Assembly (NCBI GenBank): GCA_009917695.1
Contig: JAACJG010000001.1
Location: 207,219-271,218 of the forward strand
From: Candidatus Rifleibacterium amylolyticum
GTDB taxonomy: Bacteria > Muiribacteriota > Ozemobacteria > Ozemobacterales > Ozemobacteraceae
Reading direction: 5' to 3'
Length of the DNA: 64,000 nucleotides
The position numbers were made by a program, and so were the translations under genes. Numbering within the stretch: the stretch's first letter is position 1; the number at the start of each line of letters is the position of its first letter. Below the pieces are notes generated by a model, which did no database searches, was not told the DNA's origin, and saw only the letters and a list, made by a program, of their open reading frames with translations. This document shows positions 1 through 64,000 of the stretch, in pieces.

Positions 1-1450
1 ATACGGCCGGTCCTTCGATAATGTTGGTTACCGAGGCCTTTATGCCGAAGTCGTCGAGAGTCTTGATCAGAAATGCTGAGCGTTCGCTGAGTTCTGAGCG
101 TGTATCCTGATTCGCCCTCGGTTCAGGGATTTTAAGAATTTCGATCGGTGGCAGTTTCGCTTCAGAAAAGGTTTTCTGCTTCTGATTCTGAGTGGCATAC
201 TTGCCTGTTTTTATTTCCTGGTCGATCAGGTTGTCTTCGAGGATCACAGGCTCTTCGTCAATTTCTGTTTCACGAGAAACCTCTTCAGCAGCGGCAGAGT
301 GTACCGAGTCTGCGGCATTATCCTTGTTTAAAGCCATATCTGTCGAGTCGCTGTCTTCGTCATCTTCAAAACTGACCATTACTCTCAGTTCTTCATCATC
401 TGTTTCCTCATCTTGCCGAGAGGGTGGGGGAGTGGTCAAAGCCGCAGTATTCCCTGCGTCAACTATAAAACAATGACTGGCAATCTGGCTGACCTGAAAC
501 TGCATTGCATTTTCACTGTTCGCAGCTGGCGCACCGTTTTCTGAAGAGCCGATGTTCTCCTGCCAATGCCTGGGAACTGGTATCACTGTCGCTTCTTCTG
601 CGTCATTCCTGTGGTGAGTGGTGGCCTGACCGATGCCGGTATCTTCTTCATCATCGAGATCTTCAAGCTCGCCGGCTGGCTCAGCCGCTACTCTTGGTTT
701 GAAAGACAAAAGCCGGCCAATCTGCTTTGCCGGATCAATATCTTTTTCGGAAAAGAACTGCCTTGTCTGGCGGTAAACCGCTGCCAGCAGATCAGCTGTG
801 GTTTTTACTGCACCAATAACCATTGACAGGAGACTCAGAGTAATCTCCCAGCAGAAAAACATGAATCTGGCGGTCAGGCTTGCGATGATAAGTGACGCGG
901 CTAGAATGTCCTTGTAAAGAATGTCGAGAGCAAAAATCAGCGAAGACAAAAGCAGGAAACTGAAAAGCACCTTGCTGGGAACCGGCCCGAATATTCCGGA
1001 GAATATATTGAGTGCGTAAACTCCGGCCTTGCCGCCTTCCAGCCCGAGAAGACCGAGTCCAAAGAACATTACTCCACCAATACCGGCAATGCGCCAGCCT
1101 ATGTTGGTAAAGGGGCGTTCAAGAAAGCGTTGTATTCCCAACAGGCCGATCATGGCGGGCAATATGTATACTCCCATGCCGAGATATACCATGAAAGTAT
1201 TCACCAGCCCTGGCACTTTTGACGAGCTGAGATAATGAAGAAGCGAAAGTGAAAACGCACTTACTCCTACCAGTACCAGACCGGTAGCTTCACTGCGTTG
1301 CCGAGCGTCTATGGTCGTTGGCAGAGTTCTTGTATTACCCTGTCTGACGGCCGCCTTGGGCCGGCGTCTGGCTGTTTCGCTCGCGGGTTTTCTACTTCTG
1401 GTTCGTTCTTTTATGCCGGGTTCCGGCAGAAGAATTTTTTTGCTGCTCAT
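1..1450 (-). CDS. ftsK: DNA translocase FtsK, N-terminal part (runs off window start)
   Basis: The first 483 codons of an FtsK/SpoIIIE-type chromosome translocase, which pumps DNA toward dif during division. After a basic N-terminus come several hydrophobic segments (about residues 45-190), matching the four-helix membrane anchor, then a long acidic, Ser/Glu-rich linker (about 220-430). The visible end reads LDDFGIKASVTNIIEGPAV, the conserved start of the FtsK alpha domain. The ATPase and gamma domains lie outside the window, so Walker motifs cannot be checked. The ATG at 1450 is chosen because an AAGGAT ribosome site lies just upstream. It starts 17 nt after the uppP stop, so the two are probably co-transcribed. 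The family call is firm; only completeness is unknown. Confidence 0.9.
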   Translation of the reverse strand, partial: MSSKKILLPEPGIKERTRSRKPASETARRRPKAAVRQGNTRTLPTTIDARQRSEATGLVLVGVSAFSLSLLHYLSSSKVPGLVNTFMVYLGMGVYILPAMIGLLGIQRFLERPFTNIGWRIAGIGGVMFFGLGLLGLEGGKAGVYALNIFSGIFGPVPSKVLFSFLLLSSLIFALDILYKDILAASLIIASLTARFMFFCWEITLSLLSMVIGAVKTTADLLAAVYRQTRQFFSEKDIDPAKQIGRLLSFKPRVAAEPAGELEDLDDEEDTGIGQATTHHRNDAEEATVIPVPRHWQENIGSSENGAPAANSENAMQFQVSQIASHCFIVDAGNTAALTTPPPSRQDEETDDEELRVMVSFEDDEDSDSTDMALNKDNAADSVHSAAAEEVSRETEIDEEPVILEDNLIDQEIKTGKYATQNQKQKTFSEAKLPPIEILKIPEPRANQDTRSELSERSAFLIKTLDDFGIKASVTNIIEGPAV

Positions 1451-1467
1451 CGTATTGGGTATCCTTG

Positions 1468-2274
1468 CTATTTTCCGGCGAATTGAATCAGAATCAGGCT
1501 GATTGTAGAAACACAAAACAGATAGTATGCGAAATATGAAAGCTTCTGCTGCTTAACCATGTATACAAGTAGCTTGAGGGCGAGAAACCCGGTGATAACT
1601 GAAACCAGGGTTCCAGCCGCCAGACCGGCAGGTTCGATCGACTCTGGCAGGCCAGTTTCAAATAGATCTTTCACCTTGAGCAGAGTGGCGCCGCCAACAG
1701 CCGGGATCATAAGCAGAAATGAAAAGCGTGTTGCGTCCTCACCCTTAATTCCAAGTAAGAGGCCGGTTGCAATGGTCGAGCCTGAACGCGATATGCCAGG
1801 AGTGACCGCCAGGCCCTGAACCAGGCCTATGCTCACAGCTTTCCACCATGAGATGCTTTCGAGATTCTGCTGGTTGTCTTGCTTTTTTAGTTTCTCGCAT
1901 ATCAACAAAAGCAGGCCGGTTATGAACAAAGCTATGCAGACCGCGCTCGGGTTCGCAAACAGAGATTCAAAATGCTTTTTGAAGCCAAGGCCGATCAGAG
2001 CGGTCGGCACGCTCCCCGCTACTACCAGCATTGCGATTTTGCGGCGATCCGGGTTCTTCCAGCCGCTTGGGGTAAAGTAGGGCAGAATGTCAGCGCGAAA
2101 GTAATAAAGTACCGCCAGCAGCGTACCAAAATGCAATGCCACGGTCGTCAGCAGATTGGCGTCAGGATCTTCAAAGTTGAAAAAATGCTGCATCAGCGCC
2201 AGGTGTCCAGAACTTGAGACGGGCAGAAATTCGGACAAACCCTGAACGAGACCTTGAGCAATGTAGGTGAGCAA
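1468..2274 (-). CDS. uppP: Undecaprenyl-diphosphatase UppP (BacA family)
   Basis: Integral membrane phosphatase that recycles undecaprenyl diphosphate to the monophosphate carrier used for peptidoglycan and other envelope polymers; loss usually raises bacitracin sensitivity. The 268-residue length is normal for the family. Both signature regions are present: GLVQGLSEFLPVSSSGHL near the N-terminus, with the conserved glutamates, and PGISRSGSTIATG around residues 160-172. About eight hydrophobic segments are visible. It lies directly upstream of ftsK on the same strand, a plausible cell-envelope/division pair. Confidence 0.95.
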   Translation of the reverse strand: MLTYIAQGLVQGLSEFLPVSSSGHLALMQHFFNFEDPDANLLTTVALHFGTLLAVLYYFRADILPYFTPSGWKNPDRRKIAMLVVAGSVPTALIGLGFKKHFESLFANPSAVCIALFITGLLLLICEKLKKQDNQQNLESISWWKAVSIGLVQGLAVTPGISRSGSTIATGLLLGIKGEDATRFSFLLMIPAVGGATLLKVKDLFETGLPESIEPAGLAAGTLVSVITGFLALKLLVYMVKQQKLSYFAYYLFCVSTISLILIQFAGK

Positions 2275-2450
2275 GGAAGTTGCCTCCTGTGTCCTTATTT
2301 TGTGCTGCTGCGTTTTGTCTGCAGTATATATCGATACTCTAGCGGTTCTCTCAAGATTATCGGTAAATGTCGCCCTTCTTCTGAAAGAAAAACAGCCGAT
2401 ATTTGAAAATTACAAATTTTAATATCAAAAAAATGATCAAGAAAGACAAG

Positions 2451-2485
2451 ATTATCATATTTACGGTTAATTACAATATGATAAT
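2451..2485. repeat. Perfect 11-bp inverted repeat upstream of efp
   Basis: ATTATCATATT at 2451-2461 is matched by AATATGATAAT at 2475-2485 around a 13-nt centre. It sits in the AT-rich 362-bp gap between the divergent uppP and efp genes, so it could be an operator serving either. No poly-T tail follows, which argues against a terminator. No other function can be assigned. Confidence 0.4.
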
Positions 2486-2594
2486 CATTGTTTTGATATA
2501 AAATGGATTGTCGTTAGCATGTTTCTGATGATGGCGACGCTCGATAATTTTCCGTATTGGTCGGGATTTTTTTAGAACGTTATCGTTCAAGTTA

Positions 2595-2603
2595 TGATAT
2601 AAT
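2595..2603 (+). promoter_or_regulatory. Extended -10 promoter for efp
   Basis: TGATATAAT gives a perfect TATAAT at 2598-2603 with a TG one base upstream, an extended -10 box that can work without a good -35. No clear TTGACA lies 16-18 bp upstream. It is about 34 bp ahead of the efp start codon, giving a short leader with AGGAGAG as ribosome site. Confidence 0.55.
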
Positions 2604-2636
2604 CTGCCGATAAAATTCCAGCCAGGAGAGATATGT

Positions 2637-3203
2637 ATGGCTATTACAGCAAATGATCTGAGAAAAGGCATGGTAATCATCTATAATGGCGAATTGTGCC
2701 AGGTTATAGATGTTGAGTTTGTTCGTCCGGGTAACTGGCGTGCAATGGCTCAGGCCAAGCTTAAGAGTCTCAAGTCGGGTTCAATTTTCATGCAGCGCTA
2801 TCAGACAACTGAAAAAGTTGATGAGGCTACTGTCGAGACCAGGCAGATGCAGTATCTTTACTCTTCGGATAATTTCCTGCATTTCATGGACACGCAATCT
2901 TATGAGCAGATGGAAATGGAACTCGATATCCTTGGGGACCAAACCAAGTTTCTCAAGGAGCAGATGGAACTTTACGTTAAGGTTTATGAGGGCAAGGCAA
3001 TCGGAGTAGAGTTGCCGCCATCAGTTGAGCTCGAAGTTATCGAAGCTCCGCCTAACGTCAAGGGTAACTCTGCCAGTGGCACTAACAAGCCTGTGGTTTG
3101 TGCCGGCGGTCATGTTGTAACTGTGCCCATGTTTATCGAAGCTGGCGAGGTCATCAGAGTTGATACCCGTACTGGCGAATACCTTGAGCGCATGAAAAAA
3201 TAG
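2637..3203 (+). CDS. efp: Translation elongation factor P with atypical loop tip (Asn33)
   Basis: Elongation factor P, which relieves ribosomes stalled on polyproline. The 188-residue length and three-domain pattern (KOW-like N-terminus, middle OB domain, C-terminal OB domain ending in DTRTGEYLERMKK) are standard. In the domain I loop the usual PGKG is PGNWRA, so Asn33 stands where most bacteria have the Lys that is beta-lysylated or 5-aminopentanolylated, or the rhamnosylated Arg. The usual modification systems (EpmA, EarP, YmfI) therefore have no target here. The ATG follows an AGGAGAG site 6-7 nt away. Several proteins of this window are proline-rich, for example the gene at 3406 and the DUF4129 protein. 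Confidence 0.93.
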   Translation: MAITANDLRKGMVIIYNGELCQVIDVEFVRPGNWRAMAQAKLKSLKSGSIFMQRYQTTEKVDEATVETRQMQYLYSSDNFLHFMDTQSYEQMEMELDILGDQTKFLKEQMELYVKVYEGKAIGVELPPSVELEVIEAPPNVKGNSASGTNKPVVCAGGHVVTVPMFIEAGEVIRVDTRTGEYLERMKK

Positions 3204-3218
3204 AGCACGTCGTGCTCT
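3202..3218 (+). terminator. Short hairpin at the efp stop codon
   Basis: AGAGCAC and GTGCTCT pair around three bases directly over and after the efp stop codon. The following bases hold only a few scattered Ts, so this is at best a weak terminator or an mRNA 3'-end stabiliser. Confidence 0.3.
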
Positions 3219-3321
3219 GTATTGTTCTCGCCTGTCAGGGTTTTGCTCTGAGATTTGACCGAACAATGGTCGCTCCGTCGGCTGGATTTGTTGATAAATA
3301 ATCTGTTTTGTTTAAATATCT

Positions 3322-3349
3322 TTGACAAAATGATGATTATTATTAATAT
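3322..3349 (+). promoter_or_regulatory. Sigma70-type promoter for the gene at 3406
   Basis: TTGACA at 3322-3327 and TAATAT at 3344-3349 with a 16-bp spacer, about 56 bp upstream of the start codon. The -35 is a perfect consensus match. Confidence 0.5.
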
Positions 3350-3405
3350 CTTTGAGCCGAATCGGAAATCTCGCAAGCTGCCCTTCGCAGGGGAGGAATT
3401 AACCG

Positions 3406-4719
3406 ATGAGATTGCTAAGAAGGCAACCAGGATTGCCGTTTTTGATGGCGCTTGGTGTGTTGTTGATTTTATCAGCCAGTTTTCTGGCTGTTCAGTTATG
3501 GTCTGAAAAAGTTTATCGCGGTGCGGCACAGGCGCTGGAAGCCCCAGTGATGCCGCCAGCCATGCCGACAGCGCGTAAAGTAAAGTCTGGAGCGGCGCTC
3601 GACAAAAAAATTGAAAAAGCCAAGACCGTTGCGGCTGTAGAAGTCGTTAACGCGCCTGAAGTGCAGAGCACTGAAGAAGTTGCCCCGCCGGCGCCGGCCG
3701 CAACCCCTGAAAAAAACAGACCTGTAGCGTTGCAGCCCGCTAAAATACCTGAAATGATCGAAGCTCCTGCTATGCCGCCGGCAGCAGGGACCAAACCTGC
3801 TAAGGGCGCTGCCAAGCCGGTGGTAAAAGAATCTGCTGTTAAGCCTGCTGCAGAGCCTGTTGCAGAGAACGATTCTGAAGTGTCTGAGCCGGTTTTGGCT
3901 TCGGACGAGCCTGAAGAGTCTGTTCAGTCTGTTGCTGCCAAACCGGTTGTTAAAGCGGCTGAGCCAGTGGTTAAGGCTGAACCGATTGTTGCAGCTCCTG
4001 TTAAGCCCGTTGAAACAGCGGCAGCCCCATCTCTGGAAGAGCCTCGCAAGCCTGTTGCAAAGAAAAGAAGAGCTGTTCGGGTTGTGGATGAGAGTGAAAT
4101 TCCACAGGAATGGAACTGGTTCGATACTCCCTTGAAGATAGAAATCAGCGAGGGGCATGTTGAGATTGTGCCTTCAGAGAAAGTCTCAGTCATTAACTTG
4201 CTCCCTGAAACTCCTAAAATCGATGATTCAGTAATTCTGAATCCTTCTATGAGCGCTTCAGAAGACAACATCAGGGTTGATCTGGCCTCAGAAAAGCCTT
4301 TTGTTGCTGCTTTGGCTCGAATGGGCCGGTTGCGCAGCAGTCGCTCGGCTCTTATTGCTGAGAATCCAGAGTTGGAGAAGGCTGTGGCCGCAAGAAGATC
4401 AGAATCTATTGCAAAACTCCAGGAAGCCGTCGCATTGCTTTGTAACAAGCTGGAGGCCACAGATGCAAGGCATTCAGCTTCGAATCTTGAGCCCGTTAAC
4501 GACTCTCCGGTGGTGAAAGAAGATGCTTCTGCGATTGCCGTAGAGACTGCTCCGGCGGTTGAGTCTGATGAGACTGTGAAGTCTCTCCAGGCAGGCGCTG
4601 AAGAGGGCTCTGCTGCTTATGAGCACAGATTTGTGCCTTACTACTCGGGTTCAGGATCAGCTCTTAGTGGTCGCATCAATGATCTGATCATCAGAGGAGT
4701 GGGCTCCAGGCGCAGATAA
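3406..4719 (+). CDS. Single-pass Ala/Pro/Val/Glu-rich protein of unknown function
   Basis: Not recognised as a named family. A basic start (MRLLRRQ) precedes one hydrophobic segment at about residues 10-30, which looks like an uncleaved anchor. Residues 40-220 are low-complexity, with repeated PVV, KPV and AEPV units resembling the extended Pro/Lys/Glu linkers of TonB and other envelope-spanning proteins. Residues 220-437 are less repetitive and contain an EWNWFDTPLKIEI stretch that could be a small folded domain. The start is supported by a GGGGAGGA ribosome site and an upstream promoter. A strong terminator follows at once, so it is monocistronic. It may bridge the periplasm or scaffold a complex, but nothing in the sequence proves this. 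Confidence 0.7.
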   Translation: MRLLRRQPGLPFLMALGVLLILSASFLAVQLWSEKVYRGAAQALEAPVMPPAMPTARKVKSGAALDKKIEKAKTVAAVEVVNAPEVQSTEEVAPPAPAATPEKNRPVALQPAKIPEMIEAPAMPPAAGTKPAKGAAKPVVKESAVKPAAEPVAENDSEVSEPVLASDEPEESVQSVAAKPVVKAAEPVVKAEPIVAAPVKPVETAAAPSLEEPRKPVAKKRRAVRVVDESEIPQEWNWFDTPLKIEISEGHVEIVPSEKVSVINLLPETPKIDDSVILNPSMSASEDNIRVDLASEKPFVAALARMGRLRSSRSALIAENPELEKAVAARRSESIAKLQEAVALLCNKLEATDARHSASNLEPVNDSPVVKEDASAIAVETAPAVESDETVKSLQAGAEEGSAAYEHRFVPYYSGSGSALSGRINDLIIRGVGSRRR

Positions 4720-4738
4720 CAAGATGAATTGAGTCGCT

Positions 4739-4780
4739 GCGGCGGCTCTGCAAGGCATTGCAGAGCCGCCGCTTTTTATT
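4739..4780 (+). terminator. Strong rho-independent terminator
   Basis: A perfect 15-bp GC-rich stem (4739-4753 with 4758-4772) closes a GGCA loop and is followed by TTTTTATTT. It ends the transcript of the gene at 3406. Confidence 0.92.
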
Positions 4781-5308
4781 TGCCCGGATTTGGCTTGTTG
4801 TGTTACAATCTCTGTGCTTTTTTGGGGGTTGATAATAGCAGTTTGATGTGCAGGATTGCGTATGATTGGCAGTCCATAAATAAAGAATATTACTATATTT
4901 ATAAATAAATATTTATTTATAACGACGAAAACAGTGGTTTTTTGGGACTAATGGTTGTTAAATATAGATAAATATTTGTTTTTTAGCAAAATCTTTTGCG
5001 ACCAACCGAAGTGTTGGCCGTTGCCTTTGTGAAATATTATAAATAATAGTTTAAATTGCCCGGCCCTTCAACAGCTTTATAACTCAGACGGGCAAAACTG
5101 AAAAGCTATGGCATCTGCAAAAAAAAATCTGTCAGGCTGGCGACTTTCAAAACTTATTAGCAAAATGCCTGTTTTGTTTTTATATCTGGGAGTCAGAAAA
5201 ATAAATTAGAATTCGTCTGTAAATTGAGTTATAATTTTCAGGTCGCATAATGTTCGCAGGGTACATTGAACTGCCAGTCGAATACTTGAGAGCTTTCCGA
5301 ATAAATGT
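4781..5308. other. AT-rich intergenic stretch, no gene seen
   Basis: About 530 bp of markedly AT-rich DNA with runs such as TATTTATAAATAAATATTTATTTATA near 4898-4921 (shown in part by position). No convincing ORF, tRNA or terminator was found. It presumably carries the promoter of the psuG unit. One Rex-like half site (TTGTGAAATATT, near 5026-5037) lacks its second half. Confidence 0.4.
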
Positions 5309-5749
5309 ATGTCTGTAGAAATAAGGCCAAAGCCAGTTGTCATCGGGTTCGGTGAGTCGGAAGATCCAATGTCGGATCGCCCTCAGCTTACCGGGTACCG
5401 GATATTTGCCGGGCCATGCCGGGAGTGCGGGTGTGCCGGCAGGAAACTGCTCCCGTCTGGCAGCACCTTGAATCTGGTTTGCGATAAATGTCGCTCCATC
5501 CAGAGTACAACGCTTTCGACAACGGACTGGTCCGAAATCACTTATATTTACTGGTGTAATTCGTCTAAGTTCGCTTCTGATAATGTAGAACTGACCGATG
5601 CAGATCGCCAGAGCATCGAACAGGCAATTGAAGCGCTTGGCGGCGAGTATGAAACACCGCACTGGGCAGTTATGATTGTCGCCGGCAGATGCGCCTGCAG
5701 CGAACAATGTGTTAATTTTTCCTGCCCCTATCTTGTAAGGTCGTCCTGA
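5309..5749 (+). CDS. Small Cys-rich, zinc-ribbon-like protein of unknown function
   Basis: A 146-residue soluble protein with Cys pairs in the order CRECGC (about residues 37-42) and CDKC (about 58-61), the spacing of a zinc ribbon, and a second Cys-rich group near the C-terminus (CACSEQC and SCPY). No family could be named. The ATG at 5309 has no good ribosome site; a later in-frame Met (MSDRPQ, residue 21) is an alternative start. It ends 13 nt before psuG on the same strand, so the two are probably one transcript. Confidence 0.6.
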   Translation: MSVEIRPKPVVIGFGESEDPMSDRPQLTGYRIFAGPCRECGCAGRKLLPSGSTLNLVCDKCRSIQSTTLSTTDWSEITYIYWCNSSKFASDNVELTDADRQSIEQAIEALGGEYETPHWAVMIVAGRCACSEQCVNFSCPYLVRSS

Positions 5750-5762
5750 CCAGGAGAAATGA

Positions 5763-6674
5763 ATGCTGAAGCACAGTCTTGTCATCAATCGTGAAGTTCG
5801 TGATGCAATAACAGAAAATAAGGCGGTTGTCGCTCTTGAATCAACTATTATCTCACACGGAATGCCGTATCCTCAGAATGTCGAGACTGCAAAAATGCTC
5901 GAACAGACCGTTCGTGATAACGGCGGAGTGCCAGCAACCATAGCGTTGCTGAATGGCAAGATTCACATTGGTCTGGCTGAAGATGAACTGGAATTTCTTG
6001 CTACTGACAAAAATATTGCCAAAGCTTCACGTCGTGATCTGCCTTTCCTGATGGCCGGAGAAAGACATGCGGCTACAACTGTCGCTGCTACCATGATCTG
6101 CGCGAATCTTGCCGGAGTAAGATTTTTTGCGACTGGTGGTATTGGCGGTGTACATCGAGGCGCTGGCGAGACGATGGATATTTCTGCTGATCTGCGTGAA
6201 TTTGCTGAAACTCCGGTGCTGGTTGTGTCGGCTGGCGCCAAGGCAATTCTCGACATCCCTCTGACAATGGAATACCTGGAAACGATGGGAGTCCCGGTTC
6301 TTGGCTTCGGTACAGATGAAATGCCGGCTTTTTATTATCCTGGCAGTGGCATAAAGGTTCCGGTTCGCGTCGATTCCGCCGGCGAAGCTGCGGCAGTTTT
6401 TAAAAATTCTTTGAGTATGGGTTATCGCAGTGGTATTCTGGTTGGGAACCCTGTTCCTTTAAAGGACGCTCTTGATCGTGACAAGATCGAGGCAAGCATC
6501 GAGAAGGCGCTGGCCGATGCGAGTTCGCGTGGTATCAAGGGACAGCAGGTGACGCCCTTTCTATTGTCGCGTTTAAATGATATTACCGGCGGTGAAAGTC
6601 TCAAAACTAATATTTCTCTGGTGAAAAACAATGCGGCAGTGTGCACGCAGATCGCTGTCGAATTTTTCAAGTAG
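5763..6674 (+). CDS. psuG: Pseudouridine-5'-phosphate glycosidase PsuG
   Basis: Reversibly splits pseudouridine 5'-phosphate into uracil and ribose 5-phosphate during breakdown of the modified nucleoside from RNA turnover. The 303-residue length and family blocks fit: ALESTIISHGMPYPQN with the catalytic Glu, GVPATIALLNGKIHIG, KASRRDLPFL, FATGGIGGVHRG with the metal/phosphate site, and VSAGAKAILDIP with the lysine that forms the ring-opened adduct. The usual partner kinase PsuK is not adjacent, so pseudouridine must be phosphorylated by a gene elsewhere. A CAGGAGAA ribosome site supports the start. Confidence 0.95.
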   Translation: MLKHSLVINREVRDAITENKAVVALESTIISHGMPYPQNVETAKMLEQTVRDNGGVPATIALLNGKIHIGLAEDELEFLATDKNIAKASRRDLPFLMAGERHAATTVAATMICANLAGVRFFATGGIGGVHRGAGETMDISADLREFAETPVLVVSAGAKAILDIPLTMEYLETMGVPVLGFGTDEMPAFYYPGSGIKVPVRVDSAGEAAAVFKNSLSMGYRSGILVGNPVPLKDALDRDKIEASIEKALADASSRGIKGQQVTPFLLSRLNDITGGESLKTNISLVKNNAAVCTQIAVEFFK

Positions 6675-6691
6675 ATCTTAAGGGAGCTTTT

Positions 6692-7042
6692 ATGAAACCT
6701 GAAAAAATGATCGATTACATCGAGATTCCAACCTCAGATATCGAGGGATCTAAAAAATTCTTTGCAGCTCTGCTGGGCTGGGAATTTGAGGATTTTGGGC
6801 CTGCTTACTCCTGTTTTAATGATGGCCGCATGAAAGGTGGGTTCTATGAATCTGCCAGGGCGGCTAATCCTGACGCTGGATCGATCCTTCTGGTATTTTA
6901 TACTTCAGACCTTGAGGAAATGTGTGAGCAGGTTCGCGAACTGGGAGGCAAGATTACCAAGGAGATTTTCACGTTTCCGGGTGGGCGCAGATTTCATTTT
7001 GCCGAGCCCTGCGGCAACGAATTTGCCTTCTGGACCGAGTGA
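6692..7042 (+). CDS. VOC (glyoxalase/bleomycin-resistance fold) family protein
   Basis: A 116-residue vicinal-oxygen-chelate protein. The repeated beta-alpha-beta-beta-beta pattern shows in YIEIPTSDIEGSKKFFAALLGW, VFYTSDLEEMCEQVRELGGKI and HFAEPCGNEFAF (each a separate strand-helix unit). The AALLGWEFEDFGP block is typical of uncharacterised VOC proteins. The start at 6692 is chosen over an upstream in-frame codon because AAGGGAG lies 8 nt before it. It follows psuG by 17 nt and may belong to that transcript. Substrate unknown. Confidence 0.85.
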   Translation: MKPEKMIDYIEIPTSDIEGSKKFFAALLGWEFEDFGPAYSCFNDGRMKGGFYESARAANPDAGSILLVFYTSDLEEMCEQVRELGGKITKEIFTFPGGRRFHFAEPCGNEFAFWTE

Positions 7043-7129
7043 TTTTGTGACCAGTCTAGTTTAATCTGATCTGTCGCGGCGAAGCGCAGGTTGAAGATAA
7101 ATTGAATATAAATTTCAGGAGCAGCTTGG

Positions 7130-7621
7130 TTGCCTCAGGAACTGGTGATACATACCCCTGAAAACGCTGAGATTCGCGTGCCGTTGGCAGGTATGTTCAG
7201 CCGTGCGTCCGCTTTTGTGTACGATATTGGAATTCAGCTGGCCATACTGTTCGTAGAGCATCTGGTTTTTATTACCTGCCTTTCCAGTTATAGAATTGGA
7301 CCTGGCATCGCGCTTGATTCAGGATTTGTCAAAGGTTTATATCTCATTATCGTGTTTCTTACTGTTTTTGGTTACCACCCTCTATATGAGCTTTTTAGAA
7401 ACGGTCAGACGCCAGGGAAAAGGTCGCATGGCCTGAGAGTGGTTGCTTTGAACGGGCAGAAGCTGAGTTTCTTCAGTTCAATTCTGCGTAATTTCTTGCT
7501 GATAGCTGATTTTCTACCCTTCCTTTTTCTGGCCGCTGTATTTTCTACGCTCACCACCGAGCGACATCAGCGGTTAGGCGATTTATTCGCCGGCACGGTT
7601 GTTGTCAGAACGGAGGAATGA
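7130..7621 (+). CDS. RDD family membrane protein
   Basis: A small integral membrane protein with the RDD signature spread over three hydrophobic segments: the Arg/Asp pair in SRASAFVYDIGIQLA, then YELFRNGQTPGKRSHGLRVV, then RHQRLGDLFAGTVVV. Family members are often linked to ion exchange or envelope homeostasis, but function is unproven. The start is a TTG at 7130 with AGGAG 8 nt upstream; no in-frame ATG fits better. It heads a train of tightly packed or overlapping genes up to 13,760, a common neighbourhood for RDD, MoxR and DUF58 proteins. Confidence 0.88.
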   Translation: MPQELVIHTPENAEIRVPLAGMFSRASAFVYDIGIQLAILFVEHLVFITCLSSYRIGPGIALDSGFVKGLYLIIVFLTVFGYHPLYELFRNGQTPGKRSHGLRVVALNGQKLSFFSSILRNFLLIADFLPFLFLAAVFSTLTTERHQRLGDLFAGTVVVRTEE

Positions 7622-7630
7622 AGATCTGAA

Positions 7631-8662
7631 ATGACGGTAGCATTGGCAGATAATGTAGATCAGCGTTTTGCCGCTTCGCTTGCCAATCTGGAGAGCGGCG
7701 AGCCGCCACGTCGGCGCCAGGCAATTGCATTTCTTGAAAAACTTGGCGGCCTGCGCGCTTTTCAGGTCGCATCAGCTCTGGTCGGAGATTCTGACCCGAT
7801 AGTGGCTGCTGCGGCGAGGCGTATCTGCGCAGAGTCTTCAAAAAAAGGTCTGATTCTGCGCAATAATCTACAGGCACAACCCCTGGCGCAGAAGATCCTG
7901 ATCAAAGATTTTTATCAGCTTCTCGACGAAGTTGTTTTTATTATTCGTCGTAATCTGAACCGGGTAGTGATGGATTCATTCTTATTCTCGATCCCCAAGT
8001 TTGCTCTGGTTACCCTGATCTTTCTCTGTCCTTATTTTGAGGTATTGAAAGAAGTGTTTGCGGAGGGCTGGATAATTTTTCCGGCGATTTTTGTTTATGA
8101 GGTGTTCTGGCGTCCGCTGATCTGGAGCTCAACTGGAGCTGCTGTTCTGGAAGGATTTCCAGAAAATGTTCTGCGGCGGCAATCAATGAAGATGAGTGGT
8201 GTAAGATTTTATCGTAAAATCCTGTTTCTGGACCTTGTAGAATCTTTGTTGTACGCCGTGGTTCTTACATGTGTGTATGCCTGGTATTTGAATTACTTCA
8301 GCAGTTTGTGGCCGGCGGCAATATTCTTTTTGTTCTGGGCGATGATCTGGGTAGATTCGTCATGCTCAACAGTTGCCAGAATCCTGATCTCCGATTCTGA
8401 GGCTCGTATTCTCTGGCGGTCTGGGTACATCGGCAATTTTACGCTGGCGATTAAACTGGGAATGGTTCTGGCTCTTTTGTATCTCATGATTGTCGGAAGC
8501 TCTGTCAGTCTGCTGTGGATGTTTGGTTTCGATGCTCTGCTTAATGGGCCAATTCTGTTCCTTTTTGGTTTTGTAATTGCCGCCGACGCGCTTCTCGATC
8601 CATTTGTAATGGGCTACCGCATATTGTTAACAAGATTGAGTCTTGATCCGGGGTGTCTATGA
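7631..8662 (+). CDS. Membrane protein with N-terminal HEAT-like helices, unknown function
   Basis: 343 residues. The first 90 are soluble and helical, with an alternating pattern (RRRQAIAFLEKLGG, VASALVGDSDPIVAAAARRI) like HEAT repeats. The rest has about six hydrophobic segments. No family name could be given. It sits between the RDD and DUF4129 genes and its stop overlaps the next start (ATGA), so it is translated with that cluster and probably belongs to the same membrane complex. Confidence 0.7.
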   Translation: MTVALADNVDQRFAASLANLESGEPPRRRQAIAFLEKLGGLRAFQVASALVGDSDPIVAAAARRICAESSKKGLILRNNLQAQPLAQKILIKDFYQLLDEVVFIIRRNLNRVVMDSFLFSIPKFALVTLIFLCPYFEVLKEVFAEGWIIFPAIFVYEVFWRPLIWSSTGAAVLEGFPENVLRRQSMKMSGVRFYRKILFLDLVESLLYAVVLTCVYAWYLNYFSSLWPAAIFFLFWAMIWVDSSCSTVARILISDSEARILWRSGYIGNFTLAIKLGMVLALLYLMIVGSSVSLLWMFGFDALLNGPILFLFGFVIAADALLDPFVMGYRILLTRLSLDPGCL

Positions 8663-10062
8663 GATATCTGCTGCTGGTTTTGATAATGCTTGTTTCTCCC
8701 CTGGGTGCCGAGGAAGTTTCCTTTGAAGATTTTTCATTGATGGTTCGGCACCTGCAGACGGCAATGTCTGAAAGCGAAGACTACAGAGTTAATGCCTCAG
8801 TTGGGGATTTGATGACGCGTATATCAGAAGTTACCCGCATCAGATATGGTGAGAGGCTTTTTATTATCGACCTGAGATGGGTTGCCGATGTGGGTGAAGC
8901 CATGGCGGGTGAGCGGGTGGTTGGTCGTCGCCGGCTTCTTTTTGGCAATCTGATTGATACGCTGAATGGCCTTCAGAGCGAATTTGTCGCTGGCTATGCC
9001 GAAAAAGCTGTGTCGCGACAGGAAATGAAAGATGCTCTTGATCGAGCGATAGCTCGCACAAGCGAAATAAGAATGTCTGGGGATGCGCAGCTGGGACCGG
9101 GAATGGAATGGTGCGGCCGCGCCGGCGTTGTATCTGATAACTCCGGTGAGGCGATAAGTATTATCAGCATGGCATCTACAGAAGGCTCAGGTTCCGGCGG
9201 AAATGTTTCAAACACTGGCAATACTGTTTCCGTTTCGGTCGGCCATTCTGGTGGAAGCTCGTTCTCGGGTTCGGTTTCTTCCTCCAGCTCGGGACAATCT
9301 GGCGCTTCTTCAAATTCTGGAAGCATTCAGAAGGGAAGCAATTTCTCCAATGCCGGCTCTACCGTTGTACAGAGAATCCCCCAGTCATCTCATAGTGTTT
9401 CTCAGCATTCATCGACAGTTTCTGTCGTGTCCCAGCCGAATTCAAAGCCCCCTGTTTCTGTACCCTCTTCCGCAGAATCACGCCCGGTAGACTCTCGACC
9501 ATCCCCGCCATCTTATTCTCGCCCGGCACCTCCTCCTCCTCCTGCAAAAAAACCGGAGCCGTTAAGACCTCCACCGCGTCCCAAGGTGAAGACTCCCGGC
9601 GGTGGAGCAGGGGTGTTGTTCTGGGTTATGACCGTGATAGGCATTATTGGTTTTGTTATTATTATATTTTTGATAATCAAAAATATGAGAAAAAAGATCG
9701 TTCAGGAACAGTCGCAAATTCTCAAGGAAGAAAAGATGCTCCCTCCAGAGAGAATGCGGGCTGAAACAATATATGAGAAGGCTTTACGCGAAGCTGAACA
9801 GGGCAGATATGTCGAAGCGATCCGTTTGCTGACTATTGGTTCGTTGATAATGCTTGAGTCGCATCGGGTCATAAATTATCAGGACAGCCTCACTAATGGA
9901 GAGTATTTGCGCAAGCTTATGGTAGAGCGCGATTTGCATACGCTTTTCGCTGCTCCCATGGCCTTGTTTGACCGTCTGGTTTATGGATATCAAACCCCCA
10001 GCAGGAAAGATTTTGAGACTTTCAAGGCGTTTTATCTTGACCTGGAGAAGCTTCAGAGATGA
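8659..10062 (+). CDS. DUF4129-domain membrane protein with Ser/Pro-rich stalk
   Basis: A signal-like segment (MRYLLLVLIMLVSPLGAEE), then an external helical domain to about residue 150, a Ser/Gly-rich and then Pro-rich stalk (about 165-310), one transmembrane helix (about 313-338) and a cytoplasmic domain of about 120 residues. That last domain has the DUF4129 features ALREAEQGRYVEAIRLL and DSLTNGEYLRKL. The domain is usually found near MoxR and DUF58 genes or fused to transglutaminase-like proteins. The ATG at 8659 overlaps the previous stop; a GTG two codons earlier is less likely. A Pro run of six residues precedes the membrane helix. Confidence 0.8.
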   Translation: MRYLLLVLIMLVSPLGAEEVSFEDFSLMVRHLQTAMSESEDYRVNASVGDLMTRISEVTRIRYGERLFIIDLRWVADVGEAMAGERVVGRRRLLFGNLIDTLNGLQSEFVAGYAEKAVSRQEMKDALDRAIARTSEIRMSGDAQLGPGMEWCGRAGVVSDNSGEAISIISMASTEGSGSGGNVSNTGNTVSVSVGHSGGSSFSGSVSSSSSGQSGASSNSGSIQKGSNFSNAGSTVVQRIPQSSHSVSQHSSTVSVVSQPNSKPPVSVPSSAESRPVDSRPSPPSYSRPAPPPPPAKKPEPLRPPPRPKVKTPGGGAGVLFWVMTVIGIIGFVIIIFLIIKNMRKKIVQEQSQILKEEKMLPPERMRAETIYEKALREAEQGRYVEAIRLLTIGSLIMLESHRVINYQDSLTNGEYLRKLMVERDLHTLFAAPMALFDRLVYGYQTPSRKDFETFKAFYLDLEKLQR

Positions 10063-11306
10063 ACAACCGCAGAGTTCTCGAGCTGATGCGTGGTTATTCG
10101 ATATTTTTTCTATGTCTCTTTATCTTTGCGATGTGGGGCATAAACCTTCTGTCGATTTCTCAGACTGAAAAAAAAGTTATAGTGACTGAAGACGATGGGC
10201 CTGAGCTGATCGAGGAAGGAGCTGTCTCCAGTTTCTTCATCAAGCCTCTTCCATTGCTTTATTACTACTTTAAAGAGCTTGGCTATAATGTCGATTTTGT
10301 TCCCGGCGTGCCAGTCAGTGACAAGCTTCTGCTGGTAATTGATCCGGTTGTGAATATCGATCAGGCGAAGCTGCGTGAATTGTTCGGGTGGGTAAGAGAT
10401 GGCGGAAACCTACTGTTCCTACTGCCAGATGAGCACAATCTTGATCGCTTTATCGGTACAGTCAGGCATCTGCATGAGAAGGAGCTGCCGGAAGAACTCA
10501 TGCTGCGCCTGCCTTATCTTGATGAAATCGAGACATTGAGCACCAGCCGTAAGGGAGTGCACCGGCAGCTTGGGATGAGCTTTTTTTCGGTCATGCCTGA
10601 ATCGGTAGGCGGAAGTAATGTTTTCATGTCGTTTCGCGGCCAGGGTCGTCTGCTGATACTGGCCCACAAGGACTTTCTTACCGGGTCAGGTCTCAAAAAG
10701 CGTGATAATCTGGTGCTTGTCACCCGGATGGTTGAGCACATGGCCTCCAGAAACAGTTTTTCAATCCTTGACACTTTTCCGCAGACACGCATTCGTGCCA
10801 GAGGGCGTCGAATGGTAACGAACCGGCGCAGCTTTGAGACGCGACAGAAGTTCGATCATCTGTCGTTCTGGAGTTTGTTGAAGGCAAATCCGGTGAGCTG
10901 GGTTCTGTTGCAGATGCTGGTGGCATTGACTGTCTATTTTATTTCGACCGGTCGCCGCTTCGGGCGCCCGATTGCGCTGATAGATCAGGGGCAACGAAAT
11001 ATTTCCTATGTCAGGAGTCTCGGACGTATGCTGGCTGCCGGCAATAACAGCAGCTATGCGTTGTCTGAGATTCTCTATGGTTTTGCGGCGGCTGCGATAA
11101 AGCGCTATGGTCTCGCCAGAATGGCGACTTTGCGCGAAATTACGACGGCGATCAGAGTTGGCAATGTTGAGGTTGCCGACCGTCTCAGCCGCATTGAAAT
11201 TGATGTCAACCGTATTTTGAATCACCGCGATACTTCACCGGAGATGTTATTGCGGGTTGTGCGGACACTAGAATGGGCTAGAAAGGAACTTAAACTCCAT
11301 GATTGA
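10059..11306 (+). CDS. DUF4350-domain membrane protein
   Basis: 415 residues. An N-terminal membrane anchor (about 10-30) is followed by a domain with the DUF4350 pattern, a Rossmann-like fold seen in LLVIDPVVNIDQAKLRELFGWVRDGGNLLFLLPDE (a strand-helix-strand run, residues about 90-125). A second hydrophobic segment near 290 is followed by a cytoplasmic helical tail. In other genomes DUF4350 proteins are encoded between a DUF4129 protein and a MoxR ATPase, as here. It overlaps both neighbours by a few bases. The role is presumed structural in the MoxR-linked complex. Confidence 0.8.
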   Translation: MNNRRVLELMRGYSIFFLCLFIFAMWGINLLSISQTEKKVIVTEDDGPELIEEGAVSSFFIKPLPLLYYYFKELGYNVDFVPGVPVSDKLLLVIDPVVNIDQAKLRELFGWVRDGGNLLFLLPDEHNLDRFIGTVRHLHEKELPEELMLRLPYLDEIETLSTSRKGVHRQLGMSFFSVMPESVGGSNVFMSFRGQGRLLILAHKDFLTGSGLKKRDNLVLVTRMVEHMASRNSFSILDTFPQTRIRARGRRMVTNRRSFETRQKFDHLSFWSLLKANPVSWVLLQMLVALTVYFISTGRRFGRPIALIDQGQRNISYVRSLGRMLAAGNNSSYALSEILYGFAAAAIKRYGLARMATLREITTAIRVGNVEVADRLSRIEIDVNRILNHRDTSPEMLLRVVRTLEWARKELKLHD

Positions 11307-12258
11307 ACTGTCACGGGTCAAAGAAATATTCGAAGGCATTCACCATGAAATCGGCAAAGTGATTATCGGGCAGGATGAAACGGTTCGGCTGATGCTGGCG
11401 GCTCTTCTGGTGAAGGGGCACATCCTCATGGAAGGCGTACCCGGTACTGCCAAGACGCTGACGGTTAAGACTGCGGCAGAAATCATTGGCGCCAGCTTCA
11501 GAAGAATTCAGATGACACCCGATCTTATGCCTTCAGATGTTCTGGGCACCAATATTTTTGATGCACGCAGCGGCGCTTTTCATGTGCACAAAGGACCGAT
11601 TTTCAGCGATCTCGTTCTGGTAGACGAAATAAATCGTGCTCCTGCCAAAACGCAGTCAGCGTTGCTCGAGTGCATGGAAGAGCGCCAGGTGACTATCGAA
11701 AGCAACTGCTTCGAACTTTCCCCGATCTTCACTGTCATGGCCACTCAGAATTCTCTGGAATATGAAGGCACGTACCCTCTGCCGGAAGCTCAGCTCGACC
11801 GTTTTCTGTTCAAGATTATACTCGATTATCCGGCTGAACAGGCTGAGCGCGACATTCTTGGCCGCTTTGAAGCAGGCTTCAGGTCTGATAATCTAAAAAA
11901 AGTTGGCTTGTCGCATGTGGCTGATATCGATGAAATCAAGGAATGCCGCGAAGCGATAACCCGCGTGCATACCAAAGAGCCGGTTGTGGCATACATTACC
12001 GATATAGTGAGGGCAACCCGCGACTGGTCAGATTTTCAGATCGGTGCCGGGGTGCGCGCCAGCATCGGTTTGTTGCTGGCCTCAAAGGCAGTAGCTCTTA
12101 TGGATGGCCGCGAGTTCGTGACTCCTGATGACGTCAAGGCTATGGTTTGCCCGGTTCTCCGGCATAGAGTCATTCTCAAGCCAGAGGCTGAAATCGAGGG
12201 GATAAACGCAGATGTGGCGCTGACAACAGTTCTTGGTCGAGTAAAGGTTCCCAGGTGA
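11299..12258 (+). CDS. MoxR-family AAA+ ATPase
   Basis: Chaperone-like AAA+ ATPase of the MoxR class, whose members mature or remodel partner proteins, often those with von Willebrand A domains. Walker A is GVPGTAKT at residues 46-53 and Walker B LVLVDEINRA starts at 105. The sensor region ATQN, the LPEAQLDRF block and the C-terminal lid with GVRAS follow. The 319-residue length is standard. It overlaps the DUF4350 gene upstream and the DUF58 gene downstream, so all three are translationally coupled. The DUF58 product, with its A-domain-like core, is the likely client. Confidence 0.95.
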   Translation: MIELSRVKEIFEGIHHEIGKVIIGQDETVRLMLAALLVKGHILMEGVPGTAKTLTVKTAAEIIGASFRRIQMTPDLMPSDVLGTNIFDARSGAFHVHKGPIFSDLVLVDEINRAPAKTQSALLECMEERQVTIESNCFELSPIFTVMATQNSLEYEGTYPLPEAQLDRFLFKIILDYPAEQAERDILGRFEAGFRSDNLKKVGLSHVADIDEIKECREAITRVHTKEPVVAYITDIVRATRDWSDFQIGAGVRASIGLLLASKAVALMDGREFVTPDDVKAMVCPVLRHRVILKPEAEIEGINADVALTTVLGRVKVPR

Positions 12259-13760
12259 AAATGGAAAACAGCAGGGCGCAGGTTAGCGAAAGGCTGATAT
12301 TGATTATCGGCTGCATTTTTGCGGCGGCGATTCCGTTTGTCGTTGTGCCGCTTGCCCTGCTGGTAGCGCTGATCGCTTATCTGCTCAAGCGATGGCGAAT
12401 CATTCAACCTGATGCTCCGACCATCGGCGATATGTTCTATCGTGGACAGGTGGTAGTTACAACAAGAGTTGTGCTGCTGCTTCTATTTGGAACCTTGCCG
12501 CTGATGCTGGTCAAAACTCATGCTGGCGCTCTTTCGCTATGGTTTGCTTACAATGTTATCGTTCTCTTTCTGGTTGTTCTCGATGTTATAATTTCACCGC
12601 GCCCGGAAAACCTTGTGATTGAGCGGCGTATGCCGCGCAAACTCTCTATTGGTCGCGACAATCACATTGAAATAACAATAACCAACAGTTCGCATCGACC
12701 GCTGAGCCTTGAGCTTATCGATGAATTTCCGGAAGAGTTTTCTGGCGACAGAAAGAATATAACGCTAGAACTGGCGCAAAGAACCAGTCGAAGTTGCAGA
12801 TATGCGGTAAAACCTCTGCGGCGGGGCTGTTACTTTTTCAACCGAACCGTAGTGAGGTTCAGAGGACTGCTTGAACTTGTGGTCTTTCAACAGGAATACG
12901 GTGAAGCCTGTCGGGTCGAGGTTTACCCTGACATCGCAGCTATCTCTCGCTTCGAATTGCGGATGAAGCGCGGACAGATGGCAGAAGCCGGTCTGGTAAC
13001 CGAGCGCCGGCGTGGTTGTGGCAGTGATTTTGAGAGTCTGCGTGAATATGTTAAGGGTGATGAGTTCAGGCGGATAGACTGGAAGGCCAGTGCCCGCAAA
13101 AACAAGCTGATAACCCGTGAATTTCAATCTGAAGTGAATCAGTCGGTTCTGGTTGTGCTGGACTGCAGCCGTTCGATGGGTGCGGTGGTTGACCATCTGA
13201 CGCTGCTTGATCATGCAGTAAATTCTGCTTTGATACTGGGTTATCAGGTCATGAAAAAGGGCGACCGCATCGGTTTGCTTGCCTTTTCAGACCGCCCACA
13301 TATCTTTTTGCCGCCAGGTCGCGGCAAAGCCCATTTTTACAGCTTCACCAGGCATTTATATGCAATTGCGGCCAATCGCGTCGAACCCGATTATGAGACA
13401 GTGCTGCGTGCTATCAGCGCAAGCCGGCTGCGCCGTTCCCTTCTTATGGTAATAACCGATCTCACTTCGGGGGAAGCTGTTAACAAGATGCTGGCAGCGG
13501 TGCCTATGGTCAGTCGCAAGCATCTCACCGCTGTTATTTCTGTGCTGGACCCGAAACTCCAGGAAATAGCCAATGCCGTGCCTGAGAATGTCGATGCTGT
13601 TTACGACAAGGTTGTTGCCCGCAGTATGATCGAGCGTGTTGCCGGTCTGAGCCGACATATCGAAAAGATTGGTGTTGCCACGATGCTGATTACGCCGAGA
13701 CAGTTGAACTCAAAGCTGTTGTCGCATTATCTGCAGGTCAAGATGCGGTCTCAGCTCTGA
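12255..13760 (+). CDS. DUF58 / von Willebrand A-like membrane protein
   Basis: 501 residues with hydrophobic segments near residues 12-35 and 65-110, a beta-rich middle region (about 120-240) and the DUF58 signature from about 250: GSDFESLREYVKGDEFRRID followed by WKASARKNKLI. The next part has a metal-site-like VLDCSRSMG, matching the DxSxS motif of A domains, so metal-dependent partner binding is possible. DUF58 proteins are normally coupled to MoxR ATPases, as the four-base overlap shows here. The last 10 bases overlap the convergent gene at 13,751. Confidence 0.92.
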   Translation: MKMENSRAQVSERLILIIGCIFAAAIPFVVVPLALLVALIAYLLKRWRIIQPDAPTIGDMFYRGQVVVTTRVVLLLLFGTLPLMLVKTHAGALSLWFAYNVIVLFLVVLDVIISPRPENLVIERRMPRKLSIGRDNHIEITITNSSHRPLSLELIDEFPEEFSGDRKNITLELAQRTSRSCRYAVKPLRRGCYFFNRTVVRFRGLLELVVFQQEYGEACRVEVYPDIAAISRFELRMKRGQMAEAGLVTERRRGCGSDFESLREYVKGDEFRRIDWKASARKNKLITREFQSEVNQSVLVVLDCSRSMGAVVDHLTLLDHAVNSALILGYQVMKKGDRIGLLAFSDRPHIFLPPGRGKAHFYSFTRHLYAIAANRVEPDYETVLRAISASRLRRSLLMVITDLTSGEAVNKMLAAVPMVSRKHLTAVISVLDPKLQEIANAVPENVDAVYDKVVARSMIERVAGLSRHIEKIGVATMLITPRQLNSKLLSHYLQVKMRSQL

Positions 13761-14716
13761 TCTGCATGGGCTCCAGCTGTCAGCCAGGCAACAAGCAGCA
13801 GAAAGAATATTGCTGAAAGCCCCAGCTTGTGATCGGGCGACAGGAATGCCGGCGTAATATAGGCTTCTATGAGGGCAGCCAGCACCAGCAGAGGAATTGA
13901 GCCAATTACCAGTTTTACTGCATCATGCCCTTCTTTCACCACCCAGTCTTTACGTCGATACGAGCCGGGATTGATAAGAGAATAGCCGACAATGAAGCCG
14001 GCGGCACCGCCGATGAAAATACATACCAGTTCGATTCCGCCATGTGGCAGGATCAATGACCAGAAGTATCTGGCGTAACCGGCATCAGTGTAAAGTGCTG
14101 CCATGGCGCCAAGCATCAGACCATTTTTTATAAGGATTATGATGGTGCCGATTCCGAGAAAAATTCCGGTGGCAAAGGCGAGAATCGACACTCTGATGTT
14201 GTTCACCATGATCGAGCTGGAAAGGCCAAAATTGCCTTCGCGCGCCAGTGGGTGCGGCTCGTTGGGTCGGGCAGCCATGGCAAGTGATTTGAGACGTTGT
14301 TGCTCAACAGGCGGCACTGCCAGATCAACCAGGCGTGATTTTTCGTGTATGCACAGGTAGCCCACCAGAGCAGCAGTTATAAACAGCAGGGCACTGGCGA
14401 TGACAAAATGAATGCGGCGTCGGACAAGCCTGGGAAAGCCGAAAATGAAAAAATTTACCAGTTCGCCGAACGTCATTGGCTTTTTCTGATAAATAGTGCC
14501 GTAAGCACGCAGAGCCAGGCGATTGACGCGCGCCCGTGCTGGCGGGTCATCGATTGCAACGGTCAGTTTGTTGAGGTCTGAAATCAGCTCGGTATACAGC
14601 TCGCCAAGGCGCAGGACGTCAGCTGGTTTGATGCTTTCGGCAGTATGGTTTTCGATTCGATTGAGAAGGTTTTCGGTTTCTTCCCATCTTTTTGTCGCAC
14701 TTTCGGGCATGCTCAT
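13751..14716 (-). CDS. SpoIIM-like (DUF95) integral membrane protein
   Basis: 321 residues related to stage II sporulation protein M, a polytopic membrane protein that in sporulating Firmicutes acts in septal peptidoglycan remodelling; in non-spore-formers it occurs with RDD, MoxR and DUF58 genes. An N-terminal helical region (1-100) is followed by about five membrane segments. The family blocks FMVNN-like (SSIMVNNIRVSILAFATGI), GAMAALY and LPHGGIELVCIFIGGAAGF are clear. It is convergent with the MoxR cluster and overlaps it tail to tail by 10 bp. No other sporulation gene is seen, so sporulation is not implied. Confidence 0.88.
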   Translation of the reverse strand: MSMPESATKRWEETENLLNRIENHTAESIKPADVLRLGELYTELISDLNKLTVAIDDPPARARVNRLALRAYGTIYQKKPMTFGELVNFFIFGFPRLVRRRIHFVIASALLFITAALVGYLCIHEKSRLVDLAVPPVEQQRLKSLAMAARPNEPHPLAREGNFGLSSSIMVNNIRVSILAFATGIFLGIGTIIILIKNGLMLGAMAALYTDAGYARYFWSLILPHGGIELVCIFIGGAAGFIVGYSLINPGSYRRKDWVVKEGHDAVKLVIGSIPLLVLAALIEAYITPAFLSPDHKLGLSAIFFLLLVAWLTAGAHADQS

Positions 14717-14731
14717 GATATAGCCTTGTTG

Positions 14732-15238
14732 TCAGTCGGGATCTATTGGTTTTTCAGGAGATCCATGAACAGTGCACTTGATTAAGCCATCCTGCGCAAG
14801 ATCTCCGTCATTAATATACTGCCCCGGCGGGCTGCCCGGACAGGTTGCCGTATACTTAAGATATTTTCCGGAAGTCAGCAGGTTCATTACTCCGTCGTCC
14901 ATGTGGTGAAGCAGTTCATTATGATCCATATTGTACATTTCGATAGCCCCAAGAATAACTCGCTGATTGGCAAAGCAGGCCTTCATTCTTGAGTGACCAC
15001 TTCGTCTTGGCCTGCTGTTTGGCAGCGCGATAGCGGCCAGAATGCCAATAATAGCTATGATTATGGCGATTTCTATCAGAGTCGGTCCCTTTTTAGGGCC
15101 TGGAGCGCTTAGTGTCAGTTCAAGCTTCTGTTCAGGCTCGTTACTATATTCTTCGAGCAGAGAACCACAGCGCCGGCAGAAGCTGAATTCGCTTCTGTTG
15201 GCAAAGCCACAGGCCGGGCAGTTCATTTCTTCTGGCAT
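14732..15238 (-). CDS. Type IV pilin-like protein with a zinc ribbon in its leader
   Basis: 168 residues. The N-terminus is a zinc ribbon, CPAC at residues 7-10 and CRRC at 21-24, with a short linker. A class III-type prepilin site follows: Gly51, then PTLIEI with the conserved Glu at +5, then a 20-residue hydrophobic helix ending ALPN. The C-terminal 95 residues resemble a small pseudopilin head with a Cys pair (TATCPG, IKCTVHG). Normal prepilin leaders are short, so a folded zinc domain on the cytoplasmic side is unusual. It is monocistronic on present evidence; no pilus assembly gene is nearby. Confidence 0.8.
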   Translation of the reverse strand: MPEEMNCPACGFANRSEFSFCRRCGSLLEEYSNEPEQKLELTLSAPGPKKGPTLIEIAIIIAIIGILAAIALPNSRPRRSGHSRMKACFANQRVILGAIEMYNMDHNELLHHMDDGVMNLLTSGKYLKYTATCPGSPPGQYINDGDLAQDGLIKCTVHGSPEKPIDPD

Positions 15239-15298
15239 TCGATTCTCCTGCTGATTCTTCTATCAAATTACGACTACCCGCCCACAGCTGTCAAACTA

Positions 15299-15330
15299 TA
15301 AAAAAAAGGGCTCCCATGGTGGGAGCCCTT
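15299..15330 (-). terminator. Rho-independent terminator of the hydABC1 operon
   Basis: On the minus strand an 11-bp perfect stem (15320-15330 with 15306-15316) closes a 3-nt loop and is followed by eight Ts. It lies 16 bp after the hydA1 stop codon. Confidence 0.93.
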
Positions 15331-15345
15331 CTCATGCAGTAAGTA

Positions 15346-17286
15346 TTAGACGATTTTATTGCCGCGCTTGATATAGTGTGTATGCAGCAGTTTATGCGAT
15401 TTGTGACCGCAGGGACCGTCTTTGAGGAATTCTTTGTAGATAAGATCGACAGTCGGGTTTTCGTGCGATTTGCGCGCATAGAGAGTCTTTTCTTCGGCGT
15501 AGATTGCCTTGGTGCGCGCGGCGCGGATTTCGGGAGAAGTTGGAATCGGCTGGCCGCCGCCACCGAGACAACCACCCGGGCAGGCCATGAATTCGATGAA
15601 ATGGCATTCACTGAATTTGCCGCCGGCCTTGATGTCTTCCATGACTTTTTTGGCGTTGGCAGTACCGTGTGCAACAGCAACCTTAAGGGTCGCGCCGTTG
15701 AGGAAGCTGAAATCTTTGAGACCACCGAGAGCTTTGCTGAGAATCGGCGGAACCGGGCCAGCTGCCGGAACTTTGATTTCCATGTATTTAACGCCTTCGA
15801 AACCGCGAACCGGTATGATGTCGAGGTTTTCGAAGACTTTTTCGGTCTTGATGCCGGTTACGATTTCGACAGCGGTGCGCAGAGCTGCTTCCATGACGCC
15901 ACCGGTGGCGCCGAAGATCAGGCCGGCGCCGGTAGCTTCGCCGATTGGATCGTCGAAGTCGCTTGGCGGCAGATTGGGCAGATCAAGACCAACTTCCTGA
16001 ATCATCTGGGCGAGTTCGCGGCTGGTGAGGCCGTAATCGACGTCTTTATAGCCGCTGTCCTGCATTTCAGGGCGGTTGCATTCGAATTTTTTGGCGCTGC
16101 AGGGCATAAGAGCGACGGTGACGATATCCTTCGGGTCAATGCCAGCTTTTTCAGCATACCAGGTCTTGATGATCGAGCCGAACATCTGCTGCGGGCTCTT
16201 GCAGCTCGACAGGCAGTCGGTATATTCGGGGTAGAAGTGTTCGAGGAACTTGACCCAGCCCGGAGAGCACGAAGTAAACTGCGGGAAGGCGACCTGTTCT
16301 TTATCGACCAGAGCTTTTTTGAGTCTGATCAAAAGCTCGGTAGCTTCTTCCATGATAGTCAGGTCGGCAGTGAAGTTGGTGTCGAATACCTTGTCAAAAC
16401 CGCAGCGACGCATGGCGGTATTCAATTCGCGGGTGACCGAGGTGCCGGCCGGCAGTCCGAAGCATTCACCGATAGCGGCGCGCGGGCTTGGTGCCGTCTG
16501 AATGACAACGTGCTTTTTGGGATCATCGATAGCCGCCCAGATTTCATCGGACGGATCGTTGGCGCGCAGAGCACCGGTTGGGCAGCGGTTAATGCACTGG
16601 CCGCAGTTGATGCAGACGACTTCGCCAAGAGGCATGTCGGCAAAGGTGGCGATGTCAAGGTCGGGGCCGCGGTTAACGGCTTCGAGGACGCCAACTTCCT
16701 GGAGGTCGATGCAGGTTCTGACGCAGCGGCGGCACTGTATGCACTTGTTCATGTCGCGCACAACGCTGTAGCTGGAGCGGTCGATTTCGTGGTGCGGTTC
16801 GCTGTCATGGCCGAAGCGGTAAAAATCGACGCCATATTCTTTCGACAGACTCTGCAGTTCGCAGTTATTGTTGCGGAAGCATGAATAGCACTCGCCGACG
16901 TGATGCTTGAGCATGAGGTCAAGATTGTGTCTGCGAGCCTTGCGAACCTTGGGCGAGTAGGTTTTGATGGTCATCGGGCTGGTTATCGGATAAGCGCAGG
17001 CGGCCTGTAGAGTCCGCTGTCCTTCGACTTCGACGACACAGACGCGGCAGACGCCGGCGACATGAAGGTCCTCGTGGTGGCAAAGGGTTGGGATTCTGAT
17101 ATTCAGCTTTTTGGCGGCATCAAGAATGGTGGTTCCGAATGGAACCTTGATTTCGTTACCGTCAATATTCACGGCGATCATGGCTCCGAGTTCCTTCTCG
17201 TTTTTGGCAACTTCTACAGAAGCGACAACCGAGCTGGCGGGAGCGCGATCCGGACCGAATTTGGTGTTGTTATCTTTGTTAGGCAT
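15346..17286 (-). CDS. hydA: [FeFe]-hydrogenase catalytic subunit, NAD-linked trimeric type (set 1)
   Basis: Produces or consumes H2 at an H-cluster; alpha subunit of a cytoplasmic HydABC-type enzyme. After a 35-residue extension come a [2Fe-2S] ferredoxin domain (Cys69, 80, 83, 97), a His-ligated [4Fe-4S] module (HxxxCxxCxxxxxC near 129-142), two [4Fe-4S] ferredoxin motifs (182-192, 225-235) and the H domain. H-cluster motifs are TSCSPGW at 338-344, MPCSAKKFE at 394-402 and EFMACPGGC at 565-573, and the small-subunit-like tail ends in LLHTHYIKR. The residue after the first ligand Cys is Ser rather than the Cys that relays protons in CpI-type enzymes. It is the last gene of the RR-hydC-hydB-hydA operon. 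No HydE, HydF or HydG maturase gene is in the window. Confidence 0.94.
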   Translation of the reverse strand: MPNKDNNTKFGPDRAPASSVVASVEVAKNEKELGAMIAVNIDGNEIKVPFGTTILDAAKKLNIRIPTLCHHEDLHVAGVCRVCVVEVEGQRTLQAACAYPITSPMTIKTYSPKVRKARRHNLDLMLKHHVGECYSCFRNNNCELQSLSKEYGVDFYRFGHDSEPHHEIDRSSYSVVRDMNKCIQCRRCVRTCIDLQEVGVLEAVNRGPDLDIATFADMPLGEVVCINCGQCINRCPTGALRANDPSDEIWAAIDDPKKHVVIQTAPSPRAAIGECFGLPAGTSVTRELNTAMRRCGFDKVFDTNFTADLTIMEEATELLIRLKKALVDKEQVAFPQFTSCSPGWVKFLEHFYPEYTDCLSSCKSPQQMFGSIIKTWYAEKAGIDPKDIVTVALMPCSAKKFECNRPEMQDSGYKDVDYGLTSRELAQMIQEVGLDLPNLPPSDFDDPIGEATGAGLIFGATGGVMEAALRTAVEIVTGIKTEKVFENLDIIPVRGFEGVKYMEIKVPAAGPVPPILSKALGGLKDFSFLNGATLKVAVAHGTANAKKVMEDIKAGGKFSECHFIEFMACPGGCLGGGGQPIPTSPEIRAARTKAIYAEEKTLYARKSHENPTVDLIYKEFLKDGPCGHKSHKLLHTHYIKRGNKIV

Positions 17287-17301
17287 GGTGTTTACTCCCT
17301 T

Positions 17302-18492
17302 TTATCTGCATGAGCATCTGGTATCGAAGATTTCAGACTTGAAGTTTTCGATGATCGACAGAAACGCATTAGGCGCGCTCTGACCGAGACCGCATTTGCT
17401 TGAAAGCTGCATGGTTTCTCCGAGGGCACAGAGTTCGCGCAGGTATTTGAGCGAGCATCTGCCTTCGTCAAGCATGTCCAGGCCTTCGAGCAGGGTTTCG
17501 GTGCCGAGTCGGCAGGGGGTACACTGTCCGCATGATTCTTCACAGAAGAATTCCATGAAGTTGATGGCGACTTCGAGCATGTCGCGATGCGGGCCGAATA
17601 CTATGATCGAACCACCGGTTGCAACGTCTTCGTAAGCAATTACCCGTTCGAAATCCTTGCGGGGTACACAGGTTCCTGAGGCTCCGCCGACCTGAACCGC
17701 TTTGGCATCTTCGCCGCCAACAGTTTCGAGCAGCTTTTTGATGGTAATGCCCATCGGAAGTTCGTAAACGCCGGGTTTTTCGCAGTCGCCAGAAATGCTG
17801 AAAAGCTTGGTTCCGGTAGATTTTTCGGTGCCGAAAGTCTTGAACCATTTGGCGCCCTTTTCAACTATATGCAGGGCAGTGATGAAAGTTTCGACATTGT
17901 TGACCGAAGACGGGCAGCCGAGATAACCGACGGTTACCGGGAAAGGCGGGCGATTGCGAGGTTCGCCGCGATGGCCTTCCAGGCTTTCTATCAGTGCAGT
18001 TTCTTCGCCGCAGATATATGCGCCCGAACCCATGTGAATGTGAACATCAAAGTCAAATCCTTCTTTGCCAAGGATCTTTTTGCCGAGCATTTTCTTGCCG
18101 CGCATCTTTTCGATGGTGGCTTCGAGATCTTTTTTCAGATAGGTATATTCGGCTCTGAGATAGATGATGCCGTCCTTGGCTCCGACCGCGTAGGCGGCGA
18201 GAACCATGCCGGCAACAAGCTGTTCGGCATAATCAGTGAGCAGAACACGGTCTTTGAAAGTGCCGGGTTCGCCTTCGTCGGCGTTGCAGATGACAAATTT
18301 GCGCTCGCCCTGAGCAGCAGCTGCCAGGTTCCATTTTACTGCAGTCGGAAAGCCGGCGCCACCACGGCCCTTCAGGCCTGAATCGCGAACTTCACCGATG
18401 ATATCGGGTCTTGTTTTTTGCAGGGCGTTTTTGAGCGCCTTTTCTACATCTATGTCTGAGAAAATAACTAATTTTTTGTCAGCCTTGCTCAT
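17302..18492 (-). CDS. hydB: NuoF-like hydrogenase subunit HydB, short form (set 1)
   Basis: FMN and NAD(H)-binding subunit that passes electrons between NADH and the HydA clusters. The flavin site GRGGAGFP and the NADEGEPGTFKDR block are clear, as is the N3-type [4Fe-4S] motif ESCGQCTPCRLG with its distal Cys in SSKCGLG. At 396 residues it lacks both the N-terminal thioredoxin-like [2Fe-2S] domain and the C-terminal two-[4Fe-4S] ferredoxin found in classical bifurcating HydB and in the set 2 protein of this window. That reduced form is more like NADH-dependent, ferredoxin-independent trimeric hydrogenases; this is inference. Its start overlaps the hydC1 stop. Confidence 0.92.
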   Translation of the reverse strand: MSKADKKLVIFSDIDVEKALKNALQKTRPDIIGEVRDSGLKGRGGAGFPTAVKWNLAAAAQGERKFVICNADEGEPGTFKDRVLLTDYAEQLVAGMVLAAYAVGAKDGIIYLRAEYTYLKKDLEATIEKMRGKKMLGKKILGKEGFDFDVHIHMGSGAYICGEETALIESLEGHRGEPRNRPPFPVTVGYLGCPSSVNNVETFITALHIVEKGAKWFKTFGTEKSTGTKLFSISGDCEKPGVYELPMGITIKKLLETVGGEDAKAVQVGGASGTCVPRKDFERVIAYEDVATGGSIIVFGPHRDMLEVAINFMEFFCEESCGQCTPCRLGTETLLEGLDMLDEGRCSLKYLRELCALGETMQLSSKCGLGQSAPNAFLSIIENFKSEIFDTRCSCR

Positions 18493-19001
18493 GCGTGTTC
18501 TCCTTGAATTACGTGGGCGCCAAAGCGGCTTCGGTAACTTTCGATGATGTCAGCAACTTTTTCGGGGGTGACTTTGGTGTGAATGTCGTCGTTAACGAGC
18601 ATTGCCGGGCCCTGGTCACACATGCCGAGGCAGTTGGTGAATTCGAGGGTGAACATGCCATCAGTGGTGGTTTCGCCGAATTCAATGCCAAGCTCATTTT
18701 CGAGCTGATTGGCTACGGCTTCTTTGCCGGCCATGTCGCAGCTGATGGTGCGACAAAGGCGAATTACAAATTTTCCCTTCTTCTCGGTTGACAGGAATGA
18801 ATAAAAACTCACCACTCCCTGTACTTCAACCGGGTGAATTTTGAAGGCTTCAGCTATGTCCTGCATGGCTTCTGGGGAAATATGTCGGCTGACGTTCTGT
18901 ACAAGTTGCAGAACCGGGATAAGACCACTGCGATGGTGGTCATATTTTTTTGCCATCTTGTTAATTTCGGCTTTTAACTGGTCTCTTTCAGAGGCAAGCA
19001 T
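18489..19001 (-). CDS. hydC: NuoE-like hydrogenase subunit HydC (set 1)
   Basis: A 170-residue thioredoxin-fold [2Fe-2S] protein of the NuoE/24-kDa family. Cluster ligands are in CRTISC and in CLGMC of the DGMFTLEFTNCLGMCDQGP block. It is the partner of the short HydB, whose start codon it overlaps by four bases. The N-terminal helical part (GLIPVLQLVQNVSRHISPEAMQDIA, in two pieces) is typical. AAGGAG precedes the ATG. Confidence 0.92.
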   Translation of the reverse strand: MLASERDQLKAEINKMAKKYDHHRSGLIPVLQLVQNVSRHISPEAMQDIAEAFKIHPVEVQGVVSFYSFLSTEKKGKFVIRLCRTISCDMAGKEAVANQLENELGIEFGETTTDGMFTLEFTNCLGMCDQGPAMLVNDDIHTKVTPEKVADIIESYRSRFGAHVIQGEHA

Positions 19002-19023
19002 CAGATGTCTCCTTTGTTAATTA

Positions 19024-19392
19024 TTACTTGATGTACTTTTTGACAGCCTTGAGCAGCTTGTCTTTGGCCAGAGGTTTTTCGAAGAATTCGTTTACCGGTA
19101 CCATCTCTTCGTCTTTGTCGAATTTCATGCCGGTAACCTTTGAAACTGAGGTCAGCATGATGATGGGAATATTATTCTTCTCTTTTCTGATTTTCTGGGC
19201 CATCGCGAAACCGTCGTCGGGCTCGACCATCATAACATCGAGAATCAGGAGATCTGGTTTTTCGGCTTTAAGAACTTTATAGCCTTCTGTTGGATCGTAG
19301 GCAGTCAGGATCTTGTAGCCTTCTTTTTCGAGCAACATTTTGTTGATTTCGACAAAATCTTTGTCGTCATCAACGAGCAGTATTTTAGCCAT
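19024..19392 (-). CDS. Single-domain response regulator (receiver only), first gene of hydABC1 operon
   Basis: A CheY-like receiver of 122 residues: acidic pocket in LLVDDDKD, phospho-acceptor Asp52 in LLILDVMM, conserved Thr in IIMLTSV and Lys in EKPLAKD. There is no output domain, so it must act by protein-protein contact or as a phosphorelay intermediate. It lies 22 bp upstream of hydC1 and is preceded by a Rex-like operator, so it is expressed with the hydrogenase. Its closest local relative is the receiver at 20,825. Confidence 0.9.
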   Translation of the reverse strand: MAKILLVDDDKDFVEINKMLLEKEGYKILTAYDPTEGYKVLKAEKPDLLILDVMMVEPDDGFAMAQKIRKEKNNIPIIMLTSVSKVTGMKFDKDEEMVPVNEFFEKPLAKDKLLKAVKKYIK

Positions 19393-19406
19393 GGAGCACC
19401 TCGTTT

Positions 19407-19424
19407 ATGTGAAATATTGCACAA
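19407..19424. promoter_or_regulatory. Rex-like operator in front of the hydABC1 operon
   Basis: ATGTGAAATATTGCACAA agrees with the known Rex consensus TTGTGAAATATTTCACAA at 16 of 18 positions. It is 15 bp upstream of the receiver gene start. Its 16-bp core is identical to the reverse complement of the site in front of rex at 28,171, so both units probably answer to the same NADH-sensing repressor. Confidence 0.7.
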
Positions 19425-19610
19425 CCTGATCGAAAGTTAGCACAAAATTTTGGCTTTGTCATCTGTTTTGAGATTTCATTTGCAAATCATTTTGTGAAAA
19501 AAAACTCAAAGCGCTGGTTTGATGCGAAGGTTCGCTATGACAAATTTTTTTGCGCATCTCGACGCCTGACCCGGCAAATATTGAGAACTTTCACACAAAG
19601 CGACAAAGCG

Positions 19611-19642
19611 ACAAAGCCACAGATAAATCTCTGTGGCTTTGT
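19611..19642 (-). terminator. 13-bp hairpin after the upstream hydrogen operon
   Basis: A perfect 13-bp stem (19611-19623 with 19630-19642) with a 6-nt loop lies 37 bp beyond the stop of the gene at 19,679. On the minus strand it is followed by T-rich direct repeats (CTTTGTCG units) rather than a pure T run, so termination may be partial and allow read-through into the second operon. Confidence 0.5.
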
Positions 19643-19678
19643 GCGAGCGCTCAAGAGGGGATGTGCCCGGTTTTTATG

Positions 19679-20828
19679 TCAGGTGGTCGAGGCTTCGGCA
19701 CATTTGCTTAGGGGAATCGTAAGCGTGAAGGTAGTGCCCTGGTCGGGTTCTGATGCAACGCTGATATTGCCTTCGTAGAGTTCAGCGAGGCGTTTGAGGA
19801 TCGACAGTCCGAGTCCGCTGCCGAGGATGTTGGCTGTTTTTGCGTTTTTGATACGCGAAAACTCTTTGAAAAGCTTTTGCTGTTCTTCTGCAGACATGCC
19901 GATACCGGTGTCGGCAACCTGAACGCTGATATTGTCGGCAGTCTGCTCAAGTCTGACCATTACCTTGCCTTCGTCCCGGTTGTATTTAACCGCGTTTGAA
20001 ATGAGGTTGTTAAGCATCATGTCGATTTCGCCGACATCAGCCATTATGCTCAGGGTGGCTGGTGCTTCGAGACTGATACTGATGCTGCGGGCGTTGGCTG
20101 CCGGAGTGGCAAGCTCGATCGCATTTTCAGCGGCTTTTCTAAGATCGACTGCAACAAGATTGCGCGATTTTTTGCCGGACTCGAGCCTGGTCATATCAAG
20201 CAGGTCGACGATCAGCTTGCGCATCTGCTGAAGTCTGATCGAACTGCGTTCGATAAACTGCAGGTAACTGTCAAGATTATCGCCGAGTGTCTTCGTTTTC
20301 ATCAGTTCGAGATAGCCTTCGACAGCGCCAAGAGGCGCCTTGAGTTCATGACCCAGAACTCTGATGAATTCGAAGCGAACCTGCTTCTTTTCATGTGCGA
20401 GCTGGGCGTTTTTGCGGGCAAGCAGTATTCTTTCGGCTGCCTTGCGGGTTACGGTGCGCAGCTCGTTCGGGGTAAAAGGTTTCGGCAGAAAATCGTAGGC
20501 ACCCTTGCGGGTCGCCTCGATCGCAACTTCGATCGAGGCATAGGCGGTGATCATTATGATTATCAGATCTTTGGCATGTTCGCCAAGCTTTTCGATAATC
20601 TCGATCCCGTTCATGTCGGGCAGCTTGTAATCAAGAAACATTATGTCGGGCTTGCCTTCGAGAACTTTGGCAACGCCTTCGCAACCGGTGCCGGCACTTT
20701 CGACCTCTACTTCGAGATCGTCAGTACCCCAGAAATTCAGGGTTTCGCCGTTGAGAGTGCGTTCTACCCCCCATGCGCATTCCTGGTTCGTCGTCGATTA
20801 CCAGCACGCGTAGCTTGTTCATGCTCAT
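19679..20828 (-). CDS. Receiver/histidine kinase hybrid, interrupted by a frameshift
   Basis: A response receiver followed by a histidine kinase. Translation from 20828 gives MSMNKLRVLVIDDEPGMRMG and then leaves frame at a run of six Gs (20767-20772, C on the plus strand). Removing one G restores VERTLNGE and continues into MFLDYKLPDMNG, ITAYAS and KPFTPNEL, a complete receiver. The kinase part is intact: phospho-His in GHELKAPLGAVEGY, N box LNNLISNAVKYN, G1 DTGIGM and G2 GSGLGLSI. As given, only the 320-residue piece from 20641 is one frame and it begins inside the receiver. This may be a sequencing error, a phase-variable homopolymer or a real lesion. Its start overlaps the stop of the receiver gene upstream. 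Confidence 0.8.
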
Positions 20829-21217
20829 TCCTTGAGGAGCCTTTTGATTTCCTGATGCAGCTGTTCAGCACGAACAGGCTTTTCGAGAAGGGCGTCGGCT
20901 TTGATCCAACGATGCTCTTCGCGGGTTTTTACATTGAAAGCCAGTCCGGTTTCAGCAGCTACGCCGGTCACCATAATGATCGGCATCTCTGGCAGGCGTT
21001 TTTTGAGGTTGTGGCAAAGGGTGAAGCCGGAGTCGTGTTCTTCCATCATCAGATCTACGACGGCTAAGTCGGGAGTCTGGTGATTGAGAACTTCGATGGC
21101 GGCAGTAGCATTCTCGGCTTCGATTACCTTGTAATTGTGGGCTTCGAGCATGACTTTCTGCTGCGTTCTAAAATCGTGATCATCATCTACGAGAAGTATT
21201 GTTCTGACCTGTTGCAT
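20825..21217 (-). CDS. Single-domain response regulator downstream of the sensory hydrogenase kinase
   Basis: 130-residue receiver with LLVDDDHD, phospho-acceptor Asp55 in LAVVDLMME, IIMVTGV and LLEKPVRA. There is no output domain. It starts 25 bp after the sensory hydrogenase/kinase gene, the most likely phosphodonor. It resembles the receiver at 19,024 (shared LMMEEHDSGF / VMMVEPDDGF segment), which suggests duplication. Confidence 0.9.
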   Translation of the reverse strand: MQQVRTILLVDDDHDFRTQQKVMLEAHNYKVIEAENATAAIEVLNHQTPDLAVVDLMMEEHDSGFTLCHNLKKRLPEMPIIMVTGVAAETGLAFNVKTREEHRWIKADALLEKPVRAEQLHQEIKRLLKE

Positions 21218-21242
21218 GAATGTTCCCTTTCTTGTGTATCTG

Positions 21243-23279
21243 TCAGCTAATGAATTGTTGTGAACTTGAGTCTTTGGCGGCGCGGCGGGGAAAGGTTACG
21301 GTGAAAGTCGTGCCGGTCGGGCCCTCAGACTGATCTGCATTGCTTTCGACCTTTATGTCGCCGCTGTGCATTTTGACAATGCCGTAGGTTACCGCAAGAC
21401 CAAGACCAGTGCCTTTTCCGAGCTGCTTGGTCGTGAAGAACGGCTCGAAAACCCGGTTCATGTTCTCTTTTGGTATGCCTTTGCCATTGTCCTTTATTGC
21501 GTATTTTATCTTGTCGGGAGTTCCGATGACTGAGATTTCGAGATCACCGCCGTTTTCCATGGCAGCGACCGCATTGCTCATGATGTTGGTGAGGACCTGA
21601 ATTACCTGGTCGCCATCGACCTCGGCAATCGGGTCTTCGTCACACCGATCGATTCTGGTTGTGATTGTATAGGGTATCTGCACGAGCTTGAGTGCGTCTT
21701 CGACCAGCTTGTTCATATCGGTCGGCATTTTCATGACCTTGTTCTCGCGGGCGAAGTTAAGCAGGCCGGCGACGATTTTCTTACAGCGGTCGGCCTGACT
21801 GGCGATAACCGAAGCGTCTTCGCGTTCGCGGGTGCCTTCTCTGCAGGCGTCCTGCATAAGGTGCGCATACATCAGAATGACGCCGAGCGGGTTATTGATT
21901 TCGTGCGCGATGCCGGCGGCGAGCTGACCCATGCTGGCAAGTCTCTCGGCATGCATCAGGGCTTCCTGAATGCTCGAAAGCTTCTTGTTGCTGTGTTCGA
22001 GTTCGCCAATTGCCTTTTCGAGTTCGCCAATCGTATAAGGCAGGCACATTTCGCTTTCGGCCAGATTGTGGAAGATGGCAAGCGCGTGTTCGCGACAGGA
22101 ATCGTAGCCGCAGGCGCCGCAGTTGAGCTCGTCTTCGCGGGAAAACTTGCCCATTTCGGCCATGATCATCTTGATGACTTCGTCGTCAGGTTTTTCCTGG
22201 CGTTGATCGCGGTTGCTATAGCGGCGAGTCAGATCGAGCTGCGAGTATTTTTCTATGTCGTCTTTCCAGCGCTTAATATCCATCTTATCCAGGCGTTTTC
22301 GTGTGTGGCGACCGATTCGGTGGCGCCGGCTGAACTGTGACGCGGCGTCAGGGCTCATGCCAGCCCCCATGATGCATCCTTCGCAGGCGAGCACTTCGAG
22401 CAGGCGGGTCTTGAGGGTTCCATCTTCGAAGCTTTTGAGTGCTTCGACGAAATGCAGGCGGTCGTTGATGGTGATGACATCATCTGAAATGAGATCTTCG
22501 GTTATGCCAGCAGCCTGCAGCAAGCCTCCGCCAACTGGAAAAATATTGCCGGTTCCGCCCCAGGGCGGGGCGAAATCGACTTCTTCTATCTTGTCTGGTG
22601 TGATGTTGCTCTCAGCCAGCATCTGCCTGAGTTCAACGAAGGTGAGAACGCAGTTAATCTCGCCTTCAAGGTTTGGGTCGAAGCCTTCGCACTTTTTAGC
22701 GGTACATGGACCGATGAAGACGATCTTGATATCCTGGCCGCAGATCTCTCTGACGACACGGGCGGTTGCCACCATTGGACTGACGATCGGTGACAGTGAT
22801 TCGAGCAGATTCGGGTGGTAGTGCTCGACCATGTTTATGATTGCCGGGCAGGTGGTGGCGATGTATGACTTGCCATCATTCTGGCTGTGCAGCAGCTCAC
22901 GATATTTTCTGGCAACGAGATCGGCTCCGAATGCAACTTCATTCACCCGGTCAAAACCAAGTTTCAGCAGCATTCCGACGAACTGTTTGCGGTCGATTTC
23001 GTGAAACTCAGCCGCAGCACTGGGGGCAACGATAGCTGCGACCGGTTCTTCGCGCGACAGCAGGATGCGGCAGTAAGCGGTCGAATCCAGCACCTGCTTG
23101 GCTTTGCGTGAGCATACGCGCACGCAATTCCCGCAGCCGATACATCTGTCGTTGATAACCTTGGCCTGGCCGTCAATAACTCTGATTGCCTTGGCCGGGC
23201 AGGTTCGCACGCAGGTGTAGCATTTTCGGCATCTTTCCGGGATGGTAAAGATGGTGCCTTCTTTGATCGTATTCGTCAT
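21243..23279 (-). CDS. Sensory [FeFe]-hydrogenase-like protein fused to a histidine kinase
   Basis: A 678-residue fusion, presumably a cytoplasmic H2 or redox sensor. Two ferredoxin-type [4Fe-4S] motifs ([12 protein letters not shown] at 17-28, [12 protein letters not shown] at 46-57) lead into an H-cluster-like domain with one Cys at each ligand region: TTCPA (Cys144), GPCTAKK (Cys192) and ACEGCIMG (Cys299, Cys302). It departs from catalytic enzymes in lacking the TSCCP/TSCSP form and in having CxxC instead of CxxxC at the last motif. A further [4Fe-4S] domain follows (Cys387, 390, 395, 412), then a short coiled coil and a kinase with phospho-His459 in [11 protein letters not shown] and an ATPase part ([16 protein letters not shown]). 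It lies in one operon with rex and hydABC2. Binding of H2 by this protein is inferred. Confidence 0.9.
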
Positions 23280-23300
23280 CTGTCGGTCCTGGTGACCTGG

Positions 23301-25016
23301 TTATTTAACCACGTCGCGTTTGGTGTAGTGAGTGTGCAGAAGCTTGTGGCTTCGGTGACCGAGCGGTTCGCCGAGGTATTCCTTATACAGTTTCTGTATG
23401 TCGGGGTTAAGGTGCGAGGCGCGGTATTTGTCGTTCTTGTCAATACTATACAGCGACTTCATTCTGGCGGCAACAGCTTCTGCTGTTACGCCGATTGGTT
23501 GTCCGCCGCCGTTGATACAGCCGCCCGGACAGGCCATGATTTCGATGAAATGCAGGTCGTTGCGGCCGGCGCGAATTTCGTCGAGCAGATCAGAAGCATT
23601 TTTCAGGCCGCTGACAACAGCGACGCCGATTTCGGTGCCGTCAATGCTGATTTTAGCTTCTTTGCGTCCTTCAAGGCCTCTTACCGATTTGATGTCGAGA
23701 TCGCTGAGCTCTTTGCCGGTGATAAGATGGTAGGCTGAGCGCAAGGCTGCTTCCATGACGCCACCGCTGGCCCCGAAAATTTTACCGGCGCCGGTTTTGA
23801 GGCTGAGCGGATTGTCAGCAGGCTCGGGCTCTATGGTATTGAGGTCGAGGCCGCGCATTTTCAGCAGGCGAACGAGTTCGCGAGTGGTGATGACCGCGTC
23901 GATATCAGGAATGCCGTCAGTGAGCATTTCTTCGCGGGTAACTTCGAATTTTTTCGCGATACATGGCATGATCGATACGCTGAAGATCTTTTTCGGGTCG
24001 ATTCCAGCTTTTTCAGCATAGTAGCTCTTGATGACCGCGCCCATCATCTGCTGCGGGCTTTTGCATGAAGAGAGGTTTTCGAGCATGTCAGGGTAGAATT
24101 CTTCGGCAAACTTGACCCAGCCAGGTGAACAGCTGGTAATCATCGGCAGTTTTCCCTTGCCTTTGAAACGCGCTACGAATTCAGAGCCTTCTTCCATGAT
24201 GGTCAGGTCAGCTGTGAAGGAAGTATCAAAAACCTTGTCGAATCCGATTCGGCGCAGAGCAGCGTTGAGCGGGCCGGTACATTCAGTGCCGGCTTTGAGG
24301 CCGAAGGCTTCGCCAACTGAAACCGAGATAGCCGGAGCGTGCTGGACAACGACAATTTTGTCGGGATCGGCAATTGCTTCGAGGACTTCTTTGGTTGAGC
24401 TTTTTTCTCGCAGGGCGCCGGTTGGGCAAACTTTGATGCACTGCCCGCAGAAGACGCAGGAGCTTTTGTTGATACCTTCGTTAAAGGCTGTTTCAATGCG
24501 GGCTTTGCAGCCGCGGCCGGTAAAGTCGATGGCTGAAACATTCTGAATCTCTTCGCAGACGCGTACGCATTTGCCGCAGAGAATGCACTTGGCCGGGTCG
24601 CGTTCGAGCGCCGGGCTCGAAACATCGAGGTGGCAGGTGCTCTTTTCGCCCTGATAACGGCGGGTTCGCACGCCATATTCTTCGGCGAGAGTCTGCAGTT
24701 CGCAGTTGCCGTTGCGCACGCAGTAAAGGCAGTCATCCGGGTGATCGGCGAGCAGCAGTTCTATGATGGTTTTGCGGGCTCTGACCGCTTTCTGGCTGTG
24801 TGTCTGGCATTTCATGCCTTCGCTTACAGCAGTGGCGCAACTCGGCACCAGGCGACCGTCCATTTCGACGACGCAGAGGCGACAGGCTCCGGAAGGCGGC
24901 AATCCTTCGAAATGGCAGAGAGTGGGAACTTTGATTCCAGCCCGCCGGATTGCGGTTAACAGCAGTTCGCCCTTGTTAGCTTCGATTTGTCTATTATTTA
25001 CTTCGATTGTTGTCAT
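23301..25016 (-). CDS. hydA: [FeFe]-hydrogenase catalytic subunit, HydABC type (set 2)
   Basis: 571-residue alpha subunit. It has a [2Fe-2S] domain (Cys34, 45, 48, 60), a His/Cys [4Fe-4S] module (HPDDCLYCVRNGNC), two ferredoxin motifs (CILCGKCVRVC, CVFCGQCIKVCP) and the H domain with TSCSPGW at 294-300, MPCIAKKFE from 350 and IMACPGGC ending at Cys500. It is clearly paralogous to the set 1 protein (shared FDKVFDT.FTADLTIMEE and LLHTHY.KR blocks) but lacks its N-terminal extension. Like set 1, Ser follows the first ligand Cys. With the full-length HydB next to it, this is the better candidate for an electron-bifurcating enzyme that couples NADH and reduced ferredoxin to H2. Confidence 0.94.
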   Translation of the reverse strand: MTTIEVNNRQIEANKGELLLTAIRRAGIKVPTLCHFEGLPPSGACRLCVVEMDGRLVPSCATAVSEGMKCQTHSQKAVRARKTIIELLLADHPDDCLYCVRNGNCELQTLAEEYGVRTRRYQGEKSTCHLDVSSPALERDPAKCILCGKCVRVCEEIQNVSAIDFTGRGCKARIETAFNEGINKSSCVFCGQCIKVCPTGALREKSSTKEVLEAIADPDKIVVVQHAPAISVSVGEAFGLKAGTECTGPLNAALRRIGFDKVFDTSFTADLTIMEEGSEFVARFKGKGKLPMITSCSPGWVKFAEEFYPDMLENLSSCKSPQQMMGAVIKSYYAEKAGIDPKKIFSVSIMPCIAKKFEVTREEMLTDGIPDIDAVITTRELVRLLKMRGLDLNTIEPEPADNPLSLKTGAGKIFGASGGVMEAALRSAYHLITGKELSDLDIKSVRGLEGRKEAKISIDGTEIGVAVVSGLKNASDLLDEIRAGRNDLHFIEIMACPGGCINGGGQPIGVTAEAVAARMKSLYSIDKNDKYRASHLNPDIQKLYKEYLGEPLGHRSHKLLHTHYTKRDVVK

Positions 25017-25020
25017 GGCT

Positions 25021-27012
25021 TCACTCCTTCACGACTGCCTTGAACTTGCACACTTCATAGCATGCGCCGCATCTGATGCATTTGTCAGGGATGATGTAAT
25101 GTGGTGTTTTGACTTTGCCCATGATGGCTCCGGTTGGGCACTGTTTGGCACACATGGTGCAGCCAACGCACTTGTCGGCGTCGATGCTGTAGTTCAGCAG
25201 GTCGTGGCAGGCGCCCGCCGGGCACTTGCGTTCGAATACATGTGCTTCATATTCATCACGGAAGTAGCGCAGGGTCGAGAGCACCGGGTTCGGCGCGGTC
25301 TGACCGAGGCCGCACAGGCTGGTGTCTTTAATTACACCGGCGAGGCGTTCCATATACATTACGGCTTTGAAGCGCTCGAGACTGGATCTTTTGTCGCTGG
25401 TTTTCGGACGTTCGGTAATACTTTTGAGTGTTTCAAGAATTCTTCTGGTGCCTTCGCGGCATGGGATGCACTTGCCGCAGCTTTCGCGCTGAATGAAATC
25501 CATGAAGAACTTGGCGAGATCTACCATGCAGGTGGTTTCGTCCATTACTACCAGGCCGCCGGAACCCATCATGGCGCCGATGCCTTTGAGCGATTCATAG
25601 TCGATTTCGACGTCGAGATGCTGTTCTGGCACACAACCGCCGGACGGGCCGCCGATCTGTACGGCTTTGTAGCGCTTGCCATCGGCGATACCACCGCCGA
25701 TGTCGAATACCAGTTTGCGTATCGGGGTGCCCATGGCGACTTCGGCGAGGCCGGTATTGGCGATGCGTCCGGAAAGTGCAAAAACCTTGGTGCCGGGGCT
25801 GCCAGCGGTGCCAATCTGTTTGAACCAGTCGGCACCATGTCTGAAGATGTCGGGAACATTGGCAAGGGTCTCAACGTTATTGATGACGGTGGGGCAGCCG
25901 AACAGACCTGAAATGGCGGGGAAGGGCGGTCTGGGTCGGGGCATGCCGCGTTTGCCTTCGATGCTGTGGATCAGGGCCGTTTCTTCGCCGCAGACGAAAG
26001 CGCCGGCGCCCTGTTTGATTACCATATCGAGTTTGAAGCCGCTGTCGAGAATATTGTTGCCGATCAGGCCCCATTCTTTGGCTTCAGCTATTGCCCATTC
26101 TAGGCGCTTGATAGCAAGCGGATATTCGGCTCTTATGTATATGTAGGCCTTGCTGGCGCCGATGGAGTAGGCGCCCAGAAGCATACCTTCGAGCAGGCGG
26201 TGTGGATCGCCTTCGATGACGGCGCGATCCATGAATGCGCCCGGGTCACCTTCGTCGGCGTTACAGATCAGGTATTTCTTGTCGCCGGCGGCTTCGAGCG
26301 CGAAGCGCCATTTTTTGCCGGTCGGAAAACCACCGCCGCCACGTCCACGCAGGCCGCTGCTTTCTATCATGCTGCAGGCTTCGGTGGGGGTTTGCGTCTT
26401 GAGTGCCTTGGCGAGACCGAGGTAGCCGCCACGCGCTATGTATTCTTCAATGTGAACCGGATTGATTTCGCCGCAGTTGGCGAGCACGCGCCGTGTCTGT
26501 GGCTTGAAAAAGGACGACGCGAAAAATTCAGGCACGTCTTTCCAGTTGCTGCTTTCTTCGCAACTGAACTGCCCGAGAAGGTTCTCTGCGGGTACGCTGC
26601 CGGCAAAAACCTTATCGAGAATGCCGTTGACTTTATCGCCGCTGACTTCGCCGAAGCTGACACGAGCGCGGCCAGGCAGCTGAATGTCCATTATCGGTTC
26701 TTTGATGCAGAGGCCAATACAACCAACTTCGAGGACTTCAGCTTCTTTTTTGTTGCTGGTCAGCCATTGCTTGACCGCTTCGAGCGTCTGAGCAGCTCCG
26801 GCGCCCAGGCCACAGGTTCCGGCACCAACGTAGATGACCGGCTTTTCAATTTTTTTGCGGCTGATCAGGTCGAGAGATTCACGTCGCAGATTGCGGCAGT
26901 CGGTGCTCTCGTGGCAAACCGGGCCGTTAACCCGGCATTCAATCAGGTCTGGGCAGGGCTTGTCGGCTGAATGATGACATTTCGAACAACAGGGATCATG
27001 CATTTTTTTCAT
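25021..27012 (-). CDS. hydB: NuoF-like hydrogenase subunit HydB, full-length form (set 2)
   Basis: 663 residues. A Cys-rich N-terminal extension (CCSKCHHSADKPC onwards, about nine Cys in 40 residues) precedes a thioredoxin-like [2Fe-2S] domain (GTCGLGAGA, CIGLC). The NuoF core follows, with GRGGGGFPTGKKW, NADEGDPGAFMDR and the N3-type cluster ESCGKCIPCREG. The C-terminus is a two-[4Fe-4S] ferredoxin (CVGCTMCAKQCP and CIRCGACYEVCK). This domain order is that of bifurcating HydB. The start overlaps the hydC2 stop (ATGA) with GGAGG just upstream. The N-terminal Cys-rich stretch is not part of the standard subunit. Confidence 0.94.
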   Translation of the reverse strand: MKKMHDPCCSKCHHSADKPCPDLIECRVNGPVCHESTDCRNLRRESLDLISRKKIEKPVIYVGAGTCGLGAGAAQTLEAVKQWLTSNKKEAEVLEVGCIGLCIKEPIMDIQLPGRARVSFGEVSGDKVNGILDKVFAGSVPAENLLGQFSCEESSNWKDVPEFFASSFFKPQTRRVLANCGEINPVHIEEYIARGGYLGLAKALKTQTPTEACSMIESSGLRGRGGGGFPTGKKWRFALEAAGDKKYLICNADEGDPGAFMDRAVIEGDPHRLLEGMLLGAYSIGASKAYIYIRAEYPLAIKRLEWAIAEAKEWGLIGNNILDSGFKLDMVIKQGAGAFVCGEETALIHSIEGKRGMPRPRPPFPAISGLFGCPTVINNVETLANVPDIFRHGADWFKQIGTAGSPGTKVFALSGRIANTGLAEVAMGTPIRKLVFDIGGGIADGKRYKAVQIGGPSGGCVPEQHLDVEIDYESLKGIGAMMGSGGLVVMDETTCMVDLAKFFMDFIQRESCGKCIPCREGTRRILETLKSITERPKTSDKRSSLERFKAVMYMERLAGVIKDTSLCGLGQTAPNPVLSTLRYFRDEYEAHVFERKCPAGACHDLLNYSIDADKCVGCTMCAKQCPTGAIMGKVKTPHYIIPDKCIRCGACYEVCKFKAVVKE

Positions 27013-27482
27013 TGGCCGGCCTCCTCGCTTTGCTTTCGGTAGTTTCTCAGAATTTCAGGTATGTCGTCAGGTTTGACCTTGGCGTGGAAGTTGCCATTGA
27101 TGGCAATGACGGGGGCCAGTCCACAGGCGCCGATGCAGGCTACTACTTCGATGCTGAACATGCCGTCACGGGTGGTCTCGCCGGCTTTAATACCAAGTTC
27201 GCGCTCGATGCGGCCGAGAAGTGCTGCGCTGCCCTTGACATGGCAGGCGGTGCCGCGGCAGACCTGAATGGTCCATTTGCCGTGAGGACTGAAGCGGAAC
27301 TGGTTGTAGAAAGTGGCTACACCATAGATCTTGCTTGCAGGCAGATCAAGGGCTTTGCCAATTTCAATGACCGATTCGCGCGAGATGAATCCCTCTTCTT
27401 CCTGTACTGCCTGCAGGATCGGAATGAGAGAATCGCGCCCGGGATTGGAGATCTGTTGGATGATTTTTTCTACCACGCTCAT
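27009..27482 (-). CDS. hydC: NuoE-like hydrogenase subunit HydC (set 2)
   Basis: 157-residue [2Fe-2S] thioredoxin-fold subunit. Ligands are in VCRGTACHVKG and VACIGACGLAPV; the helical start SLIPILQAVQEEEGFIS and YGVATFYNQFRF are family marks. It is first of the hydC2-hydB2-hydA2 trio and begins 15 bp after rex, so it shares the rex transcript. AAGGAAA precedes the ATG. Confidence 0.94.
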   Translation of the reverse strand: MSVVEKIIQQISNPGRDSLIPILQAVQEEEGFISRESVIEIGKALDLPASKIYGVATFYNQFRFSPHGKWTIQVCRGTACHVKGSAALLGRIERELGIKAGETTRDGMFSIEVVACIGACGLAPVIAINGNFHAKVKPDDIPEILRNYRKQSEEAGQ

Positions 27483-27497
27483 ATTGACTTTCCTTTG

Positions 27498-28133
27498 CTA
27501 TGTATTTTTCCGGGAAAAGTAAATCGCTTTTTCAAGTGCGCTGGTCATATCGAGAGTCTCGATAAAAACCCCGCTGCCGGTTGTAATGTGTCTGGGAGCA
27601 AAATTCAGAATTGCCTTGATGCCTTTGTCGATAAGATTCTGCGCTTCTTTTTCGGCGCTTTCAGCAGGTACGGCAAGAATTGCCGTGCTGATCTTCAGCT
27701 CATCGATCATGTTCGGGAGCTGCTCCATGCTGTAGCAGCGGCGACCACAGATGATGCGGTTGTACTTGGCGGGGTCATTGTCGAATGCCGCAACTATATC
27801 GTAGTTGTCGCGAGCACCTGAAAAATAACCGAGCAGAGCTCGACCCAGATTGCCAACTCCGATCAGCGCAATATTCTCTTTTTTGCTGCAGTCCAGTACT
27901 TTTGAGATTTCTTTGATAAGCAGACTGATTTCGTAGCCTTTGCTCGAGCATCCGTTGCAGCCTACTTCCATAAGGTCTCGCCTGACCTGGGCCGCAGTGC
28001 CAGACACGATCTGTGAGAGTTCATGCGAATACACACGATCTTTGCCTTTTTTGTTCAGATCCTTGAGATAGCGCCGGTACACACTCAGGCGCTCGATTGT
28101 TTTTTCCGATATTCTGTTTTCTTTTCTAGTCAT
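27498..28133 (-). CDS. rex: Redox-sensing transcriptional repressor Rex
   Basis: 211-residue repressor whose DNA binding is released by NADH. The N-terminal winged helix (residues 1-80) holds RLSVYRRYL, SGTAAQVRRDLMEVG and SSKGYEI; the NAD(H) Rossmann motif GVGNLG is at 92-97 and a C-terminal swapped helix closes the protein. The ATG at 28133 matches the usual Rex N-terminus; an upstream in-frame codon at 28193 would run through the operator and is rejected. The wing region carries a CNGC pair (Cys59, Cys62) where many Rex proteins have an FGxxG-type loop. First gene of the operon, with a Rex-like box over its own -10, so autoregulation is likely. Confidence 0.95.
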   Translation of the reverse strand: MTRKENRISEKTIERLSVYRRYLKDLNKKGKDRVYSHELSQIVSGTAAQVRRDLMEVGCNGCSSKGYEISLLIKEISKVLDCSKKENIALIGVGNLGRALLGYFSGARDNYDIVAAFDNDPAKYNRIICGRRCYSMEQLPNMIDELKISTAILAVPAESAEKEAQNLIDKGIKAILNFAPRHITTGSGVFIETLDMTSALEKAIYFSRKNT

Positions 28134-28170
28134 GGCTTCTTCACTACTATAGGTTGTTAAAAAAATCACG

Positions 28171-28188
28171 CTGTGCAATATTTCACAA
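28171..28188. promoter_or_regulatory. Rex-like operator over the rex -10 box
   Basis: CTGTGCAATATTTCACAA, in the rex direction TTGTGAAATATTGCACAG, matches 16 of 18 positions of the Rex consensus and shares its 16-bp core with the site at 19,407. It covers the predicted -10 hexamer, a position expected for repression. Confidence 0.75.
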
Positions 28189-28206
28189 CTCAAGTATAAT
28201 CGTCAA
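28178..28206 (-). promoter_or_regulatory. Predicted promoter of the rex-hydABC2 operon
   Basis: On the minus strand TTGACG (28206-28201) and AAATAT (28183-28178) are separated by exactly 17 bp. The -10 lies within the Rex-like operator. Confidence 0.5.
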
Positions 28207-28228
28207 AGTCGAGAGTGTCAATTAAATT

Positions 28229-28246
28229 TGGTGAAAAATTTCGCAA
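28229..28246. promoter_or_regulatory. Second Rex-like box upstream of the rex promoter
   Basis: TGGTGAAAAATTTCGCAA matches TTGTGAAAAATTTCACAA at 16 of 18 positions. Its centre is 58 bp from the centre of the first box, just beyond the -35. It could allow looping or also affect the divergent gene at 28,482. Confidence 0.5.
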
Positions 28247-28481
28247 GAGTGTGGAGAAAGGCCTTAACTCCGGCCCAGAGGTCGAATGAGATAGAGTTGG
28301 ACTGTACCCGATTCGACTTGATAGACAGAAGATCTATGCCGAGCCCGATGGTGGTTTGAGAGGATGATCGATGAAGTTGTCGGTGCAGTCAGCGGCATTT
28401 TTTATAGTAGCAGGAAATTTTTGAAAACCATGTAGTGATAACTCTGGTAGTATGATTAGATTGATCGAGGGAGGGACTGCT

Positions 28482-29537
28482 GTGAAAAAACTTCATTTAT
28501 TATTTTTTGTGTTTCTGGCAGTTATGCTATGGCCTTTTGCCGCTGATGCGAATGAAAATCCGTTCGGCGAAGATGTTTCAGTAAAGCTTGTTGACGGCGC
28601 TTCGATACCACCAGGTGTGACCGATGTTGAAACCGCAAAAGCAGCTGGTGTCGAGGCCAAAGATGGGTATCCGGTCGATGGCAGCGTCAGTGTCGGCAAC
28701 TCGACCCTGCGCATGCGTTCCTGGCCCTGGGGCGATGTGCTTTCAACCTACAGAACCGGCGCCTCGGTCAAGGTGCTCGGAGTTTCAGGCGAGTTTTATC
28801 TGGTCGAAGTAGACGGCCAGCAGGGCTATATGCACAAGAACTATGTCAGTATTCCCGGCGCGCCGGCTTCTGGCGATGAGCCTTACTATCCGGGTGACAC
28901 TGCCAGTGGTGGCGCGCTTTCCTTGACCGCCGGAGTTAAAGCATCAAAAGATGGTGCTGCCGGGAAAACGCCTGCAGTTGCTTCAACTTCTTCGGGCTCT
29001 GAGAGCAGCTCAAGCTCTTCAAGCTCAGCAGGCACATCGAGCTTGGCGACAAAACCAACCGTTGGCAGCGGTGGCAAGGTCGTCATCAATGTTCCGCAGA
29101 AGTGCCAGATGAAGGTCAAGTGCCCGGCGCCGGGTTCAGCCTGTGGCCCGACTTCACTGGCGATGATACTGGCATATTATACCGGCAAAAACGTTGATGC
29201 ACTTGCTTCTGACCTATGGTATGTCTGTGGTGCGACCGCTGCCAACGGCACCGGACACTCTGGCCTGCAGAAAGGCGCTAAAAAATACGGTTACCCGAAT
29301 GCCAAGTGGCATTACTGTGTGACACAGTTCTGGGTGCGCACGCAGGTAAAGGCTGGCAAGCCGATTCTTGCTCACGTCAAGGGACATTACGTGGTAATCA
29401 AAGGTATCGATGACTCTGGAAGAATCTATTACAACGATCCTGGCAGAAGCCAGGTGAATCGCTCGATGTCTTTTTCTGAATTTTCGGCATGGTGGCGCGG
29501 TGCTGGTGCAACTCACCCCTGTATGGTTCTCGAATAA
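28482..29537 (+). CDS. Exported SH3-domain C39-like cysteine peptidase
   Basis: 351 residues. A signal peptide (LHLLFFVFLAVMLWPFAADA) is followed by a bacterial SH3 domain (about 75-130: LRMRSWPWGDVLSTYRTGAS, EVDGQQGYMHKNYV), a Ser-rich linker and a peptidase C39-like domain. Catalytic candidates are Cys in SACGPTSLAMILAYY, His in KGHYVVIKGI and Asp in YYNDPG. GTG at 28482 is chosen as start since GAGGGAGGG lies 6 nt before it; an in-frame ATG at 28452 would include the ribosome site. Likely acts in the periplasm or outside, on peptides or the cell wall; substrate unknown. Confidence 0.85.
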   Translation: MKKLHLLFFVFLAVMLWPFAADANENPFGEDVSVKLVDGASIPPGVTDVETAKAAGVEAKDGYPVDGSVSVGNSTLRMRSWPWGDVLSTYRTGASVKVLGVSGEFYLVEVDGQQGYMHKNYVSIPGAPASGDEPYYPGDTASGGALSLTAGVKASKDGAAGKTPAVASTSSGSESSSSSSSSAGTSSLATKPTVGSGGKVVINVPQKCQMKVKCPAPGSACGPTSLAMILAYYTGKNVDALASDLWYVCGATAANGTGHSGLQKGAKKYGYPNAKWHYCVTQFWVRTQVKAGKPILAHVKGHYVVIKGIDDSGRIYYNDPGRSQVNRSMSFSEFSAWWRGAGATHPCMVLE

Positions 29538-29549
29538 ATGGAGAATGAA

Positions 29550-30470
29550 ATGACAAAACTGATTGTGATAATTCTGGCATCGATAGCCATGATACCGGTC
29601 GTCTTCGCGGCTGAAACTACAGTGCCCGGCAGTGAGGGAGGAATTTTCGTCGCCGGCAGTTTTACTGGCATCAGTTCTACGCCCGATGGTACTTTGTATC
29701 TTCTAGGGAGAGATCATCGAATCGTCAGGCTGACTCCTGACGGACAACAGAAGTCCATACCGCTTCCGGCAATCGAGGGGGTGGGCGAAGACAGCTATTT
29801 TTGTGATATGGCGGCCGGTGAGAATGTGCTGGCGTTTTGTGGTTATGCTTTTTCAGGCGTTTACGTGCTCGACCTGAGCAGGCCGGAGAAACTTGAATTT
29901 ATCAAGGTTGTTGTCGAAAATAAGCCGGTCAATCTTCTCATGATAGCCAGAGGGGGCGATGGCTGGTGTGTCAAAGATGCAGAAGAACGGGTAATGCATG
30001 TTTCCGCTGATGGAACGATCAGACATCTGCCGCAATATGGTGCTATTGAACTCGACAAATACGGCAAGGCTGTTATCATACCGCCGCCGCGCGATATGGG
30101 CGATAGGATCGTCTATCCCGGCAATGTATTCAGAGAAGACGGACAGCCACTCTGGATAGCGCCTTCGCCGGAGTCTCCACGCGAAATCATGGCGGTTGAA
30201 TATCTGGGCTGTGATAATGAGCAGCGCGATATCTTCATGGTAACCACGGCAAGTGGCGAACTCGATGCCGAGACCTCTCTATTTGCGGTTAAACACAGCA
30301 AGGTAGTTGCTAAAAGAGCAATTCCGCAGCCAACGGCAATGGGTGTCATGCGCTATTGCCGTCTTGCGCAAGATGGCACTGTTCTGCTGCTGCTTGCCGA
30401 CCCCAACGAACGCGAAGGTGTTCTGGTAAAGCGGATCAGTCTCACCAGCACTCAGCCCGGCGCTGGTTGA
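29550..30470 (+). CDS. Exported beta-propeller-like protein
   Basis: 306 residues with a signal peptide (TKLIVIILASIAMIPVVFAAE). The mature part is strand-rich with loosely repeated units such as SSTPDGTLYLLGRDHRIVRLTPDG and HVSADGTIRHLPQYG (each under one blade), as in NHL or SMP-30-like propellers. No binding or catalytic residues could be singled out. The ATG at 29550 has GGAG 5-6 nt upstream; the ATG at 29538 overlaps that site. It follows the C39 peptidase by 12 bp and is probably co-expressed. Confidence 0.65.
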   Translation: MTKLIVIILASIAMIPVVFAAETTVPGSEGGIFVAGSFTGISSTPDGTLYLLGRDHRIVRLTPDGQQKSIPLPAIEGVGEDSYFCDMAAGENVLAFCGYAFSGVYVLDLSRPEKLEFIKVVVENKPVNLLMIARGGDGWCVKDAEERVMHVSADGTIRHLPQYGAIELDKYGKAVIIPPPRDMGDRIVYPGNVFREDGQPLWIAPSPESPREIMAVEYLGCDNEQRDIFMVTTASGELDAETSLFAVKHSKVVAKRAIPQPTAMGVMRYCRLAQDGTVLLLLADPNEREGVLVKRISLTSTQPGAG

Positions 30471-30480
30471 CGCAGGCGAA

Positions 30481-31752
30481 ATGGCGGTTTTGGTGATGTG
30501 CAAGCAGACAGCAGAAGGTGACATTTTTGAACCCGGTCTGATGCCTTGTGATGAAGCTCTTTCGCGTATTATCAATGGGGTTTCTCTGATTTCTGGCAGT
30601 GAGATTGTGCCTCTTGAGAAAGCCTGTTGTCGAACTCTTCATGGTAACGTTGTTGCAGAGGCCAATGTGCCAGCACATACCAATTCAGGTGTCGATGGCT
30701 ATGCTCTGTATGCCGCTGATATTGCCGAAGACTGCTCGGTTCGCTTTCTGATAAAAGATACAGTGCTCGCCGGCCAGATTTTTCGAGGTCACATCGGGCG
30801 GGGGGAATGTCTGCGCATAATGACCGGCGCCACTGTGCCTGAGTCTCTCGATACTGTCGTCATGCAGGAACATGTAGAGATTGAAGATGGTTTTATAAGG
30901 CTTAATCATCGCTACAAAGCCGGCAAAAATGTACGCCATGCCGGTGAAGATATAAAAATTGGTGAAACGGTTCTCGAGGCCGGTCGCCGTTTGACACCGC
31001 CTGACGTTGGTTTGCTCGCTTCCCTGGGTATTGGCGAAGTTGAGGTCAGGCGTCGTCTCAAAATTGCCGTTGCTTCGACCGGAAACGAAGTTAAGCTTCC
31101 CGGCCAACCATTGCTTGCCGGCAGCCTGTATGACAGTAATCGCTATAGCCTGATGGCGGCGCTCAGCCGGCCTGATATCGAGATTATCGATCTTGGCATT
31201 TTGCCTGATAATGTCGATTCACTGCTGCAAAGCTTCAATGACGCTGGTAAACAGGCAGATGTCATAATTGCTTCGGGCGGTGTTTCGATGGGAGATGCTG
31301 ATTATACCAAAATGGCGTTGCACCAGTCGGGGCTGGTCGATTTCTGGCGGGTGGCGATCAAGCCTGGGCGGCCGCTGGCTTACGGACGTATCGGCGAAGC
31401 CGCTTTTTTCGGATTGCCGGGCAATCCGGTTGCCGTAATGGTGACCTTTTATTTCTTTGTATTGCCGGCCATTGAAAAAATGCTGGGGATTAGCGATCAG
31501 CCAATTGTGCCAGTTTTTAAGGCGCGCACAACAGAAGATCTGCGCAAACTGCCGGGGCGGACAGAGGTGCAGCGTGCTATCATCAGCCGGGATGAAAAGG
31601 GCGACTGGCAGGTTAGAACCAGCGGTCGTCAGGGTTCTGGCATGCTCAGTTCGATGAGTCGTGCCAATGCGTTTATTATTCTCGATCACGACCGCGAGCG
31701 GGTCAAGGTCGGCGAGTGGGTTGACGTAAAACCTTTCAGTGCTCTTTTCTGA
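30481..31752 (+). CDS. moeA: Molybdopterin molybdenumtransferase MoeA
   Basis: Inserts molybdate into adenylylated molybdopterin in the last step of molybdenum cofactor synthesis. 423 residues with the MoeA order of domains: PAHTNSGVDGYALYA, the RIMTGATVPESLDTVVMQE block, TGNEVKLPGQPL, IIASGGVSMGDADY, KPGRPLAYGR and FFGLPGNPVAVMV, then a C-terminal beta domain. A molybdoenzyme must therefore exist elsewhere; together with the selenium genes at 37-40 kb, a selenium-dependent molybdenum hydroxylase is a candidate user. It follows the propeller gene by 10 bp. Confidence 0.95.
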   Translation: MAVLVMCKQTAEGDIFEPGLMPCDEALSRIINGVSLISGSEIVPLEKACCRTLHGNVVAEANVPAHTNSGVDGYALYAADIAEDCSVRFLIKDTVLAGQIFRGHIGRGECLRIMTGATVPESLDTVVMQEHVEIEDGFIRLNHRYKAGKNVRHAGEDIKIGETVLEAGRRLTPPDVGLLASLGIGEVEVRRRLKIAVASTGNEVKLPGQPLLAGSLYDSNRYSLMAALSRPDIEIIDLGILPDNVDSLLQSFNDAGKQADVIIASGGVSMGDADYTKMALHQSGLVDFWRVAIKPGRPLAYGRIGEAAFFGLPGNPVAVMVTFYFFVLPAIEKMLGISDQPIVPVFKARTTEDLRKLPGRTEVQRAIISRDEKGDWQVRTSGRQGSGMLSSMSRANAFIILDHDRERVKVGEWVDVKPFSALF

Positions 31753-31843
31753 AAAATAAGACTGGCTAAAACAAGATTTGCGAAACCTGTTTTCGAGCCC
31801 GGCTGAGAGTTTTGTCAGCAGGGGTTTTTACCGGATGAAATTG

Positions 31844-31872
31844 TTGACAATGCGTTTGGAGAGATTTAGACT
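31844..31872 (+). promoter_or_regulatory. Sigma70-type promoter for the antiporter gene
   Basis: A perfect TTGACA at 31844-31849, a 17-bp spacer and TAGACT at 31867-31872. The predicted leader to the start codon is about 90 nt and contains a terminator-like hairpin. Confidence 0.6.
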
Positions 31873-31919
31873 TGCATTGGCGATGGAGTTCGCCATAAAC
31901 CGCCTTAATCAGGATGATG

Positions 31920-31949
31920 ACTCCTGCGTTTTTTTTGCGCAGGAGTTTT
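31920..31949 (+). terminator. Terminator-like hairpin in the antiporter leader
   Basis: ACTCCTGCG (31920-31928) pairs with CGCAGGAGT (31938-31946) around a loop of eight Ts and one G, followed by TTTGTTTT. It lies between the promoter at 31,844 and the start codon at 31,968, so it can be either the end of the moeA transcript or an attenuator of the antiporter. Confidence 0.6.
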
Positions 31950-31967
31950 GTTTTCTGGAGTCATAAA

Positions 31968-33155
31968 ATGTTAACGATAAATGCAGTTGCAGTAATAATT
32001 CTTCTGGGTGGCTGGGTCTTTGCCAGACTGTTTGAAAAGATCAGGCTGCCAAATGTTCTTGGTATGGTGGTTTTTGGCATAATATGCAGCCTGACCATCA
32101 AGGAGCGCACCCCGAAACTGCTATGGGAGATTTCGCCGTTTCTGAAGTCGCTGGCGCTTCTCATCATTCTGTTGCGTGCCGGACTCGGGCTCAGCCGAAA
32201 GACATTGCATAAATCAGGCAAAACAGCTGTTTTCATGGCCTTTATGCCATGTTTGTTCGAAGGGACGGCATTAAGTGTGGCTTTGCGCTATATTTTCGAA
32301 TTTTCCTGGCCGGTTGCCGGTCTGACCGCATTCATGCTGTCGGCGGTATCACTTGCCGTTGTTGTGCCGACCATGCTCGATCTTAAAGATAAAGGTTATG
32401 GAAGTAAAAAAGAAGTGCCTACAATTGCCATGGCGGGCGCTTCGGTTGACAATGTAATCGCCATTACCATTTTTTCGACGTTTCTTGGCATGGCGAAAAG
32501 TGGCGAAATCGACCTTATCCGGACACTGACGTCAATACCTCTGACGATTGGCGCCGGCATTGGCATTGGGGCGGTTCTTGGATTCATTCTGGTTAACTGG
32601 CTCGAAAAGAGATATCGTTCGATACGGGCTACTGAAAAGACTTTGATATTGCTTTCGGCGGCGATCTTTCTGGGTGAAGTCGGTGAGATACTGCATATCA
32701 CAGCCTTGCTTGGGGTAATGACCGTAGGCTACATCATTTTTGAAAAATCCAACCAGATAGCTCATGAAATCGCCGCAAAGCTTGGCAAAATATGGGTGTT
32801 CGCCGAAATAATACTGTTCGTAATCATTGGCTATTCGGTCGACGTAAATGTGGCTTTGAGTGCCGGCTTTAAGGGATTGCTGGTGATCAGCATCGGACTG
32901 CTGTTCAGAAGTCTCGGAGTCTGGATCGCAACCGCATTCAGTTCTCTAAACATGCGCGAGCGCCTTTTCTGTGTTCTGGCCTATCTGCCGAAGGCCACAG
33001 TTCAGGCAGCTATCGGTGGAGTGGCCTTGAACAATGGAATTCCTGAAGGTCAGGTTATTCTGGCGCTCGCAGTTCTCGCAATTGTTGTTACTTCACCGAT
33101 CGGGTTGTTTTTGATCAGGTATTTCAGTCCGAAACTGCTTGAAACGGAGTTGTAA
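31968..33155 (+). CDS. Cation:proton antiporter (CPA family)
   Basis: 395-residue polytopic membrane protein with about twelve hydrophobic segments. The CPA-type marks are RLPNVLGMVVFGI in the first helices, LLRAGLGLS, and MAGASVDNVIAITIF, where the Asp of the SVDN motif is a candidate ion-binding residue. It is likely a Na+/H+ or K+/H+ exchanger; ion choice cannot be told from sequence. The start at 31968 follows CTGGAG by 7 nt and excludes an upstream in-frame extension that would cover the hairpin. Confidence 0.88.
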   Translation: MLTINAVAVIILLGGWVFARLFEKIRLPNVLGMVVFGIICSLTIKERTPKLLWEISPFLKSLALLIILLRAGLGLSRKTLHKSGKTAVFMAFMPCLFEGTALSVALRYIFEFSWPVAGLTAFMLSAVSLAVVVPTMLDLKDKGYGSKKEVPTIAMAGASVDNVIAITIFSTFLGMAKSGEIDLIRTLTSIPLTIGAGIGIGAVLGFILVNWLEKRYRSIRATEKTLILLSAAIFLGEVGEILHITALLGVMTVGYIIFEKSNQIAHEIAAKLGKIWVFAEIILFVIIGYSVDVNVALSAGFKGLLVISIGLLFRSLGVWIATAFSSLNMRERLFCVLAYLPKATVQAAIGGVALNNGIPEGQVILALAVLAIVVTSPIGLFLIRYFSPKLLETEL

Positions 33156-33212
33156 TACATACTAAACGCTTTTTTGCCCATTCTTCGCAGATTTTTCTTG
33201 TTAAATCGAGAC

Positions 33213-33254
33213 AAAACAGCATCGGCGCCTTGTCAGGCTGCCGATGCTGTTTTT
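33213..33254. terminator. Bidirectional terminator between antiporter and glnA
   Basis: A 14-bp stem (33213-33226 with 33240-33253) carries As on the left arm and Ts on the right, so it can end both the plus-strand antiporter and the minus-strand glnA transcripts. Confidence 0.88.
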
Positions 33255-33288
33255 CTTTCGATTTTTTCGTCAGGCGGGGATGAATTTA

Positions 33289-34788
33289 TCAGCCGCAGTG
33301 CAGGTATTTTTTGACGAGGTTCATCAGCGCGTCGCCGTCGCCGAAGAGTTTTTCGCTGAGATCTTTGTCGTTAAAGGATTTGAGCGTTTTGGCAACACCG
33401 TCGATGATCGCTGCCGGGAAAATATCGTGTTTTTCGTAGAAGGCACGCTGTTTGAGCAGCTGTTCGCCGGCGTCGAAACATGAGGCTGGCAGTTGCGGCA
33501 GATTGAGTTCTTTCTGCAGTTTGCCGACATCACCGCTGACATAGAGCTTTTCAGCTATTTTGAGAGATTCGGGATTTTCGAGACCGTGCAGGGTGGCAGT
33601 GGTCATGGCTGCCAGCAGCAGGTGTGAATTGGCCGAACCGTCGGCGCTGCGCAGTTCCACTGTCTGGTTGCTCATCGGATCGACATCGTCGTTTTTGGGT
33701 TCCTGCGGATTGGCATCGAAAATCATGTTGCGAACGCCCTTCCAGCCCAATGGAACCCGGACGAGAACCGAACGGTTGCTGTCGCCCCAGCAGATGTTGG
33801 TCGGGGCTTCCTGATGCGGAACCAGGCGCAGAAAAGAGGTCGGGACCATATTGCCGAAAGCGGTGATCGAGGGTGCCATTTCGAGCAGTCCGCCGATCAT
33901 CTTTTTCGCGGTTTCGTTAAGGTTGCCTTTTTCATCGACCATCATGTTTTTACCGTCTTTGACGAGGCGGGAATGAATGTGCATGCCGCTGCCGGCGTGA
34001 CCGACGATGATTTTAGGCGCGAAACTGATTTCGAGGCCATATTTGTAGGCGATCTCGCGCATTGCCCATTTGGCGATGACCAGCTGGTCGGCGGCGTCTT
34101 CGACGTTGACCGGCAGAAATTCGATTTCATGCTGAACGTATTCCCAGTCGCCGGAGACGATGTTGCCGACTTCTGAGTGGCCATACTTGATGCGGCCGCC
34201 CATTTCAGAAATGGCTTTCATCGCTTCGATTCTGATCATTTCCCATTTTGCGAAGGGATGCGATTCGTGGTAGCCCTTCTGCGGGGTGATGGTATAAATC
34301 TTGTCGAGCTCTGAAGAAACGTAGTATTCGAGCTCGCCGAGAGCTTCGAGTTGCATGCCGGTTTTTTCCTGCAGAGCTTTGTGAGCTTTTCTGAGGATGT
34401 TGGCCGGACCGATGCCGAGCGCTTCGCCGTGCTTATCGTAATATGAGCAGAGTATGTCGAGAGTCGGTATCTCGGTGAACGGGTTGACGAAGGCGGTTTT
34501 GTAGCGCGGCACGACATAGAGGTCGCTCGAACTCGGGTCGATATAGGAAAACAGACTCGAACCATCGACGCGTTCACCGCAGGTCAGGATTTTGTCGAGG
34601 TATTTGCGGTCGTTGATGACGAAGTTGAGAAGTTTAAGCTTGCCATCACCGCCGATATAGCGGAAATTGACCATTCTGATATCATTCTTTTCGACAAAGT
34701 GCATGATATCTTTTTTGGTAAAATCTTCAGGCTTTTTGTTGAGAAAACTAGCTACCTTGTTAGGATTCAGTTTAAGTTCGTCAGACAT
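33289..34788 (-). CDS. glnA: Glutamine synthetase, type I-like
   Basis: Makes glutamine from glutamate, ammonia and ATP. 499 residues with the beta-grasp N-terminus (NFRYIGGDGKLKLLNFV), the GELEYYV and HSEVG metal and glutamate sites, the nucleotide region SGMHIHSRL, and the PTNICWGDSNRSVLVRVP and VELRSADGSANSHLLLAAM blocks. The NLYxLP-type adenylylation tyrosine is not evident near the C-terminus, so this form is probably not controlled by adenylylation. The end reads LVKKYLHCG. GGAGA precedes the ATG. It stands alone between a bidirectional terminator and an unrelated membrane gene. Confidence 0.93.
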   Translation of the reverse strand: MSDELKLNPNKVASFLNKKPEDFTKKDIMHFVEKNDIRMVNFRYIGGDGKLKLLNFVINDRKYLDKILTCGERVDGSSLFSYIDPSSSDLYVVPRYKTAFVNPFTEIPTLDILCSYYDKHGEALGIGPANILRKAHKALQEKTGMQLEALGELEYYVSSELDKIYTITPQKGYHESHPFAKWEMIRIEAMKAISEMGGRIKYGHSEVGNIVSGDWEYVQHEIEFLPVNVEDAADQLVIAKWAMREIAYKYGLEISFAPKIIVGHAGSGMHIHSRLVKDGKNMMVDEKGNLNETAKKMIGGLLEMAPSITAFGNMVPTSFLRLVPHQEAPTNICWGDSNRSVLVRVPLGWKGVRNMIFDANPQEPKNDDVDPMSNQTVELRSADGSANSHLLLAAMTTATLHGLENPESLKIAEKLYVSGDVGKLQKELNLPQLPASCFDAGEQLLKQRAFYEKHDIFPAAIIDGVAKTLKSFNDKDLSEKLFGDGDALMNLVKKYLHCG

Positions 34789-34877
34789 TTATCTTCTCCA
34801 TTCCTGCGCATGATAGTTGACCCTTTTGTGCGGGTTTCTGACAGTCACAATACCATGATCCCGCCTTTATTTCTACT

Positions 34878-35351
34878 TCATTCAGAAGACGAATTGTCGG
34901 TATGCTTTTGTCTCTCCCGTTGTTTTACTATATCGGGCAAACCTGCAGCGGCACCAGCGATTGCTATGCTGACCAGGTCGAAGATATTATCCCACTTTTC
35001 ATAGACTGATGGCAGTTTGCGTGTGTCTATATCGCAATACCAGAAAACGACCCATTTGATTATGGCTAGAGTCGTGCAGAAAGTCATCGCGTAGATAATA
35101 ATATTCAGATCGCTGTTAAAGCGCCTCGGAACTGATCTGACATACCAGATTGCGCCACGGATATTGATAACGGTAAAGAAAATGAAACCCGCGAGTGGTT
35201 TGGGTGAGGCAATTTTCTGGTATGCATACCATGCCATAAGAGCCATGATAACACTGCAGATGAAGAGGTTTATCGCCAGTATTCTTCTGGCGACCGGGCA
35301 ATCTCTGGTGATTTCAATATCAGGTCGGTTATCTAAAGCGATTTTGCGCAT
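34878..35351 (-). CDS. Small four-helix membrane protein of unknown function
   Basis: 157 residues with hydrophobic segments near 25-45, 55-70, 83-100 and 123-140, and a charged C-terminal tail (KQRERQKHTDNSSSE). No family was recognised and the ribosome site (GAGAAAC) is weak, but no other frame here looks better. It lies alone upstream of glnA on the same strand. Confidence 0.55.
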   Translation of the reverse strand: MRKIALDNRPDIEITRDCPVARRILAINLFICSVIMALMAWYAYQKIASPKPLAGFIFFTVINIRGAIWYVRSVPRRFNSDLNIIIYAMTFCTTLAIIKWVVFWYCDIDTRKLPSVYEKWDNIFDLVSIAIAGAAAGLPDIVKQRERQKHTDNSSSE

Positions 35352-35469
35352 TCAGTTTCTCAGTATATTGCATTATTGTGCTTGTCTGCTGTCTTGAGGA
35401 AGCTATAACCGATTCTGCCTGCAAAAGTCAACGACACGGGAAAAGCATCGGCATATTATCTGCCTGCGC

Positions 35470-35481
35470 GTGTGTACACAC
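35470..35481. promoter_or_regulatory. 12-bp perfect palindrome upstream of the Cache kinase
   Basis: GTGTGTACACAC is fully symmetric and sits 22 bp before a TTGACA hexamer (35503-35508), with TATGGT 17 bp further on as possible -10. A regulator-binding site for the kinase gene at 35,727 is plausible. Confidence 0.35.
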
Positions 35482-35498
35482 AAGCCTGAGGGTAGATT

Positions 35499-35675
35499 TT
35501 GTTTGACAAGGGGTGGGCTATAATCTATGGTATCCTGTTTCTGAATAACGATTTTGCGAGTATTTTCACAGGAGGCGAGTTGCAGGATGCCGCGTATTTT
35601 CTGGGAGTCGCGCGACCGACGCTGGTTTTCTCAGATGTCGCGCCGCACTTCGATTTATTGCTGCCTGTGGCCTGA
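35499..35675 (+). CDS. Possible 58-residue ORF ahead of the Cache kinase
   Basis: A TTG-started frame with GAGGG 6 nt upstream reads LFDKGWAIIYGILFLNNDFA and then a stretch ending VAPHFDLLLPVA. Its composition is protein-like, but no family was recognised, and it overlaps the promoter-like hexamers at 35503-35531, so the two readings compete. It could be a fragment of a decayed gene. Confidence 0.25.
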   Translation: MFDKGWAIIYGILFLNNDFASIFTGGELQDAAYFLGVARPTLVFSDVAPHFDLLLPVA

Positions 35676-35726
35676 CCCAGTCAGTCATGATCGGCGAGAA
35701 AGTATACGGCGAGAGTAAACGAGAAA

Positions 35727-37559
35727 ATGCAGGCAAAATCATTAACGAATCCCCGGCGTAAAGCCGCAGTGCTCAGGCGTTTTCTCAGAATGCGCATGAG
35801 CCACTTCTCGATCAAGGTCAGAATATTCATTCCAATCCTTGTCATCATTATAATGTCGGTGGTCTCAATCACCGGCTTTTCCGTGTACGTCTCGCGCGAA
35901 AAACTGTTTGAGCAGGTCGAAAACTATCTGCATATCGAAGTTAAATCACTGATGCAGATGTTTGAACGCGAGCACGAGCTCAAGATGGCCAAGGCAATCA
36001 AGGATTTGCGTGTCATGCACACTCTCTTCTATCAGAAGGGGTTGCGTGTAACCGACGAAAAGGTTCAACTGACCGCGCGTTTTCCCGATGCCAGCCAGAA
36101 TCGGACGGTATCGCTGAATCGCTGGTATCTTGGCGATGTTCCACTGCACGAAGATAATGAATTCGTAGACAGCATAGAACGCATTCTCGGCAGTCGGGCC
36201 ACAATTTTTCAAAAATCAGATGTCGGCTTTGTCAGAATCTCGACGAATATCATGGAGAGCAGCGATAAACGGGCTATTGGCACGGTGATTCCCTTTGATT
36301 CTCCGATCGCCGAGAGTATCGAGGCAGAAGATAAGTATTTTGGCCGTGCCTACGTGGTTAATGACTGGTATGTGACCGGTTATGAGCCGATTTATCATGA
36401 CGACGAAATTGTCGGCATGTTGTTCGTCGGAGCCCGCGAAAAGGATCTGCCCGAGCTGGCACTCAAATTCATGAAGATCGATATTGGTGCATCTGGCTAT
36501 CCGTTTGTGTTTGATAATCAGGGCAAAATTGTCATAAACCACCCGCGTGCCGAAAAAGAGTGGGCCGGGCAGGAAATAATCGATGCCATGATTGAGCAGA
36601 AAGAGGGACTGCTGCGTTTCGAGTCGTCAGTCGATGGAGAAAACAAGATTGTCGCTTTTGATTATTTTCCGCAGTTCGAGCTGTATATCGCGGCTTTTGT
36701 CAACCAAAGCGACGAAGTGCGACCGCTGATGCGGCAGTTGATACTTGGTTCGGTTTTTGTAGCTCTGCTGATCATTCTGATTCTTTCGGTTACAGTCTAT
36801 TCGATGACCATCGAGCGCCTGAGCGGTTATCTCGAAACGATCAAAAGCCGCGATCTTGAACTGGCCAGTGCGAAAGACGCGCTACAGCAGTCAGAAAAAC
36901 TGGCAACAATGGGGCAGTTGTCGGCCGGTATTGCACATGAGGTAAACAACCCGCTCGGCGTGGTTCTTATGTACAGCCACCTGCTGCTCGAAGATTGCGA
37001 CCCGTCATCGCGCATGTACAAAGACATCGAAACCATTGCTACTCAGGCCAGCCGCTGCAAGACCATTCTGTCTGGTCTGCTCAACTTTGCCCGCAAAAAT
37101 CAGGTTAACAAGCTTGAAGTGCGCCTGGGACAGTTTGTCGAGTCTGTACAGAAAAGTCTGATCATGCCTAAAACAGTAAGGTTCACGATAACCTGTCATC
37201 AACCCGATGACGTAATATCTCTTGACGAAGGGCAGATGACGCAGGTTTTCGTTAATCTGTTGAACAATTCTATCGACGCTGTGAAATCGCAGGGCGATAT
37301 TGAATTCAGTGCAGCCCTGGAGGATGATGCTGTGGTATTTACCGTTGCCGATAACGGCACAGGCATAAGTCCTGAAAGCCAGAAACGACTGTTCGAGCCA
37401 TTCTTTTCTACCAAGGAAATGGGTAAAGGAACAGGTCTCGGACTCGCAATCTGTTATGGCATAGTCAAAATGCACAGTGGATCTATTGCCGTTGAAACCA
37501 ACGCTGATCCAGCACAGGGCTCGACTTTCACGCGATTCATCATAAAGCTGCCAATTTAG
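35727..37559 (+). CDS. Membrane histidine kinase with double Cache sensor
   Basis: 610 residues. A first membrane helix (about 30-52) and a second (about 340-362) frame a large extracytoplasmic part with a Cache_3/Cache_2 pattern (VTGYEPIYHDDEIVGMLFVG and GYPFVFDNQGKIVINHP), so it should sense a small ligand outside the membrane. The kinase core has GIAHEVNNPLGVVLMYSHLL with the phospho-His, DNGTGISPE and [21 protein letters not shown]. This core is strikingly close to that of the sensory hydrogenase kinase at 21,243. No response regulator gene adjoins it, so its partner may be one of the receivers in the hydrogen module. Confidence 0.9.
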   Translation: MQAKSLTNPRRKAAVLRRFLRMRMSHFSIKVRIFIPILVIIIMSVVSITGFSVYVSREKLFEQVENYLHIEVKSLMQMFEREHELKMAKAIKDLRVMHTLFYQKGLRVTDEKVQLTARFPDASQNRTVSLNRWYLGDVPLHEDNEFVDSIERILGSRATIFQKSDVGFVRISTNIMESSDKRAIGTVIPFDSPIAESIEAEDKYFGRAYVVNDWYVTGYEPIYHDDEIVGMLFVGAREKDLPELALKFMKIDIGASGYPFVFDNQGKIVINHPRAEKEWAGQEIIDAMIEQKEGLLRFESSVDGENKIVAFDYFPQFELYIAAFVNQSDEVRPLMRQLILGSVFVALLIILILSVTVYSMTIERLSGYLETIKSRDLELASAKDALQQSEKLATMGQLSAGIAHEVNNPLGVVLMYSHLLLEDCDPSSRMYKDIETIATQASRCKTILSGLLNFARKNQVNKLEVRLGQFVESVQKSLIMPKTVRFTITCHQPDDVISLDEGQMTQVFVNLLNNSIDAVKSQGDIEFSAALEDDAVVFTVADNGTGISPESQKRLFEPFFSTKEMGKGTGLGLAICYGIVKMHSGSIAVETNADPAQGSTFTRFIIKLPI

Positions 37560-37603
37560 ACCGTCAGCATGGGTCGGTTTTCAGCATTTACCGTAATCGA
37601 GTT

Positions 37604-38866
37604 TCAATAAATAGCAAGGGCAGGGCCTTTGGAAGAAGCGGTTACGCCTATCACTGCTGCCATTGTGTAGCCGGCGTCGCGCAGATCTGAGATTACCTCT
37701 TTGGCACTTTCAGGAGAAACGCACATCAGCAGACCGCCTGATGTCTGCGGGTCGTTGAGCAGTATTTTAAGCTCATAGGGTAGATTCGGCGCAAAGTCTG
37801 CTGCTGCGCCGACGTAATCAAGATTGCGCAAGGCTCCACCAGTAATACATCCGCGTTCGACGAGTTTGCGCGCACCCGCCAGCAACGGCATTTTATCAGC
37901 TTCGATGCGAAGCTGCAGTTTGCTGGCGTTGGCGATGTTGAGTGCGTGCCCGAGCAGGCCGAAACCGGTGATGTCTGTTGCCGCCCGTACATTGTGCTTT
38001 TGCATTATTTCAGCGCCGAGACGGTTGAGTTGGCGCATCGCGTCGATTGCAGCTCGATAATCTGCAGTCGTGGCCTCACCAATTCGTTGACCGGCAACGA
38101 GAATGCCGGTTCCCAGGGGTTTGCTGAGAATCAGCGTTTCGCCAGGTTTTGCCTGGTGATTGGCAATGATGCGGTCAGGGTGGACAACGCCGGTTGCTGC
38201 CAGGCCATATTTTGGCGGATAATCGGCGATGGTGTGACCGCCAACTATGGCGCCGCCAGCTTCGATAACTTTGTTCTGGCCTCCGGCAAGAATTTCGCCG
38301 AGCACATTCATTGGTATGCCCTCAGCTGGAAACATCACCAGATTCATCGCGGTAAGTACGCGCCCGCCCATGGCAAAGACATCGCTGAGTGCGTTAGCTG
38401 CCGCTATCTGTCCGAATTCATAAGGGTCAGAGCAGACTGGCGGAAAAAAATCAGTTGTTTCGATCAGGGCGATATCTTCGGTGAGCTTGTAAACTCCAGC
38501 ATCATCGACGGTATCGAGACCGACCAGCAGGTTCGGATTCGAGGTTCCCGGCAATTTCTTGATGGCTTCGATCAGCAGTCTGGCCGGCAGTTTAGCTGAG
38601 CAGCCGCCCTGTTCGACAGTGGTGAGCAGATCAAAGCTGCTGGCAGCAGTTGTGGCGGTATAAACCTGCGCGACTATGTTTTTTTCGGTCAGCATTTTTA
38701 CTGCGTGTTCTCCCTGACCGGCCGGTAGCGTAAGTGCCATGCCGCATTCCGGCGAAATGTCTTTGGGTACTGCTACGACATTTACGTCTAACCCGGCGTT
38801 GCGACAGTGTTCTTCGCCCTTGATTACGGCGCGGGTTGTTGTGAAGAGCAGCAGATCGGTTTTCAT
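37604..38866 (-). CDS. selD: Selenide, water dikinase SelD with N-terminal DUF3343 domain
   Basis: Makes selenophosphate from selenide and ATP. Residues 1-75 match the small DUF3343 proteins found with selenium genes (TTTRAVIKGEEHC and SPECGMALTLP with Cys41). SelD proper starts at about residue 80: LTTVEQGGCSAKLP, with Cys89 in the position of the catalytic Cys or Sec, then ADITGFGLLGHALNIANAS-type and QTSGGLLMCVSPESA blocks. It uses Cys, not selenocysteine. The ATG overlaps the stop of the cysteine desulfurase gene, so the two are translationally coupled. The fusion suggests direct hand-over of a selenium species from DUF3343 to SelD. Confidence 0.92.
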   Translation of the reverse strand: MKTDLLLFTTTRAVIKGEEHCRNAGLDVNVVAVPKDISPECGMALTLPAGQGEHAVKMLTEKNIVAQVYTATTAASSFDLLTTVEQGGCSAKLPARLLIEAIKKLPGTSNPNLLVGLDTVDDAGVYKLTEDIALIETTDFFPPVCSDPYEFGQIAAANALSDVFAMGGRVLTAMNLVMFPAEGIPMNVLGEILAGGQNKVIEAGGAIVGGHTIADYPPKYGLAATGVVHPDRIIANHQAKPGETLILSKPLGTGILVAGQRIGEATTADYRAAIDAMRQLNRLGAEIMQKHNVRAATDITGFGLLGHALNIANASKLQLRIEADKMPLLAGARKLVERGCITGGALRNLDYVGAAADFAPNLPYELKILLNDPQTSGGLLMCVSPESAKEVISDLRDAGYTMAAVIGVTASSKGPALAIY

Positions 38867-39993
38867 GCTGTGACCTTTCTCACCGCTTCAAGCAGGTATT
38901 CTATATCGGTTCGCTGATGATAAGGCGACAAGGCAAAGCGCGCCGTACCGGTCGGAAATGTACCGAGATGCCGATGTGCCAGCGGAGCGCAATGCAGGCC
39001 TGTACGAATTTCTATGCCAAAATCCTGATAGAGTTTTGTACCTAATGCGCCTGGTTCGATCTGGTCGCAGGCAATAGAGATGACCGGGCCCTGCCGGGTT
39101 AATTTCTCAGCCGCCATTACAGATATCTGTTTGATCTCACGCAAACCTGCCATTAAAGCAGACAGATCTGCCGCCTGATAACTGCGTTCGGGTTTATTTT
39201 CAATAGCAGCCAGCAGGCCATGCAGCCCGGCAAGATTCGGGGTGCCGGCCTCAAAGCGGTCGGGCAGGCAGGCTGGCATGTCGTAGCTGTCAGAAGCGCT
39301 GCCAGTTCCCCCGTAAAGCAGCGGCTGAATCAGCGATGGATTGCGCATAAACAGACCGCCGGTGCCGGGCGGTCCGAGCAGGCTCTTGTGCCCGGTGAAG
39401 GCTACAAAGTCGAGACCCCATTCGTCGGCCTTGACTGGAGTGTTACCCAGCGACTGGCTGGCATCAACCAGAATCGGAATTTCGCCCAGAAGATTTCGCA
39501 GGCCTTCCAGCGGCTGAATGACGCCATTGACATTGCACTGATGGTTGACGATAACGAGGTCGATGTTAGATAAGCTCTGTTGAGAAAGCTTTGCCAGGTC
39601 GATGCTGCCATCTTGATTCGCCGGCAAGGTTTCAAGCTCGATACCGTATTGCTGTTGCACCATGAACAGCGGGCGCATGACGGCATTGTGTTCGAGTGCC
39701 GAATGCAGAACTTTTTTGTGTTTCCAGGTGAAGCCTCTGACCACGGTATTCAAGGCCATGGTGGCGCATGAAGTGAAAACGATGTTTTCAGCGAGGCTGG
39801 TGCCGATGAGCACAGCGATTTGGTCGCGCAGGCGTTCGATTGCCCGCGTGGCCGCAAAGGCGCGTGGATAAGCCGCGCGGCCGTAAGAGCCGCCGCTTTC
39901 GTTGAGGTAAGCAACGATTGCTTCAGCCACCTGCCGAGGTTTTGGAAATGAAGTGGCTGCGTTATCGAAATATCTGGCAGCTGATGTTTGCAT
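38863..39993 (-). CDS. Cysteine desulfurase / selenocysteine lyase-like protein (class V aminotransferase)
   Basis: PLP enzyme of the NifS/SufS group that would release sulfur or selenium from (seleno)cysteine. 376 residues with YFDNAATSFPKPR at the start, the Asp-containing PLP site ILVDASQSLG, the Schiff-base Lys203 in AFTGHKSLLGPPGTGG and a persulfide/selenide-carrying Cys335 in TGLHCAPLAHRHLGTFP. The last block is typical of the subgroup that clusters with yedF and selD. It lies between these two genes, 4 bp after yedF. Selenium transfer is inferred from context. Confidence 0.9.
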   Translation of the reverse strand: MQTSAARYFDNAATSFPKPRQVAEAIVAYLNESGGSYGRAAYPRAFAATRAIERLRDQIAVLIGTSLAENIVFTSCATMALNTVVRGFTWKHKKVLHSALEHNAVMRPLFMVQQQYGIELETLPANQDGSIDLAKLSQQSLSNIDLVIVNHQCNVNGVIQPLEGLRNLLGEIPILVDASQSLGNTPVKADEWGLDFVAFTGHKSLLGPPGTGGLFMRNPSLIQPLLYGGTGSASDSYDMPACLPDRFEAGTPNLAGLHGLLAAIENKPERSYQAADLSALMAGLREIKQISVMAAEKLTRQGPVISIACDQIEPGALGTKLYQDFGIEIRTGLHCAPLAHRHLGTFPTGTARFALSPYHQRTDIEYLLEAVRKVTA

Positions 39994-39997
39994 CAGA

Positions 39998-40600
39998 TCA
40001 CGGGTTGATTACATGCCCGGCGGCTGCGATAGTGCTGAGAATTTCGAACATGTTCGAAACTACGCCAACTTTTCGCTTTTGCTTGAGAGCAAAATAATCG
40101 AGGCAGGTGCCACAGACAAGAACGCTGACGCCCTTTTTTTCTATCTCTGTAAGGGCACTCAATACCGGTGAACCTTCGCAGGCGAGCTGTACGCCACTGT
40201 TGTAAAAGATCACCGCCGAAGGCATTGGTTCCAGTGATGGCAGTGTGTTGATGCAGGCCTGAATCAGTATGCGGCCAAGTTCTTCTGAGCCATGCCCCAT
40301 TCCGACATGGGTTATCGCCACTACCGGCGGGCGCTTTTCGGCATACATTGGCGCGCAGGTCGGGCAGGTATCGACGCTGGCGGCAACCACCGCTTTGACG
40401 CGATAAATGCCTTCTTCAGTCGAAGTGCTGACCTGGGCACCATTGCCCTGGAGAAAGCGGCTGACGTTTTCGCAGGCTGTGCTGTTATCTATGAGGATTT
40501 CGATAGTGTCACCGGCGACCGATTCTGAAAGGGCCTGGCGGGTGAGCATAACTGGCCTGGGGCACACCATTCCGCGTGCGTCTATCGTTTTTTCAGACAT
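39998..40600 (-). CDS. yedF: Selenium metabolism protein YedF (TusA-like plus DsrE-like)
   Basis: 200 residues. The N-terminal TusA-like domain carries the sulfur- or selenium-binding Cys13 in ARGMVCPRPVM. The C-terminal DsrE/F-like domain has YNSGVQLACEGSPVL and VSVLVCGTCLDYF with conserved cysteines. YedF is thought to carry selenium between the lyase and SelD. It is the first gene of the yedF-desulfurase-selD unit and has CAGGAGA in front of its ATG. No selA, selB or tRNA-Sec was seen in the window. Confidence 0.93.
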   Translation of the reverse strand: MSEKTIDARGMVCPRPVMLTRQALSESVAGDTIEILIDNSTACENVSRFLQGNGAQVSTSTEEGIYRVKAVVAASVDTCPTCAPMYAEKRPPVVAITHVGMGHGSEELGRILIQACINTLPSLEPMPSAVIFYNSGVQLACEGSPVLSALTEIEKKGVSVLVCGTCLDYFALKQKRKVGVVSNMFEILSTIAAAGHVINP

Positions 40601-40643
40601 GTTTTCTCCTGTTGCGCAAAACTACCGCAAAATCGCAGTCTGG

Positions 40644-41867
40644 TCAAGAATCTTGCCTGGTCACAGGAAGGGTAAAATGAAAAGTCGAACCAACGCCAAC
40701 CTGGCTGCTGACGCCGACTTGGCCGCCATGACCGCTGATTATTTTTTTGACGATAGCCAGACCGAGGCCGGTCGATTTTTCGCCATCTGTCGGTTTAACG
40801 CTGGTTTTTCCGAATTCCTGGAAGAGTTTTTTCTGCTCTTCCGGCGGAATTCCCTGGCCCTGGTCGCTGACGCTGATTTTGACGCTCTCCGCCAGCTGGT
40901 TGGCGCTTAAGGTAACGACTGTGCCTTTTGGCGAGAATTTGACCGCGTTGGTTATCAGGTTGTCGATGACCTGCGTGACGCGTCTGGCATCGATTTCGAC
41001 TACAGGCAGCTGTTCGGGAATTTCACCGACAACATTGATGTTTTTGCTTTTAGCGGTAAGCTCGTGGTTCGCCAGGGTTTCTTTGAGTAATGGCGTAAGT
41101 TCGGCCGGTTGCAGGTCGAGTTTGAGCTGGCCAGATTCGATTGCGCTGATATCGAGCAGATCGTTGATCAGATTGAGCATTCGGGTAGTGACTGCTTTGA
41201 TGCGATTGAGAATGAATTCTTTGCGTTCTTCGTCGGCAATAGTGTCTGGGTCGGCGAGCAGGTCAGAATAGCTTTGAACTGCTGCCAGCGGGCTGCGCAG
41301 GTCATGTGCGGCGATGCCAAGAAACTTGTTTTTCATGTCGTTAAGCTGACGCAGACGTTCGAGGGTCTGCATTCTCGCGACTGCCAGCGAAAGATGTTCG
41401 GCGATTTCCTGAAAAGTTTCGACATGGGCGTCTTGGTAGGCCCCCGTTCTGGTTTGTGAGAAGAATAAAAAGCCTATAGCTCTGCCATCGGCAATGAGCG
41501 GGCAGGTCAGACTGCTGCGGACACCTTCTTTGACGATCAGGCTGGTTGAATGACTGTCTGGCTTGTCGCGCAGATATTCTTCGAGATCGTTAATTATGCG
41601 GGGTTTGCCGGTTTCAATGATTTTTTGCAGAGTGCTGCCGTGCAGTTCGGCCTGATAGCCGGTGCCGAGCAGAACCGGCTGATATTCGGCCCGTGCCCAG
41701 ATCGAGCGCACCCGGCTCTGATCTTCAGAGATAACGGTGACACCGATGCGATCGTAGGGAACATGGTTCTTGAAAGCTTCGTAAAAGTTGTCGAAAACCT
41801 GTTCAAGGCTTTCGCCCCGGCTTATTCTGGCGGTAATTCTCAGCAGATCTTTATGAAACTGACTCAT
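40644..41867 (-). CDS. Cytoplasmic GAF-domain histidine kinase
   Basis: 407 residues without membrane segments. A GAF domain covers about 20-165 (VPYDRIGVTVISEDQ, RSSLTCPLIADGRAIGFLFF) and a short helix leads to the kinase: phospho-His in GIAAHDLRSPLAAVQSY, N box VIDNLITNAVKFS, G1 DQGQGIP, G2 EKSTGLGLAIVKKI. It lies 43 bp upstream of the yedF start on the same strand but with a separate ribosome site. The GAF ligand is unknown and no response regulator adjoins. Confidence 0.9.
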   Translation of the reverse strand: MSQFHKDLLRITARISRGESLEQVFDNFYEAFKNHVPYDRIGVTVISEDQSRVRSIWARAEYQPVLLGTGYQAELHGSTLQKIIETGKPRIINDLEEYLRDKPDSHSTSLIVKEGVRSSLTCPLIADGRAIGFLFFSQTRTGAYQDAHVETFQEIAEHLSLAVARMQTLERLRQLNDMKNKFLGIAAHDLRSPLAAVQSYSDLLADPDTIADEERKEFILNRIKAVTTRMLNLINDLLDISAIESGQLKLDLQPAELTPLLKETLANHELTAKSKNINVVGEIPEQLPVVEIDARRVTQVIDNLITNAVKFSPKGTVVTLSANQLAESVKISVSDQGQGIPPEEQKKLFQEFGKTSVKPTDGEKSTGLGLAIVKKIISGHGGQVGVSSQVGVGSTFHFTLPVTRQDS

Positions 41868-41968
41868 ATCTCACTCTCCAATGGGGGTATTATGAACGCG
41901 CTATCTAGGGCACAGCAATAATACATGAACCCCTCCCCGAATTCAAATGCATCTGGTTATCGAGAAGT

Positions 41969-42113
41969 GGATTCTGCGACTTCGCTTTGCTTCGCGCAGA
42001 ATGACAGGAAAGTGTGCACCCGGCCTGCGCTTAATCCTGCTTCGCCAAGGCTTTGCAGGGCGCGAACGTATTCAGCACGACAGGGGCGTCATCCTGCGCT
42101 TAGTCGCAGGATC
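41969..42113. repeat. Pair of small palindromic repeats (TTCTGCG / CCTGCG type)
   Basis: ATTCTGCG (41971-41978) pairs with CGCAGAAT (41995-42002) across GACTTCGCTTTGCTTCG, and ATCCTGCG (42091-42098) pairs with CGCAGGAT (42105-42112). Both carry a GTGGAT or GGATCCAC edge and a TGAC or GTCAT edge, like the copy at 52,418. They fill the gap between the GAF kinase and cvpA and look like dispersed non-coding repeat elements. Confidence 0.6.
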
Positions 42114-42125
42114 CACGCCTGCTTA

Positions 42126-42974
42126 TTACCTGGAATCAGTGCTCTGTTTGGAAAGGTCGGGAACCAGGGCGCGTTCTAGCTTTTTCAGGTCGATAGTCTG
42201 CATGCGCTGGCGCAGTTCTTCGCTTTCGAGAAAATTACGCAGGGTAGGGTGGTTAACCAGACCCTGAAAATCACGGCTTTCGATGAGCTTTTGTATGCTT
42301 TCGTCTTCCTGCAGGGCGACCAGTTCGGGCATTTCTGCAAGTGGCAGCAGAATTTCCTGTAATGCTGCTTTATCGACCTTTTCAGGCTTGAAGTTCTGGG
42401 TGATTCTCTGAACCGACTTAACCATCTGCACAGTTTGAGCTGCTTCTTCTGGCATGATTGGTGCCAGCATGTTTTCGACCGGGCCGGTGAACTGTGTCAG
42501 CTGTGGATAGATTTCTGAGATTTTCGAGCCGGGCAGCAGCGACAGTGTGAAAATCACAACCCACGAGAGGATAACACCTTCAAACCCGCCGAGCAGACCG
42601 CCCAGAATCTTTTCGGGTATCGAAAGTTCGGCGTCCTTTTTGCTGAACCATTTGATAAGAGCGCCAGAAATCAGATATATCGAGATAAAAGTCAGATAGA
42701 ACCCTGAAACAGAGGCAAGCATCAGCGGCAGGCCGAGGACTCTGCCGACATCGGTCGAAAGATACCAGCCAAGCGCCAGGCTTCCGAAAAAGCGCAGCAG
42801 AGTGATCAGTTCACGATAGATGCCGCGCTGGTAAGCTCGCAGAACGCAGGCTGCCACAGTAAACAGGGCTGTCGCGATTATATATGACGGCTCATAAAAC
42901 GCTAGCCAGGCCGATGCAATCACCAGCCCGAAAAGCACGATCATAATCAATCCGTTATAAAACTGTTTTTTCAC
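42126..42974 (-). CDS. cvpA: CvpA family membrane protein
   Basis: 282 residues. Hydrophobic segments around 8-30, 32-45, 60-80, 85-110 and 130-150 precede a hydrophilic helical C-terminal part of about 130 residues. The CvpA marks are RGIYRELITLLRFFGSLALG, LISGALIKW and KILGGLLGGFEGVILSWVV. Family members support envelope integrity and toxin export, with unclear mechanism. The start is GTG at 42974; the ribosome site is weak. The C-terminal extension is longer than in the E. coli protein. Confidence 0.82.
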   Translation of the reverse strand: MKKQFYNGLIMIVLFGLVIASAWLAFYEPSYIIATALFTVAACVLRAYQRGIYRELITLLRFFGSLALGWYLSTDVGRVLGLPLMLASVSGFYLTFISIYLISGALIKWFSKKDAELSIPEKILGGLLGGFEGVILSWVVIFTLSLLPGSKISEIYPQLTQFTGPVENMLAPIMPEEAAQTVQMVKSVQRITQNFKPEKVDKAALQEILLPLAEMPELVALQEDESIQKLIESRDFQGLVNHPTLRNFLESEELRQRMQTIDLKKLERALVPDLSKQSTDSR

Positions 42975-43105
42975 GAAACAAGCCTAAATCATAGCTCTGG
43001 CACTGTCAATCCATTCAGAAGTCCTGCCAGGTCAATCCGCAGATTTCACCGATTGAGCAGCTTGAATATGTAAAATTTCATGCAAAATTGCGAGGCCTGG
43101 CCTGG

Positions 43106-44092
43106 TCAGATTGCTTTGAAGATCTGCTGGTTTACCAGATTAGCCGGGCGTTTGCCGGTGAAGAAGGCGATGAGGTTTTCGGCGACCATTACTGCCATGC
43201 GGGCGCGCGTGGCGTGACTGGCACTCGAAATATGGGGCGCGACCACGACATTTTCCAAGAGTAGAAGCGGATTGTCGGCCGGAGTTGGTTCGCTGGCGAA
43301 GACATCGAGGGCGGCGCCGGCAATCTGGCCGGATTTGAGCGCTTGGCAAAGGGCTTTTTCGTCAACGACCGGGCCACGTGAATTATTGATGAGAAACGCG
43401 GTCTTTTTCATTAGAGCGAGCCGGTCAGCGTTGATCAGGCTCCGAGTGCCTTCGTTCAAAGGCACGTGCAGACTGACAAAATCGGATTCGCGCAGCAGTT
43501 CGTCGAGTTCGACCCGGCGTGCGCCGGTTTCGCTTGCGAAATCGGGCTTGGGTGAAGAGCTGTAATAGAGAACTTTCATTGAAAAGCCGCGAGCACGACG
43601 TGCAACCGCCTGGCCGATGCGACCGGCGCCGATAATGCCGATAGTTGCGCCGTAAATATCGTAGCCGAGCATCATCGAGGGGTGCCAGGCTACCTGCCAT
43701 TGGCCATTGCGCACGTATTTATCAGCCTCGACGACGCGACGCGCCACGGCCATCAGCTGGGCGAAGGCGAAATCGGCCGAGGCTTCGGTCAGTACATCGG
43801 GTGTGTTGGTCACGCAGATATTGCGGCGGCTGGCTTCTGCAACGTCGATATTGTCGTAGCCAACAGCATACTGCGCGATGATTTTGAGTTCTGGGGCTGC
43901 TGCCAGCACCTCGGCATCGATTTTGTCGCTGAGCAGCGATACCATGCCTGCGCAGCCGGCGATTTTTTCAATGAGCTGCTGTTTGTTTGGCGGCGCGTAT
44001 TGCGGCCAGACATCGACGGTGAAATGCTGTTCGAGCAGCTGCCGACCTGCACGCGGTATTTCCCGACTCACAAATATTCTGGCTTTAGACAT
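43106..44092 (-). CDS. D-2-hydroxyacid dehydrogenase (glyoxylate/hydroxypyruvate reductase-like)
   Basis: 328 residues, NAD(P)H-dependent reduction of a 2-oxoacid. It has the full two-domain arrangement: NTPDVLTEASADFAFAQLMA, the Rossmann motif GIIGAGRIGQAVARRA, and the catalytic Arg in NNSRGPVVDE, Glu in DVFASEP and His in APHISSAS. The sequence is closest in style to GyaR-like glyoxylate reductases. The start at 44092 follows GAGGT; 17 extra N-terminal codons in frame have no family match. It may be co-transcribed with the methyltransferase gene 75 bp upstream. Confidence 0.9.
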   Translation of the reverse strand: MSKARIFVSREIPRAGRQLLEQHFTVDVWPQYAPPNKQQLIEKIAGCAGMVSLLSDKIDAEVLAAAPELKIIAQYAVGYDNIDVAEASRRNICVTNTPDVLTEASADFAFAQLMAVARRVVEADKYVRNGQWQVAWHPSMMLGYDIYGATIGIIGAGRIGQAVARRARGFSMKVLYYSSSPKPDFASETGARRVELDELLRESDFVSLHVPLNEGTRSLINADRLALMKKTAFLINNSRGPVVDEKALCQALKSGQIAGAALDVFASEPTPADNPLLLLENVVVAPHISSASHATRARMAVMVAENLIAFFTGKRPANLVNQQIFKAI

Positions 44093-44167
44093 AAGCTTAC
44101 CTCGCGAATTGCTGTGATTTCTCTGATAACTTAGCAGTCTCACATTGCAAAAATCAAATACATTCTG

Positions 44168-44920
44168 CTAGCGTGCTGGTTGCATCTGCATGATGAAAAG
44201 CAGCGGAATTCCGAGATAGCGCTCTGCTTTGGGCGCCTGTGCCGCCAGTTCGCTGTCGGCGATATGTTCTTCGATGCGGGTGATCTGCAGGCCGGCGGTG
44301 GTTGCGGCATTGAAGATGGTTGCCAGGCTGTGGCACTGGCTTTCGGGATGAACGTGCTCATTCTGTTCATTGGCAAACCGCGCGGATATGCCGAGCAGGT
44401 GCATGGTAGGATGCAGGCCGGTAATGAATATTGCAGCGCCTTTCTGTGCTACCCGCCTGATTTCATTGAAATAGTTGGCGAGGTCGTTGATATGCTCGAT
44501 AACCAGGCTTGAGACAACGAGATCGAAACTGGCCGAAGCAAATGGAAATGGCTGGTTGAGGTCGGCATGTTGCCAGTCGATACCGCTCTGGCTGTCTTTT
44601 TCGCGTGCCTTTTTGAGCATGCCATCAGAAAAATCGGCGCCGGTTATCGCGGCTTGTGGATGCTGTTGCCGCAACCAGTGCGCGATGCGCCCGGTTCCGC
44701 AACCGCAGTCAAAAATTTTCTGCGTCCTGATTTCAGCTAATTGTGGGTAGAGATAGCGTTCTTCAAGCATGATCAGTACATTTGTTTCGTCGTCGTAGAT
44801 CTCAGACCACAGGTTGTATCCTTCTTGTACACTGACCGTTTTTGGATTTTTTGGTAAAAATGGCGACGGAAATGGCAGTCTGTATTGGTTGTGAGCATTA
44901 TTGCGGGATTCTTTCGTCAT
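44168..44920 (-). CDS. SAM-dependent methyltransferase (class I, BioC/UbiE-like)
   Basis: 250 residues with the class I SAM-binding motif IFDCGCGTGRIAHWL, the acidic loop ITGADFSDGMLKKA, the motif II region DLVVSSLVIEHI and a GLHPTMH post-motif. The N-terminal NLWSEIYDDETN segment is found in small-molecule methyltransferases such as BioC. The substrate cannot be told. Probably the first gene of a pair with the hydroxyacid dehydrogenase. Confidence 0.85.
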   Translation of the reverse strand: MTKESRNNAHNQYRLPFPSPFLPKNPKTVSVQEGYNLWSEIYDDETNVLIMLEERYLYPQLAEIRTQKIFDCGCGTGRIAHWLRQQHPQAAITGADFSDGMLKKAREKDSQSGIDWQHADLNQPFPFASASFDLVVSSLVIEHINDLANYFNEIRRVAQKGAAIFITGLHPTMHLLGISARFANEQNEHVHPESQCHSLATIFNAATTAGLQITRIEEHIADSELAAQAPKAERYLGIPLLFIMQMQPAR

Positions 44921-45031
44921 GATTTTCTGCCCTTCTGGTAAATTATGTTGAATTATACCAGTTATTCATCATTCTGCCAGAATTAAGTCGACTGTACTAA
45001 ATTATGAATCAGATTAAACAAAGGGCGTAGG

Positions 45032-45145
45032 CGGGCATCTCATAAGCGTAAGCTTGTGAGCCGAGCACATTTGACTCAAGGGCTCCAGCAATCGGTAAGC
45101 TGATGAGGCGAATCGCTGGAGCGTTGAGATTCCGCCGAGAGCCCG
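45032..45145. other. Foldable non-coding element, candidate structured RNA or repeat
   Basis: A 114-bp stretch with nested complementarity: outer CGGGC (45032-45036) with GCCCG (45141-45145) and ATCTCA (45037-45042) with TGAGAT (45125-45130), and inside it a hairpin of 9 pairs (45039-45047 with 45052-45060, one G-T pair) and one of 8 (GCTCCAGC 45082-45089 with GCTGGAGC 45115-45122). The first hairpin and the ATCTCA pairing exclude each other, so two alternative folds exist. No poly-T follows. It sits about 110 bp before the promoter of the peptidase gene. Confidence 0.4.
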
Positions 45146-45252
45146 TGTAATAGATGCAAAGTTTGATTTTTACAATGAATGTGCAATTATTATTGAAACT
45201 TTAATACAGTTGCTCTTTGCCAAAACCATGGCATGTAAAGATTTTGGCGGTG

Positions 45253-45261
45253 TGCTATAAT
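45253..45261 (+). promoter_or_regulatory. Extended -10 promoter for the MA-type peptidase gene
   Basis: TGCTATAAT, a perfect TATAAT (45256-45261) with upstream TG. Its position inside the longest open frame argues that the real start codon is the later ATG at 45319. Confidence 0.45.
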
Positions 45262-45318
45262 GCCCTGGTCTTTGCAGCCTTGCTGATGGGCTCTTCTGAG
45301 ATTGAACGCGGTGAAAAC

Positions 45319-47559
45319 ATGAGTATACATGATTATTTGTCTGAGGCATTGGCGCTTATCGTGCTAATGGGTTTTGCTCTGCTTTCGCTTTTCAAGCTTG
45401 AGAAGACAAACTCTGTATTTGCGCCATATTTGAGGAATCGCAAGCTGAGAATAGCGGTTGCAATTTTCATGAGTTTGTTTTTTTTTCCGGTCGTTGCTCT
45501 GATTGCTCAGTTTTTTGATATACAGTCGCTGGCTGCAAAAGCCTGGGAATTATCGCCAAAACGTCGTTATTTTGCTGAGATAAGGCAGAGAGTGATATTC
45601 GATGCCGAAACTCAGGCTGAACTGCGCCGGAATTTTCGCGAGATAAAGGTTGGAGACCTGCGCATCAGGCTTAAAAAAGGCCGGCCAGAGAGAGGGCATC
45701 CGGCAGAAAGAATAATCAGTGGTTCTTCTGATGGCTCAGAGGCAAATTCATGGTCTGCCGACCTAAAAGCTTCGCTCGACAGGCTGGCAAAGCTGCTGCC
45801 AGGGTCGCCGCCGCTTCCCGTCATCGAGGTTCGCGAACTATATGATTCGCACGGCTATTTCAACAATCTGTTTTCGCTGGCGATAAATTCTGACAGCGAT
45901 GAGCCTTTGCGGACTATTATGCACGAGCTCACTCATCTTTATCTACTCTGGGCACTGATTCCCGGGTTGCCGGTCGATTGCCCGCGCTGGCTGAACGAGG
46001 GCTTGTCTGAGCATCTTTCGGGCGAGGCAATGCACGATGCACAAGACTGGGCGAGATATGCCATGGTTCGGCAGCAGACTCTGGTCGATCTCGATGAAGT
46101 TTCGCCGGCATTTTCCTGGTCGGGTTATGCGGTTGAATGGCATGCGCGTGATGCCGTGGCCATGCTTCTCGATCGTATAGATGAGACGACTTTGCACCGG
46201 ATGATAAGCGGTTTGCGGCTGGCACGGCCATTTCATTCTGTGTATGCCATTGTCACCGGGCAGCCGTTTGAGAACTTTGCCGACGACTGGAAGGAGAGTT
46301 TCAGGCGTCTCCGCGTGCTTGAAAGCCTGCCAAAGGCTGATGTTTTGTTACGACTGACCTGGCTGGCCGAGAATCGAGGTTTTGTCGAGGTGCAGCAGCT
46401 TTTGCGGGGCCTTCCGGTACATAGGTTGAGCAAAGAAGAACAGGAGCTTGTCATGGGTCGGGCGCGCCTGTTTGAAGCGGCCAAGTGTCATAATAGAGGC
46501 GATAATCTTGAGGCGCTTGGCTGGATACGCAGGGTTAATCCTGATCTGCCGTGGAGCGATTCGGTGCGGAAACAGATTGAGAGCGCTCGTAGTTCTATTT
46601 TAGCGATTGAGCCGTCTTCGCGCACTGACTGGCGGCTTCCAGACAAGGAAAAGTCCTCTTTCAGCGAAGAAGAGCGATTTTTTGCCTGGCTGCTTTCTAT
46701 TTTTGTCTGTGGTCTGATTGTTGCCTTTTATTCTGTTTTAAGGGCATGGCTGGTGACAAGGCTGAAGCGTTACTGGCTTACGCCTTCGTCGAGAACGGCT
46801 TTTCGCTGGCTGGTTGTCGGCATTACCGGTCTCGCCGGCGGCTGGTTTCTTCGTTTTCTGGTTATTTCGATGATTCCATATGCTGGTCTGGTAGCCCTGT
46901 CTGATCTGCATCGAATCATGCTGGCCGAGGTGCTGGTCATTATTCTCTGGCTGGTTCTGGCCTGGCAGCTCGACCGCTGGCAAAGCCAGTCTGGCGAAGT
47001 GCAGACGCGATGGTCTTCTCCAGAAGCAGAATCACAGGCTGGAATTGGGAGAAATCTTCTGGCTTTTCTGGTTGTCGGAATTTTGCCACCCCTGCTGGCG
47101 AGTTATCAGAACGGCTGGCGGGTGATGGGGTTAGAGGCCGCGCAGATCTGGTTTGCCGCTATTCTGTTCCTGGCTTTGACGGCTGCCTTTGGCCTTGTCG
47201 TCTGGCAGGCTGCCATTCTATGGAAAGATGGAGCCGGCAGCAATGTAGGCCCGGTGCTGGTTTACGCTCTTTTTCGTGGTGGTCTTGCTGCCGATCCATA
47301 CGGCAGCCTGTTTGCTCTGGTGGCTGGCTGGCAGTTACTCAAGCTGGCGCGCCGCACTCAGTCTCCATCTTTCGCCATTCTTGGCGATCTGCTGTTATGC
47401 GGCCCGGCGCTGTTGTTATGCACGGGCTGGTTCCCGGCCTGTGATCCAGTTGGTGGTTACTGGTATGGCGGTGGCAGTGCACTGATCTGGTGGCTTCCTG
47501 CCGCTCTCATTCTGCTTTTACTTTGTGACGCCGGGCGAAAGTGTTGCAGACCAGGCTGA
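45319..47559 (+). CDS. Membrane-bound zinc peptidase, MA family
   Basis: 746 residues. Two hydrophobic N-terminal segments lead to a soluble domain with the gluzincin motif HELTH (202-206) and a Glu-containing WLNEGLSEH about 25 residues later, the metal-binding pattern of the Peptidase_MA group. A helical region follows, then about seven membrane segments from residue 450 to the end. The active site should face one side of the membrane near the lipid; substrate is unknown. The ATG at 45319 is favoured over the in-frame ATG at 45217 because a TATAAT box lies between them. The last 53 bp overlap the convergent gene at 47,507. Confidence 0.75.
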   Translation: MSIHDYLSEALALIVLMGFALLSLFKLEKTNSVFAPYLRNRKLRIAVAIFMSLFFFPVVALIAQFFDIQSLAAKAWELSPKRRYFAEIRQRVIFDAETQAELRRNFREIKVGDLRIRLKKGRPERGHPAERIISGSSDGSEANSWSADLKASLDRLAKLLPGSPPLPVIEVRELYDSHGYFNNLFSLAINSDSDEPLRTIMHELTHLYLLWALIPGLPVDCPRWLNEGLSEHLSGEAMHDAQDWARYAMVRQQTLVDLDEVSPAFSWSGYAVEWHARDAVAMLLDRIDETTLHRMISGLRLARPFHSVYAIVTGQPFENFADDWKESFRRLRVLESLPKADVLLRLTWLAENRGFVEVQQLLRGLPVHRLSKEEQELVMGRARLFEAAKCHNRGDNLEALGWIRRVNPDLPWSDSVRKQIESARSSILAIEPSSRTDWRLPDKEKSSFSEEERFFAWLLSIFVCGLIVAFYSVLRAWLVTRLKRYWLTPSSRTAFRWLVVGITGLAGGWFLRFLVISMIPYAGLVALSDLHRIMLAEVLVIILWLVLAWQLDRWQSQSGEVQTRWSSPEAESQAGIGRNLLAFLVVGILPPLLASYQNGWRVMGLEAAQIWFAAILFLALTAAFGLVVWQAAILWKDGAGSNVGPVLVYALFRGGLAADPYGSLFALVAGWQLLKLARRTQSPSFAILGDLLLCGPALLLCTGWFPACDPVGGYWYGGGSALIWWLPAALILLLLCDAGRKCCRPG

Positions 47560-47887
47560 TAATAGCAGCATAAAAAATGCTGAGCAGCGCTACTGCCAGA
47601 TTGGGCCCGATCATTTTGGGATCGTCAAGGTTGCTGAGCATGGTCACCAGGCCGACGGCAAAACTGATTATTCCCGTCATCCATGCTGCCTGCGCCGATA
47701 TCAGAAGCTTTTCGCGGCGGCTTTGCTGTGGACTCTTCGTAATCAGCAGTGCGCCGGCGACTCCCATTCCGACCCATAGCAGCGCAGGGATGTTTATGAA
47801 TGCGGGAATGCGCATTCCTTCTATGGTGGTCATCAATGCAACTGCAGTCATCCAGACAATTACGCCAAAAATGTTTTGTTTACTCAT
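47507..47887 (-). CDS. Small four-helix membrane protein of unknown function
   Basis: 126 residues with hydrophobic segments near 8-24, 30-50, 68-88 and 95-115 and a basic tail (ARRHKVKAE). The segment IGPNLAVALLSIFYAAII weakly recalls the helix that follows the MotA/ExbB signature, but the protein is too short for that family. AAAGG precedes the ATG. Its 3' end overlaps the peptidase gene on the other strand. Confidence 0.55.
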   Translation of the reverse strand: MSKQNIFGVIVWMTAVALMTTIEGMRIPAFINIPALLWVGMGVAGALLITKSPQQSRREKLLISAQAAWMTGIISFAVGLVTMLSNLDDPKMIGPNLAVALLSIFYAAIISLVCNTFARRHKVKAE

Positions 47888-48271
47888 GATTCCAACCTTT
47901 CATTGCTATCTTGATTGCCAACGGCAATGTCTGAGCAAATGTCGTGCCATTCTGAAAGCGCGCTTCTGTGCAGTCAACAAATACTAAAACGCCGGATGTA
48001 AGGAAATTTGCAGCAATACTATGGTAAAAATCCCTTGTTGCCTGGCTGTGTCACTAAGGCATGATAAAGTTCAGCTTAGTCATGAATAATAGTGATAGAT
48101 CAGTGCCAGTTGATGATTTGCAGTCAAATTTGAAGCAGCGAATGCATTTGCGCGCAGGTGCTGCCAAAATCAGACAATACGGCAGAATTTCTGCTTTGCC
48201 ATGGAAAAAAATCAGATGGTAGAGTTTCGCCGTTGGTTTTGTAACTATTTATAGTAAAGTGAGATCCCGGA
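47888..48271. other. Intergenic region without gene
   Basis: 384 bp, AT-rich toward the end. A short palindrome TTGCCAACGGCAA occurs near 47,909. TATAGTAA near 48,251 may be the -10 of the discoidin-domain gene. Nothing else is supported. Confidence 0.35.
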
Positions 48272-49210
48272 ATGATAAAAAAACATCTCCCCGTTCTACT
48301 GTTTTCCTTTCTCTTAGCGATGATCAGCTGTCAGAGTTTTGCGAATGAATGGGTTGATATGGGGCCATTGCAAGGTTCTGTAGAGGGGCATGTCTGGTCA
48401 AAAGTAGTAGATGAAGTCGGCAATACTCAGGGACGAAATGAAATCTGGCAACTTTCGCTTCCCTGTCCTGTCCTTGCCGAAATAATTGTTAAATGCCCCG
48501 ATCCTTACCCGCTTGAGGTTGCTGTCGATTACACCCATGACTGGCATGGGACGATTCAGCTTAAACCCGAGCGAACCAGCACCGGTTTTTACACAAAAGA
48601 GATCGCTTTAAGAGATCCCGAGCGGATTAAAAAACTGCGGATATCTGTATACTCTCGCAAACCAGCAACAGACCAGAGGTATCAGCTGATAGTTAACCTG
48701 ACGGGCCTTGATGGCAAACCTCTCACTGCTGCGGCCCCCGCTTCCCCTGCGCCCAAAGACAAGGTTGCTTCGGCAGCTAAGACCTCAAGCAATCTTGCGC
48801 TTGGCAAACCTGCGACACAGAGCAGCACCTATGCCGGAACCGGTGTGGATCAGGGCCCACAGCACGCTGTTGATGGAATCACCAGCGGCAGGGACCCGCA
48901 CGATTTGATTCATACAAATTATGAAAAGAATCCATGGTGGCGGGTTGACCTTGGTGTCAAATCAGCGATTGAAAAGATCAAGATTTACAATCGCACCAAT
49001 CCCGAAGTTAAAAGCAATCTATCGCTTGAACTGCTGGTCAGTGACGATGGCCAGAACTGGCAGTCTGTTTATACTCATGATAATGAAGTGTTTCAGATGC
49101 TTGCAGTGCCTCTAAGTGCCACAGGAAGGCATGTTATGGCAAGACTGAATTCAGAGCGTGACGCGCTTCAGCTATATGAGATAGAGGTCATCGGGCGCCC
49201 ACTGCCCTGA
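48272..49210 (+). CDS. Exported F5/8 type C (discoidin) domain protein
   Basis: 312 residues. A signal peptide (KKHLPVLLFSFLLAMISC then QSFANEW) starts the protein; the Cys could be a lipid site but the lipobox is poor. Residues 25-150 form an uncharacterised strand-rich domain. After an Ala/Pro linker (150-175) a discoidin-like domain follows: NLALGKPATQSSTY, HAVDGITSGRDP, PWWRVDLGVKSAIEKIKIYNR and VLVSDDGQNW-type. Such domains bind sugars at the cell surface. Single gene, convergent with the gene at 49,212. Confidence 0.8.
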   Translation: MIKKHLPVLLFSFLLAMISCQSFANEWVDMGPLQGSVEGHVWSKVVDEVGNTQGRNEIWQLSLPCPVLAEIIVKCPDPYPLEVAVDYTHDWHGTIQLKPERTSTGFYTKEIALRDPERIKKLRISVYSRKPATDQRYQLIVNLTGLDGKPLTAAAPASPAPKDKVASAAKTSSNLALGKPATQSSTYAGTGVDQGPQHAVDGITSGRDPHDLIHTNYEKNPWWRVDLGVKSAIEKIKIYNRTNPEVKSNLSLELLVSDDGQNWQSVYTHDNEVFQMLAVPLSATGRHVMARLNSERDALQLYEIEVIGRPLP

Positions 49211-49211
49211 T

Positions 49212-49511
49212 TTACCAGCGGGCAATTGCTGCCGGGTAGAAGTGGGCAATCAGAGAGAAGCTGATGAAACACATCAGGCCAATGATTGCCTGCTTGCCGC
49301 ATGCCGCCGAGAACTCTGGTTTTGGCTCCCAGAATTTGACAAACAGGATCAATCCGAGAGGCGAGAAAGTCGACAGCCCAACACCGAGCATCAATAGCGC
49401 CCGATCAGCCGCTTCCTTTTCAGGCTCAAGTTGCAGGCCAAGAAAGACGGCACAACCAAGCGTTGCCAGCGAAATTACCAGCTTTATTATTGAAATAAGC
49501 ACTGACCCCAT
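49212..49511 (-). CDS. Small membrane protein of unknown function
   Basis: 99 residues with three hydrophobic segments (about 3-22, 38-58, 75-95). The Met at 49511 is preferred since the 16 residues before it are polar and unlike a membrane start. No family was recognised. Its stop lies one base from the convergent discoidin-domain gene. Confidence 0.5.
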   Translation of the reverse strand: MGSVLISIIKLVISLATLGCAVFLGLQLEPEKEAADRALLMLGVGLSTFSPLGLILFVKFWEPKPEFSAACGKQAIIGLMCFISFSLIAHFYPAAIARW

Positions 49512-49721
49512 GTCCGATCTCGCTTTTTGATGCAGATTTGTGTTCTCAGCATACCACAATTGCGCCGCCGCCTTGCTTTTTCTCCGAGGTTGGCTCAGGA
49601 GCTGGCCTTTGTCTTCAGCAAACCCTCACTGCGTTCGTCACAAGCTTGCGAAGAAGCAAACCGACTTTGCGCCTGAAATATTCAATGAGTTTTTGTATAG
49701 AATCGACAGTGCCCGGAGTTG

Positions 49722-49838
49722 TTATGAATTCGGGGATTTTTTGCTCCTGGCAACGCGTTGTTCACGTTCTTCGCGAGCTTCCAGTATCCTTATAAATTCA
49801 AGGCAGGAATAATCATCTTGATCAATGTCTGTGCTCAT
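49722..49838 (-). CDS. 38-residue ORF resembling a degenerate Rpn C-terminal tail
   Basis: Begins 2 nt after the stop of the gene at 49,841 with AGGAGAGG in front of its ATG. It contains FIRILEAREEREQRVARSKK, which lines up with EMRQILEAREKEAHHLASIKK of the two genes upstream. It appears to be a decayed third copy of that tail. Confidence 0.45.
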   Translation of the reverse strand: MSTDIDQDDYSCLEFIRILEAREEREQRVARSKKSPNS

Positions 49839-49840
49839 TA

Positions 49841-50125
49841 TTAGCTAACCTCTCCTGGCTGAAATTTGAGAATATCTTGAAGATCAAGCTTTGAAAGGCC
49901 AGTTATCTCACCGATCAAGTTGACGGGCATGCCCTGTCTTAAAAGTTTTATCGCGATCTCAACCTGCTTTTTTCGTTCACCCCTTGCTTCACCTTCGGCG
50001 AGGCCTTCATCGTGGGCGGCTTTTTTGATCGAGGCGAGGTGATGTGCTTCTTTTTCGCGCGCTTCGAGAATCTGGCGCATTTCGCGGTCGTCGTTAATTT
50101 TGTGCTGTTCTCTGGCTGCATCCAT
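49841..50125 (-). CDS. Free-standing copy of an Rpn-family C-terminal tail
   Basis: 94 residues. DREMRQILEAREKEAHHLASI is shared exactly with residues about 231-251 of the Rpn protein directly upstream. The end repeats its GINISLIVEATGLSELELRELLKLQPDE segment in diverged form (GMPVNLIGEITGLSKLDLQDILKFQPGE). It has no nuclease core. The ATG overlaps the upstream stop by one base (TAATG), so it is translationally coupled. Such tails may form oligomers or bind the core protein. Confidence 0.65.
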   Translation of the reverse strand: MDAAREQHKINDDREMRQILEAREKEAHHLASIKKAAHDEGLAEGEARGERKKQVEIAIKLLRQGMPVNLIGEITGLSKLDLQDILKFQPGEVS

Positions 50126-51045
50126 TATTGTTTGATCTCGTCTGGCTGTAGTTTAAGAAGCTCTCTTAGTTCAAGCTCAGACAGGCCAGTAGCTTCTACG
50201 ATCAAGCTGATGTTAATCCCGAGTTTATACATTTTTAAAGCAGTGTCTGCTTTGCCTTCGGCGTAGGCGGCTTTCTTGATGGAGGCGAGGTGGTGTGCCT
50301 CCTTTTCGCGGGCTTCGAGGATCTGGCGCATTTCGCGGTCGGCATTTACTTTTTTGAGCTGAGCTACAGCCATGGCGACACCTTCTTCTTCACAGAGATA
50401 ATCAGGCAACTCATTCATTGTAATATATTTTTCGGAAAATTTCAGTACCTGCAGCCACTTTTCAAATGGCGTGCACAAGCGGCGCGGCTTGTTGCGGCTG
50501 AACTTCGTCAGTTCGATGTAATGCAGTATCATAGTTTCGGGCAGGTTGAGCGAACTGTTCTGATTGCGAAACTCGAAGATATTGTGCATTTCGTCGCAAT
50601 TTTCGAAAAGATCGAAATCCAGTATTGAGATTCCAGTTGCCGGGTGTAGTTCAGAATAGTCTTCACCGCTCCGCAGCTGCTCTGAATATAGCTTTGCCAG
50701 GTAATAAACCGTTCGCGGGACAAAGAACTTTTCTCTGCATACCTGCACTTCGATCGTATAGCAGCGGTTTTCGCCATCGCGCACCTTAACATCGACGACA
50801 CTGGTTTTGAGTTCGGCCGCTTCCTTGAAACTGAACGGGTTCAAAAACTCGAGACTGACAATTTTGTCGCGACCTGATTTCTTCAGAAGCGCGTTGAGCA
50901 GGCAGATAGCGAGCTCCTCGTTCTTTTCCTGGCCAAATACGTATTTGAAGACAAAGTCATTGAGTAGCGAAAATACCTTCTTTGGTGCGCCGTCACTGCC
51001 GGGTGCCGTTTCCTTCGGGGTTCTCTCAGACTTCCTGCTGGTCAT
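50125..51045 (-). CDS. Rpn family recombination-promoting nuclease / putative transposase
   Basis: 306 residues of the PD-(D/E)XK-type Rpn group. The N-terminal core shows LLNDFVFKYVFGQEKNEEL, LEFLNPF and the catalytic-type VVDVKVRDGENRCYTIEVQV (the Asp and the ExQ pair). Residues 120-225 are the helical part common to the group, with PFEKWLQVLKFSEKY. The tail from 230 is a charged coiled segment and a helix pair (SLIVEATGLSELELRELL). Known Rpn proteins cut DNA and promote RecA-independent recombination; some act in phage defence. CAGGAGA precedes the ATG. Two extra tail copies follow. Confidence 0.88.
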   Translation of the reverse strand: MTSRKSERTPKETAPGSDGAPKKVFSLLNDFVFKYVFGQEKNEELAICLLNALLKKSGRDKIVSLEFLNPFSFKEAAELKTSVVDVKVRDGENRCYTIEVQVCREKFFVPRTVYYLAKLYSEQLRSGEDYSELHPATGISILDFDLFENCDEMHNIFEFRNQNSSLNLPETMILHYIELTKFSRNKPRRLCTPFEKWLQVLKFSEKYITMNELPDYLCEEEGVAMAVAQLKKVNADREMRQILEAREKEAHHLASIKKAAYAEGKADTALKMYKLGINISLIVEATGLSELELRELLKLQPDEIKQ

Positions 51046-51067
51046 GTTTTTCTCCTGATCTGGTATT

Positions 51068-51097
51068 CAGGAGCAGAAAGTTATTTTGCTGCTCCTG
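51068..51097 (-). promoter_or_regulatory. Hairpin in the Rpn gene leader
   Basis: CAGGAGCAG (51068-51076) and CTGCTCCTG (51089-51097) form a perfect 9-bp stem with a 12-nt loop. On the minus strand it precedes the Rpn ribosome site by about 10 nt and has no T run. The stem contains AGGAG itself, so it may mimic or occlude the ribosome site. Confidence 0.35.
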
Positions 51098-51254
51098 GTA
51101 GTAGATCAGCCGAAAAACACTTTGGGGAAAAAATAATTGCAGCTTTTTAAATACTGCGCCATAAAAATAGAAGCCTGCTGATGGCGGTCTTTTTGTAAAG
51201 AGCCTAATCTGGCCAACGCTCTGTCGGCTCTGCTCTTTTCGGCAGATGCCAGGT

Positions 51255-52298
51255 TTACAGGTTGGTGTCGTAGACTTCGAGGGTGGCAGGATCGCCGAGA
51301 TTGCCGTAGGTGGTGATGACTACCGCAAGCGACTTGCCGTCGCGGCTGAAGGTGAGGTTGTGGGTGCGGGTGCGGCCTTCATGAGCGTACGCCTGAGTGC
51401 CGGCCTGGGTGTCCCAGACGCGAAAGCGACTCTTGCTGCCGAAACTGGTGGTCGCGAAATATCTGCCGCCGGGATGAAAGCTGGCGCCGGTTATGTGGTC
51501 GGTGTGCCCCTTCATCTGTTGCAGGAGCTTGCCGGTCTGAGCGTCCCATACACAGGCAATGCTGCCCATGCCGCCGCCGGCGATCTTTTTGCTATCAGGG
51601 CTGTAGTCGATGGCAATGACATCGTGCGTGTGTGGAATGGTTATAAGAAGCTTCTGCGTCGCCAGATCCCAGATCATAATGCTGTGCGATTTGTTTTGAA
51701 TGCCGGCTGCGAGATGTTTTCCGTCAGGACTGAAACGCAGCGACCCGGGGTAGAACTGCTCAACCGGTTTCCTGGCAAGAACTGCAATGCGCGTGCCTTT
51801 CGCGACATCCCACAGCTCAACGGTACAGTCTTTCGTTTGTCCTGAAGGAATACCGGAAGCGGCAAGAATCTGTCCGTCGTTGGAAAGTGCCAGCGAAGCA
51901 AGGTCGTCAAAATTGGCCATTTCGCCAACAAGCGCGCCAGTTGCCATATTCCAGATCTTGACTTTCTCGCCGGCAAAGGCGCCGGTTGCCAGAAGGCCAT
52001 CGTTTGCGCTGACAACCACGCGCATGAGTCTTCCCTTATGGCCGGCCAGCGATTTCAGGAGCTTACCTGTTTGCAGATCCCAGAGGCCTACCGACTGGTC
52101 GCCGTTCAGAGTGATAAGGGTTTTGCTGTCAGGAGAAATCGTGGCTTCAAGAACGAAGGCCTCGCTCATTCGCTTGCTGTATCTGAGACTGGTAAAAACT
52201 CCTTCTGTATAACCGGTCGATACAACTAACGATAACAGCAGAACCGATAACACCAGAAAAGTCCTGGTGCGGCAGACAAAGCGACTGTGAAAATTCAT
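51255..52298 (-). CDS. Exported WD40-repeat protein
   Basis: 347 residues. A signal peptide or anchor (TRTFLVLSVLLLSLVVSTGY) is followed by about seven WD40-like blades, for example TLITLNGDQSVGLWDLQTG, KVKIWNMATG, TVELWDVAKG, SIMIWDLATQ, IACVWDAQTG and RFRVWDTQAG. It is expected to form a beta-propeller outside the cytoplasm that binds protein partners; no catalytic residues are seen. The ATG at 52298 has GGAGGGG in front; an in-frame TTG at 52310 falls inside that site. Confidence 0.88.
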   Translation of the reverse strand: MNFHSRFVCRTRTFLVLSVLLLSLVVSTGYTEGVFTSLRYSKRMSEAFVLEATISPDSKTLITLNGDQSVGLWDLQTGKLLKSLAGHKGRLMRVVVSANDGLLATGAFAGEKVKIWNMATGALVGEMANFDDLASLALSNDGQILAASGIPSGQTKDCTVELWDVAKGTRIAVLARKPVEQFYPGSLRFSPDGKHLAAGIQNKSHSIMIWDLATQKLLITIPHTHDVIAIDYSPDSKKIAGGGMGSIACVWDAQTGKLLQQMKGHTDHITGASFHPGGRYFATTSFGSKSRFRVWDTQAGTQAYAHEGRTRTHNLTFSRDGKSLAVVITTYGNLGDPATLEVYDTNL

Positions 52299-52417
52299 GT
52301 TCCCCTCCAATAATCTGTTTTATCTCGATTCTAACTTGCATCTGTGCACGTTGCAATTGAATAGTAATATTCCTGGAAATACACGCGCAGAATCCAGATT
52401 GTTAGCGCTGTTCTGGA

Positions 52418-52452
52418 TCCTGCGACTGCGCTTCGCTCCGTGTAGGATGACG
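52418..52452. repeat. Dispersed palindromic repeat (GGATCCTGCG type)
   Basis: GGATCCTGCGACTGCGCTTC, followed by a GTAGGATGACG edge, resembles the elements at 41,969-42,113. It sits between the WD40 gene and sbcC. Confidence 0.5.
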
Positions 52453-52475
52453 AAAAAATGGATAGCTTTCTTCTG

Positions 52476-55400
52476 TCAGGCGGCTGTGATGCCGGGGCCT
52501 TCGATGCGGCTGCGGCCGGCGGCGACGGGTATTACGTTGATCTGGGTGGCGATGCGCTCTTTCAATGAGGGAACGTGTGAGATGATGCCGATCAGCTTGC
52601 CGGTCTGCTGCAGGCCGGCCAGGGTTTCGAGGGCGGTTTCGAGAGCGTTTTCGTCGAGGGTGCCGAAGCCTTCGTCGAGAAAGAGTGAGTCGATGCGCAC
52701 CTTTTTGCTGGCCATTTTAGAGAGACCGAGGGCGAGTGCCAGGCTGACGATGAAGCTTTCGCCGCCTGAGAGATTCTGGGTCGAGCGGATTTTGCCGGCC
52801 TGCCAGGTGTCGATGACCTGTAACTCAAGCGGGTTATCACGGTCGTGCAGCAGAATGTAGCGGTCGGTCATTTCGTGCAGCTGCTCGTTGGCGAGCGCAA
52901 CCAGCATCTCAAAAGTTATGCCCTGTGCGAATTTGCGGTATTTGTTGCCATCCTTCGAGCCGATCAGGTCGTTGAGAAGCTTCCATTTCTGGCATTCTCT
53001 GCGCTGCGCATCGATGGCAGCTTTCTTGCTCTTGATCAGCTCTTTCGCCTTGCTGTTGTCAAGCAGCTTCTGGCGCAGGGCGCCGATTTCCTGGGCAAGA
53101 GCGTTAAGTGCAGCTTCAAGCTCGGCCTGAGTCTGTTTGAGCGAGTCGAGACCGGCTTCGGTTACTCTTTTCGCGAGTTCGTCAGCCAGTGCCCTTTCGC
53201 GGTCATTTTTGCGCGCGGCGATTTCGGTCTTTCTGCGTTCGAGTTCATCAGCCTGATCCTTGAGCTTCTGGCGCTGTTCTGCCGGGATGCGACATGCGAT
53301 GAAATCATTTTCGTCAACGAAGTTTTTGCGGGAAAGGTTGAGCAGGAAACCCTTTTCGAGTCTGTCCAGCTCTATTGCCCTTCGTGTTACACTTTCTGTA
53401 AGAGTCTTTATTTGTGATTTCAGATCGTTGAGCCTGCTGCCGGCCTGTTCGTGCTGTTCTCGCGCCTGTTTCTCGTTGGTTTCGGCGATAGACAGCTGGT
53501 TCTCGAGCCGTGCCTCTTCGGCTTCGGGGCTTTTGTCGCCGTAGAGTTGCCTGCGCTCCTGTAGCAGCTGCTGATGGCTTTTTTGCCTTTCTGTCAGCTC
53601 GATTTTTTTGCTGGCAAGAGATTCTTCGAGGGGTTTGCTGATGCCGGCGAGGTTCTGCAGCTCGGCACTCTGTTTGTGCAGACGGGTTTCAATTTCGCTG
53701 CGGTTGTTCTTCTGCTGCTGCCATCTGGTGAGACGTCCGCGAAGAGCGCTCAGAACCTCTTCGGTGCTGCCCTCTGGAAGCTCAGTAATTCCAAATGCGC
53801 AAAGATTCTTGAGAATGCCGGCTTTAGCCTCTTCTGCCTTATTTGCCGTCTTTTCGAGTTCTTTTTTTAGTTTTGCAACTGCTTTTTCGTGCGCGGCTTT
53901 TTCGTGAACGGCAAGAATAAGCCTGCCTTCAGCTTCGCTGCGCTTCTGCATCAGTGCAACTTCGTTTTCACGCAGTTGCTTGAGCTGCGCTTCGAGTGCT
54001 TCGGCGCTTTTTATAAGTTTGGCAAGCCGCTTGATCTCCTTGTCAGATTCTTTGATGGCAGGAACATTGCCAGCAGCGTAAGGGTGCTCGGTCGCGCCGC
54101 AGAGCGGGCAGGGGTGACCGTCCTGCAGCAGTTGCCGTTCTTCTTCGAGGCTGGCGATTTTTTCGAGCAGGAACTTTTTTTCGAGCAGAGCTTCGCGTCT
54201 GGCCTGATACTCGCTGAGCGGAAGTCCTTCTAGAAGTTTCTGCAGCTTTTCTGCGATTTTTGCGGTCTCTATCTTTGCGTCTTCGTATTGCTTATTTGCT
54301 GCCTGCAGCTCTTTTTCGTGCGTCTGGCAGTTTCTGGTCAGCTTTTTAGTCAGCTTTTCAGCTTCTTTAACAGCACTTTCAGCTGCTGCCAGATCGGTTA
54401 AAAAGGCGTCGAGACTGGTTACCTGCGCAGAAATCGCCGAAAATTCGCTGATCAGCTTTTCGTCGCCGGCATTGGCTGAAAGCCAGTCGTTTATGGCAGT
54501 CAGTTCAGCCTGGGCGGCGCTGCTGATTTTTTCGGCAGCGGCAAGGTTCTCGCGATTCGCAGTAAGATGTTTTTCGATCTTTTTGATTTCGCCTTCAGAT
54601 TCTTTGACCGATTTCTGAAGTTGATCGGCCCTGAGATCGAGGGCACGCGTCTGCAACAGCAGAGGCGCCTCTGCCTGCCTGGCAGCTTTGCTGCTGGCTG
54701 TAGCCTGTTCGCAGTTTTTCAGCTGAGTAGCGGATTCTCTCAGGGCTTTTTCGAGTTCAGGTAGATCTTTTTCGCAAGTTTTCAGCTGGTCTTGCTCAGA
54801 TTTCTGCTGCTGCCGGGTGATGGTCAGCGCAGCATAGTCACCGTCTAGTTCTGCCGCCTGCTCGGCCCGTTTGAGTCTGCCGCTGGTTTCCTGGAATGCT
54901 TCTATCTGTTGATCGGCAGCAGTTGCCTCGCCGGTAAGTCTGTCTATTTCCTGACGCAGCGAGTCGATGGTGGTCAGCCAATGTATCGCTTTGCTGTTCT
55001 CACTGTTGGCGGCAGCGGTCTGGCTGCTGCTGGCCTGGTTCTTTGCGAGAAGTTCGCTGGTCTGGTTTTCCTCTTCTTCGCTCATGAAAGTAATGCCGGA
55101 AACCGCTGCGTTGAGCTGTTCGAGTTTGTTGTTCTCTTCGCTGTGGCGTTCGAAAACCTTTGCCGAGATCTTGCTGTAAATGTCGGTGCCGGTGATCTGC
55201 TCGAGAATCGGTGCGCGTTCGCTTGCGTTCGACTGCAGGAACACGGCAAAGTCACCCTGTGCCAGCAAAACCGAACGGGTGAAACGTTCGAAATTCATGC
55301 CGGTTTTGTCTTCGACCAGTGTGAGAACCCGTTTCTTTTGCGATTCTAGCACCTTGCCGCTTCTGGCGTCGGAAATCTCGTGCGAAGAGTCGGCAAGATT

Positions 55401-55721
55401 GCCTTCAGGGTTGCGGCGGGCACGATGCTGGCTCCAGTGGCAGCGGTAACGGCCACTCTGGCATTCGAAGAGAACTTCGGCGAAGCATTCACCGGTCTGA
55501 CGCGACATGATTTCGTTTGTACTCTGGCTGATGGTTTTGAGGCGCGGAGTTCGGCCGTAGAGAGCAAGACATATCGCATCGAGAATTGTTGATTTGCCGG
55601 CGCCGGTCGGCCCGGTCATCGCAAAAATACCGTCAGCAAGGTATTCGGGTGCCATGAAATTGATTTTCCATTCGCCCTGCAAGGAATTGAGGTTTTTGAA
55701 GCGAAGTTCAAGTATCTTCAT
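52476..55721 (-). CDS. sbcC: Nuclease SbcCD subunit C (Rad50-like ATPase)
   Basis: 1081 residues. ABC-type ATPase with long coiled-coil arms that works with SbcD to process DNA ends, hairpins and palindromes. Walker A is GPTGAGKST at 37-45, with the Q-loop LLAQGDFAVFL near 155. The arms meet at a zinc hook HPCPLCGA at about residue 537. The ABC signature NLSGGESFIVSLALALG and the Walker B run IDSLFLDEGFGTLDENALE lie near the C-terminus. It starts 9 bp after sbcD with AGGAGG in front, an sbcDC operon. The palindromic repeats around it are the kind of DNA structure this enzyme attacks. Confidence 0.95.
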   Translation of the reverse strand: MKILELRFKNLNSLQGEWKINFMAPEYLADGIFAMTGPTGAGKSTILDAICLALYGRTPRLKTISQSTNEIMSRQTGECFAEVLFECQSGRYRCHWSQHRARRNPEGNLADSSHEISDARSGKVLESQKKRVLTLVEDKTGMNFERFTRSVLLAQGDFAVFLQSNASERAPILEQITGTDIYSKISAKVFERHSEENNKLEQLNAAVSGITFMSEEEENQTSELLAKNQASSSQTAAANSENSKAIHWLTTIDSLRQEIDRLTGEATAADQQIEAFQETSGRLKRAEQAAELDGDYAALTITRQQQKSEQDQLKTCEKDLPELEKALRESATQLKNCEQATASSKAARQAEAPLLLQTRALDLRADQLQKSVKESEGEIKKIEKHLTANRENLAAAEKISSAAQAELTAINDWLSANAGDEKLISEFSAISAQVTSLDAFLTDLAAAESAVKEAEKLTKKLTRNCQTHEKELQAANKQYEDAKIETAKIAEKLQKLLEGLPLSEYQARREALLEKKFLLEKIASLEEERQLLQDGHPCPLCGATEHPYAAGNVPAIKESDKEIKRLAKLIKSAEALEAQLKQLRENEVALMQKRSEAEGRLILAVHEKAAHEKAVAKLKKELEKTANKAEEAKAGILKNLCAFGITELPEGSTEEVLSALRGRLTRWQQQKNNRSEIETRLHKQSAELQNLAGISKPLEESLASKKIELTERQKSHQQLLQERRQLYGDKSPEAEEARLENQLSIAETNEKQAREQHEQAGSRLNDLKSQIKTLTESVTRRAIELDRLEKGFLLNLSRKNFVDENDFIACRIPAEQRQKLKDQADELERRKTEIAARKNDRERALADELAKRVTEAGLDSLKQTQAELEAALNALAQEIGALRQKLLDNSKAKELIKSKKAAIDAQRRECQKWKLLNDLIGSKDGNKYRKFAQGITFEMLVALANEQLHEMTDRYILLHDRDNPLELQVIDTWQAGKIRSTQNLSGGESFIVSLALALGLSKMASKKVRIDSLFLDEGFGTLDENALETALETLAGLQQTGKLIGIISHVPSLKERIATQINVIPVAAGRSRIEGPGITAA

Positions 55722-55730
55722 GGCGTCCTC

Positions 55731-56957
55731 CTATTCTTTGTTGGCATCGCTTTCGACGATGGCATTGACGATTTCGCGATAAGCCTGCTTCAGCTCAGAG
55801 TGCTGTTCTTCAGGAACATCGCGGGCTTTGAGGCAATAATCGAAAACATCTTCTTCGCTCATTCCCTCAAGCGATTGCGGCGTGTCATCGCCGGTCAGGC
55901 GCAACGGCGAGCTGTTGCGGTTGATGATGCGGGTCACTTTGAGTTCAGAATCGGCAATAGCTGCGTTGATCTGTTCGTCAAGATTCGGAACGATCATTTC
56001 GCCGGTATATTCGATTTCCAGCCAGGCATTGCTGTTTTCTTCGACAAGCTGGCCGATGCGGTCGGTCAGTTTGGCGAGATCGCCGCAGATTTTTTCGAGT
56101 GGCTGAAAACAGGGCACGGCGATTTCCTCTATCTGAGGTTTGCGGCCGGTGAATTCGATCAGAATAACCTTTTTCTGCTGTTTCGCTTCGCAGAAATTCA
56201 TGGCGATTGGCGAGCCAGAGTAGCGGATATGCTCATGTCCGCCGACCTTCTGCGGGGCGTGCAGGTGCCCGAGCGCCACGTAATCGATGTTGTTCGGGAA
56301 GATTTCGCTGCCGACATGTGCGATGGTGCCGACGTAGAGTTCTCTGACCCCATCGCCTTCAACTGTCTGCCCGCCGGCGGTGAATAGGTGCCCGGTTGCG
56401 AGCAGCGGCAGGTCGCCGAGCTGCTGGCGCAAATTTTCAGCAGATTCGCAGATATTGGCGTAATGTTGCTTTATCCCTGCGATAAGTGCGGCAGCTTTGT
56501 CCTCGACGGTTTCGCCGGGTACCACTCTGCGGATGTCACGGTCGCGCAGGTAGGGCACGGCGCACACCAGGCCTTTGGCTTCGCCGGCGCGGTTTTGCAA
56601 AATTATAACTTCATTTTCAGGTGACTTGCCCGGGGTGCCGACTACATGCACGTTGATGGCTTTGAGAATCTTTGCCGGCGCGTCAAGCAGGCTGGGGGAA
56701 TCATGGTTGCCGGCGACAATTACTATATTGTTGCAGCAGGTTCTGGCGGCGCGGCCGAGAAAGTTGTAATAGAGCTCCTGGGCCGCAGTTGGCGGGGTGG
56801 TGTTGTCAAAAATGTCGCCAGCTACGATCAGCCCATCGACATTGCGCTCTTCGATCGTCTTTAGCAGCCAGTCGAAAAACGCCGCCAGCTCATCCTGTCT
56901 CTTGAGAAGCATGAGCGAACGCCCGAGATGCCAGTCTGATGTGTGTAGAATGCGCAT
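55731..56957 (-). CDS. sbcD: Nuclease SbcCD subunit D (Mre11-like)
   Basis: 408 residues. Mn2+-dependent phosphoesterase subunit with all five metal motifs: TSDWHLGR, AGDIFDN, AGNHDS, GHLFTAG and ALGHLHAPQ. A capping domain and a C-terminal SbcC-binding part follow. The ATG at 56957 has AGGGG upstream; the open frame runs 59 codons further but that stretch has no match and covers the leader. First gene of the sbcDC operon. Confidence 0.94.
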   Translation of the reverse strand: MRILHTSDWHLGRSLMLLKRQDELAAFFDWLLKTIEERNVDGLIVAGDIFDNTTPPTAAQELYYNFLGRAARTCCNNIVIVAGNHDSPSLLDAPAKILKAINVHVVGTPGKSPENEVIILQNRAGEAKGLVCAVPYLRDRDIRRVVPGETVEDKAAALIAGIKQHYANICESAENLRQQLGDLPLLATGHLFTAGGQTVEGDGVRELYVGTIAHVGSEIFPNNIDYVALGHLHAPQKVGGHEHIRYSGSPIAMNFCEAKQQKKVILIEFTGRKPQIEEIAVPCFQPLEKICGDLAKLTDRIGQLVEENSNAWLEIEYTGEMIVPNLDEQINAAIADSELKVTRIINRNSSPLRLTGDDTPQSLEGMSEEDVFDYCLKARDVPEEQHSELKQAYREIVNAIVESDANKE

Positions 56958-57482
56958 TGTCGAGGCCCCTTTCCTGATACGCGATCCTCTGAATCTGTAT
57001 AAGTATAAGTTCACTATCACATTCCCGTTCAAAAAAACAAGCAGGCTTTGTTGAAATGATTTTCGCACAAAGGCGCAGAGACGCAAAGAATTAGAAAAAG
57101 AAGAAAGAAGAGAAGAGCATCCGCAGTCGCCCACAGGATGTGGGTGATACTTGGGCGCATCAGGATGGAAGCGCCCGGGTGATTTCGCAGATGACGCCGA
57201 TTATGCGAATGAAGGTTTAGAGAACAGGGCAGGCAGCAAAGAGAAAGAAGCTCACGCAGAGGCGTGGAGACGCGGGAGAAGGCAGGAGAAGTCAGCAGAA
57301 TGAGAGCGAAGCATTAGTAGATTGCGCAGATGGCATAAGTAAGTGCAAAAAGCATAAAAACTTGTGAATAATCTGTGACAATCCTTTAATCTGCGGATAA
57401 AACTTCAAAAGAGCCTGTCAGATTGTAAGATGGCTGACTTTGAGTTATGCTTCGTACAGATTTTACAGCGAAGAGGAATATT
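56958..57482. repeat. Intergenic region with short degenerate repeats
   Basis: 525 bp between the divergent sbcD and the gene at 57,483. It contains purine-rich phrases of a common dispersed type: CACAAAGGCGCAGAGACGCAA (57,066; quoted in part) and TCACGCAGAGGCGTGGAGACG (57,252; in part), and GATTTCGCAGATGACGCCG (57,181), echoed at 57,316 and 59,272. No gene, terminator or tRNA was seen. Confidence 0.4.
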
Positions 57483-59258
57483 ATGAGTATGAGATCGAGG
57501 ACCTGGCTTCTGGTGCTGATTTTGGCTTGCGCTTGTAGTGTTTCGGCCGGTGAGCTGGCGGAAAAAGCGGCGAAGTTCGACCGCCTGGTCGCGGCTGAGC
57601 ACATGCCGCGAGGCCTGGTAGTCAACCTGCAGCCGATCGGCGCCGGCGAGCAGCTGCGTTATCGTTCGGCCGGTGATTCTACGATCTGGACTGGAGCTTA
57701 CATTGTTTCGCAGGTGTTTCGCTATCGAGTAACCCGCGACGAGGAGGCTCTCGACAATATCGAAAAATGTCTGCGCGCATTCGTGCAGTTGCATGACATG
57801 GCCGGGCGGCAGGGCTTTATCGGGCGGGCTTTCGGTACACGCGAAGAACTTGGTGACGGGCGCGACGTCGTGCCGGGTGTCGGCAGTTACAGCCATCTCT
57901 GCTTCAAGGCTGATACTTCGCGCGACCAGTATACCGGGATTTTTATGGGCTGTGGCCTGGCCTGGGACTATATTCGCGATGTGAAACTGCGCAGCGAAGT
58001 CAGCGAGATGATCGCTACTGCCGCACACAATCTGATGAACAACAATCTGGCTCTCAAAGTTAAGATCAACGGTCTGGAGCCATCGACCTTCAATCTCAAC
58101 CCTGAATATGCCTATCAGGATCGCATCAACCCCGAGGAATGGGCAAAGGTCGATGACTTTCCGGCCAATGTTTTTGCGCAGGCGTTGCCTTATTCTGAGC
58201 GTCTGGCGCGAACGGTTGCACGCTTTCGCCCACCGGCCGTGCGCGGTGGAGAGGCTTTGCGAGCTCTGCTGATGTTGCAGACAGCCTGTAATATCAGCGG
58301 TGATGAGCAGCTGAAAAGTTTTTTTGAGGGCGAGTTGCTCGCCCGTCGCGAGTTGCATATAGTTGCTTCGGAAACGGCAAAGTTACTCGAAGACGTATTC
58401 ATGGGCCGCAATCTGGTGGTGGTCGAAAATCGTTTGAACGGAATTTTCGTGGCGGTTGGCCGGGTTTTTGTGCAGATTATGGCAATGCGCGCCGGTGTGC
58501 CAGAGTCGCTCGCGCTCTGGCTCGAACCGCTGACAGATGTTGCGGTCGTCGGCAAAGCCCGCCAGTTCACAGCCAACCTCATGACAATGCTGGCATTTCT
58601 GCGCGAACCCGGCAGTTTTAAAGTGTTTGCTGCTGTTGCCGCAAAACTTGAGGGGCATGCCGCAACTCTGCGTATGTTTAAAGCCGAAAAGGCGGCAAAG
58701 AGGCTTGAAGACCGAGCAAAGCGTCTGCGCAGCTACGCGACTTCAAATCTCGATGAATTCTCAGATACCATGCGTTCTTATGTTGGCTGCAATCTTGGTT
58801 TTTTCGCGTTGCTCGGCATACTCGAGCAGACGGCTGACAATCGTGTCCGTCAGGCCGCACTGGCAATACTGCCGCGCGCGCTCGAACCGATCGCCGATGA
58901 GGGCAACAGCATGTACAGCCTGATCGAAGCTGCGCATACCGGGCGAAAATATGACGACCCGCTGGTAGTCCAAGCCCGCCGCACCCTGCAACTTTACCCG
59001 GAAGATCAGACCAATAGGCGCTTCGATCATAGCGGCAGCATGCGCCATTCATTGTGGCCAGACCGTTTTGGTCGTTATGGGCGGCAGAGTGTCGAGCTGA
59101 TTCCGATCGATCAGCGCGCCCCGCACATTTTCATCTGGCAGGAACCACCGCGCTCGATGGTCACAGGCGCTGACGATCAGACCCGCATCGCACCAGTCGG
59201 CTATCTGCTCGCCTACTGGTATGGCCGCTTCCACAATCTGATAAATGAAGCAGACTGA
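57483..59258 (+). CDS. Exported alpha-helical protein of unknown function
   Basis: 591 residues. A signal peptide (RSRTWLLVLILACACSVSAG) is followed by a largely helical protein. The N-terminal half has features of an alpha/alpha-barrel, such as TIWTGAYIVSQVFRYRVTRD and YTGIFMGCGLAWDYIRD, reminiscent of carbohydrate-active helical-toroid enzymes. No catalytic residues could be assigned. The ATG at 57483 follows GAGGA by 5 nt. It is single and convergent to nothing nearby. The C-terminal part has a Trp/Tyr-rich end (FIWQEPPRSMV, GYLLAYWYGRFHNL). Confidence 0.75.
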   Translation: MSMRSRTWLLVLILACACSVSAGELAEKAAKFDRLVAAEHMPRGLVVNLQPIGAGEQLRYRSAGDSTIWTGAYIVSQVFRYRVTRDEEALDNIEKCLRAFVQLHDMAGRQGFIGRAFGTREELGDGRDVVPGVGSYSHLCFKADTSRDQYTGIFMGCGLAWDYIRDVKLRSEVSEMIATAAHNLMNNNLALKVKINGLEPSTFNLNPEYAYQDRINPEEWAKVDDFPANVFAQALPYSERLARTVARFRPPAVRGGEALRALLMLQTACNISGDEQLKSFFEGELLARRELHIVASETAKLLEDVFMGRNLVVVENRLNGIFVAVGRVFVQIMAMRAGVPESLALWLEPLTDVAVVGKARQFTANLMTMLAFLREPGSFKVFAAVAAKLEGHAATLRMFKAEKAAKRLEDRAKRLRSYATSNLDEFSDTMRSYVGCNLGFFALLGILEQTADNRVRQAALAILPRALEPIADEGNSMYSLIEAAHTGRKYDDPLVVQARRTLQLYPEDQTNRRFDHSGSMRHSLWPDRFGRYGRQSVELIPIDQRAPHIFIWQEPPRSMVTGADDQTRIAPVGYLLAYWYGRFHNLINEAD

Positions 59259-59326
59259 GAAAGAAAGACTATCCGCTGATGACGCAGATTAAAGAATAGT
59301 AGAAGGATCGAGGATTGTTCGAATTA

Positions 59327-59359
59327 GTCATTGCGAGGAGCATAGCGCGAAGCAATCTT
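59327..59359. repeat. Partial copy of the GTCATTGCGAG palindromic repeat
   Basis: GTCATTGCGAGGAGCATAGC followed by GCGAAGCAATCTT, one arm of the element complete at 60,792-60,902. It lies just after the gene at 57,483. Confidence 0.6.
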
Positions 59360-59535
59360 ACTGTCAGAAGGATTAGCTCAGAACTGGCTTTTTGGTCATG
59401 TAATGCCTTTGTCAACCGCTTCAGAGCGCCGTCTTTCGCAATGATAGTTGGTAGGCGTGAATCTCTGATCGATGGAAGGCGAGTTGGCAATAGCTGTTTT
59501 TGCGGGTTGTTTTTTCTGACGATAGAGGGTGATGA

Positions 59536-59709
59536 TGCGAAGATAGACCAGTTGTTTGCAAAGATTCGCAAAGACAGGGTTCTGACTGGAAGGTTGTATC
59601 GATTGGCCGTCTTCAGCTTAAGGGCAAGGAAAAGGCCATTGAGGTTTACTGCCCTGAGCACGAGCTGATCGACGATTTCGCTGAAGCTCTGCATTCGCAG
59701 ATCAGCTGA
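59536..59709 (+). pseudogene. C-terminal remnant of a class III adenylate/guanylate cyclase
   Basis: An open frame without start codon reads, among others, SDWKVVSIGRLQLKGKEKAI and EVYCPEHELIDDFAEALHSQ. The RLQLKGKEKAIEVY block is the conserved end of class III nucleotidyl cyclase catalytic domains. Upstream in this frame is a stop at 59,533 and no further cyclase sequence was recognised. It is a stranded gene end, next to a partial palindromic repeat. Confidence 0.6.
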
Positions 59710-59720
59710 GAACAGCCATA

Positions 59721-59753
59721 AACAAAAACCCGGCAATCCGTGAGACTGCCGGG
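59721..59753 (-). terminator. Terminator of the Asn/Gly/His-rich protein gene
   Basis: On the minus strand CCCGGCA and TGCCGGG (59753-59747 with 59735-59729) form a stem followed by TTTTTGTTT, 45 bp after the stop at 59,798. Confidence 0.75.
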
Positions 59754-59797
59754 ATTTGTGGCTGTTTGTCAGCCAGAGGGGAGGAGGGAGGTTTACA

Positions 59798-60514
59798 TTA
59801 TCTTCTGAATATATTGTCTGCTATGCGATTGTAGAGATTTTCGGCTCTCTGAATCTTTCTGTAGGCAGCGCGAACATCGTTTTCTGAGAACATGGCGAAC
59901 TTGGCGTTCTCGACGATGCGGGCAACGTTGCGGATCTCGTCGCGATATCTGGGGCCAACATAATACACCATGTTATTGAGTTCACGACTCAGCATGCCAA
60001 TGGCGCGGCCCATTCTCATTCTGTCTTCCTTGCTCATGAAAATCGGGAAGTATGAATTTTCGACGGTTCTGAAGGCGCGGGATACTGCGCGATGAGCCTG
60101 CGGCAGCTCAGGAATCATTACCGGAGGATGGCCATGACCGGGGTGACCGTGACCAGGATTGTAGCCGCCGTGATTGTTGTTGCCGGGGTTATAGCCACCG
60201 TTGTAGCCATTGTTGTTGCCATGGTTGTTGTTTCCGGGATTATAGCCAGGATGGCCATGGTTATTGTTGCCGTTATTGTAGCCGCTGTTGTTACCATGAT
60301 TGTTGCTGTTGCCGTTATTGTAGCCACTGTTATTGCCGTGGTTAGGGGTGCCGTGACCGGGCATGCTGTGAATTCCACCATTATTGCTGCCTGGATGGGT
60401 TACCGGGCCGTTGTATGAAGGCTTGTTGGGTTTCTGATTGGGTTTATACTGAGCCATAGCCGATACTGGAACGAAAACGACAGTTGCCAGAAGGACTGCG
60501 AAAAGCTTTCTCAT
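59798..60514 (-). CDS. Exported Asn/Gly/His-rich repeat protein
   Basis: 238 residues. A clear signal peptide (MRKLFAVLLATVVFVPVSAM, then AQ) is followed by about 100 residues of NNHGNN, YNNGN, YNPGNN and GHPGHGHP repeats, then a conserved-looking helical domain of about 100 residues (AHRAVSRAFRTVENSYFPIF and NRIADNIFRR). The His-rich repeats could bind metal or form a flexible spacer. AGGAG precedes the ATG and a terminator follows, so it is monocistronic. Family not recognised. Confidence 0.78.
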   Translation of the reverse strand: MRKLFAVLLATVVFVPVSAMAQYKPNQKPNKPSYNGPVTHPGSNNGGIHSMPGHGTPNHGNNSGYNNGNSNNHGNNSGYNNGNNNHGHPGYNPGNNNHGNNNGYNGGYNPGNNNHGGYNPGHGHPGHGHPPVMIPELPQAHRAVSRAFRTVENSYFPIFMSKEDRMRMGRAIGMLSRELNNMVYYVGPRYRDEIRNVARIVENAKFAMFSENDVRAAYRKIQRAENLYNRIADNIFRR

Positions 60515-60791
60515 GGTTAATCTCCTGAAACTTATTTAAAACTTATTTTTATCTTGTTCAAACACCGGGATTAGTTCATGCATAAATGATGCCAACTTTT
60601 TAAGGTAGCATGAAATGCTTTTGCAGTGAGGTTTTAACGGCCGAACTGGCTCTTTGGAAACAAACTTCTGCTGAAAAATCTACAAACTCTAATAAAATTC
60701 TGGCAAATTCACATCAATTTTTGTGTAAACTTTGTAACGTAATCTCAGTATAGAGTGATCAGTATTCGGACAAGATTGAGCGTGTGGTACA

Positions 60792-60902
60792 CGTCATTGC
60801 GAGGAGGGCGCCAGTCAGACGAAGCGTATGCCGAAGGCATAAGCCCAGCTCTGAGGCTAATCTCATGGACAAAGAGATTGCTTCGCTTCGCTCGCAATGA
60901 CG
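60792..60902. repeat. Complete 111-bp palindromic repeat element
   Basis: CGTCATTGCGAG at 60792-60803 and CTCGCAATGACG at 60891-60902 are perfect 12-bp inverted ends. Inside are GAAGCG and CGCTTCG stretches. It has no coding capacity. A partial copy lies at 59,327. Such GTCATTGCGAG elements occur dispersed in many bacterial genomes and resemble non-autonomous miniature elements. The rest of 60,515-60,985 holds no gene. Confidence 0.75.
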
Positions 60903-60985
60903 ACAAAACACACATTCAAATGTGACAGAGGACTAGACCCGACAGCAAATAGTGCTTGAGATTTTGAAGCGGAAGTGCAAAGATA

Positions 60986-63202
60986 ATGAACATGAGCGAA
61001 CAGACAACAGCAGCAATACAGCCCTGGCAGCAACGGTTTTTTGCCTATATCAACAGCATCAAAACGAAGCTGATCGTCAGTTTTCTTCTGATCACCCTGA
61101 CGCCACTCATCTATATCAGCTATGTCATGCTGCGCAACGCTTCTGACGGCCTGCTCAACGTCATTGTCAACAACTCGCTGGCGCACGCCCGCAAGGCCTC
61201 CATCGATCTCAACCGCTTCGTCGCTCATCAACTCGATATCATTCAGCTTCTTCGCCGAAGTGATGCCGCTCTTGACCGCAACGCCGGCGAGCTCGAAGAG
61301 TTGATCAAAGAACACGACCTGCGGCAGCTTTCGATCGAAAAGATCTACATAATTGATGAGGCTGAGCAGATCGTCAGCGTCTCGAATGCCAACCCGGTCA
61401 GGCATGAGATCGATTTTGGCGAGGCGGCGGGCCTGCTGCAACAGCGCCGATTTCTTCTGTTAAGCTCAATCGGCGATGATGGCCGCAATTCAGTGGCGCT
61501 GGTGGCGATGTTGACCGACCGCGCTGGCCTCAACTACGCTCTTCTGGTAATGGAACTCAACCTGATTCAGCTGGCTTCGATAATTGCCGAGAACGTTGTC
61601 GGCAGCAGCACGCGCGTCTACCTGCTCGATGAGAGCAATCGTGTCGTGCTCAGTTACCCCGAGAACGTTCGTAGCAACGATGCAACGGTCATGGGTGCAA
61701 AGATTGCAGACAACGAATATGGCGTTTTTGCCATCGATGGCGCTGGTCTCGAAAAGCCGCAGCTTTCGTCGTTTCTGCCGGTAGTTGGCCTGGGCTGGAA
61801 AGTTCTGCTGATTCAGGATCAGCAGGAAGTATATGCGCTCGTCAATACCTTTCAGCACAATCTCTACTGGATCCTTTTCCTGACAATCACTGTCGCGGTG
61901 GTGATTGCACTGATAATTTCGCAGAATATCGCGCTGCCGATTCTGCAGGTTACGCGTGGTGCCAACGAGCTGGCAGCCGGAAAATTCGACGTTCGCATCA
62001 GTGTCGCCAACACCGACGAAGTCGGTCAGCTGGCAAACAACTTCAATTTTATGGCCGACAGTCTTGCCGGTAAGATGGAAGAGCTTAAGATCGCTTACGA
62101 AGAGTTACAGGACAGAGCGCAGACCATCGAGAAGAGCAACATCGAGCTCGACCGCAAGGTTTTCGAAATCGGTCTGCTCTACCAGATCGGCAGCACCATG
62201 GGCGAAATCGGGCTCGATCTTGAGCGCCTGCTCGATGTCATTATCGATAAGGCAATCGAGGCGGCTGATGCCCAACGCGGCTCGTTGATGCTGATCGACG
62301 ACAATCAGGAAATGCTCGAACTCAAGCGCGTGCGCATCTGGGATGCAGCAAGCGGGCAGCCGGTGCCGGTCACCGATTTTAAACGCAACATCAACATCAG
62401 GCCGGGCGAAGGCATTGCCGGCAAAGTTCTCCAGAGCGGTCAGATGCTGACGATAAACGATCCTGATAACGATCCTGATTTCAAGCAATATGAGGGCGAA
62501 AGAAACCGGGTCGCCCAGATTTGCTGTGTTCCTCTCAAAGTTAAGAACGTTACTTTCGGTGTCATCAACATTGTTAATCGTAAAGATGGCCAGGACTTCG
62601 AGAAACGCGATACCGACCTGCTGCAGACTATGGCAAACCAGGCTGCGCTGGTTCTCGACAACACCAAACTTTTTAAACTCGCAATTACAGATGGACTGAC
62701 CGATCTCTTTCTTGTGCGGCATTTCAAGAACAAGTTGCACGAAGAAATCAAGCGTGCCCGGCGCTACCATAAGATTTTCTCGATCATTTTCTTCGACATC
62801 GACCACTTCAAAAAATTCAACGACACCTATGGTCACCAGATTGGTGACGAAGTGCTCAAACAGGTTGCGGTGCTTTTTAAGCAATCATTGCGCGAAGACA
62901 TCGACATGCCAGCCCGGTACGGCGGCGAAGAAATGATCGCGCTTCTGCCCGAAACCGATGCGCAGGGCGCCCTGGTCGTCGCCGAGCGCCTGCGCCAGTC
63001 TATCGAAAATCACGGGTTTACCGGTTCAGAAGAACCGCTGCATGTTACCGTAAGCCTTGGCATTGCCGAGTTTCCGCAGCATGGCATGGAAGCGCTCGAA
63101 CTGATTCGCAAGGCTGACACCGCGCTATATGAATGCAAAAAGAAGGGCCGCAATCAGTCTTCGATCTACTCTGAAGAAATGGGAGTAGTTTCCGAAAAAT
63201 GA
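60986..63202 (+). CDS. Membrane diguanylate cyclase with Cache-like sensor, HAMP, GAF and GGDEF domains
   Basis: 738 residues, predicted to make c-di-GMP. Two membrane helices (about 27-48 and 290-312) enclose an extracytoplasmic Cache-like domain. HAMP follows (PILQVTRGANELAAGKFDV), then a coiled coil, a GAF domain (about 405-565: GSLMLIDDNQEML, GIAGKVLQSG, CCVPLKVKNVTFGVINI) and GGDEF with FFDIDHFKKFNDTYGHQ and GGEEM at 646-650. The signature is an accepted variant of GGEEF. The RxxD product-inhibition site is not conserved (EDID at that position), so feedback control may be lost. It overlaps the next gene by four bases. Confidence 0.92.
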   Translation: MNMSEQTTAAIQPWQQRFFAYINSIKTKLIVSFLLITLTPLIYISYVMLRNASDGLLNVIVNNSLAHARKASIDLNRFVAHQLDIIQLLRRSDAALDRNAGELEELIKEHDLRQLSIEKIYIIDEAEQIVSVSNANPVRHEIDFGEAAGLLQQRRFLLLSSIGDDGRNSVALVAMLTDRAGLNYALLVMELNLIQLASIIAENVVGSSTRVYLLDESNRVVLSYPENVRSNDATVMGAKIADNEYGVFAIDGAGLEKPQLSSFLPVVGLGWKVLLIQDQQEVYALVNTFQHNLYWILFLTITVAVVIALIISQNIALPILQVTRGANELAAGKFDVRISVANTDEVGQLANNFNFMADSLAGKMEELKIAYEELQDRAQTIEKSNIELDRKVFEIGLLYQIGSTMGEIGLDLERLLDVIIDKAIEAADAQRGSLMLIDDNQEMLELKRVRIWDAASGQPVPVTDFKRNINIRPGEGIAGKVLQSGQMLTINDPDNDPDFKQYEGERNRVAQICCVPLKVKNVTFGVINIVNRKDGQDFEKRDTDLLQTMANQAALVLDNTKLFKLAITDGLTDLFLVRHFKNKLHEEIKRARRYHKIFSIIFFDIDHFKKFNDTYGHQIGDEVLKQVAVLFKQSLREDIDMPARYGGEEMIALLPETDAQGALVVAERLRQSIENHGFTGSEEPLHVTVSLGIAEFPQHGMEALELIRKADTALYECKKKGRNQSSIYSEEMGVVSEK

Positions 63203-64000
63203 TCAGATTCATAAACTTGTTCATTCTTGTGTTTGTTGCTCTGACCCTCTGTACCTCTCTTGTCGCACAGACAGGCAGTGCGGCCTATAAGATTGACCGC
63301 CTCGTCACCTTTCTGGCAATGGGTACCGGAGCAACCACCGGTACTTATTTCCCGCTCGGAAACGCTTTTGCCAACGTCTGGTCGACGCGTGTCGAGAAGG
63401 TCAGCGTCATGGCGCACTCGACCAGCGGCTCGATCGAGAACATTCAGCTGATGCGCCGGCGTGAGCTCGACCTCGCGATTGCCCAGAGCGATGTCGTGAC
63501 CGCAGCGATCAACGGCACCGGCAGCTTTCTTGGCCATCCCTGTCCGAATCTACGTGTTCTCATGTCGCTCTATCCTGAAGTCGTTCAGATAGTCGTTCTT
63601 GCCGATTCCGGCATCGAAACGGTCTCGCAGCTGCGTGGCCAGCGCGTTATCGTTGGCGCTCCCGGCAGCGGCAATGCGATTACTTCTCTTGAGCTGATGG
63701 CAGCTTTTGGCATTGACAAAGCCGATTTTGAGCCGGTTTACATCTCATACGACGAAGCATTACAGGCGATGGAACGCCGCGATTACACAGCCGCCATTGT
63801 CATTGCCGGCACGCCAACCCGCATGATCAGCGAACTGAAGCTGCGGGTGCCGGTAAGAATTCTTACACTGACGCCATCGGAAACCGCCAGCCTGACCGCC
63901 GCCCTGCCGTATCTCGCCGCCGTGAACCTGCCGGCCGCAACCTACCAGGGTCAGGCTGAACCGGTTACGACCGTTGCTCTCATGGCAATGCTGATTGCCA
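63199..64000 (+). CDS. TAXI-type TRAP substrate-binding protein (3' end outside window)
   Basis: The first 267 residues of a periplasmic binding protein of the TAXI group. A signal peptide (NLFILVFVALTLCTSLVAQ) precedes the family pattern: FLAMGTGATTGTYFPLGNAF, STSGSIENIQLMRRRELDLA, IAQSDV and GAPGSGNAITS. Ligands of this group are typically dicarboxylates or amino acids. The ATG overlaps the stop of the GGDEF gene (ATGA), so both are made together. TRAP permease genes may lie beyond the window; otherwise it could present ligand to the Cache domain of its partner. Confidence 0.9.
   Translation, partial: MIRFINLFILVFVALTLCTSLVAQTGSAAYKIDRLVTFLAMGTGATTGTYFPLGNAFANVWSTRVEKVSVMAHSTSGSIENIQLMRRRELDLAIAQSDVVTAAINGTGSFLGHPCPNLRVLMSLYPEVVQIVVLADSGIETVSQLRGQRVIVGAPGSGNAITSLELMAAFGIDKADFEPVYISYDEALQAMERRDYTAAIVIAGTPTRMISELKLRVPVRILTLTPSETASLTAALPYLAAVNLPAATYQGQAEPVTTVALMAMLIA

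Follow-up and report, generated by a model that had tools for sequence, protein, structure and literature searches.

A sensory-type [FeFe]-hydrogenase domain with a contracted cluster motif is fused to a histidine kinase beside a bifurcating-type hydrogenase in Candidatus Rifleibacterium amylolyticum

Gene organization of the locus

The window, the 64,000-nucleotide stretch of Candidatus Rifleibacterium amylolyticum DNA analyzed here, had its nearest records in HGW-Riflebacteria-1 and GWC2_50_8 (86-89% protein identity, best segment). On the minus strand, rex, hydC1, hydB1, hydA1, the sensor kinase, REC1 and a receiver-kinase form a compact operon in which neighboring genes are -4 to +25 bp apart. 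The sensor kinase is its fifth gene and lies 21 bp downstream of hydA1 in this group A6/A3 hydCBA operon. A second operon, consisting of REC2, hydC2, hydB2 and hydA2, follows the first. A preliminary description of this DNA had placed a direct kinase fusion inside a hydrogenase operon, which was borne out: HisKA and HATPase_c are in frame, behind a bifurcating-type hydCBA. The features of the two operons, apart from the sensor, were as follows.

28193-28221, minus strand: promoter-like TTGACA-17-TATACT before rex (consensus scan, 11/12 matches)
28172-28188, minus strand: Rex-type operator TTGTGAAATATTGCACA, which overlaps the region where the rex-hydCBA-sensor operon starts (palindrome match; kept upstream of rex in loci L008, L049 and L050)
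27498-28133, minus strand: rex, NAD(H)-responsive redox repressor (NCBIfam Rex models, best E 8e-60)
27009-27482, minus strand: hydC1, NuoE-like thioredoxin-like [2Fe-2S] subunit (PF01257, E 6e-49)
25021-27012, minus strand: hydB1, NuoF-like flavin subunit with ferredoxin tail (Complex1_51K, NADH_4Fe-4S, Fer4; NuoF_pre_CCxxC)
23301-25016, minus strand: hydA1, NADH-dependent group A6 [FeFe]-hydrogenase catalytic subunit (NF040763, 842 bits against a cut-off of 765; canonical CPGGC L3)
20825-21217, minus strand: REC1, lone receiver domain without output domain (PF00072, E 1.1e-20; conserved as the next gene in relatives)
19679-20817, minus strand: receiver-HisKA-HATPase partner kinase, frameshifted (three-frame comparison)
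19408-19424, minus strand: second Rex-type operator TTGTGCAATATTTCACA, upstream of REC2-hydC2B2A2 (L008, L050 and L056 have a similar site ahead of this gene)
19024-19392, minus strand: REC2, second lone receiver and first gene of the second hydrogenase operon (PF00072, E 1.4e-21)
18489-19001, minus strand: hydC2, NuoE-like subunit of the second hydrogenase (phmmer with hydC1, 107 bits)
17302-18492, minus strand: hydB2, NuoF-like subunit of the second hydrogenase (Complex1_51K)
15346-17286, minus strand: hydA2, second group A6-type [FeFe]-hydrogenase catalytic subunit (NF040763, 802 bits against a cut-off of 765)

The start given for rex, ATG 28133, follows a 211-aa relative; called mechanically, the ORF begins at TTG 28193. 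Just downstream of hydA2, positions 14732-15238 encode a short protein that has a zinc-ribbon-like CxxC in its N-terminal part and a hydrophobic stretch like that of type IV pilins.

Rex-type palindromes occurred at only two places in the 64 kb, each matched on both strands, against a chance expectation of 0.01. Because these sole two boxes stand before the two operons and similar sites are found in relatives, both hydrogenase operons are probably transcribed under NADH/NAD+ control by Rex.

Domain structure of the sensor kinase

The preliminary description had a single frame joining ferredoxin motifs, an H-domain, an FeS domain and a full kinase. Coordinates, strand and frame were correct, and Pfam agreed, with Fe_hyd_lg_C, FeS, HisKA and HATPase_c all matched within the 678-aa frame.

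21243-23279, minus strand: sensor kinase, 678 aa, with two [4Fe-4S], H-domain, FeS, HisKA and HATPase (ORF and Pfam)
23100-23246, minus strand: N-terminal domain with two [4Fe-4S] motifs, C17x2Cx2Cx3C and C46x2Cx2Cx3C (Fer4_10; Cys invariant in 16 relatives)
22362-23045, minus strand: H-domain (Fe_hyd_lg_C), residues 79-306 (E 1.6e-47)
22044-22121, minus strand: C-terminal [4Fe-4S] domain, Cx2Cx4Cx16C, with C387, C390, C395 and C412 (PF04060; Cys invariant or nearly so)
21744-21932, minus strand: HisKA dimerization/phosphoacceptor domain, His459 (PF00512, E 5.6e-14)
21282-21617, minus strand: HATPase_c catalytic domain (PF02518, E 5.8e-24)

Pfam set the 4Fe-4S dicluster at residues 12-56 (E 9e-9; cluster Cys C17/20/23/27 and C46/49/52/56), the FeS domain at 385-414 (E 3.6e-7), HisKA at 450-512 and HATPase_c at 555-666. 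The kinase boxes were complete (HEINNP 459, N box 566, DNGKG 597, PFFTTK 613 and GTGLGLAV 623), giving the protein the phosphoacceptor His and the H, N, G1, F and G2 boxes of a two-component histidine kinase. Pfam returned no PAS match in the sensor kinase, and merely about 35 residues separate the FeS domain from HisKA; this linker was helical in a low-confidence AlphaFold2 model. The full-protein AlphaFold2 model, built from four input sequences, had a mean pLDDT of 43.6, which is too low to judge L3 geometry or fold.

Relatives of the sensor were 73-87% identical, and dN/dS was well under 1 for the H-domain as well as for the kinase, with dS near saturation. The ORF is therefore not a chance frame, and all its domains are under purifying selection.

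Placement among [FeFe]-hydrogenases

In the H-domain tree of 151 rows, the sensor belonged to a clade of 11 rows (SH-aLRT 99), all of them kinase fusions, drawn from seven family-level groups. The catalytic group A block (52 rows, SH-aLRT 100) lay well apart from this clade; the deep branching order among sensory lineages was weakly resolved. The earlier view of the H-domain as sensory agrees with this tree, in which the sensor is outside catalytic group A, and the grouping with enzymes that would have contradicted it was not seen.

Two N-terminal [4Fe-4S] motifs and a C-terminal Cx2Cx4Cx16C motif, the latter a signature of groups C and D (M2f and M2e; PMC8163306), flank the H-domain of the sensor. 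As in groups C and D, the proton-relay Cys is not kept and M353 and M497 are replaced; changes at the C299, M353 and M497 positions are known from sensory proteins (PMC10055695, PMC8163306). The PAS domain that characterizes group C proper (M2f, TmHydS-like) is missing after the C-terminal FeS domain of the sensor.

Two characterized sensory proteins were compared with the sensor. TmHydS of Thermotoga maritima (group C, M2f) shares the two [4Fe-4S] motifs, the H-domain, the C-terminal FeS domain, the replacement of M353 by Gly and the lack of the proton-relay Cys, but it differs in containing a PAS domain and lacking a kinase, in its conserved cluster Cys ligands and in having Ser where CpI has M497 (PMC10055695, PMC8163306). 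TamHydS of Thermoanaerobacter mathranii (group D, M2e) shares the N- and C-terminal clusters, including Cx2Cx4Cx16C, the lack of PAS and Leu at the M497 position. However, its own chain lacks a kinase (an HK-like ATPase is encoded by a separate flanking gene), and it has Ser instead of Gly at M353 (PMC8163306).

The genome of the window has all three outputs of the HydDB scheme: the kinase fusion, an H-domain/HAMP/MCP fusion, and a PAS-type sensor with a SpoIIE phosphatase next in line. The second of these (L018:8204-11008, contig C21) is a 934-aa protein of group C2 type with H-domain, HAMP and methyl-accepting chemotaxis domains and a CxxxC L3; fusions of this kind were also seen in genomes G022 and G013. 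The third lies at L016:13339-17686 (contig C14), where a monomeric 484-aa [FeFe]-hydrogenase, a PAS-type sensory hydrogenase and a SpoIIE phosphatase stand in a row downstream of another hydA.

Among other genomes, a sensory H-domain was joined to a sigma54 activator (AAA+, Fis HTH) at L169:108-2363, L171:5804-8071, L175:6618-8894 and L185:4756-7038, and the L171 fusion lies directly downstream of hydG-hydE-hydF. By its predicted domains, such a fusion is a one-component transcription activator. No kinase fusion was found on viral contigs or plasmids; the plasmid search returned a Ruminococcus albus protein of the PAS/SpoIIE type and others of group B, D-like and catalytic types, all CxxxC where L3 was readable.

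A conserved cassette with receiver partners

The order hydC-hydB-hydA-(REC)-sensor kinase-REC-receiver kinase was conserved in Riflebacteria and in unrelated family-level groups (loci L155, L158, L160, L161, L172, L194 and L195, and partly others), and the cassette often also includes hydE/G/F. Its response partners were lone receivers and the receiver-kinase, for which domain scans gave no DNA-binding output, and among the genes of the cassette there was no DNA-binding regulator but Rex. The suggestion of a two-component system controlling its own hydrogenase is incomplete, since the adjoining partners are receiver-only proteins and a receiver-kinase.

Cluster ligands and the L3 contraction

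The three loops that bear the ligands of the H-cluster in hydrogenases read as follows in the sensor.

22845-22856, minus strand: L1 motif TTCP, Cys144 retained, proton-relay Cys replaced by Thr (alignment)
22695-22712, minus strand: L2 motif GPCTAK, Cys192 and Lys195 retained (alignment)
22374-22388, minus strand: L3 motif ACEGC, contracted CxxC, Cys299 and Cys302 (alignments; codons TGC GAA GGA TGC)

The alignment gave Thr, Gly and Leu at the positions of CpI C299, M353 and M497; the C299 equivalent is Thr because TTCPA holds a single Cys. All four cluster Cys are kept, yet L3 is C-E-G-C, with one residue fewer between the Cys pair than the CxxxC spacing of an H-cluster. To our knowledge, every characterized H-cluster protein has an L3 one residue longer than that of the sensor. 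The altered motifs named at the outset (TTCPA, GPCTAKK with M353 changed to Gly, and CEGC) were all real, but calling CEGC altered understated it, as it is a CxxC contraction conserved across the kinase-fused lineage.

CxxC was present in 27 of the 31 kinase fusions of the main sample and in three added later. The four without it were all degenerate: one had no L3 region, one had no second Cys, and two had SAC instead of GPC in L2. Every ligand-intact kinase fusion therefore had CxxC (30/30), and two of the four sigma54-activator fusions had an intact L2, both with CxxC; together with this pair, the motif spans 17 family-level groups. H-domains of the PAS/SpoIIE, chemoreceptor, group B, group D-like and catalytic types all had CxxxC wherever L3 was readable. 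A single origin of CxxC was not rejected (p-AU 0.52; 29 rows, L3 columns excluded), a result that does not demonstrate it either. A literature search that covered few subscription journals returned no paper on a CxxC H-cluster motif with kinases, nor on sigma54 fusions.

Maturases and the nature of the cluster

Because the L3 Cys motif is shortened, an H-cluster in the sensor cannot simply be assumed. CxxC with Cys144 and Cys192 could instead hold a [4Fe-4S] cluster only, without a [2Fe] site, and the protein would then be an iron-sulfur redox sensor whose kinase follows the ferredoxin/NADH redox state, O2 or NO. The one-residue contraction exactly at the L3 Cys pair speaks for this alternative. 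The authors of a study on Hydrogenedentota barely found H-cluster motifs in HATPase-bearing C1 proteins and doubted that they sense H2 (PMC11406978).

The distribution of maturases bears on this choice from both sides. The genome of the window had HydG on contig C18 (449 bits) and HydF on contig C29 (585 bits), both above cut-off. Maturase genes also lay near CxxC sensors elsewhere (hydE/G in G367, hydE/G/F in G064, hydG/F in G007, and hydG in G036-G039), and in G177 hydG-hydE-hydF stood directly ahead of a CxxC sensor-sigma54 fusion, each above its curated cut-off; the HydA of G177 had a separate hydG on its own contig. Such placement of hydGEF directly beside CxxC sensors argues against a [4Fe-4S]-only protein. 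So does ligand retention, as the cluster Cys and the Pro and Lys of PCxxK were intact in 44 of 45 sensors with a genomic maturase compared to 6 of 13 without, and the lone exception among the 45 was a non-CxxC protein. The association had a Fisher p of 4e-5 on counts that are not independent of relatedness, and an independent-pair covariation test, which had too few pairs (4 on starred branches), was not significant.

In contrast, the CxxC sensors of G097, G237, G185 and G322 occurred in genomes with neither HydG nor HydF above cut-off and with no group A-level match among the matches listed (the phylum of G097 is represented by one genome), and in two of these four the Lys was changed to Arg. 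These sensors fit the [4Fe-4S]-only alternative; they suggest that certain lineages have a domain that functions with no [2Fe] site of the usual kind or by another maturation route. Absence of HydF and HydG was also considered as proof that there is no H-cluster, and this was rejected because the near-complete genomes G117, G118, G338 and G183 have a catalytic HydA and neither maturase in recognizable form. With G382 and G407, these make up a set of genomes, good to near-complete, that encode catalytic [FeFe]-hydrogenases (judged by group A scores or by adjacent hydA genes) but in which no HydF or HydG passes the cut-off. Suggested causes are maturases that have diverged, gaps in the assemblies or a different maturation route. 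Maturase absence is thus a weak signal. Two CxxC sensors of 1032-1033 aa (L180:4052-7153 and L182:6224-9322) had PAS, HisKA, HATPase and C-terminal receivers, the domains being those of the L180 scan, and their genomes had no other H-domain protein and no HydF or HydG.

Taken together, the maturase linkage and the conserved cassette would favor a true H-cluster and H2 sensing. Judged from sequence, the chance that the sensor protein contains an H-cluster is about two in three, and the [4Fe-4S]-only alternative is clearly the less likely one, at somewhat more than one chance in four.

Proposed function

We propose, with a probability of roughly 0.6, that the protein is a cytoplasmic sensor kinase of the known histidine kinase-linked sensory [FeFe]-hydrogenase kind, most likely with an H-cluster, that reads H2 beside a bifurcating hydrogenase. 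The H-cluster would be made by the Hyd maturases of the genome despite the short L3. The H-domain would then read H2, or an H2-poised electron balance determined by the bifurcating hydrogenase that shares its operon, and a change in the H-domain and its FeS relay would pass through the C-terminal [4Fe-4S] domain and the helix to the DHp helices of the kinase. Phosphorylation of REC1 and of the adjoining receiver-kinase would be altered, in a direction that the model leaves free, and the final output would be encoded outside the cassette. Work on TamHydS argues that H2 does not reduce its C-terminal cluster (PMC13104023), so a conformational rather than electronic signal is worth considering. 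Points that weigh against the proposal include the frameshift of the receiver-kinase gene in the window and the absence of a DNA-binding response regulator from the cassette.

The sensor could also be non-functional in this organism, as the partner receiver-kinase is frameshifted at a run of six G (20767-20772). However, the frame is intact in three relatives (L008, L050 and L056; the L008 protein is 381 aa with receiver, HisKA and HATPase by Pfam scan), the sensor itself is under strong purifying selection, and in a draft genome a one-base error in such a run is equally likely, which makes a dead pathway improbable. Least likely is an enzyme of slow hydrogenase activity that has a second role as a kinase and adds to H2 turnover: HydS enzymes do turn over H2 slowly (PMC8163306, PMC10055695), but here the proton-relay Cys is Thr, the M353 and M497 positions are replaced, the H-domain groups with sensors instead of enzymes, and two full hydABC enzymes are encoded alongside.

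Relation to known systems and significance

The novelty implied for the kinase fusion did not survive comparison with the literature. In 2016 HydDB divided group C into histidine kinase-linked (C1, putative), chemotactic (C2) and phosphatase-linked (C3) proteins (PMC5037454). Like the window sensor, C1 has a sensory-type H-domain tied to a histidine kinase and is a predicted H2 sensor; C1 is defined by sequence clustering and linkage, and the window sensor is likened to it by kinase linkage. The 2024 Hydrogenedentota study describes kinase-domain group C proteins beside A3 bifurcating hydrogenases, terms the kinase-domain proteins C3, and reports that the best C1 match of the Hydrogenedentota proteins had no HATPase domain (PMC11406978). 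One of these, BfuT (group C3, beside BfuABC), resembles the window sensor in joining a group C H-domain to a His-kinase next to an A3 bifurcating hydrogenase (PMC11406978). The L3 contraction may explain why HATPase-bearing Hydrogenedentota C1 proteins matched H-cluster motifs poorly.

The sensor type is therefore of a known kind that was already predicted to sense H2. The present analysis adds the contraction shared in L3, the conservation of the receiver partners, the fusions to sigma54 activators and the linkage to maturase genes. An analogous scheme exists in the [NiFe] group 2b regulatory hydrogenase HoxBC with the kinase HoxJ, where an H2-sensing unit drives a histidine kinase; those are separate proteins, and the [NiFe] protein is unrelated to the window sensor.

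The characterized sensory [FeFe]-hydrogenases have no catalytic output in the protein, as TmHydS ends in PAS and TamHydS in FeS. The kinase of the fusion is a direct read-out, by autophosphorylation with and without H2, and a receiver is encoded next door. The shared one-residue shortening makes the idea of H2 sensing directly testable. Whether an H-cluster can sit on CxxC decides if H2 sensing is to be expected at all from many "histidine kinase-linked hydrogenases". We suggest tentatively, at a little under even odds, that one old lineage of direct-output sensory hydrogenases, comprising the kinase and sigma54 fusions, lost one L3 residue. Its members would then have either a new H-cluster geometry tuned for signaling or a [4Fe-4S] sensor without a [2Fe] site, carried in many lineages under the name of sensory hydrogenase.
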